From NCBI RefSeq assembly GCF_003762835.1, contig NZ_RJWA01000002.1:248001-312000 (forward strand): a DNA stretch of 64,000 nucleotides, given 5' to 3'. Under the pieces are notes generated by a model, which saw nothing but the letters and a program-made list of their open reading frames with translations, made no database searches and was not told the origin of the DNA. Positions 1 to 64,000 of this stretch are shown here, in pieces. How positions within the stretch are numbered: position 1 is the first letter of the stretch; the number at the start of each line of letters is the position of its first letter. The position numbers and the translations under genes are program-made. Source of the DNA: Micromonospora sp. HM5-17 (GTDB lineage Bacteria > Actinomycetota > Actinomycetes > Mycobacteriales > Micromonosporaceae).

Positions 1-1410
1 CTTGGGCAGCAGCCGGTCGTGGTTCCACGCGTTGCAGAACTCGTAGGCCTCGGCCAGCCGGGCGGCCGGTAGCCGGCGACGGGCGGTCACCTGGGCGTGC
101 AGGATCTCACCCCGCTCGCCCAGCCGGTGGAACTGGATCAGCGCGTCGCCCCACCGGCCGCCGATTGTCCCCGACGGGTCCACCGCGTAGTGGTCACCCC
201 GCTCCTCCAGGACGTTGACCACCGCCGCCACGGTGAGCGGGGCGACCACCTGGGTCCAGCCCTCCGGCGGGACCGGACCGGCCGGGCCGCTGCTCGGCTC
301 GTCGGGCGGCAGCGGAACGGGGCCGGTCACCGGGCGCTCGGCGAGCCAGCCGGCGACCCGCCCGGTCTGGTGGTTCGTCCCGTTGCGGGCGTCGAACCGG
401 CCGGCGAGGTCCTGGGCGGTGGCGACCAGTTCGGCGCCGAGCGCGGCGACGGTCAGCCGGGCGGCGTGCCGCTCGCCGTACCCGGGACGGTCGATCGGGT
501 ACCGGGCGAAGCCAGCCTCCTCGGCCAGGCGGCAGACCAGCGCGCCGGCGGCGGCGAACTCCATCGCCGAAAACTCGTCGTACGGGCGGTCGAGCCAGCC
601 CAGGTGCCGTTCGAGGATCTCCAGTCCGCGCTCGTGGTGCCCGGTAAGGGCGCAGAACCGCAGGTGGTCGGCGAGGAACGGGAACGCGTCACGCTCGTGC
701 CGGTGCCGCCGGTACGCCCGGACGTGGGCCTGGGCGGCGTCGGCGTACCGGCCCAGCCGCAGGTACGGCACGAGCACCGTGGCCAGCGCCCGGGCCGGCT
801 GCTCCGGGCAGCCCACCGTGCCGGAGAGGACCGGCTCGACTGCTTCGACCGCCTCGGCCCAGCGGCCCCATCCGGCCAGCAGTCGCGCCTGGTTGGCCGG
901 GTCGCAGCCGGCGCAGTCGCTGTTGTCGTCGCGCGGCGCCGCCCGCCAGCGCGCGAACCAGTCCTGCGCCGCCGCCTGGTCGCCGACGTGGTCGGCGATC
1001 CGGCAGCGGAGGCTGTAGACCGGGTGCGGGCTCTGCCCGTCGGCGCGGATCCGCCGCTCGAGGTCGTCGAGGGCGGCCCGGGCCCGGGCGAGCCCCATCC
1101 GGGAGTTGTCGCGCAGCGCCGCCACCGCCCACTTGTGGTACCAGCGCAGCAGTTCGGCGTCGGCCGGGTCGAACAGATCCGGGTCCCGGTCGAAGGCGGC
1201 GAGGCACCACTCGAACGGCTCCAGCATCCGCCACCGTTCGGTGTGGTAGTTGTGGGCCTCGATCAGCGCGAGCCGCGCGGCGACACCGAGCCGTACGTCC
1301 GCGGCGGCGTCGGCGTGCGCGGTGATCCGCTCCAACTCCGCGATCTTCTCGTCGCCGTCGGGCATGTCCCGGGCCTCGTCGAGGGCGGCGAGCAGGTCGT
1401 CTCCGGTCAC
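1..1410 (-). CDS. TPR-like/YbjN-domain protein, C-terminus beyond the window
   Basis: This minus-strand gene is open for 470 codons and runs off the left edge, so its stop is not seen. It starts at GTG 1410, overlapping the stop of the upstream gene in a GTGA arrangement. The first ~330 residues are Ala/Leu/Arg-rich helices with repeated Trp/Tyr positions resembling tetratricopeptide repeats (for example ELLRWYHKWAVAAL). The last ~100 visible residues resemble the YbjN fold of its upstream neighbour, sharing a GGRWGD..I.FHRLG segment and a YEFCNAWN motif. YbjN-type domains are related to type III secretion chaperone-like folds, but their role in actinobacteria is not established. The gene is probably co-expressed with the smaller YbjN gene. 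Confidence 0.75.
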   Translation of the reverse strand, partial: MTGDDLLAALDEARDMPDGDEKIAELERITAHADAAADVRLGVAARLALIEAHNYHTERWRMLEPFEWCLAAFDRDPDLFDPADAELLRWYHKWAVAALRDNSRMGLARARAALDDLERRIRADGQSPHPVYSLRCRIADHVGDQAAAQDWFARWRAAPRDDNSDCAGCDPANQARLLAGWGRWAEAVEAVEPVLSGTVGCPEQPARALATVLVPYLRLGRYADAAQAHVRAYRRHRHERDAFPFLADHLRFCALTGHHERGLEILERHLGWLDRPYDEFSAMEFAAAGALVCRLAEEAGFARYPIDRPGYGERHAARLTVAALGAELVATAQDLAGRFDARNGTNHQTGRVAGWLAERPVTGPVPLPPDEPSSGPAGPVPPEGWTQVVAPLTVAAVVNVLEERGDHYAVDPSGTIGGRWGDALIQFHRLGERGEILHAQVTARRRLPAARLAEAYEFCNAWNHDRLLPK

Positions 1411-1889
1411 GCCGCCCCCTCGGGACGGAGCTTGGCGACGGCGGCGGACATCTGCACCCCGGTGGAGATGCCGCAGCCGAGCAGCTGGTCGAGCTGAGCC
1501 GGGGTGACCCCGTGCTCGAGGTCGGTGACCACCTCCCCGCAGACCCGGGCGCTGCCGTCGTCGTCGACGTGCACGAACGCCTTCGGCCAGAACCGGTCCC
1601 GGTTCCAGCTGTTGCAGAACGCGTACAGCCGGGGTACGTCGTCGATGTCGAAGCTCGTTCCCGCGATGGTGCGGATCTGCAACAGCTCACCGGCGGCACC
1701 GAGCCGGAAGAAGTAGATCACGCTGTCGTCCCAGCGGCCGACGAGGTCGCCATCCTCGTCCGTGTAGTACGTGTAGCCGCGGCTCTCCAGCACGCTGGCG
1801 ATCAGCTCGTTGCTGAGCGGGTGCAGCCGTTGCGGTCGGCCACCGCCCTCGGCCGGGTCCGTCGTCTCCTGAAACTCCGATTCGGGCAT
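1407..1889 (-). CDS. YbjN domain-containing protein
   Basis: A 160-residue soluble protein. ATG 1889 is preceded by a strong GGGAGGGG ribosome site; the longer upstream reading has none. Residues ~20-155 form a YbjN-type domain with GDLVGRWDDSVIYFFRLG, YAFCNSWNRDRFWPKAF and a final helix (LDQLLGCGISTG). The same two motifs recur at the C-terminus of the downstream overlapping gene, so the pair looks like a duplication in which one copy gained an N-terminal helical repeat region. It is divergent from ftsK. Family membership is fairly clear; function is unknown. Confidence 0.8.
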   Translation of the reverse strand: MPESEFQETTDPAEGGGRPQRLHPLSNELIASVLESRGYTYYTDEDGDLVGRWDDSVIYFFRLGAAGELLQIRTIAGTSFDIDDVPRLYAFCNSWNRDRFWPKAFVHVDDDGSARVCGEVVTDLEHGVTPAQLDQLLGCGISTGVQMSAAVAKLRPEGAA

Positions 1890-2086
1890 GCCGATCCCCT
1901 CCCGGCCGGCCCGCGGGCCGACGTTCCCGTCGACACCGCGTGCGGGCCGACGCCGCCGCTGGTCCGTCCGTGATGGTAGGCCGGGGAACCACGGCGTGGG
2001 GCACCGGTGCACGATCCACGGTGGACGTGCGGACACGGACAGCAAAAGCCTGGCATCCCCGACGCCCGGCGCTAACGTGTGAACTC

Positions 2087-4561
2087 ATGGCGGGCCGTAC
2101 CTCCTCTCAGGCGAACCGGCGCCGGAGTGGGTCCACCCCCCGGAGCGGCGCCTCCCGTACCCGCGGCAGGCGGGCACAGCCGACCCGGGCCCGGCCCGCG
2201 GCCCGGCGTCCGGCGCGGCCCGGTCCCGCCGTCTACCTCGGCCGTGGGCTCCGGGCCGCCTGGCTCGGGCTGGCCCACGCGGTCGGCTGGGCGGTGCGGG
2301 GGATCGGTCGGCAGGCGGCCACGGCCCGGGAGCTCGACCCGGAGCACCGGCGCGACGGTGCCGGCCTGTTCCTGCTCGGGCTCGCCATCCTCAGCGCGGT
2401 GGCGCTCTGGTTCTCCTCGGCCGGCCCGCTCGGCGAACGGCTCGCCGACACGATCCGGCTCTTCATCGGTGCGATCTCGATCGTGCTGCCGATCCTGCTG
2501 CTGATCGGCGCGGTCCGACTGATGCGGACGCCGGCCGAGCCGGAGCACCGGGGCCGGGGCCTGGTCGGCTGGACGGCGCTGTTCGTCGGGACCGCCGCGC
2601 TGCTGCACATCGGCCAGCACCCAACGACGAACGTCGAGCGGGACTACGCGGGTGGGCTGCTCGGGGCCGGCGTCGGCGGGCTGTTGGAGCGGGCGGTCAG
2701 CGCCTGGGTGGCGGTGCCGCTGCTGATCCTGCTGCTGCTGTTCGGCCTGCTGGTGGTGACGGCCACCCCGATCAACAAGATCCCGGAGCGGCTCGGGCTG
2801 CTCGCCGGGGCGGTGCTCGGCCAGCCGGGAGCGGAGGAGTCCGCGGAACGGGACGAGGCGGAGAACCCGACCGCCCAGGAGCGCCGGTCGGCCCGCCGCC
2901 GCCCGAGGCCGCGTCCGGAGCCGCCCGGGGACGACGACGAGGGGTACGACGACGAGCCGGCGACCCGTGACACGGTCGTGCTGCCGCGCCGGCCCCCGGC
3001 GAAGGTCCCCGCCGCGCGGAAGGCTCCCGAGCCGCCGGAGCACTCGCCGCTGCCGACCCGGGCCGAGCAGCTCGCGCTCACCGGCTTGGCCGGCGACTAC
3101 ACCCTGCCGCCGGCGAACCTGCTCCGGCCGGGGAGCGCCCCGAAGACCCGCAGCCGGGCCAACGACGAGGTGATCGCCGCGCTGACCGGTGTCTTCGAAC
3201 AGTTCGACGTGGACGCCGCGGTCACCGGCTTCACCCGGGGCCCGACCGTCACCCGGTACGAGGTCGAGCTCGGCCACGGCGTGAAGGTGGAGCGGATCAC
3301 GCAGCTCTCCCGCAACATCGCGTACGCGGTCAAGTCGCCCGACGTCCGGATCCTCAGCCCGATCCCGGGCAAGAGCGCGGTCGGGGTGGAGATCCCGAAC
3401 AGCGACCGGGAGGACGTGGCGCTCGGCGACGTGCTGCGCTCCCGGGCGGCGACCAGTGACCACCACCCGTTGCTGGTGGGGCTCGGCAAGGACATCGAGG
3501 GCGGCTACGTGGTGGCCAACCTCGCCAAGATGCCGCACATCCTCATCGCCGGCGCCACCGGCGCCGGGAAGTCGAGCTGCCTGAACAGCCTGCTCATCTC
3601 GATCCTCACCCGGGCCACCCCGGACGAGGTGCGGCTGCTGCTGATCGACCCGAAGCGGGTCGAGATGAGCAACTACGAGGGGATCCCCCACCTGGTCACC
3701 CCGATCGTGACCAACCCGAAGAAGGCGGCGGACGCGCTGGAGTGGGTCGTCCGCGAGATGGACATGCGCTACGACGACCTCGCCGCCAACGGGGTACGGC
3801 ACATCGACGACTTCAACCGCAAGGTGCGGGCCGGGCAGATCAAGGCGCCGCCGGGCAGCGAGCGGGAGATCCGGCCCTACCCGTACCTGCTGGTGATCGT
3901 CGACGAGTTGGCCGACCTGATGATGGTGGCGCCCCGCGACGTCGAGGACTCGGTGGTTCGGATCACCCAGCTGGCCCGGGCCGCCGGCATCCACCTGGTC
4001 CTGGCGACCCAGCGGCCCTCGGTCGACGTGGTGACCGGTCTGATCAAGGCGAACGTGCCCTCGCGGCTCGCCTTCGCCACCTCGTCGCTGGCCGACTCCC
4101 GGGTCATCCTGGACCAGCCGGGCGCGGAGAAGCTGATCGGCCGCGGCGACGCGCTGTTCCTGCCGATGGGGGCCTCCAAGCCGATCCGGATCCAGGGCGC
4201 CTGGGTCAGCGAGGCGGAGATCAACGACGTCGTCAAGCACTGTAAGAGCCAGCGGGAGCCGGAGTTCCGACCCGACGTGCTCACCGCGGCCCAGGACGGC
4301 AAGAAGAAGGTCGACGAGGAGATCGGCGACGACCTCGACCTGCTGGTGCAGGCGATCGAGCTGGTGGTCACCTCGCAGTTCGGCTCGACCTCGATGCTCC
4401 AGCGCAAGCTGCGGGTGGGCTTCGCCAAGGCCGGGCGCCTGATGGACCTGATGGAGACGCGGGGGATCGTCGGCCCGTCCGAGGGCTCCAAGGCGCGGGA
4501 CGTCCTGGTGAAACCGGACGAACTGGAGGAGGTCCTGGCCTCGCTCCGCCCGGCCGACTGA
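2087..4561 (+). CDS. ftsK: DNA translocase FtsK
   Basis: FtsK/SpoIIIE ATP-dependent DNA pump that segregates chromosome termini at the division septum. It has 824 residues from ATG 2087. After a basic, disordered start there are four membrane segments (about residues 85-240), then an acidic/Pro-rich linker and the motor. Walker A GATGAGKS lies at ~489-496 and Walker B LLVIVDELADLMM at ~601-613. The C-terminal gamma winged helix (LDLLVQAIELVVTSQFGSTS onward) recognises polar DNA motifs. Length and domain order are those of a complete actinobacterial FtsK. Its position upstream of pgsA, clgR and recA matches the conserved actinobacterial neighbourhood. Confidence 0.97.
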   Translation: MAGRTSSQANRRRSGSTPRSGASRTRGRRAQPTRARPAARRPARPGPAVYLGRGLRAAWLGLAHAVGWAVRGIGRQAATARELDPEHRRDGAGLFLLGLAILSAVALWFSSAGPLGERLADTIRLFIGAISIVLPILLLIGAVRLMRTPAEPEHRGRGLVGWTALFVGTAALLHIGQHPTTNVERDYAGGLLGAGVGGLLERAVSAWVAVPLLILLLLFGLLVVTATPINKIPERLGLLAGAVLGQPGAEESAERDEAENPTAQERRSARRRPRPRPEPPGDDDEGYDDEPATRDTVVLPRRPPAKVPAARKAPEPPEHSPLPTRAEQLALTGLAGDYTLPPANLLRPGSAPKTRSRANDEVIAALTGVFEQFDVDAAVTGFTRGPTVTRYEVELGHGVKVERITQLSRNIAYAVKSPDVRILSPIPGKSAVGVEIPNSDREDVALGDVLRSRAATSDHHPLLVGLGKDIEGGYVVANLAKMPHILIAGATGAGKSSCLNSLLISILTRATPDEVRLLLIDPKRVEMSNYEGIPHLVTPIVTNPKKAADALEWVVREMDMRYDDLAANGVRHIDDFNRKVRAGQIKAPPGSEREIRPYPYLLVIVDELADLMMVAPRDVEDSVVRITQLARAAGIHLVLATQRPSVDVVTGLIKANVPSRLAFATSSLADSRVILDQPGAEKLIGRGDALFLPMGASKPIRIQGAWVSEAEINDVVKHCKSQREPEFRPDVLTAAQDGKKKVDEEIGDDLDLLVQAIELVVTSQFGSTSMLQRKLRVGFAKAGRLMDLMETRGIVGPSEGSKARDVLVKPDELEEVLASLRPAD

Positions 4562-4642
4562 TCCGTCGGCGTCCGGCCTCCCCGAGCAGGATGATCGATG
4601 TTACCCTCGTCTGTCCACAGACAACGATGGGAGCGCGGGGGC

Positions 4643-5902
4643 ATGGTACGCGGCAGAAGGTGGGCCGGCGGGATCGTGGCCGGCGTTCTGGCGGTCGCGG
4701 GTGTGGTCCTGCCGACCACCCCGGCGCAGGCGGCATACGCGGATCCGTTGGTCGCGGTGAGCCGGAGCAAGATGGGGCTGACCTGGCACGCGGAATCGGC
4801 CGCGGCGATCGACGCCCTCGACGCGGCGCTGCCGAACGTCGGCGTCGCGACCGTGCTCGACGACGGCAACCGGGCCATGACGACCTGCAACAGCGAGGAG
4901 CTGGCCGCGTTGCCGATCGCCCCAACGGCCACCACGAAGTGGTGTTTCAACACCGAGGACGCCACGACCGAGGCCTGGGCGCCCCAGGGCCTCACCAGCT
5001 CCGGGGACGCCGACGACGACGGCGCCTGGGGCGCCAAGCGGGCCATCCTCTCCGGCTGGGTGTACGCGAACACCGCGCACGCCCGCTACAACGACGCCAA
5101 GGTGGCCTTCATCGACTACACCAACCCGAACGCACCGGTCTACCGGTGGGTCTACCTGGTCGACCCCAACTCCACCGGGTCGAACTTCACCGCGGCCAAG
5201 ACGCACATCGGTGGGATGGTCTGGTACGGCGACAAGCTGATCGTGAACGCGGTCGGCAACGGCAGCGTCGCCCTGCGGGTGTTCAGCATGTCGCACATCC
5301 TGCGTACGACGTCCAGCGCCGCGCGGATCGGCAAGGGCAGCGACGGCTGGGCCGCCTACGGATACAAGTACGTCATGCCGCAGATCGGCTACTACACCTA
5401 CAGCAGCGGCGCGTGCAGCATGTCCAGCGACACCGCTGTGCCCTGCTTCTCCAGCATCTCCCTGGACCGCAGCACGAGCCCGGACAGCCTGGTCACCGCC
5501 GAGTACTTCAGCGACCAGACCAAGCGTGGCCGGCTCATCCGCTACCCGTTCGGCGCCGACTTCCTCCTGCCCGCCTCGGCGACCCCGACGGAGGCGTACG
5601 CGAGCGCCGTCGGGAACCAGCAGGGGGTGCTCTCCTTCAACGGCCGCTGGTACGTCGCGCACAGCTCGGCGACCCTGCACGGGCAGTTGTGGCGCTTCAC
5701 CCCCGACGGGACACCCGGCGTCTCGAAGACCTGCACGATCGACGGCGCGACCACCCGTACGTGCTGGTCGTTGCATCCCGAGGCGCTGACCTACTGGTTC
5801 GAGACGGGGATGGTCTGGTCGATCACCGAGTGGTCCCGGAACAGCTCCGCCGGCCCGGGCGGCCGGGTGCTCTTCGGCCTGCCACTGGCCTCGCTGCCCT
5901 GA
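4643..5902 (+). CDS. Secreted protein of unknown function
   Basis: A 419-residue exported protein. ATG 4643 follows a GGGAG site and starts a clear Sec signal: RGRRW, then a hydrophobic core, then PTTPAQA before AYADP, with cleavage expected near residue 32. The mature part is rich in Trp, Tyr, Thr and Ser, with many beta-prone stretches (AFIDYTNPNAPVYRWVYLV, FSMSHILRTTSS), two Cys pairs and no transmembrane anchor. It resembles actinobacterial secreted proteins with a beta-propeller look, but no catalytic motif is recognised. A longer in-frame start at 4598 would add 15 residues ahead of the signal and is less likely. Confidence 0.75.
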   Translation: MVRGRRWAGGIVAGVLAVAGVVLPTTPAQAAYADPLVAVSRSKMGLTWHAESAAAIDALDAALPNVGVATVLDDGNRAMTTCNSEELAALPIAPTATTKWCFNTEDATTEAWAPQGLTSSGDADDDGAWGAKRAILSGWVYANTAHARYNDAKVAFIDYTNPNAPVYRWVYLVDPNSTGSNFTAAKTHIGGMVWYGDKLIVNAVGNGSVALRVFSMSHILRTTSSAARIGKGSDGWAAYGYKYVMPQIGYYTYSSGACSMSSDTAVPCFSSISLDRSTSPDSLVTAEYFSDQTKRGRLIRYPFGADFLLPASATPTEAYASAVGNQQGVLSFNGRWYVAHSSATLHGQLWRFTPDGTPGVSKTCTIDGATTRTCWSLHPEALTYWFETGMVWSITEWSRNSSAGPGGRVLFGLPLASLP

Positions 5903-6030
5903 CCGGCCCGCCGGTTTCCGGCCCCGCCGCGACGTTCGACCGCGACCCCGGCCGGCGGATTTCGGAGTGACCCAGCCGACCGAGGCGGTACCGCCCTCGT
6001 CGGGCCGTCGGACCCGACCGGTACCCTCGG

Positions 6031-7548
6031 GTGGTGTCTGCCACGTCCTCCCCGTCTCCGGCCGCCGGCCGTCGGGTCGCCCTGCTCACCCTGGGCTGTG
6101 CCCGCAACGAGGTCGACTCGGAGGAGCTGGCGGCCCGGCTGCACGCCGACGGCTGGCAGGTGAGCACCGACGGCGAGGGTGCCGACGTGGTGCTGGTCAA
6201 CACCTGCGGCTTCGTCGAGAAGGCGAAGCAGGACTCGATCCAGACCCTGCTGGCCGCCGCCGACACCGGTGCCAGGGTGGTGGCGGCCGGCTGCATGGCC
6301 GAGCGGTACGGTCGTGAGCTGGCCGACAGCCTGCCCGAGGCCCATGCGGTGCTCGGCTTCGACGACTACCCGGAGATCTCCGCCCGCCTGGCGGCGGTCC
6401 TGGACGGGGAGCGCCTCCCCGCACACACCCCGCGGGACCGGCGGAAGCTGCTTCCGGTGACCCCGATAGCCCGGCAGCGCGGCGACGTGGTGGTCCCGGG
6501 GCACGGCGGCCAGCCCGCCGCCCGCCCGGCCGGGGACACCCTGGTCGCCGACGAGCGCACCCCGGCCCACCTGCGTCCGGTGCTGCGCCGCCGGCTCGAC
6601 TCCGGCCCGGTCGCCTCGCTCAAGCTGGCCAGCGGCTGCGACCGGCGCTGCGCGTTCTGCGCCATCCCCGCCTTCCGGGGAGCGTTCGTCTCCCGGCCCC
6701 CGGACGAGCTGTTGGCCGAGGCCGAGTGGCTGGCCCGTTCGGGCGTCCGCGAGCTGGTCCTGGTGAGCGAGAACTCCACGTCGTACGGGAAGGACCTCGG
6801 CGATCCCCGGCTGCTGGAGAAGCTGCTGCCGCAGCTCGCCGCGATCGACGGCATCGTGCGGGTCCGGGTCAGCTACCTGCAGCCGGCCGAGACGCGGCCG
6901 GGGCTGGTGGAGGTGATCACCACCACGCCGGGCGTGGCGCCGTACTTCGACCTGTCCTTCCAGCACGCCAGCGAGCCGGTGCTGCGCCGGATGCGACGGT
7001 TCGGGTCGACCGCCCGTTTCCTCGACCTTCTGGCGGAGGTGCGTAAGCTGGCGCCGGAGGCCGGGGCGCGGAGCAACTTCATCGTCGGCTTCCCCGGCGA
7101 GACGCGGGGCGACGTCGAGGAACTGGTCCGGTTCCTCACCGCGGCCCGGCTCGACGCCGTCGGTGTCTTCGACTACAGCGACGAGGACGGGACCGAGGCC
7201 GCCGGACTGCCGGGCAAGGTGCGGGCGGCGACGATCAAGCGCCGCTACGACCGGATCACGGCGCTCGCTGACGAACTCTGCGCCCAGCGCGCCGAGGAGC
7301 GGATCGGCTCGACGGTCGAGGTGCTAATCGACTCGGTCGACGGCGGCGTGGTGGAGGGCCGGGCGGCCCACCAGGCACCGGAGGTGGACGGGTCCACCAC
7401 GCTGGTGGCACCCGAGGCGGGTGGGGTCGACCTGGCGGCGCTGCGCCCGGGCGACCTGGTCCGGGCGACCGTGACCGGCACCGAGGGCGTGGATCTGGTC
7501 GCCGTGCCGGAGGAGATGGTCTCGGCGGCTCCCCGGGGGATCGGGTGA
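6031..7548 (+). CDS. rimO: Ribosomal protein S12 methylthiotransferase RimO
   Basis: Radical-SAM MiaB/RimO family enzyme that adds a methylthio group to a conserved Asp of ribosomal protein S12; 505 residues. The N-terminal cluster domain has Cys in [17 protein letters not shown] and [10 protein letters not shown]. The radical-SAM triad CDRRCAFC is at ~203-210, and a C-terminal TRAM domain follows ([10 protein letters not shown] onward). RimO is favoured over MiaB by [11 protein letters not shown] and AIPAFRG. An Arg/Pro-rich insert of ~50 residues sits between the cluster and radical-SAM domains. The start is one of two adjacent GTGs (6031/6034). It is followed at 40-80 bp by pgsA. Confidence 0.93.
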
Positions 7549-7629
7549 GGCCGCCGCGCCCGTACCGCGGACCCGCCGGCCCGGGCCGTGCCGACCGTGG
7601 GACGTCGTCGAGTGCGGTGGGGTGACGCC

Positions 7630-8274
7630 GTGACCGAGGCGGCGGAGCCGGTGTCGAGCGGGGCGAACGCGCCGGTGGCGGGTACGGGTGGCGGTCGGGC
7701 GGCGCCGACGGGCCGGGTCGGGCCGGTCCCGGTCGTCAATGCGGCAAACGCGCTGACCGCGCTCCGGCTCGCCCTGGTTCCGGTCTTCGTCGGGTTGGTG
7801 GTCGTCTCCGAGCTGGCCCGGCCGGGCTGGCGGGTGGCCGCCTGCCTGATCTTCGCCTTGGCGTCCGTGACCGACCTGGTCGACGGCTGGATCGCTCGCC
7901 GCTGGGCGTTGGTGACGTCGTTCGGCAAGGTCGCCGACCCGATCGCCGACAAGGCGCTGACCGGCACCGCGCTGGTCCTGCTGTCGTGGTACGACCGGAT
8001 CTCCTGGTGGGTCACGGTGCTGATCCTGGCCCGCGAGTTCGGGGTGACGCTGATCAGGTTCTGGGTGATCCGGTACGGCGTGATCGCGGCCAGCCGGGGC
8101 GGCAAGGCCAAGACGGCGGTCCAGATCCTGGCGATCGTCTGGTACCTCTGGCCCGTGCCGGCGGGCGCGGCGTGGGTCGGCCCGTGGATCCTGGGCGTCG
8201 CCGTCGTGGTGACGGTGCTGACCGGCCTGGACTACGTGGTCCGGGCGTTGCGGCTGCGACGCCCGGTCCGGTGA
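7630..8274 (+). CDS. pgsA: CDP-diacylglycerol-glycerol-3-phosphate 3-phosphatidyltransferase
   Basis: Membrane enzyme of phosphatidylglycerol synthesis: CDP-diacylglycerol plus glycerol-3-phosphate gives phosphatidylglycerophosphate. The CDP-alcohol phosphotransferase signature is complete in DLVDGWIARR...GKVADPIADK, with the four Asp residues in place. Multiple hydrophobic segments run from ALTALRLALVPVFVGLVVV to the C-terminus. GTG 7630 after a GGTGGGG site gives 214 residues; GTG 7588 is an in-frame alternative adding 14 Arg-rich residues. It is co-oriented with rimO and cinA. Confidence 0.92.
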   Translation: MTEAAEPVSSGANAPVAGTGGGRAAPTGRVGPVPVVNAANALTALRLALVPVFVGLVVVSELARPGWRVAACLIFALASVTDLVDGWIARRWALVTSFGKVADPIADKALTGTALVLLSWYDRISWWVTVLILAREFGVTLIRFWVIRYGVIAASRGGKAKTAVQILAIVWYLWPVPAGAAWVGPWILGVAVVVTVLTGLDYVVRALRLRRPVR

Positions 8275-8362
8275 CGTCCCCGCCCGTCCGGTACGGTCGC
8301 TGCGTCCGGTTGTTCCGGGCGCGGTGTTCCGGGCGCGGACCCGGCCGACGGGAGGGAGTGGC

Positions 8363-8881
8363 ATGGACGCGGACGAGCGGGCGGCTGACGGCGCCGCCGC
8401 GGCCGTGGTGCACGCCCTGGCGGACCGGGGAGCGAGCCTCGCCGTGGTGGAGTCGCTCACCGGCGGACTGCTGGCGGCCACGATCGTCGACGTCGCCGGG
8501 GCGAGCCGGGTGTTCCGGGGTGGCCTGGTGACGTACGCCACCGAGGCGAAGGCGTCGCTGGCCGGAGTCCCGGCACCCCTGCTCGCCGCGCGCGGCGCGG
8601 TGGACCCGGAGGTGGCGGTCGCGCTCGCCGAGGGTGGCCGGCAGCGGTGCGGCGCCGACTGGTGCCTGGCGACCACCGGGGTGGCCGGCCCGGAGCCGCA
8701 GGACGGCAAGCCGGTCGGGCTGGTCTTCGTGGCGGCGACGGGCCCCTCCGGCACCGAGGTCCGACGGCTGGACCTCGACGGCAACCGGCGGCAGATCCGG
8801 GTCGGCGCGGTCCGGGCCGCCCTGCGGCTGCTCGCCGACCGGCTGCACGCCGAGGCACCGGCCCCCGTCACCGGGGACTGA
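8363..8881 (+). CDS. cinA: Nicotinamide-nucleotide amidase (CinA C-terminal domain)
   Basis: A 172-residue stand-alone CinA C-terminal domain (PncC type) that deamidates nicotinamide mononucleotide to nicotinate mononucleotide in NAD salvage. ATG 8363 follows a near-ideal GGAGGGAG. Family motifs are VVESLTGGLLAATIVDVAGASRVFRGGLVTYATEAK, with the catalytic Ser/Lys region, and ATTGVAGPEPQDGKPVGLVF. The N-terminal COG1058 half of long CinA proteins is absent, as is common in actinobacteria. It sits between pgsA and clgR. Confidence 0.93.
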   Translation: MDADERAADGAAAAVVHALADRGASLAVVESLTGGLLAATIVDVAGASRVFRGGLVTYATEAKASLAGVPAPLLAARGAVDPEVAVALAEGGRQRCGADWCLATTGVAGPEPQDGKPVGLVFVAATGPSGTEVRRLDLDGNRRQIRVGAVRAALRLLADRLHAEAPAPVTGD

Positions 8882-9073
8882 CCGGCGGTCGCCGCGCGGA
8901 TTTCCCGGCCGGGCCGGGATGTCGTGAGCGCTCGCAGCGGGTACGGTTGCGGGAAGGCTCGGGAAGCCGACGCCGTGGGTCGCCACCGCTGTGGTCACCG
9001 CCGCGCGGTGTGTCGACGCCGACGGCGCCGGTCCGACGTCCGGGGAAGGTTGTCCCGCGACACGGGAGGTGTG

Positions 9074-9769
9074 ATGGTCCTGCTACGCCGGGTCATCGGT
9101 GATGCGCTGCGCGCGCGCCGGCAGGGACAGCATCGGACCCTGCGCGAGGTCTCCTCCGCTGCGAACGTGAGTTTGGGCTACCTCTCCGAGATCGAGCGGG
9201 GGCAGAAGGAGGCGTCCAGCGAGCTGCTCGCCGCGATCTGCGACGCCCTCGGCGCCCGCCTCTCCGAACTGCTCCGGGACGTCAGCGAGACGGTCGAGAT
9301 CGCTGAGCGGCTTCCCGACGTACTGGTGCCATCCCCCAAGGAGCGACCGGGGCCGGAGCAGGCGCCGGCGGCCCGTCCCGAGTCGGGGACGCCGGCCCGC
9401 CGGCAGGGCGCGGCGAAGAACGCCGAGACCGCGGTGCCCAAGCCGGCGACGCGGCACTCCGCAAAGCCGGTCCGGCCGGCGTCCGACGGCAAGCCGGCGG
9501 CCGTGCCGCGCCGCGGCGAGTCCGGCCCGCGGGCGGCGTTGGCCGACCGGATGGTCGCCGCCCGTCCGGGGCGGTCCGCCGTACCCGGGCGCCCCCGTCG
9601 GGGGGTCCGACCGCTGCCCGGCGACACGGTGCGGCAGGTCGCGACCGACGGTACGGTCTCGGTGACCGTCCGGCAGGACTCGCCGCTGAAGGCGACCCTC
9701 CGGGCCACCCGCCGGATCCACCCGCCCGCGGGCGCCAGCCCGGAGCGCGACGTCGTCTGCGTCGCCTGA
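9074..9769 (+). CDS. clgR: ClgR-type XRE transcriptional activator
   Basis: Cro/C1 helix-turn-helix regulator of the ClgR family, which in actinobacteria activates clp protease genes and the psp membrane-stress genes. The HTH is in residues ~5-60: [39 protein letters not shown] long, Ala/Pro/Arg-rich tail without predicted fold follows, making the protein 231 residues, much longer than a minimal ClgR; the tail is the odd part. ATG 9074 follows GGGAGG; GTG 9071 is next to it. It lies immediately upstream of pspA and pspM, as in mycobacteria, supporting autoregulated control of all three. A CGCTCGCAGCG element at 8929-8939 partly resembles a ClgR site. Confidence 0.9.
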
Positions 9770-10056
9770 GTCGGGCCGCGGTCCCGACCCATCCTTGCGC
9801 CGGGGCGTCCGGCCGTCCGGTTCGTCCTGGCCTGCCAACCGCTGTCCGGGGTCCGGCCCGACCAGGGTCGACGGTGTAGCCACCCGGACGACCGCGCGTT
9901 ACGGTGGGGCCGGAGCGGCATGTCCGGTGAACATCCCCCGAGGTCGTACGCCGGGGTGGCGCGGGACTGGGACGATGGAGATCGTGTCGCGTCGGTGCTC
10001 CGGCGGCCCGGCCGGCACGGCAGCGGAGCGATCGACACTGAGGGGATACCGGGGAG

Positions 10057-10920
10057 ATGGCTAACCCGTTCGTCAAGGGCTGGCGCTACCTGATGGCGCT
10101 CTTTGGCGCCAAGATCGATGAGTACGCCGACCCCAAGGTGCAGATCCAGCAGGCGATCGAGGAGGCGCAGCGCCAACACCAGGCGTTGGTCCAGCAGGCC
10201 GCGGCGGTGATCGGCAACCAGCGCCAGCTCGAGATGCGGCTATCCCGGCAGATGTCCGAGGTCGAGCGTCTCCAGGGGATGGCCCGGCAGGCCCTGGTCC
10301 TCGCCGACCGGGCCCGGGCCAGCGGCGACGAGGCCGAGGCCGCCCGCTACGAGCAGACCGCCCAGACCGTGGCCACCCAGCTCGTCGCCGCCGAGCAGGC
10401 GGCCGAGGATCTCAAGTCGCTGCACGACCAGGCGATCAACGCGGCGACGCAGGCCCGTCGGGCGGTCGAGAACAACAAGATGCTCCTGGAGCAGAAGCTG
10501 GCCGAGCGGACCAAGCTGCTCAGCCAGCTCGAACAGGCGAAGATGCAGGAGAGCATCGCCCGCTCCCTGGAGTCGATGTCCGCGCTCGCCGCCCCGGGTG
10601 GCACCCCCTCGCTCGACGAGGTGCGCGACCGGATCGAGCGTCGGTACGCCACCGCGATGGGCCGGGCCGAGCTGGCCAGCAACTCGATCGAGGGCCGGAT
10701 GCTGGAACTTCAGAAGTCCACTCTCGACCTGGCGGGCGCCTCCCGGCTGGAGCAGATTCGGGCCAGCATGGCCGGTGAGAAGCTCGGCGCCACGCCGGCC
10801 ACCTCTGCCGTGGAGCCGGCGGCACCGGCGGCGGATCCGGCCGGTGTGGCCCGACTGGACGAGATCCGCGCCAGCCTGGCCCGGGACAGGCAGGCCGACG
10901 GCAACACCGCGGCCGGCTGA
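10057..10920 (+). CDS. pspA: Phage shock protein A (PspA/IM30)
   Basis: Peripheral inner-membrane protein of 287 residues that oligomerises on stressed membranes and helps maintain the proton motive force. It is almost wholly alpha-helical coiled coil, starting [27 protein letters not shown], the amphipathic membrane-binding helix typical of the family, with helices to ~residue 235. A C-terminal Ala/Pro linker ends in a short helix ([11 protein letters not shown]) repeating an earlier [12 protein letters not shown] 10057 follows GGGGAG. It lies 287 bp after clgR and 23 bp before pspM. Confidence 0.95.
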
Positions 10921-10943
10921 GCCGCCAGCACGGGAGAGGAGAC

Positions 10944-11729
10944 GTGATGGCGGATCGGCGTACCCGACACCTGCGCCGGCTGCGGCGCCTGCGCCGGGCG
11001 GTCCGCCGGTGGAGCGTCCTGGCCGGGGGCCTCACCGGGGCGGCCGCGGTGCTCATCCCGTACCAGGGTCTCGGGCTGCCGGACGCGGTCTGGACCGCGG
11101 CGGCCGGTGGGTCCGTGACGCTCGCACTCTGGCGCTGGTCCGACCTGCGGGCGCTCGCGGCCCAGCCGATCCCGCCGGCACCCGAGCCGATCACCGCCGA
11201 GCAGGCCCGGGCCCGGCTGGTCGCCGCCGTGGAGCGGTTGCCCGCCGGCCGACAGGCGCTGGCGGAGGTACGCCGGCAACGCGCCCGGCTGGCCCTGCGC
11301 GGTACGGCCGCCGCGGCGGCGTGGGGCCGGCTGGACCGGGCGTCGGCCACCATGGCCGGGCTCGCCGCCCGGCTGAGCGGGCCCGCCGAGTCGGCCGCGC
11401 TGGAGGCGGCGGTGGCCGAACGGGCGTTGCGGGATCTGGCGGACCGGGCGGCGAGCGTGGAGCGCGCGCTGCACCTGGCTCCCGAGGACGCCCGCGCCGA
11501 GCTGGAATCCGCGCACCGAACCCTGCTGGGGCAGCTCGAGAGCGGGGTCGTTGCCTACGAACGGCTGGTGGCGGCGGCCGCCGGCTACGTCGCCGAGGAC
11601 GGCCGACAGGATCACGGCGACGGTGCGGTCTCGCGGCTCGCCGAGGCGACCGACCTGCTGCGGGGCGTGGCGACCGGCCTGGCGGAGCTGCGCCGGGCGA
11701 CTCGCCCGCCGGCCGACGCCACGCGGTAG
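10944..11729 (+). CDS. pspM: Phage-shock envelope-stress membrane protein PspM
   Basis: A 261-residue protein with a very basic N-terminus (RHLRRLRRLRRAVRRW), two membrane helices at ~25-45 and ~48-65, and a long cytosolic coiled-coil region. This layout matches the PspM (Rv2743c-like) partner of PspA in actinobacteria, where it links PspA to the membrane. It starts at GTG 10944 or, equally well placed after GGAGAGGAG, ATG 10947. The clgR-pspA-pspM order is the main support. The next gene is convergent 38 bp away, so the mycobacterial fourth gene (pspN) is not here. Confidence 0.82.
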   Translation: MMADRRTRHLRRLRRLRRAVRRWSVLAGGLTGAAAVLIPYQGLGLPDAVWTAAAGGSVTLALWRWSDLRALAAQPIPPAPEPITAEQARARLVAAVERLPAGRQALAEVRRQRARLALRGTAAAAAWGRLDRASATMAGLAARLSGPAESAALEAAVAERALRDLADRAASVERALHLAPEDARAELESAHRTLLGQLESGVVAYERLVAAAAGYVAEDGRQDHGDGAVSRLAEATDLLRGVATGLAELRRATRPPADATR

Positions 11730-11767
11730 CGGGCCGGCGACGGGAGGGATGGCCGCGTGTCGCCAGC

Positions 11768-14700
11768 TCAGGCCGGGGTCCGGATCACGATCGGGGCGCT
11801 GAACCGGGACGTCCCGGCCGGGTTGGTGGCCTGGATCCGGTAGTGGTAGACGGTGTCGCGGGCCAGGTCGACGTCGAGGTGGACCCGGACGGTGCCGGGA
11901 AGGGTCGCGGTGGTCAGCCCTCGGCCGAAGTCCGGGCTGGTGGCGCGGTGGAGCGTGAAGGCGCCGACCCGGCTGGTCACCGGCATGGACCAGCGCAGCC
12001 GCACGGTGACTCCCGGGCCCGGGCCGGCGGGCTCGACGGTCGCGGTGACCTCGGTCGGGGTGTCCGGCGGCGCCGGGGTGACCACGGTCGCCACGGTGGA
12101 CCAGGGCGACGAGGCGCCGAGATAGCTGGTCCGTACCCGGTAGTAGTAGGTGGTGTCGGCGGCGACCGGGACGTCCGGGTAGCTGGTGGTGACCGGGATC
12201 GTGGTGGTGACCAGCCCGCTGGTGAAGGTCGGGTTGGTGGCCCGCTGGAGGTCCACGCTGGTGGCGAAGGAGCGGTTCACCCAGGCCCGGTTGACCCGCA
12301 GCGGAGGGTCGGCGGCGACGGTCGCGACCAGGCCGGTGGGGGGTAGGAGCTGAACCGCGCAACTCGCCCCGGCGGAGAACGCCGAGTGCGCCACGCCGTT
12401 CTCCGCCCGGACCCGGTAGTGGTAGGTGACCCCGGGGGTGACGGTGGAGTCGGTGTACCGGTTCTCGGCGGCCGGGACGACGAAGGTCGTCACGTCCCGG
12501 GAGAAGGCGGCGTCGGTGGCCCGTTGTACCAGGTTGCGGGTGGCGGGCGGGCCGGCGACACGGCCGGGGGCGGCACCCGCGGCGCCGGCCGGGCCACCCG
12601 CCTCCGGGACGCGCGTCGCGGTGTCGGCCGGGGCGTTGTTGGTCCAGGCGAGCACGATCGCCGGCAGCACGGTGGCGGAGCCCGGTGCGGGCCGGGCGGC
12701 GAGCCCGGTCGGCGCGGCCGGGGAGCAGCGGAGTACGACGGGCCGGGTCATCTGCTGGTCGGCATGGCCGAGCTGCTGACAGTGCCAGGCGTACTCCCAG
12801 CCGAAGTTGTACGGGCGGTTCGTCACCGACGCCGGCCCGCCGGTGGCGGGATCGACCTGGGTGTAGCCGTCGGCGGTCCCCGCCGGCCGGGTCGGGTCGA
12901 GCAGCCGCACGCTGTCCCCGACGGTGAACGGCAGCGGCTCGGGTCGGAGCGGTCGTACCGCCACGACCGTCTCCTCGCCGGGGTTGACCCGGATCGTCTC
13001 CTTCCAGCCGAGCTCGTTGGGGGCCGGGGGCCGGACGGTCCCGTCCCGACCGATCCGGTTCACCAGCTGGACGGTGCCGTGCTGGAGGTGCAGGGCGTGG
13101 GTTTCCGTCCCGTGGTGGGTGACCCGCCACAGCTGGGTGCCGTCCCCGGGTGACCCGACCGGGGTGTCGGGGTCGGACGGCAGCAGCACCTCGGTCGGCG
13201 GGTCGACTCGGGTCAACGGGATCGTGGTTTGCACCAGGCCGTCGGTGCGGGCCAGGTCGGTGCCGAGCAGGCAGGTCTGTCTGCCGTACTCGGGGTCGAA
13301 CTCGGTGACGACCGCCTTCGCGCGCAGCGGCAGCGTCACCGGACCGGAGCCGCCGTACGGGGTGAAGGTCAGTGAGGTTGCCCCGGCCGCCGCGTACCCG
13401 GGCTCGGTGGTGTGGGTGCCGAAGGCGGCGTCGTACGCGGGCTGCGGCACGATCGGCGGCGGCTGGCTGCGTCCGTACGCCTCGGGCAGCGCCGCCGTCA
13501 GCCGGTCCAGGTCGAACGGCCGCGCCGCCGGACCCACCACCTGGATCTGCATCAGCGTCCGGGTGTTCGGGCCGTATCCGGGGCGGGTGCTCGGCGCCCC
13601 GCCGGAGCTGGTCTGGTCCGGGTTGCCGGTGTAGTGGTCGTTGCGCGGGTCGAAGCCGGGCAGCGGCGCCGGACAGTCGTTGTAGAGGATCAGGTTCGAG
13701 CCGGGGGGTACGGCGGAGAAGTCGACGATGACGTCGGCGCGTTCGCCCGGGGCCAGCAGCAGGGCGTGGTCGGTGACGTCCACCACCGTCGCGTCCTCGT
13801 GGTGGTCCCGGTAGGTGATCGGTTGACTGGGGATGACCGCCACCGCCGGCAGGAGCCCGCCCTCGGAGCCGATCTGGATCCAGTCCGGACCGGCGGCGGC
13901 GGGGTCCGGCACCCCGCCGTCCCGCCCGTCCGTCGGCCAGCGGGGCGGGAAGTGCGGGTTGGGCCGGGCCGCCACCATCGGCACCTCGCCGGCGTCGCCG
14001 TCCGCGAGGGTGCCGTCCGGGTGCCACATCGGGGCGTGGGAGGCCGCGTAGTAGAGCTGGAGGTTCAGGCTGCGGTCGGTGCAGGCGTTGAGGATCCGGA
14101 ACCGGTACGCCGCCGCGCGCAACCGCAGGTACGGGTAGGCGACCCCGTTGACCAGCGGGGTGTCCAGGAACGCGTCCGGTACCGCGGACGGGGTGGGGGT
14201 GCCGGGCTGGACCGGCGGCTCCCACGGCCGGCTCTGCGGGTCGTGGTGCGGGTTCGGCGCCGGCCCGCGGGTGATCCCGGTGACCGGCGGCCAGAACCAG
14301 GGCCCGTAGTCCCAGCGTCCCATCGGGTTTCTCCCCGACTCGTTGTACGGGTTCTGTCGGGGCATGTAGACGTGTGGGAACCAGAGGCTGCCTCGACCTC
14401 CCCAGTTGGCGACGTCCCAGGTCGGGTCCTGGGCGGCGAGCTGGGCGTCGTCCGGCACGAAGGTCCGGTCCTGCAGCACCAGGAGGATCTCCTCGGCCGG
14501 GACGATCCCGTCGGCGACGAGCTGCCGCTCCACCGGGTCGTCCAGTCGGTAGAGCCCGATTTGTCCGGAGTAGACGGTCAGCCGGGCGATCCCCTCGCTC
14601 TGGTCGTGGTACCAGAGCAGCCGGGCGCTCTGCCGGTTGGGGTAGTAGGCGGTGACCGCGCCGGCACCCGGGGCGGGCATGTCCGGCACGGCGGCGTACC

Positions 14701-15685
14701 CGGCTCCGCGCGGGTAGGGGGTCGGCTCGCCGGCCGGGGTGAACCACTGGTTCGGGCCGCCGTTGCTGATCCACGGGGCGTCGCCGCCGTGCAGGTGCAC
14801 GGAGCACCGGTTCTGCGGGTACCGTTCCAGGCCGCCCTGGGGGCCCGGACCCGCCCCCCGGACCGTCGGGTCCACCGGTAGGAAGAGGTCGCCGGCGGAG
14901 CCGGTCGGCAGCTGGTTGACGTACTTGACCCGTACCGGACGGTCCCGTTGGGCGATGATCAGCGGCCCGAGGTGGTACGGCCGGGCCGACGGCGCCACCG
15001 TGTTGTGCCCGGTGGCGTCGGTGCCGTTGTTGAGCTGCCTGTACCCGCGCAACCGGGTCGGCGGCAGGTCCGGATGCAGACGTTGGGTGTACTCCTGCAC
15101 CCCGATCTCGTAGTAGTCGCAGCCGGGGTAGGTGGTGGTGTCGGGAACCGCCACCGGGATCAGGGCGCCCAGCTCGGTCGGGTCGCGTCCGACCCGGGGG
15201 AGCGCGGTGACGAACTTCCGGATGCCGGTGCCCGGGAGCACCGCTCCGGTCGCGTCCAGCACGGGCAGCGGACTGTACGCGACGTTCGGGACGAACCCGA
15301 AGTAGTCCGGTGGGGCGGTGGGGTCGAGGACCGGTACGGCCGGCGGCGGGTCACCGACCCGGGCCGCCGGTACCCGTACCGGCCCATCGCCGGGCCGGTA
15401 CGGGACCGATCCCTCGGTCCGCTGACCCGGGACCGCGCGGTTTCGGGGTTGCGACCCCGGTTCCGGTCGGCCGTCAGCCCGCTGGTTCGTCAGGCGCCGT
15501 GCCGGGGCGCGCGCCTCTCCGTGCCGTTCGTCCGCACCACGCCGCTCCTCGGATCGCTGTTCCTCGGATCGTCGCTGGTCGGCACGCTGTTCCGCGGACC
15601 GCTGCCGGTGGGACTCGGCCCGCCGCTGCCTGACATCTGCGACGCGGGCGGCCCAGCGTGTGGCGAACCTCCTGAACATGATCAT
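11768..15685 (-). CDS. Giant multicopper-oxidase-like protein with C-terminal fibronectin type III repeats
   Basis: A 1305-residue protein; ATG 15685 follows GGGGAGG. Residues 1-75 are a highly charged Arg/Glu/Gln region with no signal peptide or membrane helix. Cupredoxin-type copper motifs then occur in CotA-like order: HLHGG (~296), WYHDQSEGIARL (~355), HALHLQHG (~863) and WHCQQLGHADQQM (~967). From ~990 to the end there are three fibronectin III-like repeats (TYHYRVRAENG, TYYYRVRTSY, VYHYRIQATNP). In three of four copper motifs the His expected to bind a type 3 copper is Gln, while the blue-copper Cys/His/Met set is kept. Oxidase activity is therefore doubtful; electron transfer, metal binding or structure are alternatives. 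It is convergent with pspM. Confidence 0.85.
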   Translation of the reverse strand: MIMFRRFATRWAARVADVRQRRAESHRQRSAEQRADQRRSEEQRSEERRGADERHGEARAPARRLTNQRADGRPEPGSQPRNRAVPGQRTEGSVPYRPGDGPVRVPAARVGDPPPAVPVLDPTAPPDYFGFVPNVAYSPLPVLDATGAVLPGTGIRKFVTALPRVGRDPTELGALIPVAVPDTTTYPGCDYYEIGVQEYTQRLHPDLPPTRLRGYRQLNNGTDATGHNTVAPSARPYHLGPLIIAQRDRPVRVKYVNQLPTGSAGDLFLPVDPTVRGAGPGPQGGLERYPQNRCSVHLHGGDAPWISNGGPNQWFTPAGEPTPYPRGAGYAAVPDMPAPGAGAVTAYYPNRQSARLLWYHDQSEGIARLTVYSGQIGLYRLDDPVERQLVADGIVPAEEILLVLQDRTFVPDDAQLAAQDPTWDVANWGGRGSLWFPHVYMPRQNPYNESGRNPMGRWDYGPWFWPPVTGITRGPAPNPHHDPQSRPWEPPVQPGTPTPSAVPDAFLDTPLVNGVAYPYLRLRAAAYRFRILNACTDRSLNLQLYYAASHAPMWHPDGTLADGDAGEVPMVAARPNPHFPPRWPTDGRDGGVPDPAAAGPDWIQIGSEGGLLPAVAVIPSQPITYRDHHEDATVVDVTDHALLLAPGERADVIVDFSAVPPGSNLILYNDCPAPLPGFDPRNDHYTGNPDQTSSGGAPSTRPGYGPNTRTLMQIQVVGPAARPFDLDRLTAALPEAYGRSQPPPIVPQPAYDAAFGTHTTEPGYAAAGATSLTFTPYGGSGPVTLPLRAKAVVTEFDPEYGRQTCLLGTDLARTDGLVQTTIPLTRVDPPTEVLLPSDPDTPVGSPGDGTQLWRVTHHGTETHALHLQHGTVQLVNRIGRDGTVRPPAPNELGWKETIRVNPGEETVVAVRPLRPEPLPFTVGDSVRLLDPTRPAGTADGYTQVDPATGGPASVTNRPYNFGWEYAWHCQQLGHADQQMTRPVVLRCSPAAPTGLAARPAPGSATVLPAIVLAWTNNAPADTATRVPEAGGPAGAAGAAPGRVAGPPATRNLVQRATDAAFSRDVTTFVVPAAENRYTDSTVTPGVTYHYRVRAENGVAHSAFSAGASCAVQLLPPTGLVATVAADPPLRVNRAWVNRSFATSVDLQRATNPTFTSGLVTTTIPVTTSYPDVPVAADTTYYYRVRTSYLGASSPWSTVATVVTPAPPDTPTEVTATVEPAGPGPGVTVRLRWSMPVTSRVGAFTLHRATSPDFGRGLTTATLPGTVRVHLDVDLARDTVYHYRIQATNPAGTSRFSAPIVIRTPA

Positions 15686-16081
15686 GCGCCTCCCCGGAGA
15701 TCAGCCCGCGGCATCGCCCGTCCGGCCGCCGCCGCGCCGCTCCGCGCGCCAGCGGCCGGACGCACCGAGCGAAGCGCCATCGGTCCGCAGTGTGCTGACG
15801 ATCCGTAACCAGTCAACCGCTCGATGCCGGGTTTGGATACGGTTCCGGGTGGGGGAGACGGCCAGGAGCCAGAAACGGCACCCCGACGTCGGGCGGGTCG
15901 ACGGCCGTACCCGGTGCGGGGGCGGATCGTCCTCGTCGCCGGTCCGGGCGGGACTGACCCGAAGCGTCAGCCGCGGCGCGCCGGGGCCGGTTCCCGTCGG
16001 ACGCGGCCGCCACAGGGCGGTTCGGTGCGTGCCGTGGGCGGCGCGCCGGGTGCCACCGCGTCGCGGGTGATGCGGTCCCGG
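15686..16081. other. Non-coding stretch upstream of the fibronectin/copper protein
   Basis: About 400 bases between the stop of the endonuclease VIII gene and the start of the giant copper protein, both on the minus strand. No convincing gene is seen. On the minus strand a TTGACT hexamer (complement of 15811-15816) followed about 16 bases later by CACACT could be a weak promoter for the downstream gene. The rest is GC-rich with no clear hairpin followed by a U-tract. Confidence 0.35.
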
Positions 16082-16918
16082 CTAGCCCGGACCGGGCTGG
16101 CAGACCGGGCACCAGTAGGTGATCCGTTCACCCTGCTCGCGCCTGCGGATCGTGGCCCCACATCGGTGGCAGGGCTCGGCGCGCCGGCCGTACACGTACG
16201 TGGTCCGGCCCCGGTGCAACGAGCCGGTCGTGCTCTGGGTCCACCGCCCGCGGTTGGCCATCAGCAACCGGTGGGCGAGCGCGACCAGGCCGGCCAGATC
16301 CGGTACGTCCCGGACCGGTGTCCAGGGCGAGACCCCGCGCAGGAAGAGCACCTCTGACGCGTAGAGGGTGCCGATGCCGGCGAGATTGCGCTGGTCGAGC
16401 AGTGCCTCGCCGATGCTCCGGGTCGGCTGGGCGGCGAGTCGGCGGACCGCCTCGGCCGGGTCCCAGTCCGGGCCGAGCAGGTCCGGGCCCAGGTGTCCGA
16501 CCAGTCTCTCCTCCTCCGCGGTCGGCAGCAGGGCGAGTTCGTGCAGGTGGTAGCCGACCGCCACGGCGTCCGCGGTACGCAGGACCGCCCGGATCGTGTG
16601 CGCCGGCCGCGCCGCCCACCGCTCGCCCGGGGCGTACACCCGCCAGGCGCCGTCCATCCGCAGGTGCGAGTGCAGGGTCAGCCGGCGGCTGCCGTGGCGG
16701 GCCGTACCCTCGGCTCCGGGTTGGGGCTGGGCCGGGACCGGGACGCGCAGGCGCAGCAGCAGGTGCTTGCCGCGGGAGCGAGACTCCAGCACGGTGGCGC
16801 CGGTGAGATCGGCGGTGGCCAGCTGCGGCACCCGGAAGTCGGTGGCGGTCAGTCGGCCACCGGCCAGCGCGCGGTGCAGCACGCGGGCCGTGTTCCAGAC
16901 GGTGTCGCCTTCGGGCAC
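16082..16918 (-). CDS. nei: Endonuclease VIII-type DNA glycosylase (Fpg/Nei family)
   Basis: Bifunctional glycosylase/AP lyase for oxidised bases, 278 residues from GTG 16918 after GGAGGAGG. The second residue Pro and following Glu (PEGDTVWNTARVLHRAL) form the catalytic N-terminus once Met is removed; PEGDT is Nei-type rather than Fpg-type (PELPE). RSRGKHLLLR supplies the conserved Lys. The H2TH helix region (RSIGEALLDQRNLAGIGTLYASE) and a zinc finger (CHRCGATIRRREQGERITYWCPVC) close the protein. It is complete, with no visible defects. Confidence 0.93.
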   Translation of the reverse strand: MPEGDTVWNTARVLHRALAGGRLTATDFRVPQLATADLTGATVLESRSRGKHLLLRLRVPVPAQPQPGAEGTARHGSRRLTLHSHLRMDGAWRVYAPGERWAARPAHTIRAVLRTADAVAVGYHLHELALLPTAEEERLVGHLGPDLLGPDWDPAEAVRRLAAQPTRSIGEALLDQRNLAGIGTLYASEVLFLRGVSPWTPVRDVPDLAGLVALAHRLLMANRGRWTQSTTGSLHRGRTTYVYGRRAEPCHRCGATIRRREQGERITYWCPVCQPGPG

Positions 16919-17104
16919 CCGTCCATCCTCCTCCCGACGCTCCGGCGGCCGGCCAGCCAACCGCCGGAGGTCACCGGAACGACGGGTTCGACGGGATGCC
17001 GGGAGCGACTCCGTCGACGTGTGCGACGCGCCCCGGCCTGCCCGAGGCGGTCCGACCCGCCGCCGGTCCCCGGTGGCCCGGTCCCGGCGGTGGGTCGGGG
17101 CGGT

Positions 17105-17154
17105 CCGTCCGGGCGGAGCACGTCAGGGCGGACGGACGTACTCCGCCCGGACGG
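17105..17154 (-). terminator. 14-bp inverted repeat directly after the CPCC gene
   Basis: CCGTCCGGGCGGAG at 17105-17118 pairs perfectly with CTCCGCCCGGACGG at 17141-17154, enclosing 22 bases. It begins one base past the TGA of the minus-strand CPCC gene. There is no U-tract, as is usual for actinobacterial terminators. The placement makes transcription end its most likely role. Confidence 0.6.
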
Positions 17155-17155
17155 C

Positions 17156-17419
17156 TCAGGGCATCTCCTCCGGGCGCGGCGGACGGACGACGTCCTGGTA
17201 GCGCGGGTGGCTCGCGCCGTAGATGGCGTAGTTGAGCCGGGCGTGCGACAGACTCAGATCACCGTTGGGGCCGCCCCGGGGGATGTCGGCGTCCTTATCG
17301 GTGGATCCGTCGTCGGTCCAGAAACAGACAGGACAGGTGCCGCCCCCGGTTCGGTGTGCGCAGCACGGGCAGGCGGCGACATCGATCGAGTGTTTCCCCA
17401 CGGCGGTACAGCATTCCAC
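17156..17419 (-). CDS. CPCC-type cysteine-rich small protein
   Basis: The short C-terminal part of a minus-strand frame carries ACPCCAHRTGGGTCPVCFWTDDG, the signature of Cys_rich_CPCC proteins, followed by LSLSHARLNYAIYGASH and RYQDVVRPPRPEEMP, which are also family-typical. Four Cys in two CxxC-like pairs suggest a zinc ribbon. The start is uncertain: GTG 17419 (87 residues) and GTG 17401 (81 residues) are both possible and neither has a good ribosome site. Function in this family is unknown. It lies just downstream of the SAM hydrolase on the same strand. Confidence 0.65.
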   Translation of the reverse strand: MECCTAVGKHSIDVAACPCCAHRTGGGTCPVCFWTDDGSTDKDADIPRGGPNGDLSLSHARLNYAIYGASHPRYQDVVRPPRPEEMP

Positions 17420-17484
17420 AGCGGTACGGCAGGGCACAGTGGACGATGTCCGGTTTCCCGGACTCCGGTCGGCGCCGGGGCGGA

Positions 17485-18270
17485 TCACTCCAGCCGGACC
17501 ACGTCCCCGGGGCCGACCCCGAGCACCTGGTCCGCCCGGCCGCCGTTCACGGCGACGGCGAGCTGGCCGGCCGAGTCGACGAACACGACGAGTTGGCCCG
17601 GGGACGCGTCGGCGAAGGTGCTGCCCCGGACCGCCGTACGGCCACCGATCCGGACCGTCCCGCCGAGCCGGTGCCACGCGGCGCCGGGCGCCGCGAGCTG
17701 CACGTTGCCGAAGTGGTCGATCGTCAGCACCTCCGCCGAGAGCCAGCCGTCGCCCTCCTCGACGACCGGATCGGGGAGCCGGACCAGACCGGCCGGGTCG
17801 ATCTCCGGCCCCGCCTCGGTCAGGGCCGCGCCCAGGGCGAACCGGGCGGCGGCCGGGGCGAAGACGTCGCGGCCGTGGAAGGTGCGGGAGACCGTCGGGA
17901 ACCAGTCCGGACTGGTCAGTTCCACCGCCTCGGTCACCCCGCCGAGCGTGGTCGCGGCCCAGGGCAGCAGCCCGTTGTCCGGGCCGACCAGCAGCCCGCC
18001 CGGAGTGCGCAGCGCCACGCCGCGCCGGGCCGTCCCGACGCCGGGATCGACCACCGCCACGTGCACGGCCGGGGGGAGGTAGCCGACGGTCTGGGCGAGT
18101 ATCGCGGCGCCCCGGACGATGTCCCCGGCCGGGATGAGGTGGGTCACGTCGATCACCCGGACCTGGGGCGCGATCCGCGCCACCACGCCGTGGCAGGCGG
18201 CCACGAAACCGTCGGAGCGGCCGTAGTCGGTGGTCAGGCTGAGCCATGCGTACCCGGACACAGCCGCCAA
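17485..18270 (-). CDS. SAM hydroxide adenosyltransferase (SAM hydrolase, DUF62)
   Basis: A 261-residue member of the duf62 family that splits S-adenosylmethionine to adenosine and methionine using hydroxide, related to fluorinase and chlorinase. Visible family elements are LTTDYGRSDGFVAACHGV at the N-terminus, VIDVTHLIPAGDI, VVDPGVGTARRG, VGPDNGLL and ID.FGNVQLA in the C-terminal domain. The 20-residue loop specific to fluorinase is not apparent, favouring the hydrolase. It lies upstream of the CPCC gene on the same strand. Confidence 0.9.
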   Translation of the reverse strand: MAAVSGYAWLSLTTDYGRSDGFVAACHGVVARIAPQVRVIDVTHLIPAGDIVRGAAILAQTVGYLPPAVHVAVVDPGVGTARRGVALRTPGGLLVGPDNGLLPWAATTLGGVTEAVELTSPDWFPTVSRTFHGRDVFAPAAARFALGAALTEAGPEIDPAGLVRLPDPVVEEGDGWLSAEVLTIDHFGNVQLAAPGAAWHRLGGTVRIGGRTAVRGSTFADASPGQLVVFVDSAGQLAVAVNGGRADQVLGVGPGDVVRLE

Positions 18271-18302
18271 GACTAGCCCGCCGGCCGGGTCGGATCCGGA
18301 TG

Positions 18303-18800
18303 TCAGGCCGCGCCGTCCAGCCGCCGTTCGAGGACGAGTTCGTCGTGGAGCGGGATGCCGTGCTCGCCCACCGTCGGGATGATCGGTTTGCGCAGCCGGG
18401 CCCGGTCCACCGCTCCCGGGTCCACCGCGACGATGCGCAGGCCGCGCCGCTGGTAGAAGCGCAGCGCCCGCAGGTTGTCGTTGGTGGTGATCAGCCAGAG
18501 CCGCTCCGCCCCGTGCGCGCGGGCGGTCTCGGCCGCGGCCTCCAGCAGCGTCGTACCGACCCCGGTGCCGGGCTTGTCGGCGACGATGCTGACCACCTCC
18601 AGCCCTCGTCCGTCGAGGTGCCAGGCGAGCGCGCCGCGCACCGCCCCGGCGGCGTCGACGGCGACCAGGGTGGGGAGCTCACGCAGGTCGTACCGGACGT
18701 CGTGGGCGATCACGTACGGCCCGCCCCACTCCCGGTCGTGCAGCGCGTCGACGGCGCTCCGGTCAGCGGGCGTCACCGCTCGGACGCGGACCTCCGACAC
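18303..18800 (-). CDS. GNAT-family N-acetyltransferase
   Basis: A 165-residue acetyltransferase. The acetyl-CoA loop is DKPGTGVGTTLLEAAAETARAHGAERLWLITTNDNLRALRFYQRRG, a full GNAT motif A/B. GTG 18800 follows a GGGGGATGG ribosome site and is preferred over the longer ATG at 18860, which would run into the divergent LLM gene. The substrate is unknown. It is divergently arranged with the F420-type oxidoreductase, 40 bp apart. Confidence 0.88.
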   Translation of the reverse strand: MSEVRVRAVTPADRSAVDALHDREWGGPYVIAHDVRYDLRELPTLVAVDAAGAVRGALAWHLDGRGLEVVSIVADKPGTGVGTTLLEAAAETARAHGAERLWLITTNDNLRALRFYQRRGLRIVAVDPGAVDRARLRKPIIPTVGEHGIPLHDELVLERRLDGAA

Positions 18801-18840
18801 CCGTCCATCCCCCTTCCGAATCGCCTGGCAGGGTAGCAGT

Positions 18841-19779
18841 ATGCGGCTCTGTATCTTCACCGAACCTCAGCAAGGTGCCTCGTACGACGACCTGCTCCGG
18901 ATCGCCCGGCACGCCGAGGAGTGCGGATTCGACGGGTTCTTCCGGTCCGACCACTACCTCACCATGGGTGGGGACGGGCTCCCCGGCCCGACCGACGCCT
19001 GGCTGACGCTGGCCGCCCTGGCGGTGCAGACCTCCCGGATCCGGCTCGGCACCCTGGTCAGCTCGGCGACCTTCCGGCTGCCCGGTCCGCTGGCGATCGG
19101 CGTGGCCCAGGTCGACGCGATGAGCGGCGGGCGGATCGAACTGGGGCTCGGCACCGGGTGGTACGAGCCGGAGCACCGGGCGTACGGCATTCCGTTCCCG
19201 CCGCCCGGTGAGCGCTTCGCGCGGCTCACCGAGCAGCTCGAGGTGATCACCGGGCTGTGGCACACCCCGCCGGGCGGGACCTTCGACTACCAGGGCCGGT
19301 ACTACCAGCTCACCGACTCACCCGCGCTGCCGAAGCCGGTGCAGTCGCCGGCGCCGCCGGTGATCATCGGCGGCAAGGGGCTGCGTCGTACCCCGATGCT
19401 GGCCGCCCGCTTCGCCGACGAGTTCAACGTGCCGTTCGAGCCGGCCGAGAGCGTGGCCCGCAGCTACGCCGCGGTGGCCCGGGCCTGTGCGGAGGTCGGG
19501 CGGGCCGCGAGCGGTCGCCGGCCGCTGGTCCTCTCCGCCGCGCTCACCGTGGTCTGCGGCCGGTCCGACGCCGAGGTACGCCGCCGCGCCGAGGCGATCG
19601 GCCGCGACCCGGCGGAACTGCGCGCCGGACCCGGCGTCGCCGGCACGCCCGCCGAGGTGGTCGAGCAGATCCAGGAGTACGCCAAGCACGGTGCCGAGCG
19701 GATCTTCCTCCAGGTGCTCGACCTGGCCGACCTGGACCACCTCGACCTGATCGCGGCCGAGGTGGCGCCGCAGCTCTAG
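18841..19779 (+). CDS. LLM-class F420-dependent oxidoreductase
   Basis: A luciferase-like TIM-barrel protein of 312 residues, of the TIGR03560-like F420 branch. It starts MRLCIFTEPQQGASYDDLLRIARHAEECGFDGFFRSDHY. Further family signatures are RIRLGTLVSSATFRLPGPLAIGVAQVDAMSGGRIELGLGTGWYEPEH and PPVIIGGKGLRRTPMLAARFADEFNVPF. It probably uses coenzyme F420, common in actinomycetes, but the substrate cannot be told. The ribosome site is weak. A GC-rich inverted repeat follows the stop. Confidence 0.9.
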   Translation: MRLCIFTEPQQGASYDDLLRIARHAEECGFDGFFRSDHYLTMGGDGLPGPTDAWLTLAALAVQTSRIRLGTLVSSATFRLPGPLAIGVAQVDAMSGGRIELGLGTGWYEPEHRAYGIPFPPPGERFARLTEQLEVITGLWHTPPGGTFDYQGRYYQLTDSPALPKPVQSPAPPVIIGGKGLRRTPMLAARFADEFNVPFEPAESVARSYAAVARACAEVGRAASGRRPLVLSAALTVVCGRSDAEVRRRAEAIGRDPAELRAGPGVAGTPAEVVEQIQEYAKHGAERIFLQVLDLADLDHLDLIAAEVAPQL

Positions 19780-19785
19780 CCGGGG

Positions 19786-19860
19786 CCGGGCGGCCCGGGG
19801 GCCGGGGCCGCACCCCGGCACCGTGTCTCCGGGCGGGCCCACCGGGCCCGGGCCGCCCGG
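19786..19860. terminator. Long inverted repeat between convergent genes
   Basis: CCGGGCGGCCCGGG at 19786-19799 is exactly complementary to CCCGGGCCGCCCGG at 19847-19860, with 47 bases between, themselves GC-rich and able to fold. It lies between the stops of the LLM oxidoreductase and the convergent siderophore-interacting protein, so a shared bidirectional terminator is the simplest reading. Confidence 0.45.
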
Positions 19861-19947
19861 TATCCCGCCGGCGCGGTCGTCCGGCACCCGGGCGGGCGGG
19901 GTGGTACGCCCCGGGCGGTGACCCGGAGTGGACGGCGGCGCGGTGGG

Positions 19948-20901
19948 TCAGACACCGTCGTCGGCGCGGCCGAGCCGCCAGTAGCCCATGAAGGCCACCG
20001 ACTCGCGGTCCAGGCCGCGTTCCCTGACCAGGTGCCGGCGCAGCGTCCGGATCACGCCGGCCTCGCCGGCCAGCCAGACGTAGTGGCGGCCGTTCGACAG
20101 CCCCACCGGCACCTCCCACAGCTCCTCGTCCGGGTCGGCACCGTCGTCGGCCGCGGCGCCGGTCGGGCAGATGGGCGGGGTGCCGCCCGCCAGGGTCAGT
20201 CGCTCCGCCGCCGCCCGGACCGCCGGGACCAGCCGGCTGCCGTGCGGTGCCCCGGAGCGGGGCAGCCAGCTGACGGCGACCCCGGGCGGAGCCGGCAGGT
20301 CGAGGACGTCCTCCGGGTGCGGCACCTCCAGCAGCACCTCACCCCGGGCCGTCTCCGGCAGCCGCTCCACGATCGCGGCGATCGCCGGCACCGCGGTCTC
20401 GTCGCCGGCGAGCAGCAGGAGCCGGTCGGCGAGAGCCGGCTGGAACTCCCGGCCGCCGTGGTCGCCGGGGTAGGCGTGGTCGGGCCCGACGATCACGATC
20501 TGGTCGCCGGGCCGGGCGGCCAGCGCCCAACGGGCCGCCGGGCCGTGCGGGCCGAACGCGCCGCCGGCCTCGTGCAGCACGATGTCCACGTCGACCTCGC
20601 GTGCCTCGCGCCGGACGGCCCGGGTGGTGTACGTCCGGAACGGGTTGCGCAGCTCGTCGGGGAGGGCACGCCAGCGCGGGTACCAGTCCGGACCGTCGGG
20701 GAGGTGGCGGAAGCCGTGCTCCGGCAACGGAAAGACGAGCTTGATCCGTTGGTCGTAGCCGGGGTCGGCGAAGGTGTCGAGCTCCGCGCCGGTGAAGGTG
20801 ACCCGGAGGAACGACGGGCTGAGCCGGTGGAGTCGGGCAACCTCGGCGGGGAAGAACCGCCACGGGGCGACCAGCGGGGCGGCGGTGGAGACCTCGGTCA
20901 T
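19948..20901 (-). CDS. Siderophore-interacting FAD-binding protein (ferric-siderophore reductase)
   Basis: A 317-residue SIP-family flavoprotein that reduces ferric siderophores to release iron in the cytosol. The FAD-binding region is [53 protein letters not shown]. The NAD(P)H-binding C-terminal domain contains [22 protein letters not shown] and ends [26 protein letters not shown]...MGYWRLG, the hallmark C-terminus. ATG 20901 follows a GGCAGCCC stretch. An iron box lies 59-77 bases upstream, so expression should rise in iron starvation. Confidence 0.93.
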
Positions 20902-20959
20902 CGGGCTGCCTTTCGATACGTACCCGGGCGGTGTCGCGCACCGGGCGCTGGACGAATCG

Positions 20960-20978
20960 TTAGGTTAGCCTAACCTCC
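20960..20978 (-). promoter_or_regulatory. Iron box (IdeR/DmdR1 operator)
   Basis: TTAGGTTAGCCTAACCT at 20960-20976 is a perfect 17-base palindrome around a central G/C, matching the actinobacterial iron-box consensus TTAGGTTAGSCTAACCTAA in all but the last two positions. It is 59 bases upstream of the siderophore-interacting protein start, where an iron-loaded repressor would block transcription. Confidence 0.9.
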
Positions 20979-21010
20979 TGGCGGGGGTGGTGGGTGCGGT
21001 CCCGTTCCGC

Positions 21011-22243
21011 TCAGGCGCCGACCCGCTCCGGCCGCTCCGCCCCAACCGGCGCGGCGCCGACCGGCGCGTCCCAGTCGATCCGGTACTCGAACTGCCAGTT
21101 CATCCGCTCCAGGCGGGCGACCTTCATGACCAGCGGCATCAGCAGATCCCGCAGTACCCGGCCCACCGGGCCCGCCGCCTTGTCGCGGTTGGTCCGGGCC
21201 GCCATCGCGATGATCCGTTCGACCCGCGGCCGGCGCAGCCGCTCGTACGTCGGGAACGCCGTCTGGTGCGGTAGGTCCCGTAGGCAGCGGGCGAGCTCCA
21301 CCGCGCTCTCGATCGCCAGCGAGGCGCCCTGTCCGGAGCTGCTCGACGGGGCGTGCGCGGCGTCGCCGACCAGCACGACCCGGCCCCGGTGCCAGGTCGG
21401 CACGGACGGCAGGTCCTCCATCGGGCCGACGATCAACAGGTCCGCCGGATCGGTACGCCGGATCAGCGTCGTGGCGGGAACGCGGTCGTCGGCGAACGTC
21501 TCGGCCAGTACGCCCAGCCACTGCCCGGCCGAGGTCCGCCGGGCGTCGGCCCGGGTCATCGGCTCCCGGCGCGGCAGGTTGACGAACCAGCCGCCGCTGC
21601 CGTCGTCGTTGACCTGGTAGCCGAAGAACGCGCGGCGACCGAAGACCATGATCATCTCGCCCCGGGTGGAGGGCAGTCCGGTGGCGGCCATCCGGGCGCC
21701 GAAACTGATGAGCCCGGTGTAGCGGGGCTGCGGCGCCGACGGATCGATCAGCGAACGGACCGTTGACCGGATGCCGTCCGCGCCGACCAGCACGTCGGCG
21801 CTGGCGGTCGTACCGTCGGCGAAGTGCGCGGTCACCGCCGGACCGGAGTCGGTGACTCCGACCAGCCGCCGTCCGTGCACGATCCGGATGCCCCGGCTGG
21901 TCGCCTCGTCGTACAGCGCCCGGTACAGGTCCGGACGCCAGACGAGCCGCATGGTCGGCAGGTGGGACGGGCTGTTGAGCGTGGCGAGCCGGCGGCCGGT
22001 CCCGCTGTGCAGCACCATCGCCGTCAGCGGTTCGCTGATCCGGCGTACCGCCTCGTCGGCGTCGAGGACGGCGAGCGCGTTGAGCCCGTTGGGGGCGATG
22101 CTCAGCGCGCCGCCGATCCCGTCGGCGGTCTCCGGGTGTGCCTCGTAGACGGTGGCCTCGATGCCGGCCCGCCGCAGCGCCATCGCGGTCACCGGGCCGG
22201 CGATTCCGCCGCCGATGACCAGCGCGGTTCTGGTGTCGGTCAT
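21011..22243 (-). CDS. FAD-dependent monooxygenase (PHBH-type)
   Basis: A 410-residue class A flavoprotein monooxygenase. GGGIAGPVTAMALRRAGIEATVYEA at the N-terminus is the dinucleotide-binding fold. DVLVGADGIRSTVRSLI is the DG motif, and RVVLVGDAAHAPSSSSGQGASLAIESA is the GD motif that contacts FAD ribityl. ATG 22243 follows AGGAGG and overlaps the padR stop (ATGA), so the two are translationally coupled. Similar proteins hydroxylate aromatics or inactivate antibiotics such as tetracycline and rifampicin; the substrate here is not readable. It is the last gene of a three-gene operon. Confidence 0.9.
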   Translation of the reverse strand: MTDTRTALVIGGGIAGPVTAMALRRAGIEATVYEAHPETADGIGGALSIAPNGLNALAVLDADEAVRRISEPLTAMVLHSGTGRRLATLNSPSHLPTMRLVWRPDLYRALYDEATSRGIRIVHGRRLVGVTDSGPAVTAHFADGTTASADVLVGADGIRSTVRSLIDPSAPQPRYTGLISFGARMAATGLPSTRGEMIMVFGRRAFFGYQVNDDGSGGWFVNLPRREPMTRADARRTSAGQWLGVLAETFADDRVPATTLIRRTDPADLLIVGPMEDLPSVPTWHRGRVVLVGDAAHAPSSSSGQGASLAIESAVELARCLRDLPHQTAFPTYERLRRPRVERIIAMAARTNRDKAAGPVGRVLRDLLMPLVMKVARLERMNWQFEYRIDWDAPVGAAPVGAERPERVGA

Positions 22244-22866
22244 GCTCTGCCTCCTGTTCGTTCCGGGGGCGGCTCGCCGCGGAGTGCGGCCCACTGCCGC
22301 CCCCAGCCCAGTTCGGTGTCGGTTATCCGGTCGACGAGCTGCTCCACGAAGGACGACTCGGCCTCCAGCAGGGCGATCCGGTACTCCTCCTCGATCAGGA
22401 AGAGCCCGGGCACGCCCTGCGCCAGCGCGGCGTCGATCAGGGCGCGGATCTCGGCCCGCTGCGCGTCGAGCCGCTCCAGGCGGCGGCGCAGCAGGCGTAG
22501 TGCCTCGTTCGGTGACAGCGCCGCGATCAGGGAGAGCGCGGCCACGAAGTGCGGGTACTCGTGCCGGGGCTCCTCGATCAGCTCGCGCAGCCAGTCGTGC
22601 AGCTCGGCCCGGCCGGCGTCGGTGACGGCGTACACGGTTCGCTCCGGGCGCTGGCCCGCGCGGCTGGTGCCCTGCTCGACGACGAACCCCGCCCGGGCCA
22701 ACTGCTGGATCACCATGTAGAGCGAGCCGTGGGTGAACTTGATGCTGCGGTCGTCACCGTGTTCGCGCAGCGTCCGGCTCAACTCGTACGGGTGCATCGG
22801 GCGATCGCTCAGGTACGAGAGCACGGCCAGCGCGAGCAGGTTGCCGACCTTTCGTTTCTTGGTCAT
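22240..22866 (-). CDS. PadR-family transcriptional regulator
   Basis: A 208-residue PadR regulator (subfamily with a C-terminal dimerisation domain). The winged helix is at residues 5-90: NLLALAVLSYLSDRPMHPYELSRTLREHG, IKFTHGSLYMVIQQLARAGFV and RPERTVYAVTDAGRAEL. The C-terminal half is a helical coiled-coil dimer arm (LRLLRRRLERLDAQRAEIRALI). ATG 22866 follows GGAGAG. It is probably the repressor of its own operon and of the downstream monooxygenase; candidate operators lie upstream of the first gene. Confidence 0.92.
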   Translation of the reverse strand: MTKKRKVGNLLALAVLSYLSDRPMHPYELSRTLREHGDDRSIKFTHGSLYMVIQQLARAGFVVEQGTSRAGQRPERTVYAVTDAGRAELHDWLRELIEEPRHEYPHFVAALSLIAALSPNEALRLLRRRLERLDAQRAEIRALIDAALAQGVPGLFLIEEEYRIALLEAESSFVEQLVDRITDTELGWGRQWAALRGEPPPERTGGRA

Positions 22867-22924
22867 CTGACTCTCCGCCTCGGGACGCGGGCCGGTGGCG
22901 GCCCCGCGTCGGTGTGGGCGGCGG

Positions 22925-23395
22925 TCAGCCGGGGTGGGCCGGGTCAACCACCGTGGGTGGCCGGCCCTCCCGGTGGGCCCGCCGTAGGTCGACCCAGTAT
23001 TCCCGGGAGCACATCGCGGTCAGTACGGCGAGCCCGCGGCGGCGTATCCGGACCTCGGCGTTCCGGAGCGTCCCGGTGAGGGTGATCCGCCGGTCTCCGG
23101 GCGTGTCCGGACGTTCCGGGTCGGTCACCCGCGCCCGGCCGACCCGGTGCAGGTCCCAGTCGTCGATCGCGGCGTCGTCCGGGACGAGCAGGGTGAGGGT
23201 CGCGCGGTCGAGGTCGACGGTGATCCGCAGCTCGCCGGCCGGGATCCGCGGTGAGCGGAGGTCGAGGACGGCGGCGCCGCGGTGCGCGCGGACCTCGACG
23301 GCGCGGGCGGTGGTCCAGTGACCGAGCCGCTTGGTCACGCCGCGGTGCGCGGCGATCCGGACCGGGGCGTCGGAATGGGTCTGTGGGGTGGGCAT
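22925..23395 (-). CDS. LiaF/cell-wall-stress-like small protein
   Basis: A 156-residue soluble protein; ATG 23395 follows GGAGG. The sequence is beta-rich with alternating charged residues (AVLDLRSPRIPAGELRITVDLDRATLTLLVPDDAAIDDWDLHRVGRARV), resembling the C-terminal LiaF-like/DUF1707-associated domain without its membrane part. It ends 58 bases before padR on the same strand. A role in envelope response is inferred from family resemblance only. It is the first gene of the operon that carries the paired operators. Confidence 0.6.
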   Translation of the reverse strand: MPTPQTHSDAPVRIAAHRGVTKRLGHWTTARAVEVRAHRGAAVLDLRSPRIPAGELRITVDLDRATLTLLVPDDAAIDDWDLHRVGRARVTDPERPDTPGDRRITLTGTLRNAEVRIRRRGLAVLTAMCSREYWVDLRRAHREGRPPTVVDPAHPG

Positions 23396-23440
23396 CGTGC
23401 TGCCTCCTCCGGCTGGATGTGGTCCCGACGTCGGTGGTTT

Positions 23441-23484
23441 TAGTCAGCTCCAACTATCCATAACCGAATAGTCAGTGTCAACTA
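23441..23484 (-). promoter_or_regulatory. Paired TAGT-N8-ACTA operators, candidate PadR sites
   Basis: Two 16-base elements, TAGTCAGCTCCAACTA (23441-23456) and TAGTCAGTGTCAACTA (23469-23484), match at 13 of 16 positions and are 28 bases apart. Each has the TAGT-N8-ACTA layout, close to the ATGT-N8-ACAT layout known for PadR operators. Between and overlapping them is a second palindrome, ACTATCCATAACCGAATAGT (23453-23472). They sit 46-89 bases before the first gene of the operon and are the only AT-rich patch in the region. Confidence 0.6.
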
Positions 23485-23629
23485 ATCTGTGGGTGCGCGC
23501 AGGCGATGGGGGCGTCACAGGGCGCGCGACGAGGACGACGGACCCGGGACGACGGGAGCCGAGCGGGGTCACCGGGCCGGGCCGCCGGCCAACCGGCCGA
23601 CCGGGCCGGCCGCGTGACCGGAGCCGGGG

Positions 23630-26600
23630 TCAGCCGCGCAGCCGCAGGCCCCGGGGGGTGACCCGGAAGCCGGCAGCGGTGAGCGCGTCGCGCAGCGGGG
23701 AGGCGTGCACCGAACCACCATCGGCACGTTCCACCGCGAGCGTGCCGAGCGCGCCGGTACCGACCGCCTCGGCCAGCGCTCGGGCGGCGGCGGCCAGCGC
23801 CTCGGTGTCGTCGGAGAAGGAGAGCAGGGTACGGCCGCCGCGCTCGACGTACAGCACAAGATCGCCGTCGACCAGGACCACCAGGGCGCCCGCCTTGCGC
23901 CCGGCCCGGTGGCCGGTCGGCTGGACCGCCCCGTCGCCGGAGTCGACGACCCGGGCCGGCCAGGGCAGTGCCGCGCCGTACGGGTTGGCCGGGTCGGTGG
24001 CGGCGAGGACCCGCGCCGGGCCGGGCCGGCGTCCCCGCTGCTCCGGTTCGGCCAGGGCCCGGAGCCGGTCCACCGCTCCCGGAACCGCGAACTGGGCCGC
24101 GCCGAGTCCCTCCACGAAGTAGCCGCGCCGGGCCGCGCCGCGTTCCTCCAGCGCGGCCAGGACCGGATAGACCGCGGCGAAGCCGCCCGGCGTGCCCTCG
24201 GCGGTCACCGCGCCCCGGGTCACCACCCCGTGCCGCTCCAGCAGGACGTCGGCGAGCGCGGCGGCCCGACGGGTCGGATCGGTGTCCCGGTCGGGGAGCC
24301 GGGACCAACGCCCGGCCACGGTCGGCGGCCCGGTCCGGATCGGCAGTACCGGACGTCCCGGGCGCCGGTAGCGGGTCCGGGGCGGGGCGGGCCGGGCCCG
24401 GTGCGCCCCGCCACCGCTGAGCAGCGCCCGCAGCGGGGCCAGGGTGTCGTTGGTCAGCCGACCCGCCCAGACCAGGTCCCAGACCGCGCCGACCAGTGCC
24501 GCGTCGTCGGGCGTGGCCGACTCCGGCAGCGCGGTGGCGACCCGGTCGGCCAGGGACCGGAAGAACAACGCCTGCCCGTCGGCGAGCGCCGCCAGCACCG
24601 CCTCGTGCAGCGGGCTCAGCGTCAGCGCCTCGTCGGGCGGGGGCAGCAGCAGCGGCGCGGCGTCGGCGTACGCCAGGACGACCCAGCCGTCGCCTCGGCC
24701 GATCGCCCCGGCACCGGCCCAGACCACCTCGCCACCGGCGCAGAGCTCGTCGAGGTAGGCGGGCGAGTAGTCGGCGACCCGGGCCGGCAGCACCACACTC
24801 TCCAGCGCGGAGGCCGGCACGGCGACCCCCTGGAGCTGCTCCACGGCGGCGGCGACCGCCTCCACCCCGCGCGCCGCCGCCCCGACCTGCTGCCAGCGCG
24901 GCAGGAAGGCGGCGAGCGCCCGGGCCGGCACCGGCTCGATCTCCCGGCGCAGCGCCGCCAACGACCGACGGCGCAGCAGCCGCAGCACCTCGGCGTCGCA
25001 CCACTCGGCGCCGGCGCTGGTCGGGGAGAACTCCCCGGAAACCACCCGCCCGTCGGCGCCGAGCCGCCGCAGCGCCTGCTCCACCACGAAGACCCCGAGC
25101 CCGAACCGGGCGGCACAGGTCGCCGCCGCGAACGGGCCGTGGGTCCGGGCGTACCGGGCGATGAGATCACCGAGCGGGTCGGCGCCCGGGTCGAGGTACG
25201 CCTCCGCGATCCCGACCGGCAGCGCCACGCCGAGCGCGTCGGCGTACCGGCCGGCGTCCTCGACGACGATCCAGCGCTCCTCGCCGGCGATCCGGACCCG
25301 CAGGATCCGCCGGGCCTGGGCCAACCCGGCCAGCCAGGCGGGCGGGACCCCGCGTTCGGCCAGCTCGGCCTCGGAGAGGTCGCCGAGCAGGCGCAGCAGT
25401 TCGACGACGTCCTCGGCGTCCCGGGGGCGGCGCTGCTCGGTCAACCAGCGCAGCTGCCGCTCGGTCTCGGCGACCACCGTCGGGTCGAGAAGTTCCCGCA
25501 GGTCGACCCGGCCGAGCAGCTCGCCCAGCAGCCCGGTGTCCAGCGCCAGCGCGGCGGCCCGGCGCTCGGCCAGCGGGGCGTCGCCCTCGTGGACGAACGC
25601 ACCGACGTACCCGAAGAGCAGCGAACGGGCGAACGGCGAGGGCCGGGGCGTCTCCACCTCGACCAGCCGGACCCGGCGGGCGGCCACGTCCCGCAGCAGC
25701 TCCACCAGGCCGGGCAGGTCGAAGACGTCCTGGAGGCATTCCCGGGCCGCCTCGAGTGTGATCGGGAAGTCGGGGTACTCCCGGGCCACGTCGAGCAGCT
25801 GCGCGGCGCGTTGCCGCTGCTGCCAGAGCGGCTGCCGCCGGCGCGGGTCGCGGCGGGGCAGCAGCAGCGCCCGGGCGGCGCACTCCCGGAACCGGGCGGC
25901 GAAGAGCGCCGAGCCGCCGACCGACTCCTCGACCAGCGCGGCGATCTCGTCCGGGTCGAAGGCGACCAGCTCGGCGCCGGGTGGATCGTCGGCGGTGTCC
26001 GGCAGCCGCACCACGATGCCGTCGTCGGAGGGGAGCACCTGCGCGTCGACCCCGTACCGATCGGCGAGCCGCCGGCCGATCGCCAGCGCCCAGGGCGCGT
26101 TGACCCGCGCCCCGAGGACGCAGTGCACCGCGAGCCGCCAGTCGCCCAGCTCGTCGCGGAAGCGTTCGACCAGCACGGTCCGGTCGTCCGGCACCGCGCG
26201 GGTCGCCGCCTGCTGTTCCCGCAGGTACGCCACCAGGTTGTCGGCCGCCCAGTCGTCGAGCCCGCCGGCGCGCAGCGTCGCTCGGGCCGCCTCGTCGTCC
26301 CGGGCCCGAACCAGTTCGCGCAGCCGGGCGCCGATCGCCCGGCCCAGCTCGACCGGGCGGCCGAGCTGGTCGCCCTTCCAGAACGGCATCCGGGCGGCCT
26401 GTCCGGGGGCGGGGGAGACCAGCACCCGGTCGGGCGTGATCTCCTCGATCCGCCACGACGAGGAGCCGAGCAGGAAGACGTCCCCCACCCGGGACTCGTA
26501 GACCATCTCCTCGTCCAGTTCGCCGACCCGCGCGGCCCGCTCCGCCCCGGCCAGGAAGACGCCGAAGAGCCCGCGGTCCGGAATGGTGCCGCCGCTGGTC

Positions 26601-28189
26601 ACCGCCAGCCGCTGTGCGCCGGGCCGACCGGTGAGCCGGTCCGTCGCCCGATCCCAGACCAGCCGGGGCCGCAACTCGGCGAAGGCGGTGGAGGGATAGC
26701 GCCCGGAGAGCATGTCGAGGACGGCGTGCAGGGCGGAGTCCGGCAGCTCGGCGAAGGGCGCCGCCCGGCGGACCAGGGCGGCCAGGTCGCCGAGTCGCCA
26801 CTCGTCGAGCGCGACCATCGCGACGATCTGCTGGGCGAGGACGTCCAGCGGGTTGCGCGGGTAGTGCAGCTCCTCGATCGCGCCCTCGGTCATCCGCTCC
26901 GCGACGACCGCGCAGGAGAGCAGGTCCCCCCGGTGCTTCGGGAAGACCACGCCCCGGGATACCGCCCCGACCTGGTGCCCGGCCCGGCCGATGCGTTGCA
27001 GCCCGGCCGCGACGCTCGGCGGTGCCTCGATCTGCACCACCAGGTCGACCGCGCCCATGTCGATCCCGAGTTCCAGGCTGGAGGTGGCGACGACCGCCGG
27101 CAGTCGCCCGGACTTGAGCGCCTCCTCGATGTGCCGGCGCTCCTCACGGGAGACGCTGCCGTGGTGCGCCCGGGCGATCACCGGCGGTGCGCCGGCCGCC
27201 GCCCCGGACTGGGCCATGATCTCGGCCGGTAGCCGCTGCGGCAGCGGCGGGCGGGCGCCCTCGAACTCCTCCGCCGCCAACTCGTTGAGGCGGGCGCAGA
27301 GGCGTTCGGCGCTGCGCCGGGAGTTGGTGAAGACGATGGTCGAGCGGTGCGCGCGGACCAGGGCGTAGACCCGCGCCTCCACCGCGGGCCAGATCGACGC
27401 CCGACGTGGCCCGCCGAGTACGTCGTCCTCCGGGTCCGCCTGCTCGTCGAGGCGGGTCATGTCCTCCACCGGCACCTGGACGCTGACCTCGACGGTCTTC
27501 GTCGGCTCCGGCCGTACCACGGTCACCGGGCGGGCCCCGCCGAGGAACCGGGCGGTCGCGTCGATCGGCCGCACCGTGGCGGAGAGGCCGATCCGCTGTG
27601 CCGGGGCGGGCAGCAGCGCGTCGAGCCGTTCCAGCGAGAGCGCCAGGTGAGCGCCGCGCTTGGTGCCGGCCACCGCGTGCACCTCGTCGACGATCACCGT
27701 TTCGACGCCGCGCAGCGCGTCCCGGGCGGCGGAGGTGAGCAGCAGGAAGAGCGACTCGGGAGTGGTGATCAGGATGTCCGGCGGGGTACGCGCGAAGGCC
27801 CGCCGCTCGTCGGCCGGGGTGTCGCCGGTGCGCATCCCCACGGTGATCTCGGGCAGGGGCAGGCCGAGCCGACTCGCCGCGTGCCGGATGCCGGTCAGCG
27901 GCGCGCGCAGGTTGCGTTCGACGTCGACCGCGAGGGCCTTGAGCGGACTGACGTAGAGGACCCGGCAGCGGCGTCGGGGATCGTCGGGGACCGGCTGCTG
28001 GGCCAGCCGATCCAACGACCAGAGGAACGCGGCGAGGGTCTTGCCGGAACCGGTCGGCGCGACCACCAGCGTGTTGCGGCCGGCACCGATCGCCCGCCAG
28101 GCCCCGGCCTGGGCCTCGGTGGGTGCGGCGAAGGCGGAGCGGAACCACTCCCGGGTCGCCGCCCCGAACGGCTGCAGCACGTCGGTCAC
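23630..28189 (-). CDS. lhr: Large ATP-dependent helicase Lhr
   Basis: Superfamily 2 helicase of 1519 residues, the full length of the bacterial Lhr family used in DNA repair. APTGSGKT (Walker A) lies at ~44-51, DEVHAVAGTKRG (DExH box) near 160 and TSSLELGIDMG in the second RecA fold, followed by QRIGRAGHQVG. The winged helix and Lhr-core domains run to ~850, and the actinobacterial C-terminal extension (tandem winged helices like AlkZ) fills the rest. GTG 28189 gives the usual VTDVLQPFGAATREWF start; GTG 28225 would add 12 residues. In mycobacteria Lhr is induced by DNA damage; nothing here shows that directly. Confidence 0.95.
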   Translation of the reverse strand: MTDVLQPFGAATREWFRSAFAAPTEAQAGAWRAIGAGRNTLVVAPTGSGKTLAAFLWSLDRLAQQPVPDDPRRRCRVLYVSPLKALAVDVERNLRAPLTGIRHAASRLGLPLPEITVGMRTGDTPADERRAFARTPPDILITTPESLFLLLTSAARDALRGVETVIVDEVHAVAGTKRGAHLALSLERLDALLPAPAQRIGLSATVRPIDATARFLGGARPVTVVRPEPTKTVEVSVQVPVEDMTRLDEQADPEDDVLGGPRRASIWPAVEARVYALVRAHRSTIVFTNSRRSAERLCARLNELAAEEFEGARPPLPQRLPAEIMAQSGAAAGAPPVIARAHHGSVSREERRHIEEALKSGRLPAVVATSSLELGIDMGAVDLVVQIEAPPSVAAGLQRIGRAGHQVGAVSRGVVFPKHRGDLLSCAVVAERMTEGAIEELHYPRNPLDVLAQQIVAMVALDEWRLGDLAALVRRAAPFAELPDSALHAVLDMLSGRYPSTAFAELRPRLVWDRATDRLTGRPGAQRLAVTSGGTIPDRGLFGVFLAGAERAARVGELDEEMVYESRVGDVFLLGSSSWRIEEITPDRVLVSPAPGQAARMPFWKGDQLGRPVELGRAIGARLRELVRARDDEAARATLRAGGLDDWAADNLVAYLREQQAATRAVPDDRTVLVERFRDELGDWRLAVHCVLGARVNAPWALAIGRRLADRYGVDAQVLPSDDGIVVRLPDTADDPPGAELVAFDPDEIAALVEESVGGSALFAARFRECAARALLLPRRDPRRRQPLWQQRQRAAQLLDVAREYPDFPITLEAARECLQDVFDLPGLVELLRDVAARRVRLVEVETPRPSPFARSLLFGYVGAFVHEGDAPLAERRAAALALDTGLLGELLGRVDLRELLDPTVVAETERQLRWLTEQRRPRDAEDVVELLRLLGDLSEAELAERGVPPAWLAGLAQARRILRVRIAGEERWIVVEDAGRYADALGVALPVGIAEAYLDPGADPLGDLIARYARTHGPFAAATCAARFGLGVFVVEQALRRLGADGRVVSGEFSPTSAGAEWCDAEVLRLLRRRSLAALRREIEPVPARALAAFLPRWQQVGAAARGVEAVAAAVEQLQGVAVPASALESVVLPARVADYSPAYLDELCAGGEVVWAGAGAIGRGDGWVVLAYADAAPLLLPPPDEALTLSPLHEAVLAALADGQALFFRSLADRVATALPESATPDDAALVGAVWDLVWAGRLTNDTLAPLRALLSGGGAHRARPAPPRTRYRRPGRPVLPIRTGPPTVAGRWSRLPDRDTDPTRRAAALADVLLERHGVVTRGAVTAEGTPGGFAAVYPVLAALEERGAARRGYFVEGLGAAQFAVPGAVDRLRALAEPEQRGRRPGPARVLAATDPANPYGAALPWPARVVDSGDGAVQPTGHRAGRKAGALVVLVDGDLVLYVERGGRTLLSFSDDTEALAAAARALAEAVGTGALGTLAVERADGGSVHASPLRDALTAAGFRVTPRGLRLRG

Positions 28190-28286
28190 CGGCCAATCCT
28201 GCCTGGTCGGTCCGACGACCGGCACGTCCGGCCCGGGTCCTGGGGGCCTTCGGGCGCGTACCCCAGGGCCCGGGCCGCAGAACGGA

Positions 28287-30461
28287 TCAGACTCCCGCCT
28301 TCTCCCCGACGACGACGGGTGGGACCGAGGTCACTCGTCGTGCCCGGCGTCCGGGCATCCACCAGTTGGCCTTGCCGCACAGTTCCATCACCGCGGGGAC
28401 GAGGATCAACCGGATGATCGTGGCATCGATGAGCACGGCGACGGCCATGCCCAGTCCGCCCTGCTTGACCGAGACGTCGGAGCCGAGCAGGGAGGTCGTG
28501 AAGACGGCGATCATGATGGCGGCCGCGGCCGTGATGACCCCTGCGGTCCGCGCCATCCCGCGGGCGACGGCCGTCCGGGTGTCGCCGGTGCGCTGGTACT
28601 CCTCACGAACCCGCGAGATCAGGAAGACCTCGTAGTCCATAGACAGGCCGAACAGGACCGGGAAGATCATCATCGGCACCCACGTCGTGATCGGCATGGT
28701 GGTGGGGAACCCGAGGGCCGATCCCAGCCAGCCCCACTGGACGACCGCGACGAGCACGCCGTAGGCGGCGCCGATCGACAGCAGGTTCATCACGGCGGCC
28801 TGCAGCGCGATCGTGACCGACCGCACCAGCGCGATCAGCAGCACGAGGGACACCGCGACGACGACCGCGATCATCAGGGGCAGGCGAGCGCTGATGTCGT
28901 CGGCGATGTCGATCGTGGCGGCGTTCGGGCCACCGACGTAGACGCGGTCGCCGCCGGGCGCCTCGGGCAGCACGTCGGCGCGGAGCCGGTGTACCAGATC
29001 CGCGGTCGCCTCGTCCTGGTACCCGGTCATGGGGAAGGCCATGAAGATCGCGGCCTGTCCGTCCCTGCTGAGCTGAGCGGGTGTGGCGTAGGCGATGCCC
29101 TCGGTTTTGGCGACCGCTTCGATGACGGGACGGAGGTCCGTGTTTCCGGCTCCGACCTCGGCGGCGAAGATCAGGGGCGCCCCGTAGCCGGGACCGAAGC
29201 CCTCGGAGAGGATCGCGTACGAGGTGTAGCTGCTCCGGTCGCGGGGCTGGACACTGGCGTCGGGGTTGCTCAGCCGCATCGACAGCATGGGGAAGGCCAC
29301 CACCACCAGGACCGCGCCGGCCAGGACCGCGGAGACCAGCGGCCTGCGCTGCACCACGCCGGCCCAGCGCTCGGCGAGGGTCCGGCGCTCCCGGGACGGG
29401 ACGACGCCGGCGAGCCGGGACGTGCGGCGGGGTACGCGCAGCGAGTTGATCCTGTGGCCGACGAAGCCCAGGAACGCCGGCAGCAGGGTCACCGCGGCGA
29501 CCATCGTCACCAGCACGATCACCGACGTCGCGACGGCCACTCCGGTCATCAACCGCTGTCCCATGACGATCAGACCCATCAGCGCGATCACGACGGTCGT
29601 ACCGGCGAACAGCACCGCGTGACCGGCGGTCGTGACGGCCGTGACCGTGGCGCTCTCGGGGTCGTCGCCCTCCTGCAGGGCGTCCCTGTAGCGGGTCACG
29701 ATGAACAGCGCGTAGTCGATGCCGACGCCGAGCCCCACCATCGCCGCGATGATCACGGTGAAGTCTGGTGCGGGCACCAGGTGCCCCACCAGCTTCATCA
29801 CGGCGATGCCGCCGAGGAGCGCCAGCAGCGCGGTCACGATCGGCAGGCCCATGGCCACCAGCGACCCGAAGGCGATGAACAGGATCACCGCTGCCGCGAC
29901 GATGCCCACACCCTCGGCCGGCCCCTGCGGGGGCCGCTCGGCCTTCTCCGCCGTCGCCCCGCCCAGCCCCAGCGTCACGCCGTCGCCGGAGGCGGCCTTG
30001 ACGGTGTCGACGAGGGGCTTGATTTCGCTCTTCGTCACCTCCGTGTCGGTCAGCGGGATGGTCGTACGGGCGATACGCCGATCCGGCGTGACCAGGTTTC
30101 GGTCTTCGTACGGCGAGGTCACCGGCCCGGTGACGGGTGAGGCGGCCAGGTCCGCGATGACCTTCTCGATCTTTTGCCGCGCGGCGGGGTCGTCGATCCC
30201 CTGCTCTGCCCTGATCGCCAGGGTCAGCGTGTCGCCCCGCCGCTCGGGAAAGTGCTTCTCGATCAACGCCTGCGCCCTGGCGGAATCGGAATGTCCCCCG
30301 GAGAAGTCGTTGTCGGCGGCGGCGCCGAAAGTGAAGCCCACGAAGGCAATGGCGATCGCGCCGACGATCCAGGTCAGCAGGACCAGGCGGCGGCGCCGGT
30401 AACAGAACCGGGCAAGTCTCGCCAGCGCTCCCTCTGCGCGGGCAGCCTCGGCCGTCATCAT
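28287..30461 (-). CDS. MMPL/RND-family membrane transporter
   Basis: A 724-residue exporter of the MMPL branch of RND permeases. It has 11-12 membrane helices in two halves, each preceded by an extracytoplasmic domain. The start FCYRRRRLVLLTWIVGAIAIAFVGFTFG and internal MVGLGVGIDYALFIVTRYR and FGLSMDYEVFLISRVREEY are the conserved helix-4 and helix-10 motifs with their Asp-Tyr pairs. It ends with a short basic tail. It follows the copper oxidase gene by 57 bases on the same strand and is probably co-transcribed. The substrate is unknown; lipids and drugs are usual for the family. Confidence 0.93.
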   Translation of the reverse strand: MMTAEAARAEGALARLARFCYRRRRLVLLTWIVGAIAIAFVGFTFGAAADNDFSGGHSDSARAQALIEKHFPERRGDTLTLAIRAEQGIDDPAARQKIEKVIADLAASPVTGPVTSPYEDRNLVTPDRRIARTTIPLTDTEVTKSEIKPLVDTVKAASGDGVTLGLGGATAEKAERPPQGPAEGVGIVAAAVILFIAFGSLVAMGLPIVTALLALLGGIAVMKLVGHLVPAPDFTVIIAAMVGLGVGIDYALFIVTRYRDALQEGDDPESATVTAVTTAGHAVLFAGTTVVIALMGLIVMGQRLMTGVAVATSVIVLVTMVAAVTLLPAFLGFVGHRINSLRVPRRTSRLAGVVPSRERRTLAERWAGVVQRRPLVSAVLAGAVLVVVAFPMLSMRLSNPDASVQPRDRSSYTSYAILSEGFGPGYGAPLIFAAEVGAGNTDLRPVIEAVAKTEGIAYATPAQLSRDGQAAIFMAFPMTGYQDEATADLVHRLRADVLPEAPGGDRVYVGGPNAATIDIADDISARLPLMIAVVVAVSLVLLIALVRSVTIALQAAVMNLLSIGAAYGVLVAVVQWGWLGSALGFPTTMPITTWVPMMIFPVLFGLSMDYEVFLISRVREEYQRTGDTRTAVARGMARTAGVITAAAAIMIAVFTTSLLGSDVSVKQGGLGMAVAVLIDATIIRLILVPAVMELCGKANWWMPGRRARRVTSVPPVVVGEKAGV

Positions 30462-30518
30462 GTTCTCCTCAACTGGTCGAGTGTCGCAGTCGTGCGTGTG
30501 TCGGCGGCGCGGGTCAGG

Positions 30519-32543
30519 TCAGTGACGGTGACCCGAGCGTTTGCCGTGCGAGTCGCCGAATGGTGTGGTGACGCCGTCGTAGCGAAGCCGCAACATCATT
30601 CCCTGGTGTGCGTGCGGCAGATTGTGGCAGTGGTTCATCCAGATCCCGGGATTTGTGGCCTTGAATGCCACCTCCCACACCTGTCCCGGGCGCACGTCGA
30701 ACGTGTCGACCCACAGTGGACTGCCGGACGACGGCTTGCCGTCGCGGGACAGGACCAGCACGGAATGGCCGTGCAGGTGCCAGGGATGCGTTTCCAGGCT
30801 CCGGTTGACCACCGTGAACCGGACGACGTCGCCCTCGGCGACGAGTTGGTCCGGGACGGACGGATGACCGCGACCGTTGACGGTCTGCGCGTACGCCGGC
30901 CGCCCGTCGACCATGGCCACGCCCCGGTCGAGCACGATCGTGAAGTGCCGGTCGGCCCGGTCGGCGTCGAACGGAATCACCGCCGGTGTGCCGTACCGCA
31001 GCAGGTCGAGTTCCGGCCAGCCCGAAATGTCGGTGCCGGCGGGGTCATCGCCCCCGCCGGTTCCGTCCGGACGCAGCCGTACCCCGCCATTCGGATCGTC
31101 GTCGAGCACGAGCGCCATCGGGGCGTCCGGCATGACGAAGACCAGGTCGTACCGTCCACCCGCGGCCAGGTGCAGCCCCACTCGGCTCACCTCGCCGGGC
31201 TGGTGAAGGTCCCGACCGTCGACGGCCGCCACCCGGAACGGCGTGCCGGCCAGGGCGACCCGGTGCGGGTCCGAGTCGGTGTTGATCAACCGCAGCCGTA
31301 CGGGCGTACCGGCCGGCACGGCGTGCTCGGCCCGTCCGTCCCGGTCGGCGAGCACCACGGTGCCGTCGAAGGTGTGCACCGGCAGCGTCAGGTCGAGCTG
31401 CGCCGCCGGGGCGGCGCCGGCCACCGGCCACGCCTCGCGTGGGGTCACGACGAGGGCACCGTACAGCCCCTTGCGCACCCCGCGGTGGGACGCCTGGTGG
31501 GTGTGGTACCAGTAGGTCCCGACCTGGTCGGCGCGGAAGCGGTAGCGAAACGTCTCGCCGGGTGCCACCACGTGCTGCGTCACGCCCGGGGCGCCGTCCT
31601 CACCGCACGGCACGTCGTAACCGTGCCAGTGCAGGGTCACCCCGTCCGGGATGTCGACGTTGTGGAGCGTCACCTCGATCAGATCACCCTCGGTGGCGGT
31701 GATCGAAGGGCCCGGTACCTGGCCGTCGTAGGTCCACGCCTCGACCTCCTGGCCGGACGGGAGCCGGACGGTGGCCGTCCGCGCGCGGAGGTCGTACCGG
31801 CGCCTGGCGCCGCCGGGCGCCGGTTCGGCGGCCCCCCGCAGGTCGGCCACGGACACCGCCGACCGGGATCGGGACGGGTCCGGCGGGCCGCCTCCGGCGA
31901 CGACGGACTCGCCCGGCCGGAACACCAGGCCGACGCCGGCACCTCCCATGCCCACCACGACCGCTCCCCCGGCCAGGCTGACGAACCGGCGGCGCGAGAC
32001 CGCCGGTCCGCGGTACGCCGGCGGTGCCGGCGTCGGCTCGGCCCGGGCGTCGTCGTCGGCGGTCGCGGGGGACCCGTCCGCCGCCCCGGCGATGTCCGCG
32101 CCCCGCGTCGCGACCACCCGCGCGGTGAGCAGCGCACCGGCGCCGACCACCGAGCCGGCGAGCAGCGCGGTGCTCCAGGTCAGGGGGTACCCGGCCAGGA
32201 AGGAGACCAGCAGACCGACCAACCCGGCGTACCCGGTGGTGAGCAGCCAGACGACGCTGCCGGTCGGCGTTGCCGCGGGTGACGCCGACCCCGTGGCGCG
32301 CAGCTGCCGTCCGGCGACCGACACGGCGATCGTTCCGGCGAGGCCGAGCATCGGCAGCCCGAGCAGCACCTTCTCCTGCACGAACCACCAGCCGTGGCTG
32401 GCGAGCAGCACCACCGTCGTCACCCGGGCGAGGGTCACCAGGACTGCCGCCACCAGGAGGCGGAACGCGAGCCGGGCGCGCCGGACCGCGGCGGCGAACC
32501 CGGCGCCGAATCCGGATCGGCGCGTCGGTGATGAGTGCCGCAC
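30519..32543 (-). CDS. Membrane-anchored multicopper oxidase (laccase/nitrite-reductase-like)
   Basis: A 674-residue protein with four N-terminal membrane helices (~25-47, 59-78, 97-118, 124-144), then VSRRRFVSLAGG at ~182 preceding a fifth hydrophobic segment that resembles a Tat signal. The exposed cupredoxin part contains a full copper set: HWHGYD, WYHTHQAS, HPWHLHGHS and WMNHCHNLPHAHQGMML. All type 1, 2 and 3 ligands appear intact, unlike the larger homologue at 11768-15685. The assigned start is GTG 32543 without a clear ribosome site; it overlaps by 13 bases the divergent kinase gene, so the true 5' end may be altered. Confidence 0.9.
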   Translation of the reverse strand: MRHSSPTRRSGFGAGFAAAVRRARLAFRLLVAAVLVTLARVTTVVLLASHGWWFVQEKVLLGLPMLGLAGTIAVSVAGRQLRATGSASPAATPTGSVVWLLTTGYAGLVGLLVSFLAGYPLTWSTALLAGSVVGAGALLTARVVATRGADIAGAADGSPATADDDARAEPTPAPPAYRGPAVSRRRFVSLAGGAVVVGMGGAGVGLVFRPGESVVAGGGPPDPSRSRSAVSVADLRGAAEPAPGGARRRYDLRARTATVRLPSGQEVEAWTYDGQVPGPSITATEGDLIEVTLHNVDIPDGVTLHWHGYDVPCGEDGAPGVTQHVVAPGETFRYRFRADQVGTYWYHTHQASHRGVRKGLYGALVVTPREAWPVAGAAPAAQLDLTLPVHTFDGTVVLADRDGRAEHAVPAGTPVRLRLINTDSDPHRVALAGTPFRVAAVDGRDLHQPGEVSRVGLHLAAGGRYDLVFVMPDAPMALVLDDDPNGGVRLRPDGTGGGDDPAGTDISGWPELDLLRYGTPAVIPFDADRADRHFTIVLDRGVAMVDGRPAYAQTVNGRGHPSVPDQLVAEGDVVRFTVVNRSLETHPWHLHGHSVLVLSRDGKPSSGSPLWVDTFDVRPGQVWEVAFKATNPGIWMNHCHNLPHAHQGMMLRLRYDGVTTPFGDSHGKRSGHRH

Positions 32544-33310
32544 TCGGTGAGTCGGTCCGGTCCCGGCGGTTCATCGCGGCCGAGGCCGAGGCACGGGCCG
32601 AACGGGCCGAACGGACCCGGGAGGAGGAGGCACGGGCGCGGGTCGATGCCGAACGGCTCCGCATCGCCCGCGAGGTCCACGACACCGTGGCCCACGCCAT
32701 CGCGATCATCAACGTTCAGGCCGGTGTCACCGCGCACGTGCTCGACAAACGCCCGGAACGGGCACGCGAGACGCTCGTGGCCATCGAGCAGACGAGTGCC
32801 CAGGCGTTGCGGGAGATGCGGGCCATCCTCGGGGTACTCCGTGACTCCACCGAGGGGCGGGTGCCACACCCGGGCCTGGAGCAGATCGAGGAACTCGTCA
32901 CGACGGGACGCGAGGCCGGACTCGACCTGAAGCTCGAGATGACGTCGCCGAGTACGCCACCACCGAGTGCGGTGGGCAGCGCGGTCTACCGCATCCTGCA
33001 GGAGTCGATCACCAACGTGATCCGCCACGTCGGCCCGACCCGGGTGACGATCGGCCTGGACTTCGGCGTGGACGTCGTGGAGGTCCGGGTGACCGACGAG
33101 GGGCGGCGGCACGCGCCAGGCCAGGCCCGGTGGAGTCCGTGCGATCCGGGTGGCGACGGCGGCTCGACCGAGCCGGGCCGCGGCATTACCGGAATGCGCG
33201 AGCGCTGCCAGCTCCTGGGCGGTGAGCTGACCGCCGGACCGCGGCCGGGTGGAGGGTTTGAGGTCAGGGCACGGCTGCCCCTGGTTCCGGCCGGAACGGT
33301 GCGGTCGTGA
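32531..33310 (+). CDS. Sensor histidine kinase (NarX/LiaS type) lacking its sensor domain
   Basis: A 259-residue kinase with ATG 32531. The phosphorylated His is ~50 in RIAREVHDTVAHAIAIINVQAG (HisKA_3), the N box is RILQESITNVIRHVG and the G box is GRGITGMRER. ALGESVRSRR and a short coiled coil precede the His, the segment that in full-length relatives follows four to six membrane helices. Those helices are absent: the frame upstream reads Arg/Pro-rich nonsense and is the antisense of the copper oxidase start. It is probably 5'-truncated; a soluble kinase is the alternative. It overlaps the response regulator gene by 4 bases (GTGA). Confidence 0.85.
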   Translation: MSAALGESVRSRRFIAAEAEARAERAERTREEEARARVDAERLRIAREVHDTVAHAIAIINVQAGVTAHVLDKRPERARETLVAIEQTSAQALREMRAILGVLRDSTEGRVPHPGLEQIEELVTTGREAGLDLKLEMTSPSTPPPSAVGSAVYRILQESITNVIRHVGPTRVTIGLDFGVDVVEVRVTDEGRRHAPGQARWSPCDPGGDGGSTEPGRGITGMRERCQLLGGELTAGPRPGGGFEVRARLPLVPAGTVRS

Positions 33311-33996
33311 ACCAGGCCGGTGTGTCGCCGGGGAGCCCTCCGATCAGGGTTCTGCTCGCCGACGACGAGAGTTTGGTGAGATCCGGCTTCAAGGTCCTAC
33401 TCGATCTTGAGGACGACATCACGGTGGTGGGGGAGGCCACCAATGGCGCGGAGGCCGTGGAGCGGGCCCGCGCCCTGCGGCCTGACGTGGTGCTGATGGA
33501 CATCCGGATGCCGAAGGTGGACGGCATCCAGGCCGCCGGCGAGATCGCCAGGACGCCCGGGCTTCAGCAGACGCGGGTCCTGATCCTGACCACCTACGAA
33601 ACCGACGAGTACGTCTTCGACGCGCTGCAGGCCGGTGCGAGCGGCTTCCTCCTCAAGGACGCCGGACCGGCGGAGCTGCTACACGCGGTTCGGGTGATCG
33701 CCGCTGGCGACGCCCTGCTCGCCCCGCGGATCACGCGACGCCTCATCGCCCAGGTCACCGCGACCCGCAGGGCCGCCCAGGCCGGCCACGACCGGCTGGC
33801 GGTGCTGACGCAGCGCGAGCGGGAGGTGCTGGCCCTGGTGGGGCAGGGCCTGAGCAACGACGAGATCGGCGCCAGGCTGTTCCTCAGCCCGGCGACCGCC
33901 CGCACCCACGTCAGCCGTGCCATGGGGAAGCTGGGCGCGCGCGACCGCGCGCAACTGGTGGTCATCGCCTATCAGACCGGCCTGGTCAGCCCCTAG
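33307..33996 (+). CDS. NarL/LuxR-family response regulator
   Basis: A 229-residue two-component regulator. The receiver domain has acidic pocket LLADDESLV, phospho-acceptor Asp65 in DVVLMDIRMPKVDG and Lys in FLLKDAGPAEL. The LuxR HTH is in LTQREREVLALVGQGLSNDEIGARLFLSPATARTHVSRAMGKLGARDRAQ. Its GTG start overlaps the kinase stop, so the pair forms one translational unit. The likely target is the neighbouring copper oxidase/MMPL pair or the Mrp operon, by proximity only. Confidence 0.95.
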   Translation: MNQAGVSPGSPPIRVLLADDESLVRSGFKVLLDLEDDITVVGEATNGAEAVERARALRPDVVLMDIRMPKVDGIQAAGEIARTPGLQQTRVLILTTYETDEYVFDALQAGASGFLLKDAGPAELLHAVRVIAAGDALLAPRITRRLIAQVTATRRAAQAGHDRLAVLTQREREVLALVGQGLSNDEIGARLFLSPATARTHVSRAMGKLGARDRAQLVVIAYQTGLVSP

Positions 33997-34065
33997 CCAC
34001 CAGGCGTCTGTCTCGGGCGGCCCGTGCCGAGTCCATCCGCCGGATCGCGGCCGCGCCACCCTCGA

Positions 34066-34353
34066 TCACGCCTCCGCACCCGCGATGGCGGCAAGGAGAT
34101 GGGTCGGCGCGGATCGCGCCTGCTGGAGTGCGGCGATCCTGCCGTCCAGCTCGTGGAGCCATTTCCGAAGCGTCGGCGCCGCGCAGTGCTCCAGCGCCGG
34201 ACCCGGACCCCTGACGCAGGGCAGCAGCTCGCGGATGACGCTGGTCGGCAGCCCGGCAGCGAGCAGGGACCTGATGTGTGCGACCCCCGCCGGGGCATCC
34301 ACATATCGACGGTGGCCACTACCGTGTGGTACGTCGTACTTAACTGCTTGCAA
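34066..34353 (-). pseudogene. MerR-family regulator fragment lacking the DNA-binding N-terminus
   Basis: The 95 residues include SGHRRYVDAPAGVAHIRSLLAAGLPTSVIRELLPCVRGPG and a helical dimerisation region (LRKWLHELDGRIAALQQAR), which is the second half of a MerR protein. The expected start, a helix-turn-helix ending in LRYYE, is missing: the frame begins MQAVKYDVPHGSGHRRY and the other two minus frames upstream do not supply it. The AT-richer DNA just upstream (34321-34380) suggests a junction. It is called a remnant; a rare short MerR-like protein is less likely. Confidence 0.6.
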
Positions 34354-34412
34354 GAGGAGTGCGACTTACAGTAACTTCTGCGAAATCTCAGCTCAGCACC
34401 AAGGGGGGCCGG

Positions 34413-34850
34413 ATGACCAGCATTCCGGGCGACACCCCGGTGGACCACGACGCCCCGGTCGACCGTGACGATCCGGTGGTCCGCCGTCCGGTCGCCGACA
34501 CCGACGTGCTGGCCCGACGGGTCGAGGCCTACCTGACTGTGGCGCGGATCGCGTTGCGCGGGGCCGAGCTCGAGCTCGCCGAGCGACTCGGCGCCGCCCT
34601 GCGGCGTCTGGTCGCCGACACCACCGCGGCCAGCGCCGTCGACCGGGCGCGCGTCCGGGCTGCCGTGCACGCTCTGGTGCTGCGCCGCGAGCCCCACGGC
34701 CGGGTGCTGCCCCGACGCTCGCTCACCGCGGCCCAACAGGTGATCAACCAGGTGCTCCGTCAACTGGGCCGGTCGGACCTGGTGGTGCTCAGCCGGCCGG
34801 AGCCGGAGGAGTCCGACCGTCCGGTCGACTCGCCCTGCGCCGTCTGCTGA
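34413..34850 (+). CDS. Hypothetical protein
   Basis: A 145-residue protein; ATG 34413 follows AGGGGGG. It begins with an acidic Asp/Pro stretch (PVDHDAPVDRDDPVVRRPV), then a helical, Arg/Leu/Ala-rich core (EAYLTVARIALRGAELELAERLGAALRRLVADTTA), and ends DSPCAVC with two Cys. No membrane segment and no recognised family. It sits between the MerR fragment and the Mrp operon, separated from mrpA by repeats, so co-expression with Mrp is unproven. Confidence 0.6.
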   Translation: MTSIPGDTPVDHDAPVDRDDPVVRRPVADTDVLARRVEAYLTVARIALRGAELELAERLGAALRRLVADTTAASAVDRARVRAAVHALVLRREPHGRVLPRRSLTAAQQVINQVLRQLGRSDLVVLSRPEPEESDRPVDSPCAVC

Positions 34851-34855
34851 CGCCG

Positions 34856-34900
34856 CCCGCACCCGGCGTCCCCGCACCCGGCGTCCCCGCACCCGGCGCC
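34856..34900 (+). repeat. 15-bp tandem repeat, three units
   Basis: CCCGCACCCGGCGTC occurs at 34856-34870 and 34871-34885 exactly and at 34886-34900 with one change; a fourth partial unit follows (CCCGCACC). It begins six bases after the stop of the hypothetical gene and ends before the Mrp leader. Confidence 0.85.
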
Positions 34901-34924
34901 CCCGCACCGCGATCCGGGTGGATT

Positions 34925-35040
34925 CCGGCAAATCTCCGCCGCTACCGGCAAGTCTGTCGTCTGATCCTTGTGGGTCGCAGGATCGCCGACCGCGCCTGCA
35001 CGCCGACACCCACCGGGAGAAGGCCGACACCTACCGGGAG
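34925..35040 (+). promoter_or_regulatory. mrpA: Repeat-rich leader of the Mrp operon
   Basis: Three separate repeats lie in the ~120 bases before mrpA. CCGGCAAATCT (34925-34935) and CCGGCAAGTCT (34945-34955) are direct repeats 20 bases apart, two helical turns. GATCCT (34963-34968) and AGGATC (34979-34984) form an inverted repeat. GCCGACACCCACCGGGAG (35002-35019) is repeated at 35023-35040 with one mismatch; the second copy ends in the GGGAG ribosome site six bases from ATG 35046. Operator function for the first two is inferred. Confidence 0.45.
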
Positions 35041-35045
35041 TACGC

Positions 35046-37934
35046 ATGCTGATGCTGCTCGCCCTCCAGCTCGGGGCGGCGTCGATCGCGCCGGTGCTGG
35101 TCCGGCGCTGGGGTCGGCCCGCGTACCGGCTACTGGCGCTCGCACCGGCCGCGGCCGTCGGCTGGGCGGCGGCGGTCGTCCCGGACGTCCGGCGCGGCGG
35201 CGCGGTCGTCGAGACGTACCCGTGGGCGCCGGGGCTCAGGCTGGAACTGGCGCTGCGCGTCACCACCCTCTCCTGGCTGATGGTGACACTGATCGGCGGC
35301 ATTGGCGCCCTGGTGCTGGTCTACTGCGTGCGGTACTTCGACGCCGAGGAGCCCGGGCTCGGCCGGTTCGCCGGGATCTTCGTCGGCTTCGTCGGCGCCA
35401 TGCTCGGCGTGGTGGTCGCCGACGACCTCCTGCTGCTCTACGTCTTCTGGGAACTGACCAGCGTCTGTTCCTACCTCCTCATCGGGCACCACCCCGAGCA
35501 GCAGGCCAGCCGCCGTGCCGCCACCCAGGCACTCATCGTCACCACCCTCGGCGGGCTGGCGATGCTGGTCGGCTTCGTCATGCTCGGCCAGCACGCCGGC
35601 ACGTACCGCTGGTCGGAGGTCGCGGCCCGGCCGCCCCCGGGCGGCGCCTACCTGGCCACCGCACTGGTCCTGATCCTCGTCGGCGCGCTCACCAAGTCGG
35701 CGATCTTCCCGGCGAGTTTCTGGCTGCCCGCCGCGATGGCTGCGCCCACCCCGGTCAGCGCCTACCTGCACGCCGCCGCCATGGTGAAGGCCGGGGTCTA
35801 CCTGGTCGCTCTGCTCGCCCCGGTCTACGCCGACGCCGGCCCGTGGCGCCCGGTGCTGTTCGCCGCCGGGGCCGGCACGATGCTGCTCGGCGGCTGGGCC
35901 GCGCTGCGCCAGGTCGACCTCAAGCTGCTGCTCGCGTACGGCACCGTCAGCCAACTCGGGCTGTTGATGGTGGTCGTCGGCGCCGGCACCCCGGACGCCG
36001 CCCTGGCCGGCGCCGCGATGCTGCTGGCCCACGCGCTGTTCAAGGCGACGCTCTTCCTCGTGGTCGGCATCGTCGACCGCCGGGCCGGCACCCGCGACCT
36101 CACCGTGCTCTCCGGGCTGTGGCGGCGGATGCCGCTCGTCGGTGCGGTCGCGGTGCTCGCCGCCGCCTCGATGGCCGGCGTGCCGCCGCTGGTCGGCTAC
36201 CTCGCCAAGGAGGCGGTCTTCGCGGCGTTCGTCGGGGATCCACCGCTGCTCGCCGTCCTGGTCGCCGGCTCGGCGCTGACCGTCGCCTACACCGCCCGGT
36301 TCGTCTGGGGCGCCTTCGCCGACCGCCCCGCGACGCCGCCCACCCCGACCCGGGCGGTCGAACCCGACCTGCTGGTCCCGGCCGCCCTGCTCGCCCTCGC
36401 GGGGCTGGCGTTCGGCGTCCTCGCCGGCGGGGTCGGCAACCTGCTCGGGCCGTACGCCCGGACCCTCGGGCCCACCGGGGGGCACCTGGCGCTCTGGCAC
36501 GGTCCCGGGCCGCTCGCCCTGTCGGCCGGAGGGCTGGCGGCCGGTGGACTGCTCTTCGCCGTGCGCGACCGCCTCGGCGGAGCGCTGGCCCGGCTGCGCG
36601 CCCCCCTCGACGGGGGTGCCGTCTACCGGCACCTCACCCGGGGTTTCGACCGGCTCGCGGTCCAGGTCACCGGGGCGACGCAGCGTGGGTCGCTGCCGCA
36701 GTACCTCGGCGTCATCCTGCTGGTCCTGGTCGTCGCCCCGGGTGGCGTTCTGCTGTTCGGCGCCGTCCGGCCGGACCAGGGACCGCGCTGGGACCATCCG
36801 CTCTGGGCCGCCGTCGGGCTGGTGCTCACCGTGGCCGCGGTCCTCGCCGTCCGGGTCCGGCGTCGGCTCACCGCGGTGATCCTGGTCGGGGTGAGCGGCT
36901 ACGGCATCAGCGTGCTCTTCGTGCTGTACGGGGCCCCGGACCTGGCGCTGACCCAGTTCCTGGTGGAGACCGTGACGCTCGTGATCTTCGTGTTGGTGCT
37001 GCGTCGCCTGCCGGCGCGGTTCTCGGTCCGCCCCCTCCGCCGGAGCCGCTGGCTGCGGATCGGGCTCGGCGTGGCGGTCGGGCTGGTGATGGCCGGGTTG
37101 GCGCTGGCCGCCGCCGGCACCCGGCGTTCCCTCCCGATCTCGGTCGACTACCCGGAGGCCAGCCGCGAGTTCGGGCACGGCCGCAACGTCGTCGACGTGA
37201 CGCTGGTCGACATCCGGGCCTGGGACACCCTGGGGGAGATCTCGGTGCTGGTGGCCGCCGCCACCGGGGTGGCCAGCCTGATCTTCCAGCGGCGGCGCGG
37301 TCCCGCGCGGCCCCGTCGTCGCGACCTGCCCGAGCCCGGACCGGAGCGGATCTGGTTGCGGGCCGGACCCACCCTCCACTTCCGGCGCCGGTCGATCGTC
37401 CTGGAGGTGGTCGTCCGGCTGCTGTTCCACACCGTCGTGCTCTTCTCGATCTTCCTGCTCTGGTCCGGGCACAACGCTCCCGGGGGCGGCTTCACCGGCG
37501 GGCTGGTGGCCGGCCTGGCGCTCGCGGTCCGCTACCTCGCCGGTGGGCGGCACGAACTCGACCAGGCGGCCCCGGTCGATGCCGGGGTGGTGCTCGGTCT
37601 CGGCCTCCTCGTCGCGGTCGGCACCGGGCTCGCGGGGATGGTGGCCGGCGGACAGGTGCTGCAGAGCGCGACACTCGACCTGCACCTACCGTTGGTCGGC
37701 GACGTGCACCTGGTCACCTCGGTCTTCTTCGACCTCGGCGTCTACCTGGTCGTGATCGGCCTGGCGCTGGACATCCTGCGCAGCCTCGGTGCCGAGGTCG
37801 ACCGGCAGATCGAGGCGGAGCACGAGACCGGGGGCGGGCTGCGGATCGGCGAGGCGGACCCGGGTATGCCGCAGCCGGCCCCGGCCCCGGCCCGCCCGAG
37901 GCGGACCGGCGGGCGCGGTGGGGAGCCGGCATGA
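35046..37934 (+). CDS. mrpA: Mrp Na+/H+ antiporter subunit A/B fusion
   Basis: A 962-residue membrane protein of the multi-subunit cation/proton antiporter, homologous to NuoL. The NuoL-like part (to ~residue 500) includes FWELTSVCSYLLIGHHPEQQASRRAATQALIVTTLGG and GALTKSAIFPASFWLPAAMAAPTPVSAYLHAAAMVKAGVYL, with the conserved Lys residues. The MbhE/MbhD-like and MrpB portions follow; FHTVVLFSIFLLWSGHNAPGGGFTGGLVAGLALA at ~800 is the MrpB domain, so A and B are one polypeptide. ATG 35046 follows CCGGGAG. Its stop overlaps mrpC in ATGA. Confidence 0.95.
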   Translation: MLMLLALQLGAASIAPVLVRRWGRPAYRLLALAPAAAVGWAAAVVPDVRRGGAVVETYPWAPGLRLELALRVTTLSWLMVTLIGGIGALVLVYCVRYFDAEEPGLGRFAGIFVGFVGAMLGVVVADDLLLLYVFWELTSVCSYLLIGHHPEQQASRRAATQALIVTTLGGLAMLVGFVMLGQHAGTYRWSEVAARPPPGGAYLATALVLILVGALTKSAIFPASFWLPAAMAAPTPVSAYLHAAAMVKAGVYLVALLAPVYADAGPWRPVLFAAGAGTMLLGGWAALRQVDLKLLLAYGTVSQLGLLMVVVGAGTPDAALAGAAMLLAHALFKATLFLVVGIVDRRAGTRDLTVLSGLWRRMPLVGAVAVLAAASMAGVPPLVGYLAKEAVFAAFVGDPPLLAVLVAGSALTVAYTARFVWGAFADRPATPPTPTRAVEPDLLVPAALLALAGLAFGVLAGGVGNLLGPYARTLGPTGGHLALWHGPGPLALSAGGLAAGGLLFAVRDRLGGALARLRAPLDGGAVYRHLTRGFDRLAVQVTGATQRGSLPQYLGVILLVLVVAPGGVLLFGAVRPDQGPRWDHPLWAAVGLVLTVAAVLAVRVRRRLTAVILVGVSGYGISVLFVLYGAPDLALTQFLVETVTLVIFVLVLRRLPARFSVRPLRRSRWLRIGLGVAVGLVMAGLALAAAGTRRSLPISVDYPEASREFGHGRNVVDVTLVDIRAWDTLGEISVLVAAATGVASLIFQRRRGPARPRRRDLPEPGPERIWLRAGPTLHFRRRSIVLEVVVRLLFHTVVLFSIFLLWSGHNAPGGGFTGGLVAGLALAVRYLAGGRHELDQAAPVDAGVVLGLGLLVAVGTGLAGMVAGGQVLQSATLDLHLPLVGDVHLVTSVFFDLGVYLVVIGLALDILRSLGAEVDRQIEAEHETGGGLRIGEADPGMPQPAPAPARPRRTGGRGGEPA

Positions 37935-38521
37935 GTCCCCCACTGGTGCTGGTGGTCCTCGTCGGGGTGCTCTGTGCGGCGGGGACCGTCCTGTTGCTGG
38001 AGCGCAGCCTCAGTCAGGTGCTGCTCGGCGTCATCCTCCTCGGCAACGGAATCAACCTGCTGCTGCTTCTGGCCGGCCGCGCTGGCGGGGCGCCGATCCT
38101 CGGGGTCACCTCGCCCGCCGAAATGAGCGACCCGCTGCCCGAGGCGATGGTGCTCACGGCGATCGTCATCAACCTCGGCATGACCGCGTTCCTGCTCGCC
38201 ATGGCGTACCGGAGTTGGCAGCTGATCGGGCACGACGAGGTGCGGGACGACCTGGAGGACCGCCGGGTCGTTCGCCTGGCCGAGCGGGGCGAGGGAGCCG
38301 TCCCGGACGACAGTCTCGGCACCGGCCCGTTCGCCGACGAATGGCGGGGCGGCGTCGTACAGGTCGACCCGGAGCAGGTCGATCCGGAGCCGCCGCCCCG
38401 TCGGCTCGACGAGGAGGCGGACCCCTCGTCGCACCGGCCGGAGGCGGGGCGGGGGCGGCGCGTGGGACCAGACGCCGCGCCGGGGCGGGGTACGGGTGGG
38501 GACGAGGCGGGTGGCAGATGA
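37931..38521 (+). CDS. mrpC: Mrp antiporter subunit C
   Basis: A 196-residue NuoK-like subunit with three membrane helices in the first ~105 residues. GVILLGNGINLLLLLAG and DPLPEAMVLTAIVINLGMTAFLLAMAYR carry the conserved Asp-Pro-Pro/Glu-Ala-Leu-like region. The remaining ~90 residues form an acidic, Arg/Pro-rich cytoplasmic tail not found in short MrpC proteins. The start overlaps mrpA and the stop overlaps mrpD, both as ATGA. Confidence 0.93.
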   Translation: MSPPLVLVVLVGVLCAAGTVLLLERSLSQVLLGVILLGNGINLLLLLAGRAGGAPILGVTSPAEMSDPLPEAMVLTAIVINLGMTAFLLAMAYRSWQLIGHDEVRDDLEDRRVVRLAERGEGAVPDDSLGTGPFADEWRGGVVQVDPEQVDPEPPPRRLDEEADPSSHRPEAGRGRRVGPDAAPGRGTGGDEAGGR

Positions 38522-40023
38522 GACTCCTCGTCCCGCTTCCGGTGGTGATACCGCTGTTCGGGGCGGCGCTGACCCTGGTGCTGGCCCGGCGGCCGGTCGC
38601 GCAGCGGGTGATCAGCGTCGCGGCCGTGGCGGCCGTCCTCGTCGTCGCGGTGCTGCTGCTCTGGTACGCCCACTTTCGCCGCACGGCGGTGATCCGGGTC
38701 GGTGCCTGGCCGGCCCCACTCGGCATCGTCCTGGTCGCCGACCGGTTGGCCGCGCTGATGCTGGTGGTCTCGGCGGCGGTGACCCTCTGCGTGCTGCTCT
38801 ACTCGATCGGGGAGGGCCGGGCGGACCCGGGCGAGCAGGCGCCGGTGGCCATCTATCACCCCACCTACCTGGTGCTCACGGCCGGTCTGACCAACGCCTT
38901 CCTCACCGGCGACCTGTTCAACCTCTTCGTCGGCTTCGAGATTCTCCTGGTCGCCAGCTACGTCCTGCTCACCGTACGCGGCACCGAGGAGCGCATCCGA
39001 GCCGGGACGACGTACGTCCTGGTCAGCCTCGTGTCATCGCTGATCTTCCTCGCCGCGGTCGGCCTGGTCTACGCGGCCACCGGCACGGTGAACCTCGCGC
39101 AACTGGTCGGCCGGATGGACGCGCTCCCCGCCAACCTGCGGCTGGCGCTGCAGCTCATGCTGCTGCTCGCCTTCGGCATCAAGGCGGCGGTCTTCCCGCT
39201 CTCCGCATGGCTGCCGGACAGCTACCCGACCGCGCCGGCGCCGGTCACCGCGGTCTTCGCCGGCCTGCTGACCAAGGTCGGGATCTACGCGATCATCCGG
39301 ACCGAGACCCTGCTCTTCCCCGGTGGCCGCCTGGCCGACGGGCTGCTGGTGGTGGCCCTGCTGACCATGCTGGTCGGCATTCTCGGCGCGGTCGCCCAGA
39401 GCGACGTCAAGCGGCTGCTGTCGTTCACCCTGGTGAGTCACCTCGGGTACCTGTTGTTCGGGGTGGCGCTCAGTTCGGTGGCGGGCCTGGCCGGGGCGAT
39501 CTTCTACGTGGTGCACCACATCACCATCCAGACCACGCTGTTCCTCGCCGCCGGGCTGGTCGAGTACCGGACCGGCACCACCCACCTGGACCGGATCGGC
39601 GGACTGGCCCGGACGGCGCCGCTGCTCGGCCTCATGTTCCTCGTGCCCGCGCTGAACCTCGCCGGCGTGCCGCCGTTCTCGGGGTTCCTCGGCAAGCTGG
39701 GGCTGTTGCAGGCCGGGGTGGCCGCCGGCGGACCCCTGGTCTGGCTTCTGGTGGCCGGCGGGTCGCTGACCAGCCTGTTGACCCTCTACGCGACGACGAA
39801 GGCCTGGAACCTCGCGTTCTGGCACGCCCCCCGGGCGGCCGACCGCCGGGCGGCGCCAGAGCTGCCCCGGCTGATGGTCGGCGCCACCGCCGCGCTCGTC
39901 CTGTTCGGCCTGTTGCTGACCGTCGCCGCCGGTCCGATCTTCGCGGTGGGGGTGGGGGCGGCCGAGGACCTGCACCGGCGCACCCCGTACGTCGACGCGG
40001 TCTTCCCCGGGGGTGCGCCGTGA
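38518..40023 (+). CDS. mrpD: Mrp antiporter subunit D
   Basis: A 501-residue NuoM/NuoN-like subunit with about 14 membrane helices. GDLFNLFVGFEILLVASYVLLTVRG and FGIKAAVFPLSAWLPDSYPTAPAPVTAVFAGLLTKVGIYAIIR contain the Glu and Lys residues of the proton path. QSDVKRLLSFTLVSHLGYLLFG is the usual later motif. The start is ATG 38518 in an ATGA overlap; the stop overlaps mrpE in GTGA. Confidence 0.95.
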   Translation: MRLLVPLPVVIPLFGAALTLVLARRPVAQRVISVAAVAAVLVVAVLLLWYAHFRRTAVIRVGAWPAPLGIVLVADRLAALMLVVSAAVTLCVLLYSIGEGRADPGEQAPVAIYHPTYLVLTAGLTNAFLTGDLFNLFVGFEILLVASYVLLTVRGTEERIRAGTTYVLVSLVSSLIFLAAVGLVYAATGTVNLAQLVGRMDALPANLRLALQLMLLLAFGIKAAVFPLSAWLPDSYPTAPAPVTAVFAGLLTKVGIYAIIRTETLLFPGGRLADGLLVVALLTMLVGILGAVAQSDVKRLLSFTLVSHLGYLLFGVALSSVAGLAGAIFYVVHHITIQTTLFLAAGLVEYRTGTTHLDRIGGLARTAPLLGLMFLVPALNLAGVPPFSGFLGKLGLLQAGVAAGGPLVWLLVAGGSLTSLLTLYATTKAWNLAFWHAPRAADRRAAPELPRLMVGATAALVLFGLLLTVAAGPIFAVGVGAAEDLHRRTPYVDAVFPGGAP

Positions 40024-40679
40024 CCGGGCGGCCGGACGACCGGGACGCCCACCCGTCCGGACCGGCCGGGTCGGACGGGCCGGGCCGGCGGGCGGGGGCC
40101 GGGCGGAGACCGGGTCGGCGGCTCACCTGGCGCCGGGCCCGCGACCAGCTGATCACGATCGCCTGGCTGGTCACGGTCTGGAGCCTGTGGTGGGGGGAGT
40201 TCTCCTGGGGCAACGTCGTCGGCGGCGTGCTGGTCGCCACGGTGGTTCTGGTCGTCTTTCCGCTTCCCCCGGTGACCTTCGAGGGCCGGCTGCGCCCGCT
40301 GGCCCTGGCTCACCTCGTCGTGCGGTTCGTCATCGAACTGGTGGTCGCGAGCGTCCAGGTCGGCTGGGCCGCGGTCCGTCCCCGTTACCGGCTGCGGAAC
40401 GCGATCGTCGGGGTACGGCTGCGGATTCCCACCGACCTCAACCTGACCCTCACCGCCGAGGTGCTGTCGCTGGTCCCCGGCACGTTGATCATCGAGACGG
40501 AGCGGAAGACGGGCACGCTCTACCTCCACGTCCTAAACGTCCGGGACGCCACCGACGTGGCGGCGGCCCGGACCAGCACCCACGCCCTCGAAGCCCGGCT
40601 CGTCCGGGCCATCGGCTCCCCGGCCGAACTGCGGGAGCTGTCCACCCACCTCAACCGAGTCGAGGAGCACCCCAGATGA
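40020..40679 (+). CDS. mrpE: Mrp antiporter subunit E
   Basis: A 219-residue protein. A ~40-residue Gly/Arg/Pro-rich cytoplasmic start precedes two to three membrane helices (AWLVTVWSLWWGEFSWGNVVGGVLVATVVLVVF). The conserved MrpE region is LTAEVLSLVPGTLIIETERKTGTLYLHVLNV. The GTG start overlaps mrpD and the stop overlaps mrpF (ATGA). The extended N-terminus is the only unusual part. Confidence 0.93.
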   Translation: MTGRPDDRDAHPSGPAGSDGPGRRAGAGRRPGRRLTWRRARDQLITIAWLVTVWSLWWGEFSWGNVVGGVLVATVVLVVFPLPPVTFEGRLRPLALAHLVVRFVIELVVASVQVGWAAVRPRYRLRNAIVGVRLRIPTDLNLTLTAEVLSLVPGTLIIETERKTGTLYLHVLNVRDATDVAAARTSTHALEARLVRAIGSPAELRELSTHLNRVEEHPR

Positions 40680-40936
40680 GTGCCATCGTCGTCATCGTCG
40701 TCGTCCTGCTCATGGCCGCCGCGGGGCTGGTCCTGTTCCGGGTGGTGCGCGGGCCGGACCTGCTGGACCGGGTGGTCGGCATCGAGGCACTGCTGTCGAT
40801 CATGATCGGCACGCTCGGCACGGAGGCGGCGGTCAACCGGCACGCCACCACGCTGCCGATCCTGCTCGCCCTCTCGGCAATGGGTTTCGTCGGCTCGGTG
40901 TCCCTGGTCCGGTTCGTCGCCGAGGAGGAGGCGTGA
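40676..40936 (+). CDS. mrpF: Mrp antiporter subunit F
   Basis: An 86-residue protein with three membrane helices. FRVVRGPDLLDRVVGIEALLSIMIG is the conserved MrpF motif with its Asp residues. It is complete and of standard length, overlapping its neighbours by 4 bases on both sides. Confidence 0.93.
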   Translation: MSAIVVIVVVLLMAAAGLVLFRVVRGPDLLDRVVGIEALLSIMIGTLGTEAAVNRHATTLPILLALSAMGFVGSVSLVRFVAEEEA

Positions 40937-41421
40937 GCGGCGAGGCCGTACTGGACGGACTGGTGGCCAGCTGTCTGCTCGCCGGCGGCGTCCTCAGCCT
41001 GCTCGCCGGCATCGGGCTGGTCCGGTTTCCCGACGTGCTCTCCCGGATGCACGTGGCGGCGAAGCCACAGGTCCTCGGGAGCCTGCTCATCCTGCTCGCC
41101 CTGGCGGTGAGCCTGCGCGACGGAAAGGACGTCGCCACCCTGCTGCTGATCGGCGTGTTCCAGCTGGCGACCGCGCCGCTCGCGGCCCAGCTGATCGGGC
41201 GGGCGGCGTACCGGACCGGGCGGGTGCGTCGTGACCTGCTGGTCGTCGACGAACTGGCCGGCCGGGAGGGCCGGTCGAGTGGCCCGGAGGGCGGGCCGGC
41301 CGAGGGGGAGGGCGGATCGCGCCACCCGGAGGGGGCGTGGGGAGAGCGGACCGGCCGGGAGGGCGGATCGGAGTCGGACCCGGGAGCGGCTCCGGGGCGC
41401 GGCGGAGCGGCCGGGGAGTGA
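40933..41421 (+). CDS. mrpG: Mrp antiporter subunit G
   Basis: A 162-residue protein with the MrpG core in the first ~105 residues: LLAGIGLVRFPDVLSRMHVAAKPQVLGSLLILLALAV and TAPLAAQLIGRAAYRTG. A ~50-residue Gly/Glu/Arg-rich tail (GREGRSSGPEGGPAEGEGG) follows and looks disordered. The GTG start overlaps mrpF. It is the last gene of the operon; about 200 bases then separate it from the next gene. Confidence 0.92.
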   Translation: MSGEAVLDGLVASCLLAGGVLSLLAGIGLVRFPDVLSRMHVAAKPQVLGSLLILLALAVSLRDGKDVATLLLIGVFQLATAPLAAQLIGRAAYRTGRVRRDLLVVDELAGREGRSSGPEGGPAEGEGGSRHPEGAWGERTGREGGSESDPGAAPGRGGAAGE

Positions 41422-41534
41422 GCCCCACACCCCCGCCGTGACCAGGCTCGACCGCCTCCGGGTGCCGGTCGTTCGACCGATGGTTGTCCGGTTGAGGGTG
41501 GCCGCCCCGGGTAGGATGGTCGCGTGATCCACTC

Positions 41535-41576
41535 AACTGCCGAGGAGGGCAGCTATAGGCAGCCGGGTCATACCCG
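41535..41576 (+). ncRNA. Structured leader RNA candidate upstream of a CorC-like gene
   Basis: CTGCC (41535-41539) can pair with GGCAG at 41546-41550, closing a GAGGAG loop, or with an identical GGCAG at 41556-41560. The second pairing competes with hairpin GCCGGGT-CAT-ACCCGGC (41560-41576) at one base only. Two mutually exclusive foldings in the ~90 bases before a metal-transport-like gene suggest a cis-acting leader. I could not match it to the M-box or yybP-ykoY consensus. It is a prediction from pairing alone. Confidence 0.4.
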
Positions 41577-41621
41577 GCATCCCTCGCATCGGTCGCGGCG
41601 GCGGGGAGCGCTGAGCCACCC

Positions 41622-42959
41622 GTGCTGATCGTGCTCGGTCTCTTCCTGATCATTGTGCTGACCGCCGCCACGGGCTACTTCGTGGCCCAGGAATTCGGCT
41701 ATGTCGCGGTAGACCGGGGCAAACTCCGACAGCGCGCCGAAAACGGCGACGTGGCCGCCCAACGCGCCCTCACGGTCACCGGACGTCTCTCGTTCATGCT
41801 CTCCGGCGCCCAGCTCGGGATCACCGTCACCGCCCTGCTCGTCGGTTACGTCGCCGAGCCGTACCTCGGTGACGGGCTGGCCGAGCTGTTCGGCGTGGTC
41901 GGGATCTCCGACGCGGTCAGTATCCCGCTGTCGGTCGCGTTGGCGCTGGTGATCGCCACCATCGTCCAGATGGTCTTCGGCGAGCTCGCGCCGAAGAACC
42001 TCGCGATCGTCCGGGCCGAGCCGCTGGCCCGGGCACTCGCCCGTTCGACACTGCTCTACCTCGCGGTCGCCGGGCCGGTGATTCGGCTCTTCGACGCCGC
42101 CGCGACCCGGCTGCTGCGCCGGGTCGGCATCGAGCCGGTCGAGGAACTGCCCAGCGGCGCCACGCCGGAGGACCTGGAGCAGATCATCGCCGAGTCGCGG
42201 GAGGAGGGGCAGCTCGACGCGGAGATGTCCACGCTGCTCGACCGGGGCCTCGACTTCCGGCAGCTCACCGCCGCCGAGGCGATGGTGCCCCGGGTGGACG
42301 TCTTCACCATCCGGGCCGACGAGCCGCTCAGCCGACTGGTCGAGCTGCTGGACACCGGGCACTCCCGGTTTCCGGTCCGGGGCGCCGAGGGCGTCGACGA
42401 CGTCGTCGGAGTCGTCGGTATCGCGGACATCCTGGGCGTGCCGCCGGCGGAACGGGCCACCACCCCGGTGTCGGCGGTCGCCGTACCGCCGCTGCTGGTG
42501 CCCGCGACCCTGCCGCTGCCGACGGTGCTGGACCGGCTGCGGGCCGGGCACCGGCAGCTCGCCTGCGTGGTCGACGAGTACGGCGGCTTCGCGGGGGTGA
42601 TCAGCCTCGAGGACATCGCCGAGGAGCTGGTCGGGCCGATCCGAGACGAGGACGACCCGCCGGAACGGGCCCCGATCCGGCAGGCCGACGGCTCCTGGGT
42701 GGTGCCGGCCCGGTGGCGGATCGACGAGGTCGCCGACAGCACCGGCATCACCCTGCCGGAGGCGCCCGAGTACGACACCCTCTCCGGTCTGGTGATGCGG
42801 GAGTTGGGTCGCGTCCCCGAGGTCGGTGACCGGCTGGAGATCCGGCTCTCCCCAGACGGGGAGACGGACTCCGCGAAGCCCATCCCCCGGGCCCACGTCG
42901 AGGTGTTGGCGGTCGACCGCCACGTCGCCGACTCCGTACGGCTGCGGGTGCTGGCATGA
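41622..42959 (+). CDS. Hemolysin C/CorC-type CBS-domain membrane protein (first of pair)
   Basis: A 445-residue protein with a DUF21/CNNM membrane domain (four helices, LIVLGLFLIIVLTAATGYFVAQEFGYVAVDRGKL, AQLGITVTALLVGYVAEPYLGDGLAELF, MVFGELAPKNLAI) to ~190. Two CBS repeats (TAAEAMVPRVDVFTIRADEPLSRL; VDEYGGFAGVISLEDIAEELVG) and a CorC_HlyC domain at the end (SGLVMRELGRVPEVGD) follow. Relatives move magnesium or cobalt or protect against them. It starts at GTG 41622; 76 bases separate it from the second copy. Confidence 0.93.
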   Translation: MLIVLGLFLIIVLTAATGYFVAQEFGYVAVDRGKLRQRAENGDVAAQRALTVTGRLSFMLSGAQLGITVTALLVGYVAEPYLGDGLAELFGVVGISDAVSIPLSVALALVIATIVQMVFGELAPKNLAIVRAEPLARALARSTLLYLAVAGPVIRLFDAAATRLLRRVGIEPVEELPSGATPEDLEQIIAESREEGQLDAEMSTLLDRGLDFRQLTAAEAMVPRVDVFTIRADEPLSRLVELLDTGHSRFPVRGAEGVDDVVGVVGIADILGVPPAERATTPVSAVAVPPLLVPATLPLPTVLDRLRAGHRQLACVVDEYGGFAGVISLEDIAEELVGPIRDEDDPPERAPIRQADGSWVVPARWRIDEVADSTGITLPEAPEYDTLSGLVMRELGRVPEVGDRLEIRLSPDGETDSAKPIPRAHVEVLAVDRHVADSVRLRVLA

Positions 42960-43035
42960 GCGAGCGGAACGAGCGAGTCGCGGGGCTCGGCGCGGTGATG
43001 CCTCACGGCGGTCCGGAGCGCGACGGAGTACCGGC

Positions 43036-44100
43036 ATGAGCACGACGTGGGCACTGCTGATCTCCCTGCTGCTGCTCGCCCTCAACGGGTTCTTCGTGGC
43101 GGCCGAGTTCGCGCTGCTGGCGGCGAAGCGTTACCGGCTGGAGCAGGCCGCCGCCTCCGGTGGCCGGGCCGCCCGCGCCGCCCTCGACGGCGCCCGGGAG
43201 CTGACCCTGATGTTGGCCGGCGCCCAGCTCGGCATCACCGCCTGCACGCTGGGGCTCGGCGCCCTCGCCGAGCCCGCCATCGAGCACCTGCTCAGCCCGG
43301 TCCTGCACGCGGTCGGGCTCCCCACCGGGGCCAGCCACGCCATCGCGTTGCTGGTCGCACTCGCCCTGGTCACCTTCCTGCACCTGGTGGTGGGGGAGAT
43401 GGCCCCGAAGTCGTGGGCGATCACCGACCCGGAGCGCTCGGCGCTGCTGCTCGCCCTGCCGTTCCGGGCGTTCGCCCGGGTCGCTCGGCCGGTCCTCGCC
43501 GCGCTCAACAAGCTGGCCAACGCCACGCTCCGGCTGGCCCGGGTACGTCCGGAGGAGCAGCTGGCGCACGCGCACGGGCCGGAGGAGCTGCGGATGCTGC
43601 TCCAGCAGTCCCACGAGCACGGGCTGCTCGCCGCCGACCAGCACGAGATGCTGACGAGCATGCTGGCGTTGCAGGCGACCACGGTGGCGCAGGTGATGGA
43701 GCCGCTGGAGCGGATCGTCTCGGTACGCCCCGACGACTCCGCCGAGCGGATCGAGCAGGTGTGCCGGTCCAGCGGCCGATCCCGGTTGGCCGTCCTGGAG
43801 GGACCGGGCCAGGTGGCCGGTGTGGTGCACGTACGGGAGGCCGTCCGGGCCACCACCGCCGGGCGTACGGCGACGGCCCGGGAGTTGATGAGCATGCCGT
43901 TCACCCTCGCCGCCACCGCGACGGTCACCGAGGCGGTCGCCGCGATGCGGGCCGAGCAGGCGCAGCTCGCGTTGGTCAGCAACGGTGTCGACGGTGGCCG
44001 GCCGGTCGGGTTCGTGGCCCTGGAGGACCTTCTCGAGGAGGTCATCGGGGAGTTCGACGACGAGACCGACCCGGTGCCCCGGGGCCGGCGACTGCGCTGA
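43036..44100 (+). CDS. Hemolysin C/CorC-type CBS-domain membrane protein (second of pair)
   Basis: A 354-residue paralogue of the upstream gene. The DUF21 domain is complete (LLLLALNGFFVAAEFALLAAKRYRLEQAA; GAQLGITACTLGLGALAEPAIEHLL; LVVGEMAPKSWAITDPE), followed by two CBS repeats and VGFVALEDLLEEVIGEFDDETDP. The C-terminal CorC_HlyC domain present in the first copy is missing, so it ends ~90 residues earlier. Actinobacteria often carry this long/short pair in tandem, suggesting a heteromer. Its start ATG 43036 has only a weak ribosome site. Confidence 0.92.
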   Translation: MSTTWALLISLLLLALNGFFVAAEFALLAAKRYRLEQAAASGGRAARAALDGARELTLMLAGAQLGITACTLGLGALAEPAIEHLLSPVLHAVGLPTGASHAIALLVALALVTFLHLVVGEMAPKSWAITDPERSALLLALPFRAFARVARPVLAALNKLANATLRLARVRPEEQLAHAHGPEELRMLLQQSHEHGLLAADQHEMLTSMLALQATTVAQVMEPLERIVSVRPDDSAERIEQVCRSSGRSRLAVLEGPGQVAGVVHVREAVRATTAGRTATARELMSMPFTLAATATVTEAVAAMRAEQAQLALVSNGVDGGRPVGFVALEDLLEEVIGEFDDETDPVPRGRRLR

Positions 44101-44268
44101 GCGGCCCGGGTCCCGGTTCCTGGGCGCGGTCCGGTCCGGGTCGCTGCGGGGGTCGGCCCGGGGTAGGCCCTTGCCGCGGTGGCGGGGCGCCGGAGGTGAC
44201 GGGCCTGTCCAGGCCTTCGGACCCGCGGCCTGTCTGGGTTTCCCGGCGGCCGCCGCGGGAAGGACCCG

Positions 44269-45255
44269 GTGGTGGGGTTCGGGAGGCTGCTGCCGGGTGC
44301 GGGGCTGACCGTGCGGACCGTGCTGGCCAATCCGAGCACCCGGCCCGGGCTGACGCTGCCCGGCCGGGTCACGGTCGGCGCCGGCCGGTCCGGGGCGACC
44401 GTCGACCACCTCTCCCTCGGGCTGGTCACCCGGGTCGAGCCGGCAGACGGCTCGGCCGAGTACGTCCTGACCGAGTTTCTGCGGGTGCCCGCCGGCGGTA
44501 CGTTCGTGCTGGCTCCCCACGAACGGCGCGGCATCGACTTCCGGGTGCCGATCCCGTGGGAGACCCCGGTGACGGTGATCAACGGCTCCGGCTATCTCAA
44601 CCTGCGCATGGGGCTGCGCGCCGAGGTCGCGGTCAGCCCGATGCTCGACCGTGGCGACCTGCGCCCGGTGTACGTACACCCGCTCCCGGCGCAGGAGGGC
44701 GTCCTCGCCACCCTCGTCGACCTCGGCTTCCAGCTGCGGCAGGTCGGCCTGCTCGCGGGGCGGCTACCCGGGGTCGACCAGCGGCTGCCGTTCCACCAGC
44801 GGATCGCCTTCTGGGCGGCCCCGCTCTACGGCGGCCCGTTCAGCGAGCTGGAGGTGACGTTCGTCGCCGACCGGTACGGCGTGGAGGTGATCTTCACCCT
44901 GGACCGTCGGGTCGCGCTCGCCGGAGCCGGTCACGTCAGCATCAGCCGGTTCCGGGTCCACCACGCCGGCGCGGCCGAGCTCGACTGGGTCAGCGTCGTG
45001 GACGGCTGGCTCCGGTACGCGGTGGCGCGGCACGCCGCCACCGCCGCCGGACGTCCGGTGTGGACCGCGACCCGGCGGAGTGCGGCCCGGGTCCGGCCAC
45101 CAGACCGCTTTTCGGTGCATCCGGGACCCTCCGGCACCAACACCCCGGACAGTGCCCCGCCGGGCGCCCCGCCCCGGGAGTCCCCGGGGGCGGACGCCGA
45201 CCGATTCCGGCAGACCGACGCCGGCGCGGGCGGGATCGGCGGTGACGGCACCTGA
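44269..45255 (+). CDS. Spo0M-like (SpoOM arrestin-fold) protein
   Basis: A 328-residue protein; GTG 44269 or 44272 follows GGGAAGGA. The arrestin-like Spo0M domain spans ~10-230: TVRTVLANPSTRPGLTLPGRVTVGAG, VPAGGTFVLAPHERRGIDFRVPIPWETPVTVI and ELEVTFVADRYGVEVIFTLDRR. In Bacillus, Spo0M controls early sporulation; in streptomycetes relatives influence development. The last ~70 residues are a low-complexity Gly/Pro/Asp tail. Convergent lysE lies 44 bases downstream. Confidence 0.85.
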   Translation: MVGFGRLLPGAGLTVRTVLANPSTRPGLTLPGRVTVGAGRSGATVDHLSLGLVTRVEPADGSAEYVLTEFLRVPAGGTFVLAPHERRGIDFRVPIPWETPVTVINGSGYLNLRMGLRAEVAVSPMLDRGDLRPVYVHPLPAQEGVLATLVDLGFQLRQVGLLAGRLPGVDQRLPFHQRIAFWAAPLYGGPFSELEVTFVADRYGVEVIFTLDRRVALAGAGHVSISRFRVHHAGAAELDWVSVVDGWLRYAVARHAATAAGRPVWTATRRSAARVRPPDRFSVHPGPSGTNTPDSAPPGAPPRESPGADADRFRQTDAGAGGIGGDGT

Positions 45256-45299
45256 GCCGGGGTCCCTCCCGGCCCCGGTGGCTGAGCTTCCCGAGCGGG

Positions 45300-45977
45300 T
45301 CAGCCGGCGCCGGCGGTGGCGAGTTTGACGCCGAAGCCGAGGAAGAGCATCCCAACCCCGGTGGCCGCACTGGCGGCGAGCCGCCGCTGACGGCGGAACT
45401 GGGCGGCGAGGAAGGTGCCGCCGAAGATCAACAGGGTCAGGTACAGCGCGCTGACGACCTGGGCGGTCAGCCCGAGGAGCAGGAACGACAGCGCCGGGTA
45501 GCGGTAGCCCGGGTCGACGAACTGGATGAAGAACGAGATGAAGAAGAGGATCGCCTTCGGGTTCAGCAGGCTGATCATGAGCGCGCGTCGGAACGGCCTC
45601 GATCCCGTCGCGGCGCTCTCGTCGGGTGTGTCGGCGTCGGCCGGGCGGGACGTGTCGGCGCGGGTGCGCCAGCGTCGCCACGCCCCGCGCAGCATCGTCA
45701 CCCCGAGGTAGCCGAGGTACGCCGCACCGGCGTACTTGATCAGCATGAAGACCGGCGGGTGTGCCCGGAGCAGCGACGCCACCCCGGCCGCGGAGAGCAC
45801 CATCAGCACGGCGTCGCCGAGGAAGACCCCGGCGGCGGCCCGGTAGCCCGCGCGTACCCCGGCCCGGGCCGCGGTGCTGAGCACGAAGAGCGAGTTGGGG
45901 CCGGGGAGCAGGACGATGGCGATGGTGCCAAGCAGGTAGGTCCAGATGTCGGTGATTCCCAGCACGATGTCGATCAT
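45300..45977 (-). CDS. LysE/RhtB-family amino-acid exporter
   Basis: A 225-residue protein with six membrane helices. DIWTYLLGTIAIVLLPGPNSLFVLSTAARAGVRAGYRAAAGVFLGD is the conserved LysE/RhtB start with PGPN, and LISLLNPKAILFFISFFIQFVDP matches the NPK motif. A hydrophilic loop (~130-155) carries Asp/Ser/Ala-rich residues. ATG 45977 overlaps the upstream gene's stop (ATGA), so it is translationally coupled to the PNPOx-GNAT gene. The substrate is not known. Confidence 0.92.
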   Translation of the reverse strand: MIDIVLGITDIWTYLLGTIAIVLLPGPNSLFVLSTAARAGVRAGYRAAAGVFLGDAVLMVLSAAGVASLLRAHPPVFMLIKYAGAAYLGYLGVTMLRGAWRRWRTRADTSRPADADTPDESAATGSRPFRRALMISLLNPKAILFFISFFIQFVDPGYRYPALSFLLLGLTAQVVSALYLTLLIFGGTFLAAQFRRQRRLAASAATGVGMLFLGFGVKLATAGAG

Positions 45978-47230
45978 CACCGTGCCGCCGGGAGAAGGCC
46001 ACTCCGCAGCGCGATCTGTGCTTCCGGCCACTCGTCGGCGAGCATGACGTACTGCACGGTGTCCTGCCAGGTGCCGTCCGGGCGCAGCCGGTGCCGGCGC
46101 AGCACCGCCTCCCGCCGGGCGCCGGCCCGCTCGATGGCGTGTCGCGACCGGAGGTCGCGGACGTCGGCGTGCCAGACCACCCGCTCCGCACCGAGGACGT
46201 CGAAGGCCCGGACCAGCAGCAGCAGTGTGGCCTCGGCGTGCGCCCCGGTGCCCCACCAGGGACGTCCCAGGACGGTGTGCCCGATCGCGACGGCGCGGTG
46301 TGGCGGGTTGATGTCGCGGTACGAGGTGGTGCCGATCACCGCGCCGGAGCGCGCGTCCCGGATCACCCACGGCACCCGCTCGCCGCGCCACGCCGCGTCC
46401 AGCGCGTTCCGCACGACCTCGGCCAGGTCGGTCGGGTTGGCCGGCTGGGCGACGCTCCGGAACCGCCAGACCTCGGGGTCGCGGGTGGCCGCCCACAGGT
46501 CGTCGACGTGGGACTCGGCCAGCGGTTCGAGCCGGACCTGCGTGCCGGCCATCGGCGATGGGGTGTACCAGGGGGAGAGGTCGGCCCGCAGGTAGTCCGG
46601 TAGCGGTGCGGTCACCCCGGGGTCCGGCTCGGGCCGGCCGCGTACGGTCCGCAGCGGTAGCACCCCGGCCCAGTACGGCAGGTCGTGGTCCTCCGGTTCG
46701 TCGGCGGCGCCGCCGGTGCGGGTCTTCATCGACACCTCGCGCAGCGGCAGTGCCAGGACCGCGGTCTCGGCGAGCTCCCGGCGGGTCGGTGGGCGGCTGT
46801 CTGCGGCCCGGCCCCGGCCCACCTTCTCCACCAGCGCGGTCAGCACCGCCCGCTTCTCGGCCTCGTCGGTGACGAGGCGGGCGGTGCCGTGCGCGACCAC
46901 CGACCGGTAGTTGGCGCTGTGGTGGGCGTGTGCCCGGCCACAGACGAGACCGTCGAGCGCGGTGACCACGATGCAGACCGGCACACCGGCGTTGCCCCGG
47001 GCGGCGAGCAGGGGCCGGCTGCCGGTCGAGCCGTGCAGGTAGAGGGTCTCGCCGACCCGGACGTGCAGGGTGGGCAACACCCGCGGCTCGCCCTCCACGA
47101 CGAACCCGAGGTGGCAGTGGTACGCCTCGTCGAGCAGCTCGTGCACCGCCGCCCGCCGGTAGCTGATCCTTCCCCGATCCCGGTTCGCCGTGGTCCTGTG
47201 CGTCTTCTCGTACGTCGTCTGCTGGTCCAT
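45977..47230 (-). CDS. Fusion of pyridoxamine-5'-phosphate-oxidase-like flavoprotein and GNAT acetyltransferase
   Basis: A 417-residue two-domain protein. Residues ~20-200 are a PNPOx-like flavin-binding domain of the nitroimidazole-resistance/FlaRed type (ISYRRAAVHELLDEAYHCHLGFVVEGEPRVLPTLHVRVGETLYLHGSTGSRPL; NYRSVVAHGTARLV). Residues ~235-410 are a RimJ-type GNAT (VRLEPLAESHVDDLWAATRDPEVWRF; GTGAHAEATLLLLVRAFDVLGAERVVWHADVRDLRSRHAIERAGA). The order flavin domain-acetyltransferase in one chain is uncommon. It is divergent from a MocR regulator with 39 bases between starts. Confidence 0.92.
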   Translation of the reverse strand: MDQQTTYEKTHRTTANRDRGRISYRRAAVHELLDEAYHCHLGFVVEGEPRVLPTLHVRVGETLYLHGSTGSRPLLAARGNAGVPVCIVVTALDGLVCGRAHAHHSANYRSVVAHGTARLVTDEAEKRAVLTALVEKVGRGRAADSRPPTRRELAETAVLALPLREVSMKTRTGGAADEPEDHDLPYWAGVLPLRTVRGRPEPDPGVTAPLPDYLRADLSPWYTPSPMAGTQVRLEPLAESHVDDLWAATRDPEVWRFRSVAQPANPTDLAEVVRNALDAAWRGERVPWVIRDARSGAVIGTTSYRDINPPHRAVAIGHTVLGRPWWGTGAHAEATLLLLVRAFDVLGAERVVWHADVRDLRSRHAIERAGARREAVLRRHRLRPDGTWQDTVQYVMLADEWPEAQIALRSGLLPAAR

Positions 47231-47245
47231 CCGGCTGCCGCCCTT

Positions 47246-47269
47246 TTGTTATAGTACAATCTTTAAACT
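47246..47269. promoter_or_regulatory. Compact divergent promoter between PNPOx-GNAT and MocR genes
   Basis: The 39 bases between the two divergent starts hold an AT-rich island, TTGTTATAGTACAAT (47246-47260), with inverted TTGT/ACAA arms. TATAGT (47250-47255) fits a -10 box for the plus strand; transcription would begin about 47262, only ~8 bases before the GTG of the MocR gene, making it nearly leaderless. On the minus strand ACTATA can serve the fusion gene, which has AAAGGGCGG as ribosome site. MocR proteins typically bind such shared regions. Confidence 0.55.
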
Positions 47270-48610
47270 GTGGCAGAACATTATCAGTTCCGCGGCACGA
47301 CGGCTGCCGAGATATCCGCCAGCGTGGAGGCGGGGGTGCGCACCGGCGCCCTTCCCGCCGGTGCCCCGCTCCCTGCCGTCCGAGCCCTCGCCAGCCGGCT
47401 CGGCGTCAGCCCCGGCACGGTCGCCAAGGCGTACCAGGTGCTCCGGCAGCGCGGCGTGGTGGAGACGGCCGGCCGGCACGGCACCCGGATCCGGCCCGAG
47501 CCGCCGGTCGGCGCCCGTCGGGTCGAACTGCGTCTCCCCGCCCCACCCGGCGCCCTCGACCTCTCCATCGGAGGGCCGGACCAGCGCCTGCTCCCGCCGC
47601 TCTGGCCCCACCTGGCCGCCCTCGCCGCGACCGACGGCACCCCGATCGGATACGAACGCGGCGGCGTCCTGCCCGAGCTGGTCGAGGCGGCCCGACAGCG
47701 ACTCACCGCCGACGGGGTACCCGCCACGGCGGTCACCGTCACCGGCGGCGCCTCCGACGGCATCGAGCGGCTGCTCGTCACCCACCTGCGCCCCGGCGAC
47801 GCGGTCGCGGTCGAGGACCCGGGCTGGGCCAACCTGCTCGACCTGGTCGCCGCGCTCGGGCTCCGAACGGTGCCGGTTCCGGTGGACGAGGCCGGCCCCA
47901 CCCCGGCCGGGCTCCGGACCGCGCTCGCCGCTGGCGCCCGGGCGGTCGTGGTGACCAGCCGGGCGCAGAACCCGACCGGGGCGGCGGTCGGCGCCGACCG
48001 GGCCGCCGAACTCCGGGCGGTGCTCGGCCGGCATCCCGACGTCCTGCTCATCGAGGACGACCATGCCGCCGAGATCTGCGTCGAGCCGCTGTATCCGCTC
48101 GCCGGGGCGACCCGGACCTGGGCGTTCGTCCGCTCGGCGAGCAAGCCGTACGGGCCGGACCTGCGGCTCGCCGTCCTCACCGGTGACGAGGCGACGGTCG
48201 CCCGGGTCGCCGGCCGACTCCGGGTCGGCTCCGGCTGGATCTCCACTGTGCTGCAACGACTCACCCTCGCGCTCTGGCGGGACCCGGAGGTGGCCGACCG
48301 GATCGCGCGGGCCCGGCGCAGCTACGCCGACCGGGTGGCGGCGCTGCGTACGGCGCTCGCCGAACGGGGGCTCGCCGCGTACGGCCGTACCGGGATCAAC
48401 GTCTGGGTCCCGGTGCCCGACGAGACCCGGGCGGTCGCCGGGCTGCGTGACGCCGGGTACGTCGTCGCCCCCGGTGCGCTCTTCCGGCTCCGCAGCGGGC
48501 CCGGCATCCGGATCACCGTCAGCCCGCTCGCCGATTCCGACATCGCGCCGCTGGCCGACGCGGTGGTCCGGGCCGCCGCGCCCGCCACACCCCCCACCCT
48601 CAGTGCGTGA
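47270..48610 (+). CDS. MocR-type PLP-dependent regulator (GntR HTH + aminotransferase fold)
   Basis: A 446-residue chimera. The GntR winged helix is at ~5-75 (AGAPLPAVRALASRLGVSPGTVAKAYQVLRQRGVVETAGRHGT). A class I aminotransferase fold follows, with the PLP Lys near 292 in FVRSASKPYGPDLRLAVLTG and DDHAAEI earlier. Such proteins sense PLP or vitamin B6 compounds and often regulate the divergent gene, here one with a PNPOx-like domain, which fits a B6 theme. The GTG start has almost no leader. Confidence 0.93.
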   Translation: MAEHYQFRGTTAAEISASVEAGVRTGALPAGAPLPAVRALASRLGVSPGTVAKAYQVLRQRGVVETAGRHGTRIRPEPPVGARRVELRLPAPPGALDLSIGGPDQRLLPPLWPHLAALAATDGTPIGYERGGVLPELVEAARQRLTADGVPATAVTVTGGASDGIERLLVTHLRPGDAVAVEDPGWANLLDLVAALGLRTVPVPVDEAGPTPAGLRTALAAGARAVVVTSRAQNPTGAAVGADRAAELRAVLGRHPDVLLIEDDHAAEICVEPLYPLAGATRTWAFVRSASKPYGPDLRLAVLTGDEATVARVAGRLRVGSGWISTVLQRLTLALWRDPEVADRIARARRSYADRVAALRTALAERGLAAYGRTGINVWVPVPDETRAVAGLRDAGYVVAPGALFRLRSGPGIRITVSPLADSDIAPLADAVVRAAAPATPPTLSA

Positions 48611-48639
48611 CGTCGGAGGTACGGGGTAGAAAGCTCGTT

Positions 48640-49338
48640 ATGTCTGAGACGGAGACCGCACCCGGGGCACAGGAGTTCATCCCGCCCGACGCCGACACCC
48701 TCGACGCGCTGCGCGCCGCCTCACGCGGCTGCCGGGGGTGCGAGCTGTACCGGGACGCCACCCAGACCGTCTTCGGCCGGGGCGACGAACACGCCCGGGT
48801 CGTCTTCGTCGGCGAGCAGCCGGGTGACATGGAGGATCGGAAGGGTCTGCCGTTCGTCGGCCCGGCCGGCCACCTGCTGCGCCGGGCCGTGGACGAGGCC
48901 GGCATCGACCCCCGCGAACTCTATATCACCAACGCCGTCAAGCACTTCCGTTTCGAGCTGCGGGGCAAGCGGCGGATCCACAAGACTCCGGACCGGACCC
49001 ACATCGTCGCCTGCCGGCCCTGGCTGGTCGCCGAGTTCGCCCGACTGCACCCGGAGGTCGTGGTGGTGCTCGGCGCCACCGCGGCGAAGGCACTGCTCGG
49101 GCCGTCGTTCCGGGTCACCCAGTCCCGGGGCGTGCTGCTGCCCTGGCCCGACTCGGCACAGCGACCGCAGGACTTCGCCAGGGTGCCGGTCGGCCCGACC
49201 GGGCAGCGGGAGTCCGTGGCCTCGACCCGGCTCGTGGCGACCATCCACCCCTCCGCGGTGCTCCGCGCCGACGACCGGGAGACCGCGTACGCCGGGCTCG
49301 TCGCCGACCTGAAGGTGGTGGCGGGCGCGCTGCGCTGA
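48640..49338 (+). CDS. udgX: UdgX-type uracil-DNA glycosylase
   Basis: A 232-residue uracil-DNA glycosylase of the UdgX family. GEQPGDMEDRKGLPFVGPAGHLLRRAVDEAGID is the family form of motif A, including the GEQPG Fe-S-type loop with CxxC (RGCRGCELY). RGKRRIHKTPDRTHIVACRPWL carries the KRRIH loop whose His forms a covalent bond with the uracil-containing DNA, the defining UdgX trait. TIHPSAVLRADD is motif B. ATG 48640 has a weak ribosome site; GTG 48607 overlapping the MocR stop (GTGA) would add 11 residues. Confidence 0.92.
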   Translation: MSETETAPGAQEFIPPDADTLDALRAASRGCRGCELYRDATQTVFGRGDEHARVVFVGEQPGDMEDRKGLPFVGPAGHLLRRAVDEAGIDPRELYITNAVKHFRFELRGKRRIHKTPDRTHIVACRPWLVAEFARLHPEVVVVLGATAAKALLGPSFRVTQSRGVLLPWPDSAQRPQDFARVPVGPTGQRESVASTRLVATIHPSAVLRADDRETAYAGLVADLKVVAGALR

Positions 49339-49394
49339 CCAGGACCTGGGTGCCGGGGGGCGCGCGGGTCGGCGGGCAGGCCGGCACCGGGGCG

Positions 49395-49649
49395 CTACTC
49401 CGTCATCCCGACCGGGTCGGTGCGGACCCAGCGCATCGGCCACGGGGCGCCGGCCTCGGGCCGTGGCCCGCGTTCGTAGAGGTGCTCCGGCCCGGCGCCG
49501 AGCGGCCCACCGCCGGTCAGGATCCACCGGGCCGGCGGGATCCCGTCCGGACCGCTGGGCAGGTCCCGCAGCGTGCCGTCGGCCGGGCCGTCGGTGAAGC
49601 GGACCCGGACCGTGCCGGGCCCGTTCCCGGTGCTCGACGTCCTCGCCAC
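49395..49649 (-). CDS. Small hypothetical protein
   Basis: An 84-residue reading from GTG 49649, preceded by GAGGGG. The sequence VRVRFTDGPADGTLRDLP...ARWILTGGGPLGAGPEHLYERG...GAPWPMRWVRTDP has the composition of a real beta-rich small protein, and upstream in-frame sequence becomes low-quality Arg/Ala. It is alone on the minus strand between udgX and the acyl-CoA dehydrogenase. Function unknown; existence moderately supported. Confidence 0.5.
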   Translation of the reverse strand: MARTSSTGNGPGTVRVRFTDGPADGTLRDLPSGPDGIPPARWILTGGGPLGAGPEHLYERGPRPEAGAPWPMRWVRTDPVGMTE

Positions 49650-49807
49650 GCGTCCCCTCACCCTCACCCTCGCCCTCGTTGCGCTGTGCCGCCCGGTCCC
49701 GTGCCCGTCCTCCCGGTTCCGCTTACCCGGCGGGTCGGCGCGCACACCGGCGGCCGGCGCGCACACCGGCGGGCCGGCCATCCGTCGGGCGCGGCAGACT
49801 GTCCGAC

Positions 49808-50950
49808 ATGCAGCAGCATCTCTACGAGCCGGTGCACGACGAGTTCCGGGACCTGTGCCGGGCGTTCCTGGCCCGCGAGGCGGTGCCGTACCACGATCGG
49901 TGGGAGGCCGACGGCATCGTCGACCGGGAGGTCTGGCGCCGCGCCGGTGCCGCCGGCCTGCTCGGCCTGGACATCCCCGAGGAGTACGGCGGCGGTGGCC
50001 AGCACGACTTCCGGTTCAACGCGGTGCTGACCGAGGAGATCGTCGCCGCCAACTGTTCCGGCCTCGGGTTCGGGCTGCACAACGACGTCGTCGCGCCGTA
50101 CCTGCGCGACCTCGCCACCGAGGAGGCGCGGCAGCGCTGGCTCCCCGGGTTCTGCTCGGGCGACCTGATCACCGCGATCGCGATGACCGAACCGGGCGCC
50201 GGGTCCGACCTGGCCGGGATCCGGACCACGGCGGTCCGGGACGGGGACGGGTACGTCCTCAACGGACAAAAGACCTTCATCACCAACGGCGAACTGGCCG
50301 ACCTGGTCGTCGTCGTCGCCAAGACCGACCCGGAACGCGGCCCGCACGGGGTCAGCCTGATCGCGGTCGAGCGGGACACCCCCGGCTTCACCCGGGGCCG
50401 CCGGCTGGCCAAGGTCGGCCTGCGCGCCAACGACACCGCCGAACTCTTCTTCGACGACTGCTGGGTGCCGGCGGCGAACCTGGTCGGCACCGAGAACCAC
50501 GGCTTCTACCACCTGATGGCGAACCTGCCCCGGGAGCGGCTCGGGATCGCCGTCTCGGCCGTCGCCGCCGCCGAACGGCTGCTCGCCCTCACCCTGGAGT
50601 ACGTCCGATCCCGCGAGGCGTTCGGGCGGCCGGTCGGCAGCTTCCAGCACAACCGGTTCCTCCTCGCCGAACTCGACACGGAGGTGACCATCGCCCGGAC
50701 GTTCCTCAACCACTGCGTCGCCGAGTTCGTCGCCGGCCGGCTCACCCCGGCCGACGCCGCCAAGGTCAAGTGGTGGACCACCGAGCTGCGGAACCGGGTC
50801 GCCGACCGCTGCGTCCAGCTGCACGGCGGGTACGGCTACATGCTGGAGCACCCGGTCGCACGGTCCTGGTTGGACGGTCGGGTGCAGACCATCTACGGTG
50901 GGACCACCGAGATCATGAAGGAGATCATCGGCCGCGACCTCGGCCTGTAG
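49808..50950 (+). CDS. Acyl-CoA dehydrogenase
   Basis: A 380-residue FAD enzyme of fatty or branched acyl-CoA oxidation. FAD and substrate signatures are AIAMTEPGAGSDLAGIRTTA and RCVQLHGGYGYMLEHPVARSWLDGRVQTIYGGTTEIMKEIIGRDLG. The residue where medium-chain enzymes have the catalytic Glu is Gly (YGGTTE), so the base is probably the alternative Glu in NLPRERLGIAVSAVAAAE, as in long-chain and isovaleryl-type enzymes. ATG 49808 has only a weak ribosome site. It is complete. Confidence 0.92.
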   Translation: MQQHLYEPVHDEFRDLCRAFLAREAVPYHDRWEADGIVDREVWRRAGAAGLLGLDIPEEYGGGGQHDFRFNAVLTEEIVAANCSGLGFGLHNDVVAPYLRDLATEEARQRWLPGFCSGDLITAIAMTEPGAGSDLAGIRTTAVRDGDGYVLNGQKTFITNGELADLVVVVAKTDPERGPHGVSLIAVERDTPGFTRGRRLAKVGLRANDTAELFFDDCWVPAANLVGTENHGFYHLMANLPRERLGIAVSAVAAAERLLALTLEYVRSREAFGRPVGSFQHNRFLLAELDTEVTIARTFLNHCVAEFVAGRLTPADAAKVKWWTTELRNRVADRCVQLHGGYGYMLEHPVARSWLDGRVQTIYGGTTEIMKEIIGRDLGL

Positions 50951-51032
50951 CGTACGGGCGGGGCGGCCGAGGGCCGGGCGCGCGCGGACGGCCTTCCCCG
51001 GCACCCCGGCGCGGAGCGGGGGAGGAGACAGG

Positions 51033-51362
51033 GTGGCGACGGAGACGACCGCGGCGAGAGCCGGAACCGGGCACGACACGGTGCGGGTCTCGGCCGGGCT
51101 CACGCTGCTCGGGCTCGGCTGGTCCGCCACCATGGTGGCCGGCTCCACCCTGCTGTCGGAGTCGGTGTCGGCCGAGGTCCGGCCCGCCGTCCCGGGCCTG
51201 TCGGACCTGACCATGGGGCTGGCCGGAGCGCTCGCCGGGGCGGTGAGCGGGTTTGTCATCCAGACGGCCGGTTATCCGGTGCTCGACGTGCTGGCGGCGG
51301 TCGCCCTGGTACCGCTGTTGGCGCTAGCGTGGCGGACGACGTCGGCGCCGGCGACGGCGTGA
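51033..51362 (+). pseudogene. MFS transporter remnant (internal deletion)
   Basis: The 109-residue frame starts at GTG 51033 after a strong GGGGGAGGAG and ends with typical last helices of a major facilitator: VSAGLTLLGLGWSATMVAGSTLLSESVSAEVRPAV, GLSDLTMGLAGALAGAVSGFVIQTAG and DVLAAVALVPLLALAWR. A full MFS is ~400 residues, so ~300 residues are missing while a good start region remains. The simplest explanation is one large in-frame deletion. A short functional protein cannot be excluded. Confidence 0.65.
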
Positions 51363-51401
51363 GGCGGTCCGCGTGGCGCAGGGAGAAGAGGGAGTGTCGC
51401 G

Positions 51402-51602
51402 GTGCGGCTGACAGACTTCTGGGCGCGGCTGGAACAGACGTTCGGCCCGGCGTACGCCGGCAGCATCGCCGTCGACCAGGTGCTGCCCCAGTTGGGCGGT
51501 CGGACCATCCAGGAGGCGCTCGACGCCGGCGAGGAGGCGGCCGTGGTGTGGCGCGCGGTCTGCGCGGCCTACCCCGACCGGGTGCCGGCCCAGCTTCGTT
51601 GA
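51402..51602 (+). CDS. DUF3046 protein
   Basis: A 66-residue protein, MRLTDFWARLEQTFG at the start and QVLPQLGGRTIQEALDAGEEAAVVWRAVCAA inside, the complete DUF3046 family of actinobacteria. GTG 51402 follows GGGAGAAGAGGGAG. This family sits directly upstream of recA in most actinobacteria, where its function remains unknown. It is 210 bases from the recA coding start. Confidence 0.92.
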   Translation: MRLTDFWARLEQTFGPAYAGSIAVDQVLPQLGGRTIQEALDAGEEAAVVWRAVCAAYPDRVPAQLR

Positions 51603-51660
51603 GTCATCACTGCGGTACGTGATCCAGTAAGTACTTTTGGTAGTTTTCGCGTGTCGCGGG

Positions 51661-51688
51661 TTGAGTCGTACACCTGTTCGGCTATTGT
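51661..51688 (+). promoter_or_regulatory. recA: recA promoter 1 with LexA/SOS box
   Basis: TCGTAC-ACCT-GTTCGG at 51666-51681 matches the actinobacterial LexA box TCGAAC-N4-GTTCGA at 10 of 12 positions. It lies between TTGAGT (51661-51666, -35-like) and TATTGT (51683-51688, -10-like), spaced 16 bases, so bound LexA would cover the promoter. Confidence 0.75.
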
Positions 51689-51735
51689 CCACAGGCGGGG
51701 TGCCCGTCCACAGGTCATGGCCAGCCGGCCGCGTA

Positions 51736-51758
51736 CTGTCGGACCGGGCGCCTAGCGT
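51736..51758 (+). promoter_or_regulatory. recA: recA promoter 2 of RecA-NDp (PafBC) type
   Basis: CTGTCG (51736-51741), 11 bases, then TAGCGT (51753-51758) has the same hexamers and spacing as the mycobacterial RecA-NDp promoter (TTGTCA-N11-TAGTGT), which is LexA-independent and activated by PafBC. Transcription would start near 51764-51766, at the upstream GTG, giving a leaderless recA mRNA. Confidence 0.65.
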
Positions 51759-51764
51759 GTGCGC

Positions 51765-54700
51765 GTGACGAAAAGTGCGGCGAAGACGCCAGCGAAGGCA
51801 GGGGTGGCGACCATGGCGGCAGGACCTGACCGGGAGAAGGCACTCGAACTTGCTCTCGCTCAGATCGACAAGCAGTTCGGCAAGGGCTCGGTCATGCGGC
51901 TGGGGGAGAAGCCGGTCGTCCAGACCGCCGTGATCCCGACCGGCTCCATCGCGCTCGACGTGGCGCTGGGGGTGGGCGGGCTTCCGCGCGGCCGGGTCAT
52001 CGAGATCTTCGGCCCGGAGAGCAGCGGTAAGTGCCTGACCGCAGACACCTACCTGTGGACGGATCGCGGCCTCGAGACCGTCGCGGAGCTCTTCGCGCGG
52101 TGTGGCCAGCCGGCGAGCTGCACGAGTCGGGTCACCGACATCAGCGACCTCGGCGTCCGGATGGTCAATGAGCGGGGCGAGCTGGAGTCGGTCGCGGCAC
52201 TCACCCACAACGACCGCAAGCCGGTGGTCACGCTCACGCTGCGGTCCGGGCGGACGATCACCGCGACCACGAACCACCCCCTGCGGGTGATGACCGAGCG
52301 GGGCTTCATCGCCTGGCGGACCGTGGGGAGCATCCGGCCCGGTGACATCCTGGTCTCCGCCACGTTCGGCGCGGTCGAGGCGGCCGGCGGCGACGGGTTG
52401 TCCGAGGACGAGGCGGTCCTGCTCGGCTACCTCGTGACCGAGGGTTCGCGGGGTGACGACCACGGCATCCGGTTCACCACCGGGGATCCGGAGGTGAGTG
52501 GCGAGTTCTGTCGCCTCGTGGACCACCTCTTCGGCGTCGCGGTTCGCCACCACGACGACACGGCGTTCGTCGCCTCCGACGGGGCACTTCGGCGACGCCT
52601 TGCCGAGGAGTACGGCCTCGACGACGTGACCGCCCACGGCACGACCGTGCCCTACCGGGTCCGTACCGCTGGCCACAAGGTGCAACGGGCCTTCCTGTCG
52701 GCGTTGTTCGAGGGCGACGGGCGGATCGACCAGAGCGCGACGATCGGGCTTGGCACCGCCTCCGAGCAGCTCGCCCGTGAGGTGCAGCTGCTTCTCTACG
52801 GTCTCGGCATCCCGGCGACCGTCGCCGCCGGGTGGCACGCGACGGACGAGCGGGACCACTGGTCGGTGACGATCGACCCTTCGGTCACGCATCGCTTCCT
52901 CAGCGAGATCGGGTTCCGGTCCGCCCGGCGTCGGGCACAGGTCGAGACGCTCCTCCGGCAGAGCCCTCGGGACGCGCAGGCCGAGCACATTCCGCACCTC
53001 CGTGGCCTGATCCAGGATCTTCGCGACGACTGCGGTGGTGACCGCGAGTTTGACCGGCTGGCCGGTGACCTCGTCCGGACGGAGGGGGATCCGGCGTGCT
53101 CCCGGAGCCGGCTGTCCGAGATCGTCGAATGGGGTGAGCGGCGGTCGGCGCGGTTGTCGCAGTCCGGCCGGGCCATCCTGCTGCACCTGCGTCGGCTGGC
53201 CGACTCCGCCTACACGTACGAGGACGTCGTGGCGGTGACGGATGCGGGTCTCCAGCCGACCTTCGACGTGGTGCTTCCGCAGACCCACAGCTTCCTCGCC
53301 AACGGTGTGCTCTCGCACAACACGACGGTGGCGTTGCACGCGGTCGCCAACGCCCAGCGGGCCGGCGGGATCGCCGCCTTCATCGACGCCGAGCACGCGC
53401 TCGACCCGGAGTACGCGAAGGCGCTCGGGGTCGACACCGACGCGATGCTGGTCGCCCAGCCCGACACCGGTGAGCAGGCTCTGGAGATCGCCGACATGCT
53501 CGTCCGGTCCGGGGCGCTGGACATCATCGTGATCGACTCGGTCGCCGCGCTGGTGCCGCGTGCCGAGATCGAGGGCGAGATGGGCGACAGCCACGTCGGC
53601 CTCCAGGCCCGGCTGATGAGCCAGGCGCTGCGGAAGATCACCGGCGTCCTCAACCACACCGGCACCACCGCGATCTTCATCAACCAGCTCCGGGAGAAGA
53701 TCGGCGTCATGTTCGGATGCGGATCGTGGGACACGAAAGTGACCCTGGCCGACGGCTCCCAGGAGCTTCTCGGCACGATCGTCACCGAGAAGCGGAACGT
53801 CGAGGTCCTCTCCTACGACGGCGACCTGGGCCGGCTGGTGCCACGCCGGGTGGTCAACTGGTTCAACAACGGCAAGACCGAGGAGTTCCTGCGGTTCACG
53901 GTCGAGCGGGCCGGCGGCGACGCCGGGCATGACCGGGCGACCATGTCGATGACCCGCAACCACCTCATCATGACCCCCGGTGGGTGGCGTGAGGCCGGCG
54001 AGCTCGCCGTCGGCGACCGGGTGATGCTCGCCCAGCCGCACCTGCTCGGTCCCGCACAGTGGCAGCTCGTTCTGGGCGCGTTGCTGGGCAACGCGAATCT
54101 GTCGACCCCGGGCCGGCCAGACGCGGAGAGCGGACGCCTCCGGATGGGACATGGTGTCGCGCAGGCGGCCTACCTCGACTGGAAGGTGTCGCTGCTGGCC
54201 AACATCCCGCACAGCCGCAGCTCCACCGCCGAGGGGGAGGTCGTCGTCGACCTCACCCCGCTCGCCGAGCTCGGCGAGCTGCGCCAGGCGGTCTACCTCG
54301 GCGACGGCAAGAAGCACCTGAGCTGGGACTACCTCAAGCAGCTGACCCCGTTCGCCCTTGCTGTGTGGTACATGGACAACGGGACGTTCACGGGGGCGCA
54401 GGAGCCGACCCGGGGTGACAGCGGGCGGATCGAGATCTGTGTCGAGGCCCTGGGCGAGGGGAGCCGGCAGCGACTCGTGGAGTATCTGCGGGACTCCTGG
54501 GGTCTCGACGTGACGCTGACCCAGCGGGGTGACGTCGTACGCTTCACCACCGCCGCGTCCGAAAGGTTCCAGGAGCTCGTGGCGCCGTACGTCCCCGGGT
54601 GCATGGAAGACATGCTCCTGCCGAGGTTCCGGGGGCAGTACAGCGTCAGGCCGGAGTTTGTGGAGCCGGTCATGCATCCGCTTCCGGCGCGGATTCTCGA

Positions 54701-55229
54701 CATCGAGGTCCGACGGGACGAGACGATGATGGACCGGTTCGACATCGAGATCGAGGGTTCGCACAACTACCTCGCGGACGGCATCCTGGTGCACAACAGC
54801 CCCGAGACCACCACGGGTGGGCGGGCGCTGAAGTTCTACGCCTCGGTCCGGCTCGACGTACGCCGCGTCGAGAGCCTCAAGGACGGCACCGAGGTGGTCG
54901 GCAACCGGACCCGGGTCAAGGTGGTGAAGAACAAGGTCGCGGCTCCGTTCAAGCAGGCCGAGTTCGACATCATGTACGGCAGGGGCATCTCCCGGGAGGG
55001 GTCGCTGATCGACGTCGGTGTGGAGCAGTCGATCATCCGCAAGTCCGGGGCCTGGTACACCTACGAGGGCGACCAGCTCGGCCAGGGCAAGGAGAAGGCC
55101 CGCGAGTTCCTGCGGGAGAACCCGGACGTGGCGGCCGAGATCGAGAAGAAGATCCTGGAGAAGCTCGGCGTCGGGGTGCCCGGGGGCGACGCGACCGGTG
55201 GGCCGGAGCTGCCGCCGGTGGACTTCTGA
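51765..55229 (+). CDS. recA: RecA recombinase precursor containing two inteins
   Basis: RecA, the strand-exchange and SOS co-protease filament. The coding frame is uninterrupted and the exteins total 348 residues from ATG 51813 ([26 protein letters not shown], the usual start); GTG 51765 adds 16 residues and fits the leaderless promoter. Intein 1 follows GPESSGK of Walker A and is followed by TTVALHAVA. Intein 2 follows REKIGVMFG and is followed by [18 protein letters not shown], in the L2 DNA-binding loop. Other RecA landmarks are intact: [43 protein letters not shown] and the C-terminal acidic end. Both inteins must splice for activity. Confidence 0.96.
52032..53321 (+). other. Intein 1 of RecA (in the Walker A loop)
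   Basis: A 430-residue intein, Cys1 ([13 protein letters not shown], block A) to the final His-Asn (ANGVLSHN), with Thr as the first downstream residue. Block B is [24 protein letters not shown] motifs LLGYLVTEG and [10 protein letters not shown] keep acidic residues (Glu, Asp) at the catalytic positions, so the homing endonuclease may be active. Insertion is directly after the Lys of GPESSGK, so unspliced RecA cannot bind ATP. Confidence 0.95.
53718..54797 (+). other. Intein 2 of RecA (in the L2 loop)
   Basis: A 360-residue intein, from Cys1 ([14 protein letters not shown]) to ADGILVHN, with Ser as the first downstream residue. Block B is [12 protein letters not shown]. The LAGLIDADG-like motifs read [12 protein letters not shown] and [11 protein letters not shown]; Asn replaces the expected catalytic Asp in both. 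The endonuclease is therefore probably inactive while splicing residues remain. The site after VMFG is the position I recall for the Mycobacterium leprae RecA intein, distinct from that of M. tuberculosis. Confidence 0.93.
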
Positions 55230-55250
55230 GCCACCGGCTGAGTCGCCGAC

Positions 55251-55979
55251 GTGGTGGGACGACGTGGTGCCCGTACGGGCCGGGGCTGGGACGCCGCTCC
55301 GGCCCGTACGGGTGACGGCGGGACGGGCCGGTCGCGCCGGGGCCGCTCCGGTCCTCGGCGCGCTGGGCCGGTCGACGGCCTGCTCCCCGGTGCCGACGAC
55401 CGGCCCGGGGACGACACCGAGCCGCCCCGGCCGCGGGACGAGGCCGAACTGGCTCGGGAAATTTGCCTGCGCCAGCTCGCCGTACGGCCCCGAACCCGGG
55501 CCGAGCTGGCGGCCGCGCTGACCCGGAAGGGCATCTCGGCGGAGGTCGCCACCCAGGTCCTGGACCGGTACGACGAGGTCGGGATCATCGACGACGCCGC
55601 CTTCGCCCGGGCCTGGGTCACCAGTCGGCACCAGGGGCGGGGCCTTGCCCGCCGGGCGCTCGCCACCGAGCTGCGCCAGCGCGGGGTCGACGCGGAGACG
55701 GCCTCCGAGGCGCTCGAGGCGCTGGACGAGACGACCGAGGCCGAGACCGCGCGGGCGCTGGTCGAGCGGAAGCTGCGGACGATCTCCGGCGCCCCAGACG
55801 CGGTCTTCCGGCGGTTGGTCGGCATGCTGGCCCGCAAGGGATATCCGCCCGGGGTGGCGATCCGGGTGGTCAAGGAGGCGCTCGCCGCGGGGGACGCCGA
55901 GGCGGCGGAGTTCGCCGACCGGATCGACGCCGATGCGCTCGCCGAGGCCGAGACCGGGTTCGACCAGGAGGTCCGCTAG
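55251..55979 (+). CDS. recX: Regulatory protein RecX
   Basis: A 242-residue RecX that caps and inhibits RecA filaments. The three-helix repeats are visible: REICLRQLAVRPRTRAELAAALTRKGISAEVATQVLDRYDEVGIIDDAAFARAWVTSR, then LARRALATELRQRGVD and the last repeat near RRLVGMLARKGYPPGVA. The first ~60 residues are Gly/Arg-rich and disordered, so the true start (GTG 55251 or later) is uncertain. It begins 21 bases after recA and is likely co-transcribed. Confidence 0.93.
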   Translation: MVGRRGARTGRGWDAAPARTGDGGTGRSRRGRSGPRRAGPVDGLLPGADDRPGDDTEPPRPRDEAELAREICLRQLAVRPRTRAELAAALTRKGISAEVATQVLDRYDEVGIIDDAAFARAWVTSRHQGRGLARRALATELRQRGVDAETASEALEALDETTEAETARALVERKLRTISGAPDAVFRRLVGMLARKGYPPGVAIRVVKEALAAGDAEAAEFADRIDADALAEAETGFDQEVR

Positions 55980-56180
55980 CCGCTGGCGGGCGCGCCGGAC
56001 GAGAGCCTCCCGGCTGGTGCTGTGTCACCCGGCGTCCGTCCGGTCGCCGGCGCGCTGCGACACGATGGGGCGATGGTGGCGCCGCCCCGTCGGCACGCCG
56101 CAGCCGCCTCGTCCGGGAGTCGGCGCACGCGGTTGCTCGGGGAGGTGACCGGGATACGCGGTGGGAGCGAGGGGGAGACC

Positions 56181-56885
56181 ATGCTGAAGGCCTGTCTCAA
56201 CGGTGGGCTGAGCCGGGACGACCATCCCGCCGTGCCGATCAGCCCCGCCGAGCTGGCAGCGGATGCGACCCGGTGCCGGGCCGCCGGTGCGGCGGCGGTG
56301 CACGTTCATCCCCGGGACGCCGCCGGACGAGAGTCCCTCGCGCCGGCCGACATCGCCGCGGCGGTCACCGCGATTCGCGCCGCCTCGCCGGGCCTGCCCG
56401 TCGGGGTCAGCACCGGCGCCTGGATCGAGCCGGACCCGGCGGCCCAGGTGGCGGCCATCCGGGCCTGGACCGTGCTGCCGGACTTCGCCTCGGTCAACGT
56501 GCACGAGCTGGGCGCCGAGGCGGTGGCCGGCGCGCTGAGCGAGCGCGGGGTGGCGGTCGAGGCCGGAGTCTGGACAGTGAACGCGGTGTCGACGTACCGG
56601 CGGTGGCGGGTGCCCTGTCTGCGGGTGCTGGTCGAGTGCATGGAGCCGGAGCCGGCCACCGCCCTGGCGACGGCGCGGGCGATTCTGGCCGCGCTGCCGG
56701 CCGGTGGGCCGCCGACGCTGCTGCACGCCGAGGGGCCGGCGGTCTGGGAGGTGCTCGCCGAGGCTGTCCGGCGCGGGCTGTCGACCCGGGTGGGGCTGGA
56801 GGACATCCAGAGCCTGCCGGACGGCTCACCCGCCTCCGGAAACCCCGCCCTGGTGGCGGCGGCGGTGGCGCTGGGAGCGGGTTGA
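56181..56885 (+). CDS. BKACE-type beta-keto acid cleavage enzyme (DUF849)
   Basis: A 234-residue TIM-barrel protein of the DUF849/BKACE family, which condenses a beta-keto acid with acetyl-CoA. ATG 56181 follows GAGGGGGAG. MLKACLNGGLSRDDHPAVPISPAELAADATRCRAAGAAAVHVHPRD contains the metal-binding HVH, and GVSTGAWIEPDP and SVNVHELGAEAV are also family-like. It is shorter than typical members (~270-310). The substrate cannot be assigned. It follows recX with ~200 bases between. Confidence 0.85.
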   Translation: MLKACLNGGLSRDDHPAVPISPAELAADATRCRAAGAAAVHVHPRDAAGRESLAPADIAAAVTAIRAASPGLPVGVSTGAWIEPDPAAQVAAIRAWTVLPDFASVNVHELGAEAVAGALSERGVAVEAGVWTVNAVSTYRRWRVPCLRVLVECMEPEPATALATARAILAALPAGGPPTLLHAEGPAVWEVLAEAVRRGLSTRVGLEDIQSLPDGSPASGNPALVAAAVALGAG

Positions 56886-57481
56886 GGCGGGGACGCCGGC
56901 TGGGGTGGTGGACCGTGGCCGGACCGCCGGCGTCGCGGACCCGGCCCGGTGGCCCTGGCCTGGCCCGGTGGTCCCGGCCTGGCCCGATGGCCCTGGCCTG
57001 GCCCGGAGCGGGAAGCGCGTCCGGCGACGCCGACCGGTCCTGCTCGGCGGCGGCTACCGTGAGTCGGATACCGGACTTGCCCCGCTATGCCCGGTATCAT
57101 GTCGGCGCGCCGTGAGCGCGTGGGATGCGTTGCGTTAGGGACCCCACCGGATCATGAGTTTCTTGACCGGACGCCCCATCGCGACCTAGCCTCGCCTTAG
57201 ACGAGTTTTCCCGACCATTGCAGGCTAAGCGCACAACATAGATCGCGTAACAGTACGGCATCACTTGGGCCAGGTGTCCCTTGGCCAGATAGCCGGCTAC
57301 CGGGCGGGCCGGTCCGGTAAACCGTGGTACCACATCTCGGCCGTCGGCGGTGCTCCCCGGGGCGCTGCCAGATGGCCGTACCGTCGGCCAGCCGCCTCGG
57401 TCGGGCGTCGTGACAGCCGTAGGGGGCGCGCCTCACCCACAGGCGTAGCCCTCCGGCGCCGGACGGCTAGGGGAGGCGGCC
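56886..57481. other. Long intergenic region upstream of rny
   Basis: About 600 bases without a supported gene. It begins with the 19-bp repeat. TTGACC (57163-57168) and TAGCCT (57187-57192), 18 bases apart, form a plausible promoter reading toward rny, leaving ~280 bases of leader. The leader has AT-richer patches (57195-57260) unlike the surroundings. No tRNA, rRNA or known leader RNA was recognised. Confidence 0.5.
56940..57006. repeat. 19-bp tandem repeat, three and a half units
   Basis: Units CCCGGCCCGGTGGCCCTGG, CCTGGCCCGGTGGTCCCGG and CCTGGCCCGATGGCCCTGG lie end to end from 56940 to 56996, then CCTGGCCCGG. Differences among units are few. It lies 55 bases after the BKACE stop. It is probably a mutable spacer; no protein is encoded. 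Confidence 0.8.
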
Positions 57482-57609
57482 ATGACCGAGCGGGCTACGG
57501 AGAGAGAGGGCGCCCGGGCGCGCCGTGACGCCGCGCGCGGTGGCGGGGCCGGGATCGGCCGGCCCACGACCGACGCCGATGGCGAGCGTGAACGCGGCGA
57601 GGTGGCGCC

Positions 57610-57613
<4 letters not shown>
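57482..57613 (+). CDS. 43-codon ORF coupled to rny
   Basis: ATG 57482 follows GGAGGCGGCC and opens a 43-residue frame (MTERATEREGARARRDAARG, then GGAGIGRPTTDADGERERGE and VAP) whose TGA overlaps the GTG of rny by 4 bases. The peptide is highly charged and Arg/Glu/Gly-rich. rny itself lacks its own good ribosome site, so translation of this frame likely delivers ribosomes to it. It could be a leader peptide with no independent function. Confidence 0.55.
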
Positions 57614-59385
<1,772 letters not shown>

Positions 59386-59746
59386 CGGCGCGCCGCGCCC
59401 GGCGTGACGGCCGCGGACCAGCGGACCGGCGTCGCTGCCCGGGGCGTCCCCTGGGGCCGGCGGCGGGGCCGGGGCGCCGAGAGGCCCGGCCGTGGGACCC
59501 GCGAATGGCGCCCGTCCCGGGCGAGAGACGGGTGTCGGCGGGTCCTGGGCCAGCCCTGAGCTGTGCCACACCCGTGCCCCTGGTCGGCGCCCACGGGCGT
59601 GCCGTCCGGGGAGACCGGGAACGCGGCGTGGTCGCGGGGCTGACCCCCGAACCGTGCTGGCGGTTGCCGCTCCTCGAGCGGCAACCGCCAGGGAGAGGTC
59701 AGCACCCGGCGCCGCCGGAAGGCGCGGCCTCGGGGCGCGGCTCGGC
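59386..59746. other. Convergent intergenic region between rny and gluD
   Basis: A 361-base gap between two converging genes. Apart from the perfect 16-bp hairpin (59657-59691) it is plain GC-rich sequence. No ORF on either strand carries family-like residues. Confidence 0.6.
59657..59691. terminator. Perfect 16-bp hairpin, bidirectional terminator
   Basis: CTGGCGGTTGCCGCTC (59657-59672), loop CTC, then GAGCGGCAACCGCCAG (59676-59691): no mismatch over 16 pairs. It lies between the convergent rny and gluD genes, 55 bases from the gluD stop. Symmetry lets it serve both directions. Confidence 0.85.
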
Positions 59747-60640
59747 TCAGGCGCCGACGACGGCGCCCTGGTCCGTCGTGCCGGACGGCAGCGGCGGCGG
59801 TGTGTCGGCGCTCTTCGGGGTCCGCCCGCCCCGGCTGCGGGTCCGCCGTTCGAGCCAGCCGGCGAGCAGGGTGAGCAGCGAGTTGATGACGATGTAGATC
59901 GCCGCGATCACCATCGCGGCGGCGACGACGTTGCCGAAGTTGGCGGAGAGGTCGTTGACGCCACGCTGGAGCAGCTCGGGGTAGGCCACGATGTAGCCGA
60001 GGGCGGTGTCCTTGAGCAGGACGACGAGCTGGCTGACGATCACCGGGAGCATCGACCGGGCGGCCTGCGGGACCAGGATGTGCCGCATGACGAGGGTCTT
60101 GCGCATGCCGAGGGCGTACGCCGCCTCGGACTGGCCCAGCGGCACCGCCCGGATCCCGGCACGGAAGGCCTCGGCGAGGACCGAGCCGTTGTACAGGGTG
60201 AGTCCGATGACCACCGCCCAGAAGGCCGAGACCGGCGCCTGGATCAGGAACGGCACCGCGTAGAAGATGAAGAAGATCATCAGCAGCAGCGGTACGGCCC
60301 GGAAGAACTCGACGACCGCGCCGCACGGCACCCGGATCCACCAGTGGTCGGAGAGCCGTCCGACCGCGAAGATGACGCCGAAGGCGAGCGAGAGCGCCAT
60401 GCCCGTGGCCGCGGCGAGCAGCGTCGCGCGCAGGCCCGACAGGATGAACCCGGTCCAGGTGTTGGCCTCGAGGAACGGCTTCCAGAGGTCGCCGGCCCAC
60501 TGCCCGGCGTCGTCGAACTTGCGGTAGATCCACCAGAGCAGGGCCAGGATCGCGACGCCGAAGACGACCGTCAGGATCGTGTTGCGGACCTTGGCCCGGG
60601 GACCGGGGTGGTCGTAGAGGACCGACGAGGTGTTGCTCAT
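59747..60640 (-). CDS. gluD: Glutamate-type ABC transporter permease GluD
   Basis: A 297-residue permease of the polar amino-acid (HAAT) family, with five to six membrane helices. The inner-loop EAA motif is QSEAAYALGMRKTLVMRHILVPQAARSMLPVIVSQLV, which docks the ATPase. A Pro/Ser/Thr-rich C-terminal tail follows. Its ATG 60640 shares one base with the gluC stop (TGATG). With gluC, gluB and gluA it forms one uptake system, and the order matches corynebacterial gluABCD. Confidence 0.93.
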   Translation of the reverse strand: MSNTSSVLYDHPGPRAKVRNTILTVVFGVAILALLWWIYRKFDDAGQWAGDLWKPFLEANTWTGFILSGLRATLLAAATGMALSLAFGVIFAVGRLSDHWWIRVPCGAVVEFFRAVPLLLMIFFIFYAVPFLIQAPVSAFWAVVIGLTLYNGSVLAEAFRAGIRAVPLGQSEAAYALGMRKTLVMRHILVPQAARSMLPVIVSQLVVLLKDTALGYIVAYPELLQRGVNDLSANFGNVVAAAMVIAAIYIVINSLLTLLAGWLERRTRSRGGRTPKSADTPPPLPSGTTDQGAVVGA

Positions 60641-61314
60641 CACCGCCTCACCGCCAGCCGGTTGGCGAGCCAACCGAAGAGGTAGCCCGTCGGGATCAGG
60701 AGCAGCGCGAAGACGCCGGCGAAGACCGCGAAGATCAGGATGCCGGCGTTGCCGTACGAGTTGATCAGGTCCTTCATCACGCTGGACGACTCCATCAGGC
60801 CGATGGTGCCGACGATCGTGCTGTTCTTGCAGAGCGCGATCAGGATGCTGCCGAGCGGCGCGACCACCGCCCGGCCGGCCTGCGGAAGGACGATGATGCG
60901 CAGCGTCTGGGCGAACGTGAGGCCGATCGCCCGGGCCGCCTCGGCCTGCCCGGCCGGCACGGTGTTGATGCCGGAGCGGACCGCCTCGCAGACGAACGCG
61001 GCGGTGTACGTCGAGAGCCCGATGACCCCGAGCCAGTAGATGTTCAGATTGAGGTCCTCGGAGAGGCTCAGGCCGAGCGTGCTGTAGAGCCCGAAGTAGC
61101 AGAAGAAGATGATCAGGGTCAACGGCGTGTTGCGGAAGATGTTGACCCAGGCGGCGCCGAAGAGCCGCAGTACGGGAATCGGCGACACCCGCATCGCGGC
61201 CAATATCACGCCGAGCACCAGTGCGAGTACTGCGGAGGCGCCGGTCAGCTTGAGGATCCAGAGGAAGCCCGACACCGTCGCGTCGATATTCCGCGGATCG
61301 CTGAATACGTCCAT
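60640..61314 (-). CDS. gluC: Glutamate-type ABC transporter permease GluC
   Basis: A 224-residue permease, partner of GluD. WVNIFRNTPLTLIIFFCYFG and the EAA loop GQAEAARAIGLTFAQTLRIIVLPQAGRAVVAPLGSILI are family-typical. ATG 61314 follows AAGGA; GTG 61335 upstream would add seven residues. A strong hairpin separates it from gluB. Confidence 0.93.
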   Translation of the reverse strand: MDVFSDPRNIDATVSGFLWILKLTGASAVLALVLGVILAAMRVSPIPVLRLFGAAWVNIFRNTPLTLIIFFCYFGLYSTLGLSLSEDLNLNIYWLGVIGLSTYTAAFVCEAVRSGINTVPAGQAEAARAIGLTFAQTLRIIVLPQAGRAVVAPLGSILIALCKNSTIVGTIGLMESSSVMKDLINSYGNAGILIFAVFAGVFALLLIPTGYLFGWLANRLAVRR

Positions 61315-61356
61315 GTCCTTGCTCCTGGAGAGCACATCGGGCCCTGAACGACGGTC

Positions 61357-61385
61357 GGGGCCGGCGGATCGTCACCGCCGGCCCC
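61357..61385 (-). promoter_or_regulatory. Intercistronic hairpin between gluB and gluC
   Basis: GGGGCCGGCGG (61357-61367) pairs perfectly with CCGCCGGCCCC (61375-61385) around a 7-base loop, 12 bases past the gluB stop. Such hairpins commonly protect binding-protein mRNA or partly terminate, giving more binding protein than permease. Confidence 0.6.
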
Positions 61386-61396
61386 TGGTCGGTCGA

Positions 61397-62260
61397 TCAG
61401 GCGGGGCAGTGGGTCAGCTTGCTGGTGTCCAGCGTCGGCGCGGGGGTGCCGCTCTTGCCCAGGGTCTTGTCCCAGGCCGCCTTGTAGCTGCCGTCCGCCG
61501 CGGCGGCGGTGAGGATCTCGTTGATCTTCTTGCAGCCCTCGACGTCATCCTTCTTCAGGCCGATGCCGTACGGCTCGGTGGAGAAGGGCTTGCCGACCAC
61601 CTTCAACTTGCCGGCGTACTGCTCCTGCGCGGCGTAGCCGGCGAGGATGATGTCGTCGGTGGTCATCGCGTCCACCTGGCCGTTCAGCAGCGGCTGCAGG
61701 CACTTGGTGTACGCGTCGAACTGCTGGAGCTTCGCCTTCGGGAAGTCGGTCTGGATCCGCTTGGCCGGGGTGGAGCCCGTCACCGAGCAGACCGTCTTGC
61801 CGTCCAGCGACTCCGGCCCGGTGATGGTGGTGTTGTCCGCCTTGACCAGCAGGTCCTGCCCGGCGACGAAGTACGGCCCGGCGAAGCTGACCTTCTGCTT
61901 GCGTTCGTCGTTGATGGTGTACGTCGCGATCACCAGGTCGACGGTGCCCTGCTGGATGAACGGCTCCCGGTTGGCCGAGACCGTCGTCTTCCACTCGATG
62001 CCGCTCTCGTCCACGCCGAGGCCCTTGGCAATGATCTTGCCGATCTCGATGTCAAAGCCCTCGTACGTGCTGCCGGTCTGCAACCCGAGGCCGGGCTGGT
62101 CGGACTTGACCCCGATGACCAGCTTCTTGCTCGACTGGGCCTTGCCAATGATCCCGGACGCGCTGCTGCCCGAACCGGCGTTGTCATCACCGCCGCAGGC
62201 GGCAACGGTGAGCGAGAGTGCCGCGGCCGTGGCCATCGCCGCCACGCGCGTGATTCGCAT
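61397..62260 (-). CDS. gluB: Glutamate-type solute-binding lipoprotein GluB
   Basis: A 287-residue periplasmic-type binding protein anchored by lipid at Cys22 (lipobox LTVAAC). The type 2 binding fold is clear: KLVIGVKSDQPGLGLQTGSTYEGFDIEIGKIIAKGLG, EPFIQQGTVDLVIATYTINDERKQKVSFAGPYFVAGQDLLVK. Ligand contacts seem those of Glu/Gln-type proteins (Arg, Thr-Ile-Thr near 150), but the exact substrate is inferred from the operon. The start has a long purine-rich ribosome site (AAGGGGAAGAGGA). Confidence 0.93.
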   Translation of the reverse strand: MRITRVAAMATAAALSLTVAACGGDDNAGSGSSASGIIGKAQSSKKLVIGVKSDQPGLGLQTGSTYEGFDIEIGKIIAKGLGVDESGIEWKTTVSANREPFIQQGTVDLVIATYTINDERKQKVSFAGPYFVAGQDLLVKADNTTITGPESLDGKTVCSVTGSTPAKRIQTDFPKAKLQQFDAYTKCLQPLLNGQVDAMTTDDIILAGYAAQEQYAGKLKVVGKPFSTEPYGIGLKKDDVEGCKKINEILTAAAADGSYKAAWDKTLGKSGTPAPTLDTSKLTHCPA

Positions 62261-62322
62261 TCCTCTTCCCCTTCTTCGACGTTGCGCGCCGGCCAGCCGA
62301 CCGGGCGCTCCACACGGGACGC

Positions 62323-63099
62323 CTAGTGCGTCAGGACCTTCGACAGGAAGTCCTTGGCCCGCTCGCTGCGCGGGTTGGCGAAAAACTCGGCGGGCGGAGC
62401 GTCCTCGACGAGTTGGCCGTCGGCCATGAAGATGACCCGGTTGGCGGCGTGCCGGGCGAAGCCCATCTCGTGCGTCACCACCACCATGGTCATGCCGTCG
62501 GCGGCGAGCGACGTCATCACCTCGAGCACCTCGCCGACCATCTCGGGATCGAGGGCGCTGGTGGGCTCGTCGAAGAGCATCGCCTTGGGCTGCATGGCGA
62601 GGGCCCGGGCGATCGCGGCCCGCTGCTGTTGGCCGCCGGAGAGCTGGGCGGGGAACTTGTTCGCCTGGCTGGCGATGCCGACCCGGTCGAGGAGCGCGAG
62701 GGCTCGCTGCCGGGCGGACTCCGGCTTCTCCTTCCGCACCTTGATCGGCCCGAGCGTGACGTTCTCCAGGATCGTCTTGTGGGCGAAGAGGTTGAACGAC
62801 TGGAAGACCATGCCCACCTCGCTACGCAACCGGGCCAGGGCTCGGCCCTCGGCGGGCAGCGGCTGTCCGTCGAACGTGATCGTCCCGGAGTTGATCGGCT
62901 CCAGCCGGTTGATCGTCCGGCACAGCGTCGACTTGCCCGAACCGGACGGGCCGATCACCACGACCACCTCGCCCCGGTTCACCGAGAGGTTGACGTCCTG
63001 TAGCACGTGCAACGGGCCGAACCACTTGTTGACTCCGTCAAGCCGGATGAGCGGTCGGTCGGTACCACTCAGTTCGCCCGCCTGGCTCCGCTCGGTCAT
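62323..63099 (-). CDS. gluA: Glutamate-type ABC transporter ATP-binding protein GluA
   Basis: A 258-residue ATPase. Walker A is GPSGSGKST, signature [39 protein letters not shown] (signature and Walker B) and switch [19 protein letters not shown]. The N-terminal ~15 residues ([16 protein letters not shown]) extend the usual start, so an internal start near [10 protein letters not shown] is possible. First gene of the operon. Confidence 0.95.
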
Positions 63100-63367
63100 G
63101 CCCCACCTGTCTCGTCCACGGTCTGTGACACCGGATTCTGCTGAATCGGTGACGCAACTCTAGGAGACCTGACGTGCTGGGACATCATCGACTTCATCAC
63201 GGGGCGGTAACGACGGACACGACAATGGACACGATCCGTCAGGGTGACGCGACTGTTCGTGGCCGACCCGGTCTGATGTGCGTCTGCCGGCGGCGAGGTC
63301 GGGGGCCTGCGGGCGGACCGGACCGGAGGTCGGGGGCGAAAACGGGCGGCGCCGGTGTCGGCGGGGG

Positions 63368-63463
63368 TGGCGGAGGCGTACGGGGATCGAACCCGCCCGA
63401 CCGAGCTCCTCGGCCGCATCGGTTTTGAAGACCGTGAGGACCACCAGGTACCTGCCCGCCTCC
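63368..63463 (-). tRNA. selC: tRNA-Sec (anticodon UCA)
   Basis: A 96-base selenocysteine tRNA including a genome-encoded CCA at the end. Acceptor strands are GGAGGCGG and ACGCCTCC (eight positions, the eighth a G-A pair), with discriminator G. The anticodon loop CTTCAAA, closed by CGGT/ACCG, has TCA at 63426-63428. A long variable arm (CGGCCGAG/CTCGGTCG) and TTCGATC loop are present. Both the length and the variable arm distinguish it from a suppressor tRNA. It reads UGA and implies selA, selB and selD elsewhere. Confidence 0.93.
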
Positions 63464-63573
63464 GGGGCCGGCGGCGATGTTCCGTCCCTGATCGTAGCTG
63501 GTGTCCGGTCTGCTTGCCCGCCAACCGCCGCTGATCACGCCGGATTCTGGACACGTCAGGGACACGTCGGGCA

Positions 63574-63890
63574 TCAGCCCGCCGCCTCGCCGCGCTTCCG
63601 CTGCTCCGGAGTCAGCCGGATCACCGCCTCCGTCGCCTGGTCCAGAACCGCGCGCCGAACCTGCTGGTCGAGATCGCGCGTGATTCCCGTCCTGTTGTGC
63701 CCCATCTGCGCGCTGACGATCCGGAGGTCGGTGCCCGCCTTTAGCCGCAGCGTCGCCGCGGTGTGCCGGCCGCCGTGCAGCTTGATCGGCGGCAGCCCCA
63801 CCGACCGGGCGAGATCCCTGAAGTGCCGAAAGACGTACTCGGGGGAGTAGGCTTCCCGTCCGCCTGACAGAAGATCAGGTCGTTGTCCTC
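63574..63890 (-). pseudogene. Tyrosine recombinase (integrase) C-terminal remnant, frameshifted
   Basis: One minus frame gives YSPEYVFRHFRDLARSVGLPPIKLHGGRHTAATLRLKAGTDLRIVSAQMGHNRTGITRD, the catalytic end of a phage-type integrase (the H-x-x-R box is HGGRHTAA). The preceding segment YEDNDLIFCQADGKP continues in another minus frame, so a frameshift lies near 63843. The catalytic Tyr expected after GITRD is Leu-Asp (DLDQQV), and the N-terminal two-thirds are not present. The enzyme cannot be active. The end of the remnant is approximate. Confidence 0.8.
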
Positions 63891-63939
63891 GTACGCCCTT
63901 CGGCTGCTGATCGTCGCCCCGGCCACGTGAGGAGGCCTG

Positions 63940-64000
63940 ATGCGACTGCTCTGGCTGCCTGACGTGCTCCGGTCCGCCGGGCTCACCCTGCACGAGGTCG
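63940..64000 (+). CDS. Start of a probable phage-type lysin or peptidase gene (cut by window end)
   Basis: ATG 63940 follows a perfect GAGGAGG. The visible MRLLWLPDVLRSAGLTLHEV resembles the N-terminus of phage-type endolysin or amidase-like proteins that begin with LWLPDVLRxAGL. Only 20 codons are visible, so the call is tentative. It lies divergent from the integrase remnant, as expected for an element fragment. Confidence 0.4.
   Translation, partial: MRLLWLPDVLRSAGLTLHEV

Follow-up and report, generated by a model that had tools for sequence, protein, structure and literature searches.

The giant oxidase-like gene in the window (the whole 64,000-nucleotide stretch of Micromonospora sp. 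HM5-17 DNA analyzed here) probably encodes a noncatalytic, scaffold-like and cytosolic descendant of an exported multicopper oxidase (MCO) resembling OmpB and MofA. All 48 copies found at the nei/Rv2743c/pspA locus have lost one to ten of the 12 copper ligands, and all 12 pairs tested show purifying selection on the MCO domain. The view that the protein is a repurposed MCO, put forward in an earlier sequence-only reading of this DNA, is thus well supported.

Protein architecture and locus

The sequence-only reading placed the open reading frame exactly (Table 1). The AlphaFold model that it proposed as a check reaches a pLDDT of 88.5 and exhibits a three-cupredoxin MCO fold of the CotA type (Z about 32), matching CotA structures with Z scores of 31.9-32.4 and rmsd values of 1.9-2.4 over 474-491 residues. 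Pfam Cu-oxidase_2 also recognizes the protein (23.6 bits versus a cut-off of 20.4). The fibronectin repeats (FN3) noticed earlier were recovered by a single Pfam fn3 match over the cut-off, a PDB match that spans two FN3 domains (residues 1113-1303) and a third beta domain that is N-terminal to those two in the model. As claimed, no export signal was found: the highest Kyte-Doolittle mean of any 16-mer within the first 119 residues is 0.36, and the window protein is presumably cytosolic. FN3 domains are usually extracellular, a setting that counts against the main reading. The start M..F[RK] is shared by 48/48 copies at the locus, and VPxxR occurs in 43/44 locus copies of the first set.

Table 1. 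Features of the window protein and its neighbours, in window positions
Feature	Positions	Strand	Remark
PspA/IM30 gene	10057..10920	+	conserved neighbour
Rv2743c-family gene	10944..11729	+	conserved convergent neighbour, defines locus
Whole gene, 1305 aa	11768..15685	-	N-terminal linker, CotA-like MCO domain and three FN3 domains
FN3 domain 3, residues about 1206-1303	11777..12070	-	Pfam fn3 27.1 bits, over cut-off; PDB match
FN3 domain 2, residues about 1113-1204	12074..12349	-	PDB match, profile match, model
FN3-like beta domain 1, residues about 993-1109	12359..12709	-	model and profile match to neogenin/titin FN3 arrays
CotA-like three-cupredoxin MCO domain, residues about 154-988	12722..15226	-	AlphaFold model and VIA-align
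WHCQQLGHADQQM, residues 967-979	12749..12787	-	aligns with WHCHILEHEDYDM of CotA
THALHLQ, residues 862-868	13082..13102	-	aligns with THPIHLH; H419 (T1) and H422 (T2) kept, H424 to Q868 (CAG)
WYHDQ, residues 358-362	14600..14614	-	aligns with WYHDH; H153 kept, H155 to Q362 (CAG)
N308, CotA D116	14762..14764	-	acidic residue near T2, D to N
HLHGG, residues 297-301	14783..14797	-	aligns with HLHGG; CotA H105 (T2) and H107 (T3) both kept
VPAAR motif, residues 105-109	15359..15373	-	between N-terminal segment and MCO domain
N-terminal MIMFRRFA, residues 1-8	15662..15685	-	no signal peptide
Formamidopyrimidine-DNA glycosylase (nei-like) gene	16082..16960	-	conserved neighbour, other side

Operon context was considered as a guide to function and rejected, given that the neighbours (nei, Rv2743c, pspA, an HTH gene and miaB) are convergent or housekeeping genes and include no partner. 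The HTH gene near the locus sits in the clgR position. No mofB-like isomerase, mofC-like cytochrome or SCO1 chaperone is present among the window neighbours nei, Rv2743c and pspA. An FKBP isomerase adjoins one relative, L048. Seven copies were labelled as lying outside the locus on the basis of a 1.5-2 kb flank, the same length that displays the neighbours of the 48. The off-locus placement of a ligand-intact sister paralogue (class B) is backed by four loci: L053 and, with flanks of about 6 kb in both directions, L010, L011 and L042. A scan of the class B neighbours, which include a HAD hydrolase, CysS, an ABC ATPase and a gene of the stress-regulator type, gave no functional hint.

Copper sites of the window protein

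All four copper motifs align with B. subtilis CotA by phmmer, and residue equivalents are given in CotA numbering. By this alignment, three of the six type-3 histidines are replaced by Gln (H155, H424 and H493, equivalences that the sequence-only reading had right), and nine of the 12 copper ligands are left. In the WHCQQLGHADQQM segment, H491, C492, H497 and M502 are kept, H493 is replaced by Q970 (CAG), and E498 is replaced by A975. The T1 set (H863, C969, H974 and M979) and the T2 pair (H297 and H866) are likewise present, in line with the reported retention of HLHGG and the blue-copper Cys-His-Met. CotA D116 and E498 are both lost (N308 and A975). PMC2944330 links both residues to proton transfer in CotA and describes E498 equivalents as not conserved in all MCOs. 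Because three of the six type-3 histidines are Gln and both proton-transfer acids are gone, the trinuclear center probably does not support O2 reduction, and the window protein would have no oxidase activity. At the sequence level the T1 site is complete; it could still hold copper or have lost it. The window protein alone keeps 8/11 ligand columns and 173/198 other conserved columns, a difference that is not significant (Fisher p 0.17); the signal for ligand loss therefore comes from the orthologues.

Graded loss of copper ligands at the locus

When 200 Micromonosporaceae genomes were searched with a profile, 55 members of full or nearly full length were recovered. An earlier scan had given biased frequencies, as its peptide patterns included the Gln residues and only the top 80 of 239 matches were retained; the profile search was run to avoid this bias. 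The first set and the 200-genome set overlap in species and are not independent. In contrast to the copies at the locus, 7/7 copies elsewhere keep all 12 ligands (Fisher p 5e-9, kinship ignored). In 40 other locus copies, 6563/7920 residues at conserved non-ligand columns (83%) are kept versus 159/440 at ligand columns (36%), which indicates that the loss affects copper binding more than the fold. Within the first set, 44/44 copies at the locus lack E498, whereas the 36 others aligned there have it, with two gaps; D116 is lost in 43/44 and kept in 38/38 others.

Individual positions vary in their fate: of the 48 locus copies, 47 retain H153, 46 retain H105, and 36 have Asn at position 155. Six residues (D, E, G, H, A and Q) occur at position 424, and the H491 and H493 positions exhibit six or more states each. 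H493 and E498 are kept in three genomes of one genus (L090, L125 and L127), which counts against the main reading. L090, the sister of the Micromonospora clade (92/93), keeps these two residues but carries H491Q and C492G. Judging from the aligned copies, the first loss differs by lineage and falls on either a type-3 His or the T1 Cys. The sequence-only reading asked whether homologues share the Gln triad; it is not conserved as such and, on this alignment, is one stage in a varied series of losses. The best tree separates the query from L007 and L008, but the AU test does not reject their clade (p 0.117), in which case H155Q and D116N would have arisen once.

A match at E <= 1e-100 is absent from 149/200 genomes of the family. 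Among the best 80 of 239 matches, ligand-intact relatives with 44-50% identity belong to Geobacteraceae, Geothrix, Neobacillus and Chloroflexota and mostly have signal peptides; the Geobacteraceae member L083 falls in the family at 46%. A plasmid search returned only distant MCOs (9 records). A model built from copper-free relatives alone (A2, 26 rows) gave an MCO-domain pLDDT of 46 and a pTM of 0.28, with a better FN3 part, and so lends no structural support to fold retention in the most degenerate copies.

The export signal was apparently lost before copper, given that the ligand-intact class B copies also lack a signal peptide. Of the rows outside Micromonosporaceae, 30/34 scored pass the hydrophobicity threshold.

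The MCO domain yields dN/dS values of 0.16-0.32 in the 12 locus pairs, and two intact class B pairs behave similarly (0.26 and 0.33). Three intact Neobacillus/Bacillus and Geothrix/Acidobacteria pairs are more strongly constrained (0.08-0.09), which counts against the main reading.

Alternative explanations

A sequencing or assembly error in a normal oxidase is extremely unlikely and was rejected. Each change is a single base from His, with CAG at the three sites in the window gene and CAC in the ligand-intact L042. However, among the seven same-genus copies, including that of the window, Gln is found at H155 in six, at H493 in seven and at H424 in two, and E498 and D116 are lost in seven and five, respectively. 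These changes recur in independent genomes, which refutes an error at H155 and H493. Restored histidines, which the sequence-only reading would have taken as a sign of such an error, do exist in homologues, but only in paralogues at other loci and in other phyla, so the difference is real. Neutral decay of a dead oxidase on its way out is improbable: the ligands vary freely among relatives, many family genomes have no match, and the N-terminal segment reaches dN/dS values of 0.22-1.07 in the same 12 pairs, but none of the 55 listed matches contains an internal stop, the MCO domain remains constrained, and most of the conserved non-ligand residues are kept.

Of the two roles suggested from the sequence alone, a structural protein fits better than a single-copper electron carrier. 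In the latter role, the T1 copper would shuttle one electron and reduce no O2, which is possible for the window copy but on the whole unlikely. The complete T1 set of the window copy agrees with this role and counts against the main reading, as structural use alone needs no such site. However, H419, C492 and H497 are all kept in only 3/48 locus copies (the window protein, L091 and L092) and a complete T1 site is absent from the other 45, which indicates that T1 copper is not needed for the role shared across the locus. Within the genus, three of the seven copies carry H419Q (L007, L008 and L089) and one carries H419E and C492S (L094). No electron-transfer partner adjoins the gene, and 1305 residues is an unusual size for a carrier, which also counts against such a role. 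It is rather improbable that the pocket still acts on a substrate by means of a different metal or fewer coppers; Gln can ligate metals, the T2 pair and three type-3 histidines remain in the window protein, and the conservation at H153, H105 and position 155 suggests a partly conserved pocket, but the H424, H491 and H493 positions differ widely among orthologues. Still less probable is a regulatory role in which the protein would bind the active class B enzyme or serve as a template for it. All four genomes with a class B copy in the 200-genome search (G101, G114, G149 and G162) also carry a degenerate locus copy; however, the genome of the window contains a single such copy, and of the 48 genomes with a locus gene, 44 contribute no class B member to the 55 found.

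Proposed function and relation to known proteins

We propose that a giant MCO with fibronectin repeats and the architecture of OmpB and MofA was the ancestor of a vertically kept, catalytically dead protein. In the Micromonosporaceae lineage, the ancestral enzyme would have lost its export signal first, and the ligands would then have been lost at the locus piecemeal and probably in parallel. The retained role is most likely nonenzymatic: a rigid MCO core, together with the three FN3 domains and an N-terminal segment for targeting or tethering, would act as a cytosolic or cell-architecture scaffold, as proposed for the copper-free SufI/FtsP.

The window protein resembles CotA (PDB 1gsk) in fold, motif order and the four copper motifs (Z 32.0, 37% identity over 483 structurally aligned residues), and CotA also lacks a signal peptide. 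However, CotA has 513 residues in 1gsk and keeps all 12 ligands and both E498 and D116, whereas the window protein keeps nine ligands and neither acid and has long insertions and three FN3 domains. A spore-coat role by analogy with CotA is only a thought. OmpB of Geobacter sulfurreducens (GSU1394) and MofA of Leptothrix (1661 aa) are large MCOs that PMC5566968 and PMC3618234 describe as exported and place in metal redox, with motifs A-B preceding C-D and an FN3 domain reported for OmpB. The window protein matches these published descriptions in its length above 1000 residues, its motifs A, B, C and D in order and its FN3 domains, but it lacks a signal and has a broken trinuclear site. SufI of E. 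coli, according to PMC2661564, keeps 2/12 ligands, has no copper in the crystal and is a proposed scaffold. SufI/FtsP offers an MCO fold without copper function (structural match of SufI, Z 26.7), but SufI is Tat-exported and short, whereas the window lineage clusters among the giant MCOs and includes intermediates. The window protein does not match the FtsP equivalog model NF008135 (35 bits versus a cut-off of 581).

Searches of open-access literature, which omits most subscription papers, showed no copper-losing giant MCO in Micromonosporaceae. Copper-free MCO relatives such as SufI/FtsP are known as finished products, whereas copies at the locus range from a single lost ligand to almost complete loss, in a graded series that probably arose in parallel; some of these genomes carry the intact sister paralogue as well. 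This series makes testable the order of cofactor-site loss and whether the loss of the export signal comes first. Annotating the genes at this locus simply as multicopper oxidases would be misleading. A further and more tentative possibility is that a giant exported metal-redox oxidase first became cytosolic and that the scarcity of copper in this compartment then led to repeated loss of its copper sites, in an order that varied, giving a conserved, copper-free architectural protein at a fixed position beside pspA/Rv2743c. If so, living genomes would represent stages with one to ten of the 12 ligands gone, some of them together with an intact paralogue.

A CotA-like fold with a broken trinuclear centre

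The window protein is read from an ATG-initiated frame of 1305 codons and consists of a multicopper oxidase (MCO) domain followed by three fibronectin III (FN3)-like domains, as expected by the sequence-only reading of a giant copper oxidase with fibronectin repeats. Among proteins of solved structure, CotA, the laccase of the Bacillus spore coat, matches it best in sequence (E 1.9e-32), and all four copper motifs are in register in the sequence alignment. The AlphaFold model and CotA alignment proposed in that reading as a check reveal a CotA-like fold: residues 110-1305 have a mean pLDDT of 88.5 and a pTM of 0.82, and CotA rows match the model with Z 31.9-32.4 and rmsd 1.9-2.4 over 474-491 residues (VIA-align).

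In CotA numbering, H155, H424 and H493 are replaced by Gln, and nine of the twelve ligands are retained (H105, H107, H153, H422, H491 and the type 1 (T1) ligands H419, C492, H497 and M502). The alignment thus confirms the suspected His-to-Gln losses beside a kept blue-copper site. In addition, E498 is replaced by Ala and D116 by Asn; a CotA study (PMC2944330) describes E498 as the sole group close to the trinuclear centre that is proton-active, and D116 as an acidic residue near the type 2 copper. Judged by its ligands, the trinuclear centre of the window protein is broken. Because three type 3 ligands and both acids are missing, four-electron O2 reduction by the established mechanism would be very unlikely.

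Coordinates of the features
Feature	Record	Coordinates (strand)	Remarks
MCO + FN3 protein	window	11768-15685(-)	1305 aa
Second MCO	window	30519-32543(-)	674 aa, ordinary-looking; Cu-oxidase_2 122 bits, Cu-oxidase_3 121 bits
FKBP-type isomerase	L048, deltaproteobacterial MAG	10199-10888	directly after giant MCO, like mofB beside mofA
Tandem giant MCOs	L068, Armatimonadetes MAG	5911-10086 and 10407-14996	all ligands in both
Class B gene	L053, Micromonospora sp. NBS 11-29	5905-9407	two frames in assembly

Contig C23 of the same genome carries a pair of matches resembling the Cu-oxidase_2/Cu-oxidase_3 pair of the second window MCO.

Ligand loss is tied to the locus

Of 239 related loci in a first scan of genome contigs, the best 80 were evaluated; they include relatives at 42-51% identity in Neobacillus, Geothrix, a Geobacteraceae genome, Chloroflexota, Verrucomicrobiota and others, together with many Micromonosporaceae. 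Its 84 aligned rows (query, split-gene pieces and one tandem copy counted in) include 27 with all twelve ligands and nine more that keep eleven, the axial Met being replaced by Phe. Rows with intact ligands come from other phyla and from L010, L011 and L042, which belong to class B, the ligand-intact Micromonosporaceae paralogue. All 43 loci with a degenerate copy have at least one of the window's neighbours beside it, and none was found in the scanned flanks of L010, L011, L042 and L053. The nine Phe-bearing relatives (L062, L065, L073, L076, L078, L079, L083, L084 and L086) include Geothrix and a Geobacteraceae genome. Phe at the axial position is associated with a higher T1 potential, which suggests such a potential here.

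Because the first-scan patterns contained Gln letters, 200 Micromonosporaceae genomes, one per species, were searched with a profile (E <= 1e-100). This yielded 55 members, complete or almost complete in length, from 51/200 genomes and 8/44 genera; all 55 were aligned. Forty-eight lie at the locus, with at least one of nei, Rv2743c and pspA found beside them, and seven lie elsewhere. The locus copies have lost 1 to 10 of the 12 ligands and the other seven none (Fisher p 5e-9, with relatedness ignored and species counted although they are non-independent events). H105 (46/48), H153 (47/48) and M502 (41/48) are mostly retained in locus copies, and H493 (3/48), H155 (5/48), C492 (6/48) and H424 (9/48) rarely. 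A 325-residue frame in another Micromonosporaceae genome (L097, genome G007) consists of the FN3 part alone and shares about 47% identity with the tail of the window protein; it is possibly a detached offshoot, and no locus neighbours were found in its available flanks.

Stages of ligand loss, probably in parallel

Seven genomes, including the window's, share one genus code. Because the match figures of L087, L088 and L092 equal those of the Plantactinospora records L008, L007 and L009, this genus is presumed to be Plantactinospora. Within this genus, L092 carries only H493Q and E498A, L091 adds H155Q, and the window protein further adds H424Q and D116N. L007 and L008 (Plantactinospora) and L089 combine H155Q, H493Q, D116N and E498A with the T1 change H419Q, and L094 carries H155Q, H419E, H424Q, C492S, H493Q, D116N and E498A. 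The sequence-only reading proposed checking whether homologues share the Gln triad; H493Q and H155Q do recur in the genus, but among these copies the full triad is confined to the window protein and L094. Three genomes of another genus (L090, L125, L127) followed a different path: they carry H491Q, C492G, M502L and D116N, yet keep H493 and E498.

In a tree built without ligand and acid columns, the 20 Micromonosporaceae rows form a single clade (100/100), in which the locus clade has class B (L010, L011, L042; intact, non-locus) as its sister group (100/99). The locus clade itself has two branches: one is the window genus (100/100), and the other unites L090 with Micromonospora, Salinispora and Verrucosispora (92/93). 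H493, E498 and C492 each require at least two kept/lost changes, and therefore either parallel losses or regain in the line of L090; parallel loss is simpler. Within the window genus the branching order is tentative, as an alternative is not rejected (AU p 0.117).

Apparent loss of the export signal

N-terminal hydrophobicity scoring found no hydrophobic signal segment in the window protein, in agreement with the sequence-only reading. Outside Micromonosporaceae, 30/34 scored rows have a strongly hydrophobic segment (threshold 1.6); of the other four, L065 starts where its contig ends, in L069 just 22 residues precede the domain, L066 falls slightly short of the threshold and L081 lacks a segment in the scored stretch. 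All 48 locus copies start with M..F[RK], after which the most hydrophobic 14-mer averages -0.31 to 1.41, below threshold, and VPxxR precedes the MCO domain in 43/44 copies of the first set. Class B starts approximately with MSDE, MSEE or MPDE, with no hydrophobic segment after that Met; higher values in L110 and L115 stem from open frame upstream of it. Three distant family copies with intact ligands were also scored: a signal-like segment is present in L149 and L151, and L150 allowed no judgement. Because ligand-intact class B also lacks a signal that outside relatives mostly have, loss of the export signal seems to have preceded that of the copper ligands. Scarce cytosolic copper may then have relaxed selection on the ligands.

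Probably a scaffold rather than an oxidase

Is the locus gene simply decaying? Columns conserved at >=97% among 35 relatives that lie outside the locus comprise 198 non-ligand and 11 ligand positions; in these, forty locus copies retain 6563/7920 (83%) non-ligand residues versus 159/440 (36%) ligand residues; for the window protein alone, 173/198 versus 8/11 is not significant (p 0.17). For the MCO domain, twelve locus pairs give crude Nei-Gojobori dN/dS values of 0.16-0.32. Two pairs of intact class B copies give 0.26 and 0.33, and three pairs from Neobacillus/Bacillus and Geothrix/Acidobacteria give 0.08-0.09. Constraint on locus copies is weaker than in these last pairs, yet clearly present, and the retention contrast together with the locus dN/dS argues against simple decay. 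The sequence-only reading suggested a repurposed protein, either a single-copper electron carrier or structural. Electron transfer is possible for the window protein; however, it cannot be the role common to the locus, since H419, C492 and H497 occur together in only 3/48 copies, the window protein included. We prefer the structural alternative.

A study of SufI (PMC2661564) reports two of twelve ligands, a crystal without copper and a scaffold at the division septum as the authors' favoured role. SufI is thus a precedent for a copper-free MCO as a scaffold, and we infer a likeness for the window protein. The likeness to OmpB/MofA is one of published architecture, taken from the descriptions in two papers (PMC5566968, PMC3618234) rather than from direct alignment. 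No paper on a copper-losing giant MCO in Micromonosporaceae was found in the open-access literature, and structure prediction from copper-free relatives alone gave no good fold. The structure model shows the fold, and the sequence comparisons show the broken trinuclear centre, the conserved gene position, selection on the gene and the lack of an export signal. Most likely the window protein has no enzymatic role and acts as a scaffold, either cytosolic or on the inner face of the envelope, in which the MCO core would serve as a rigid body and the FN3 domains would mediate binding.
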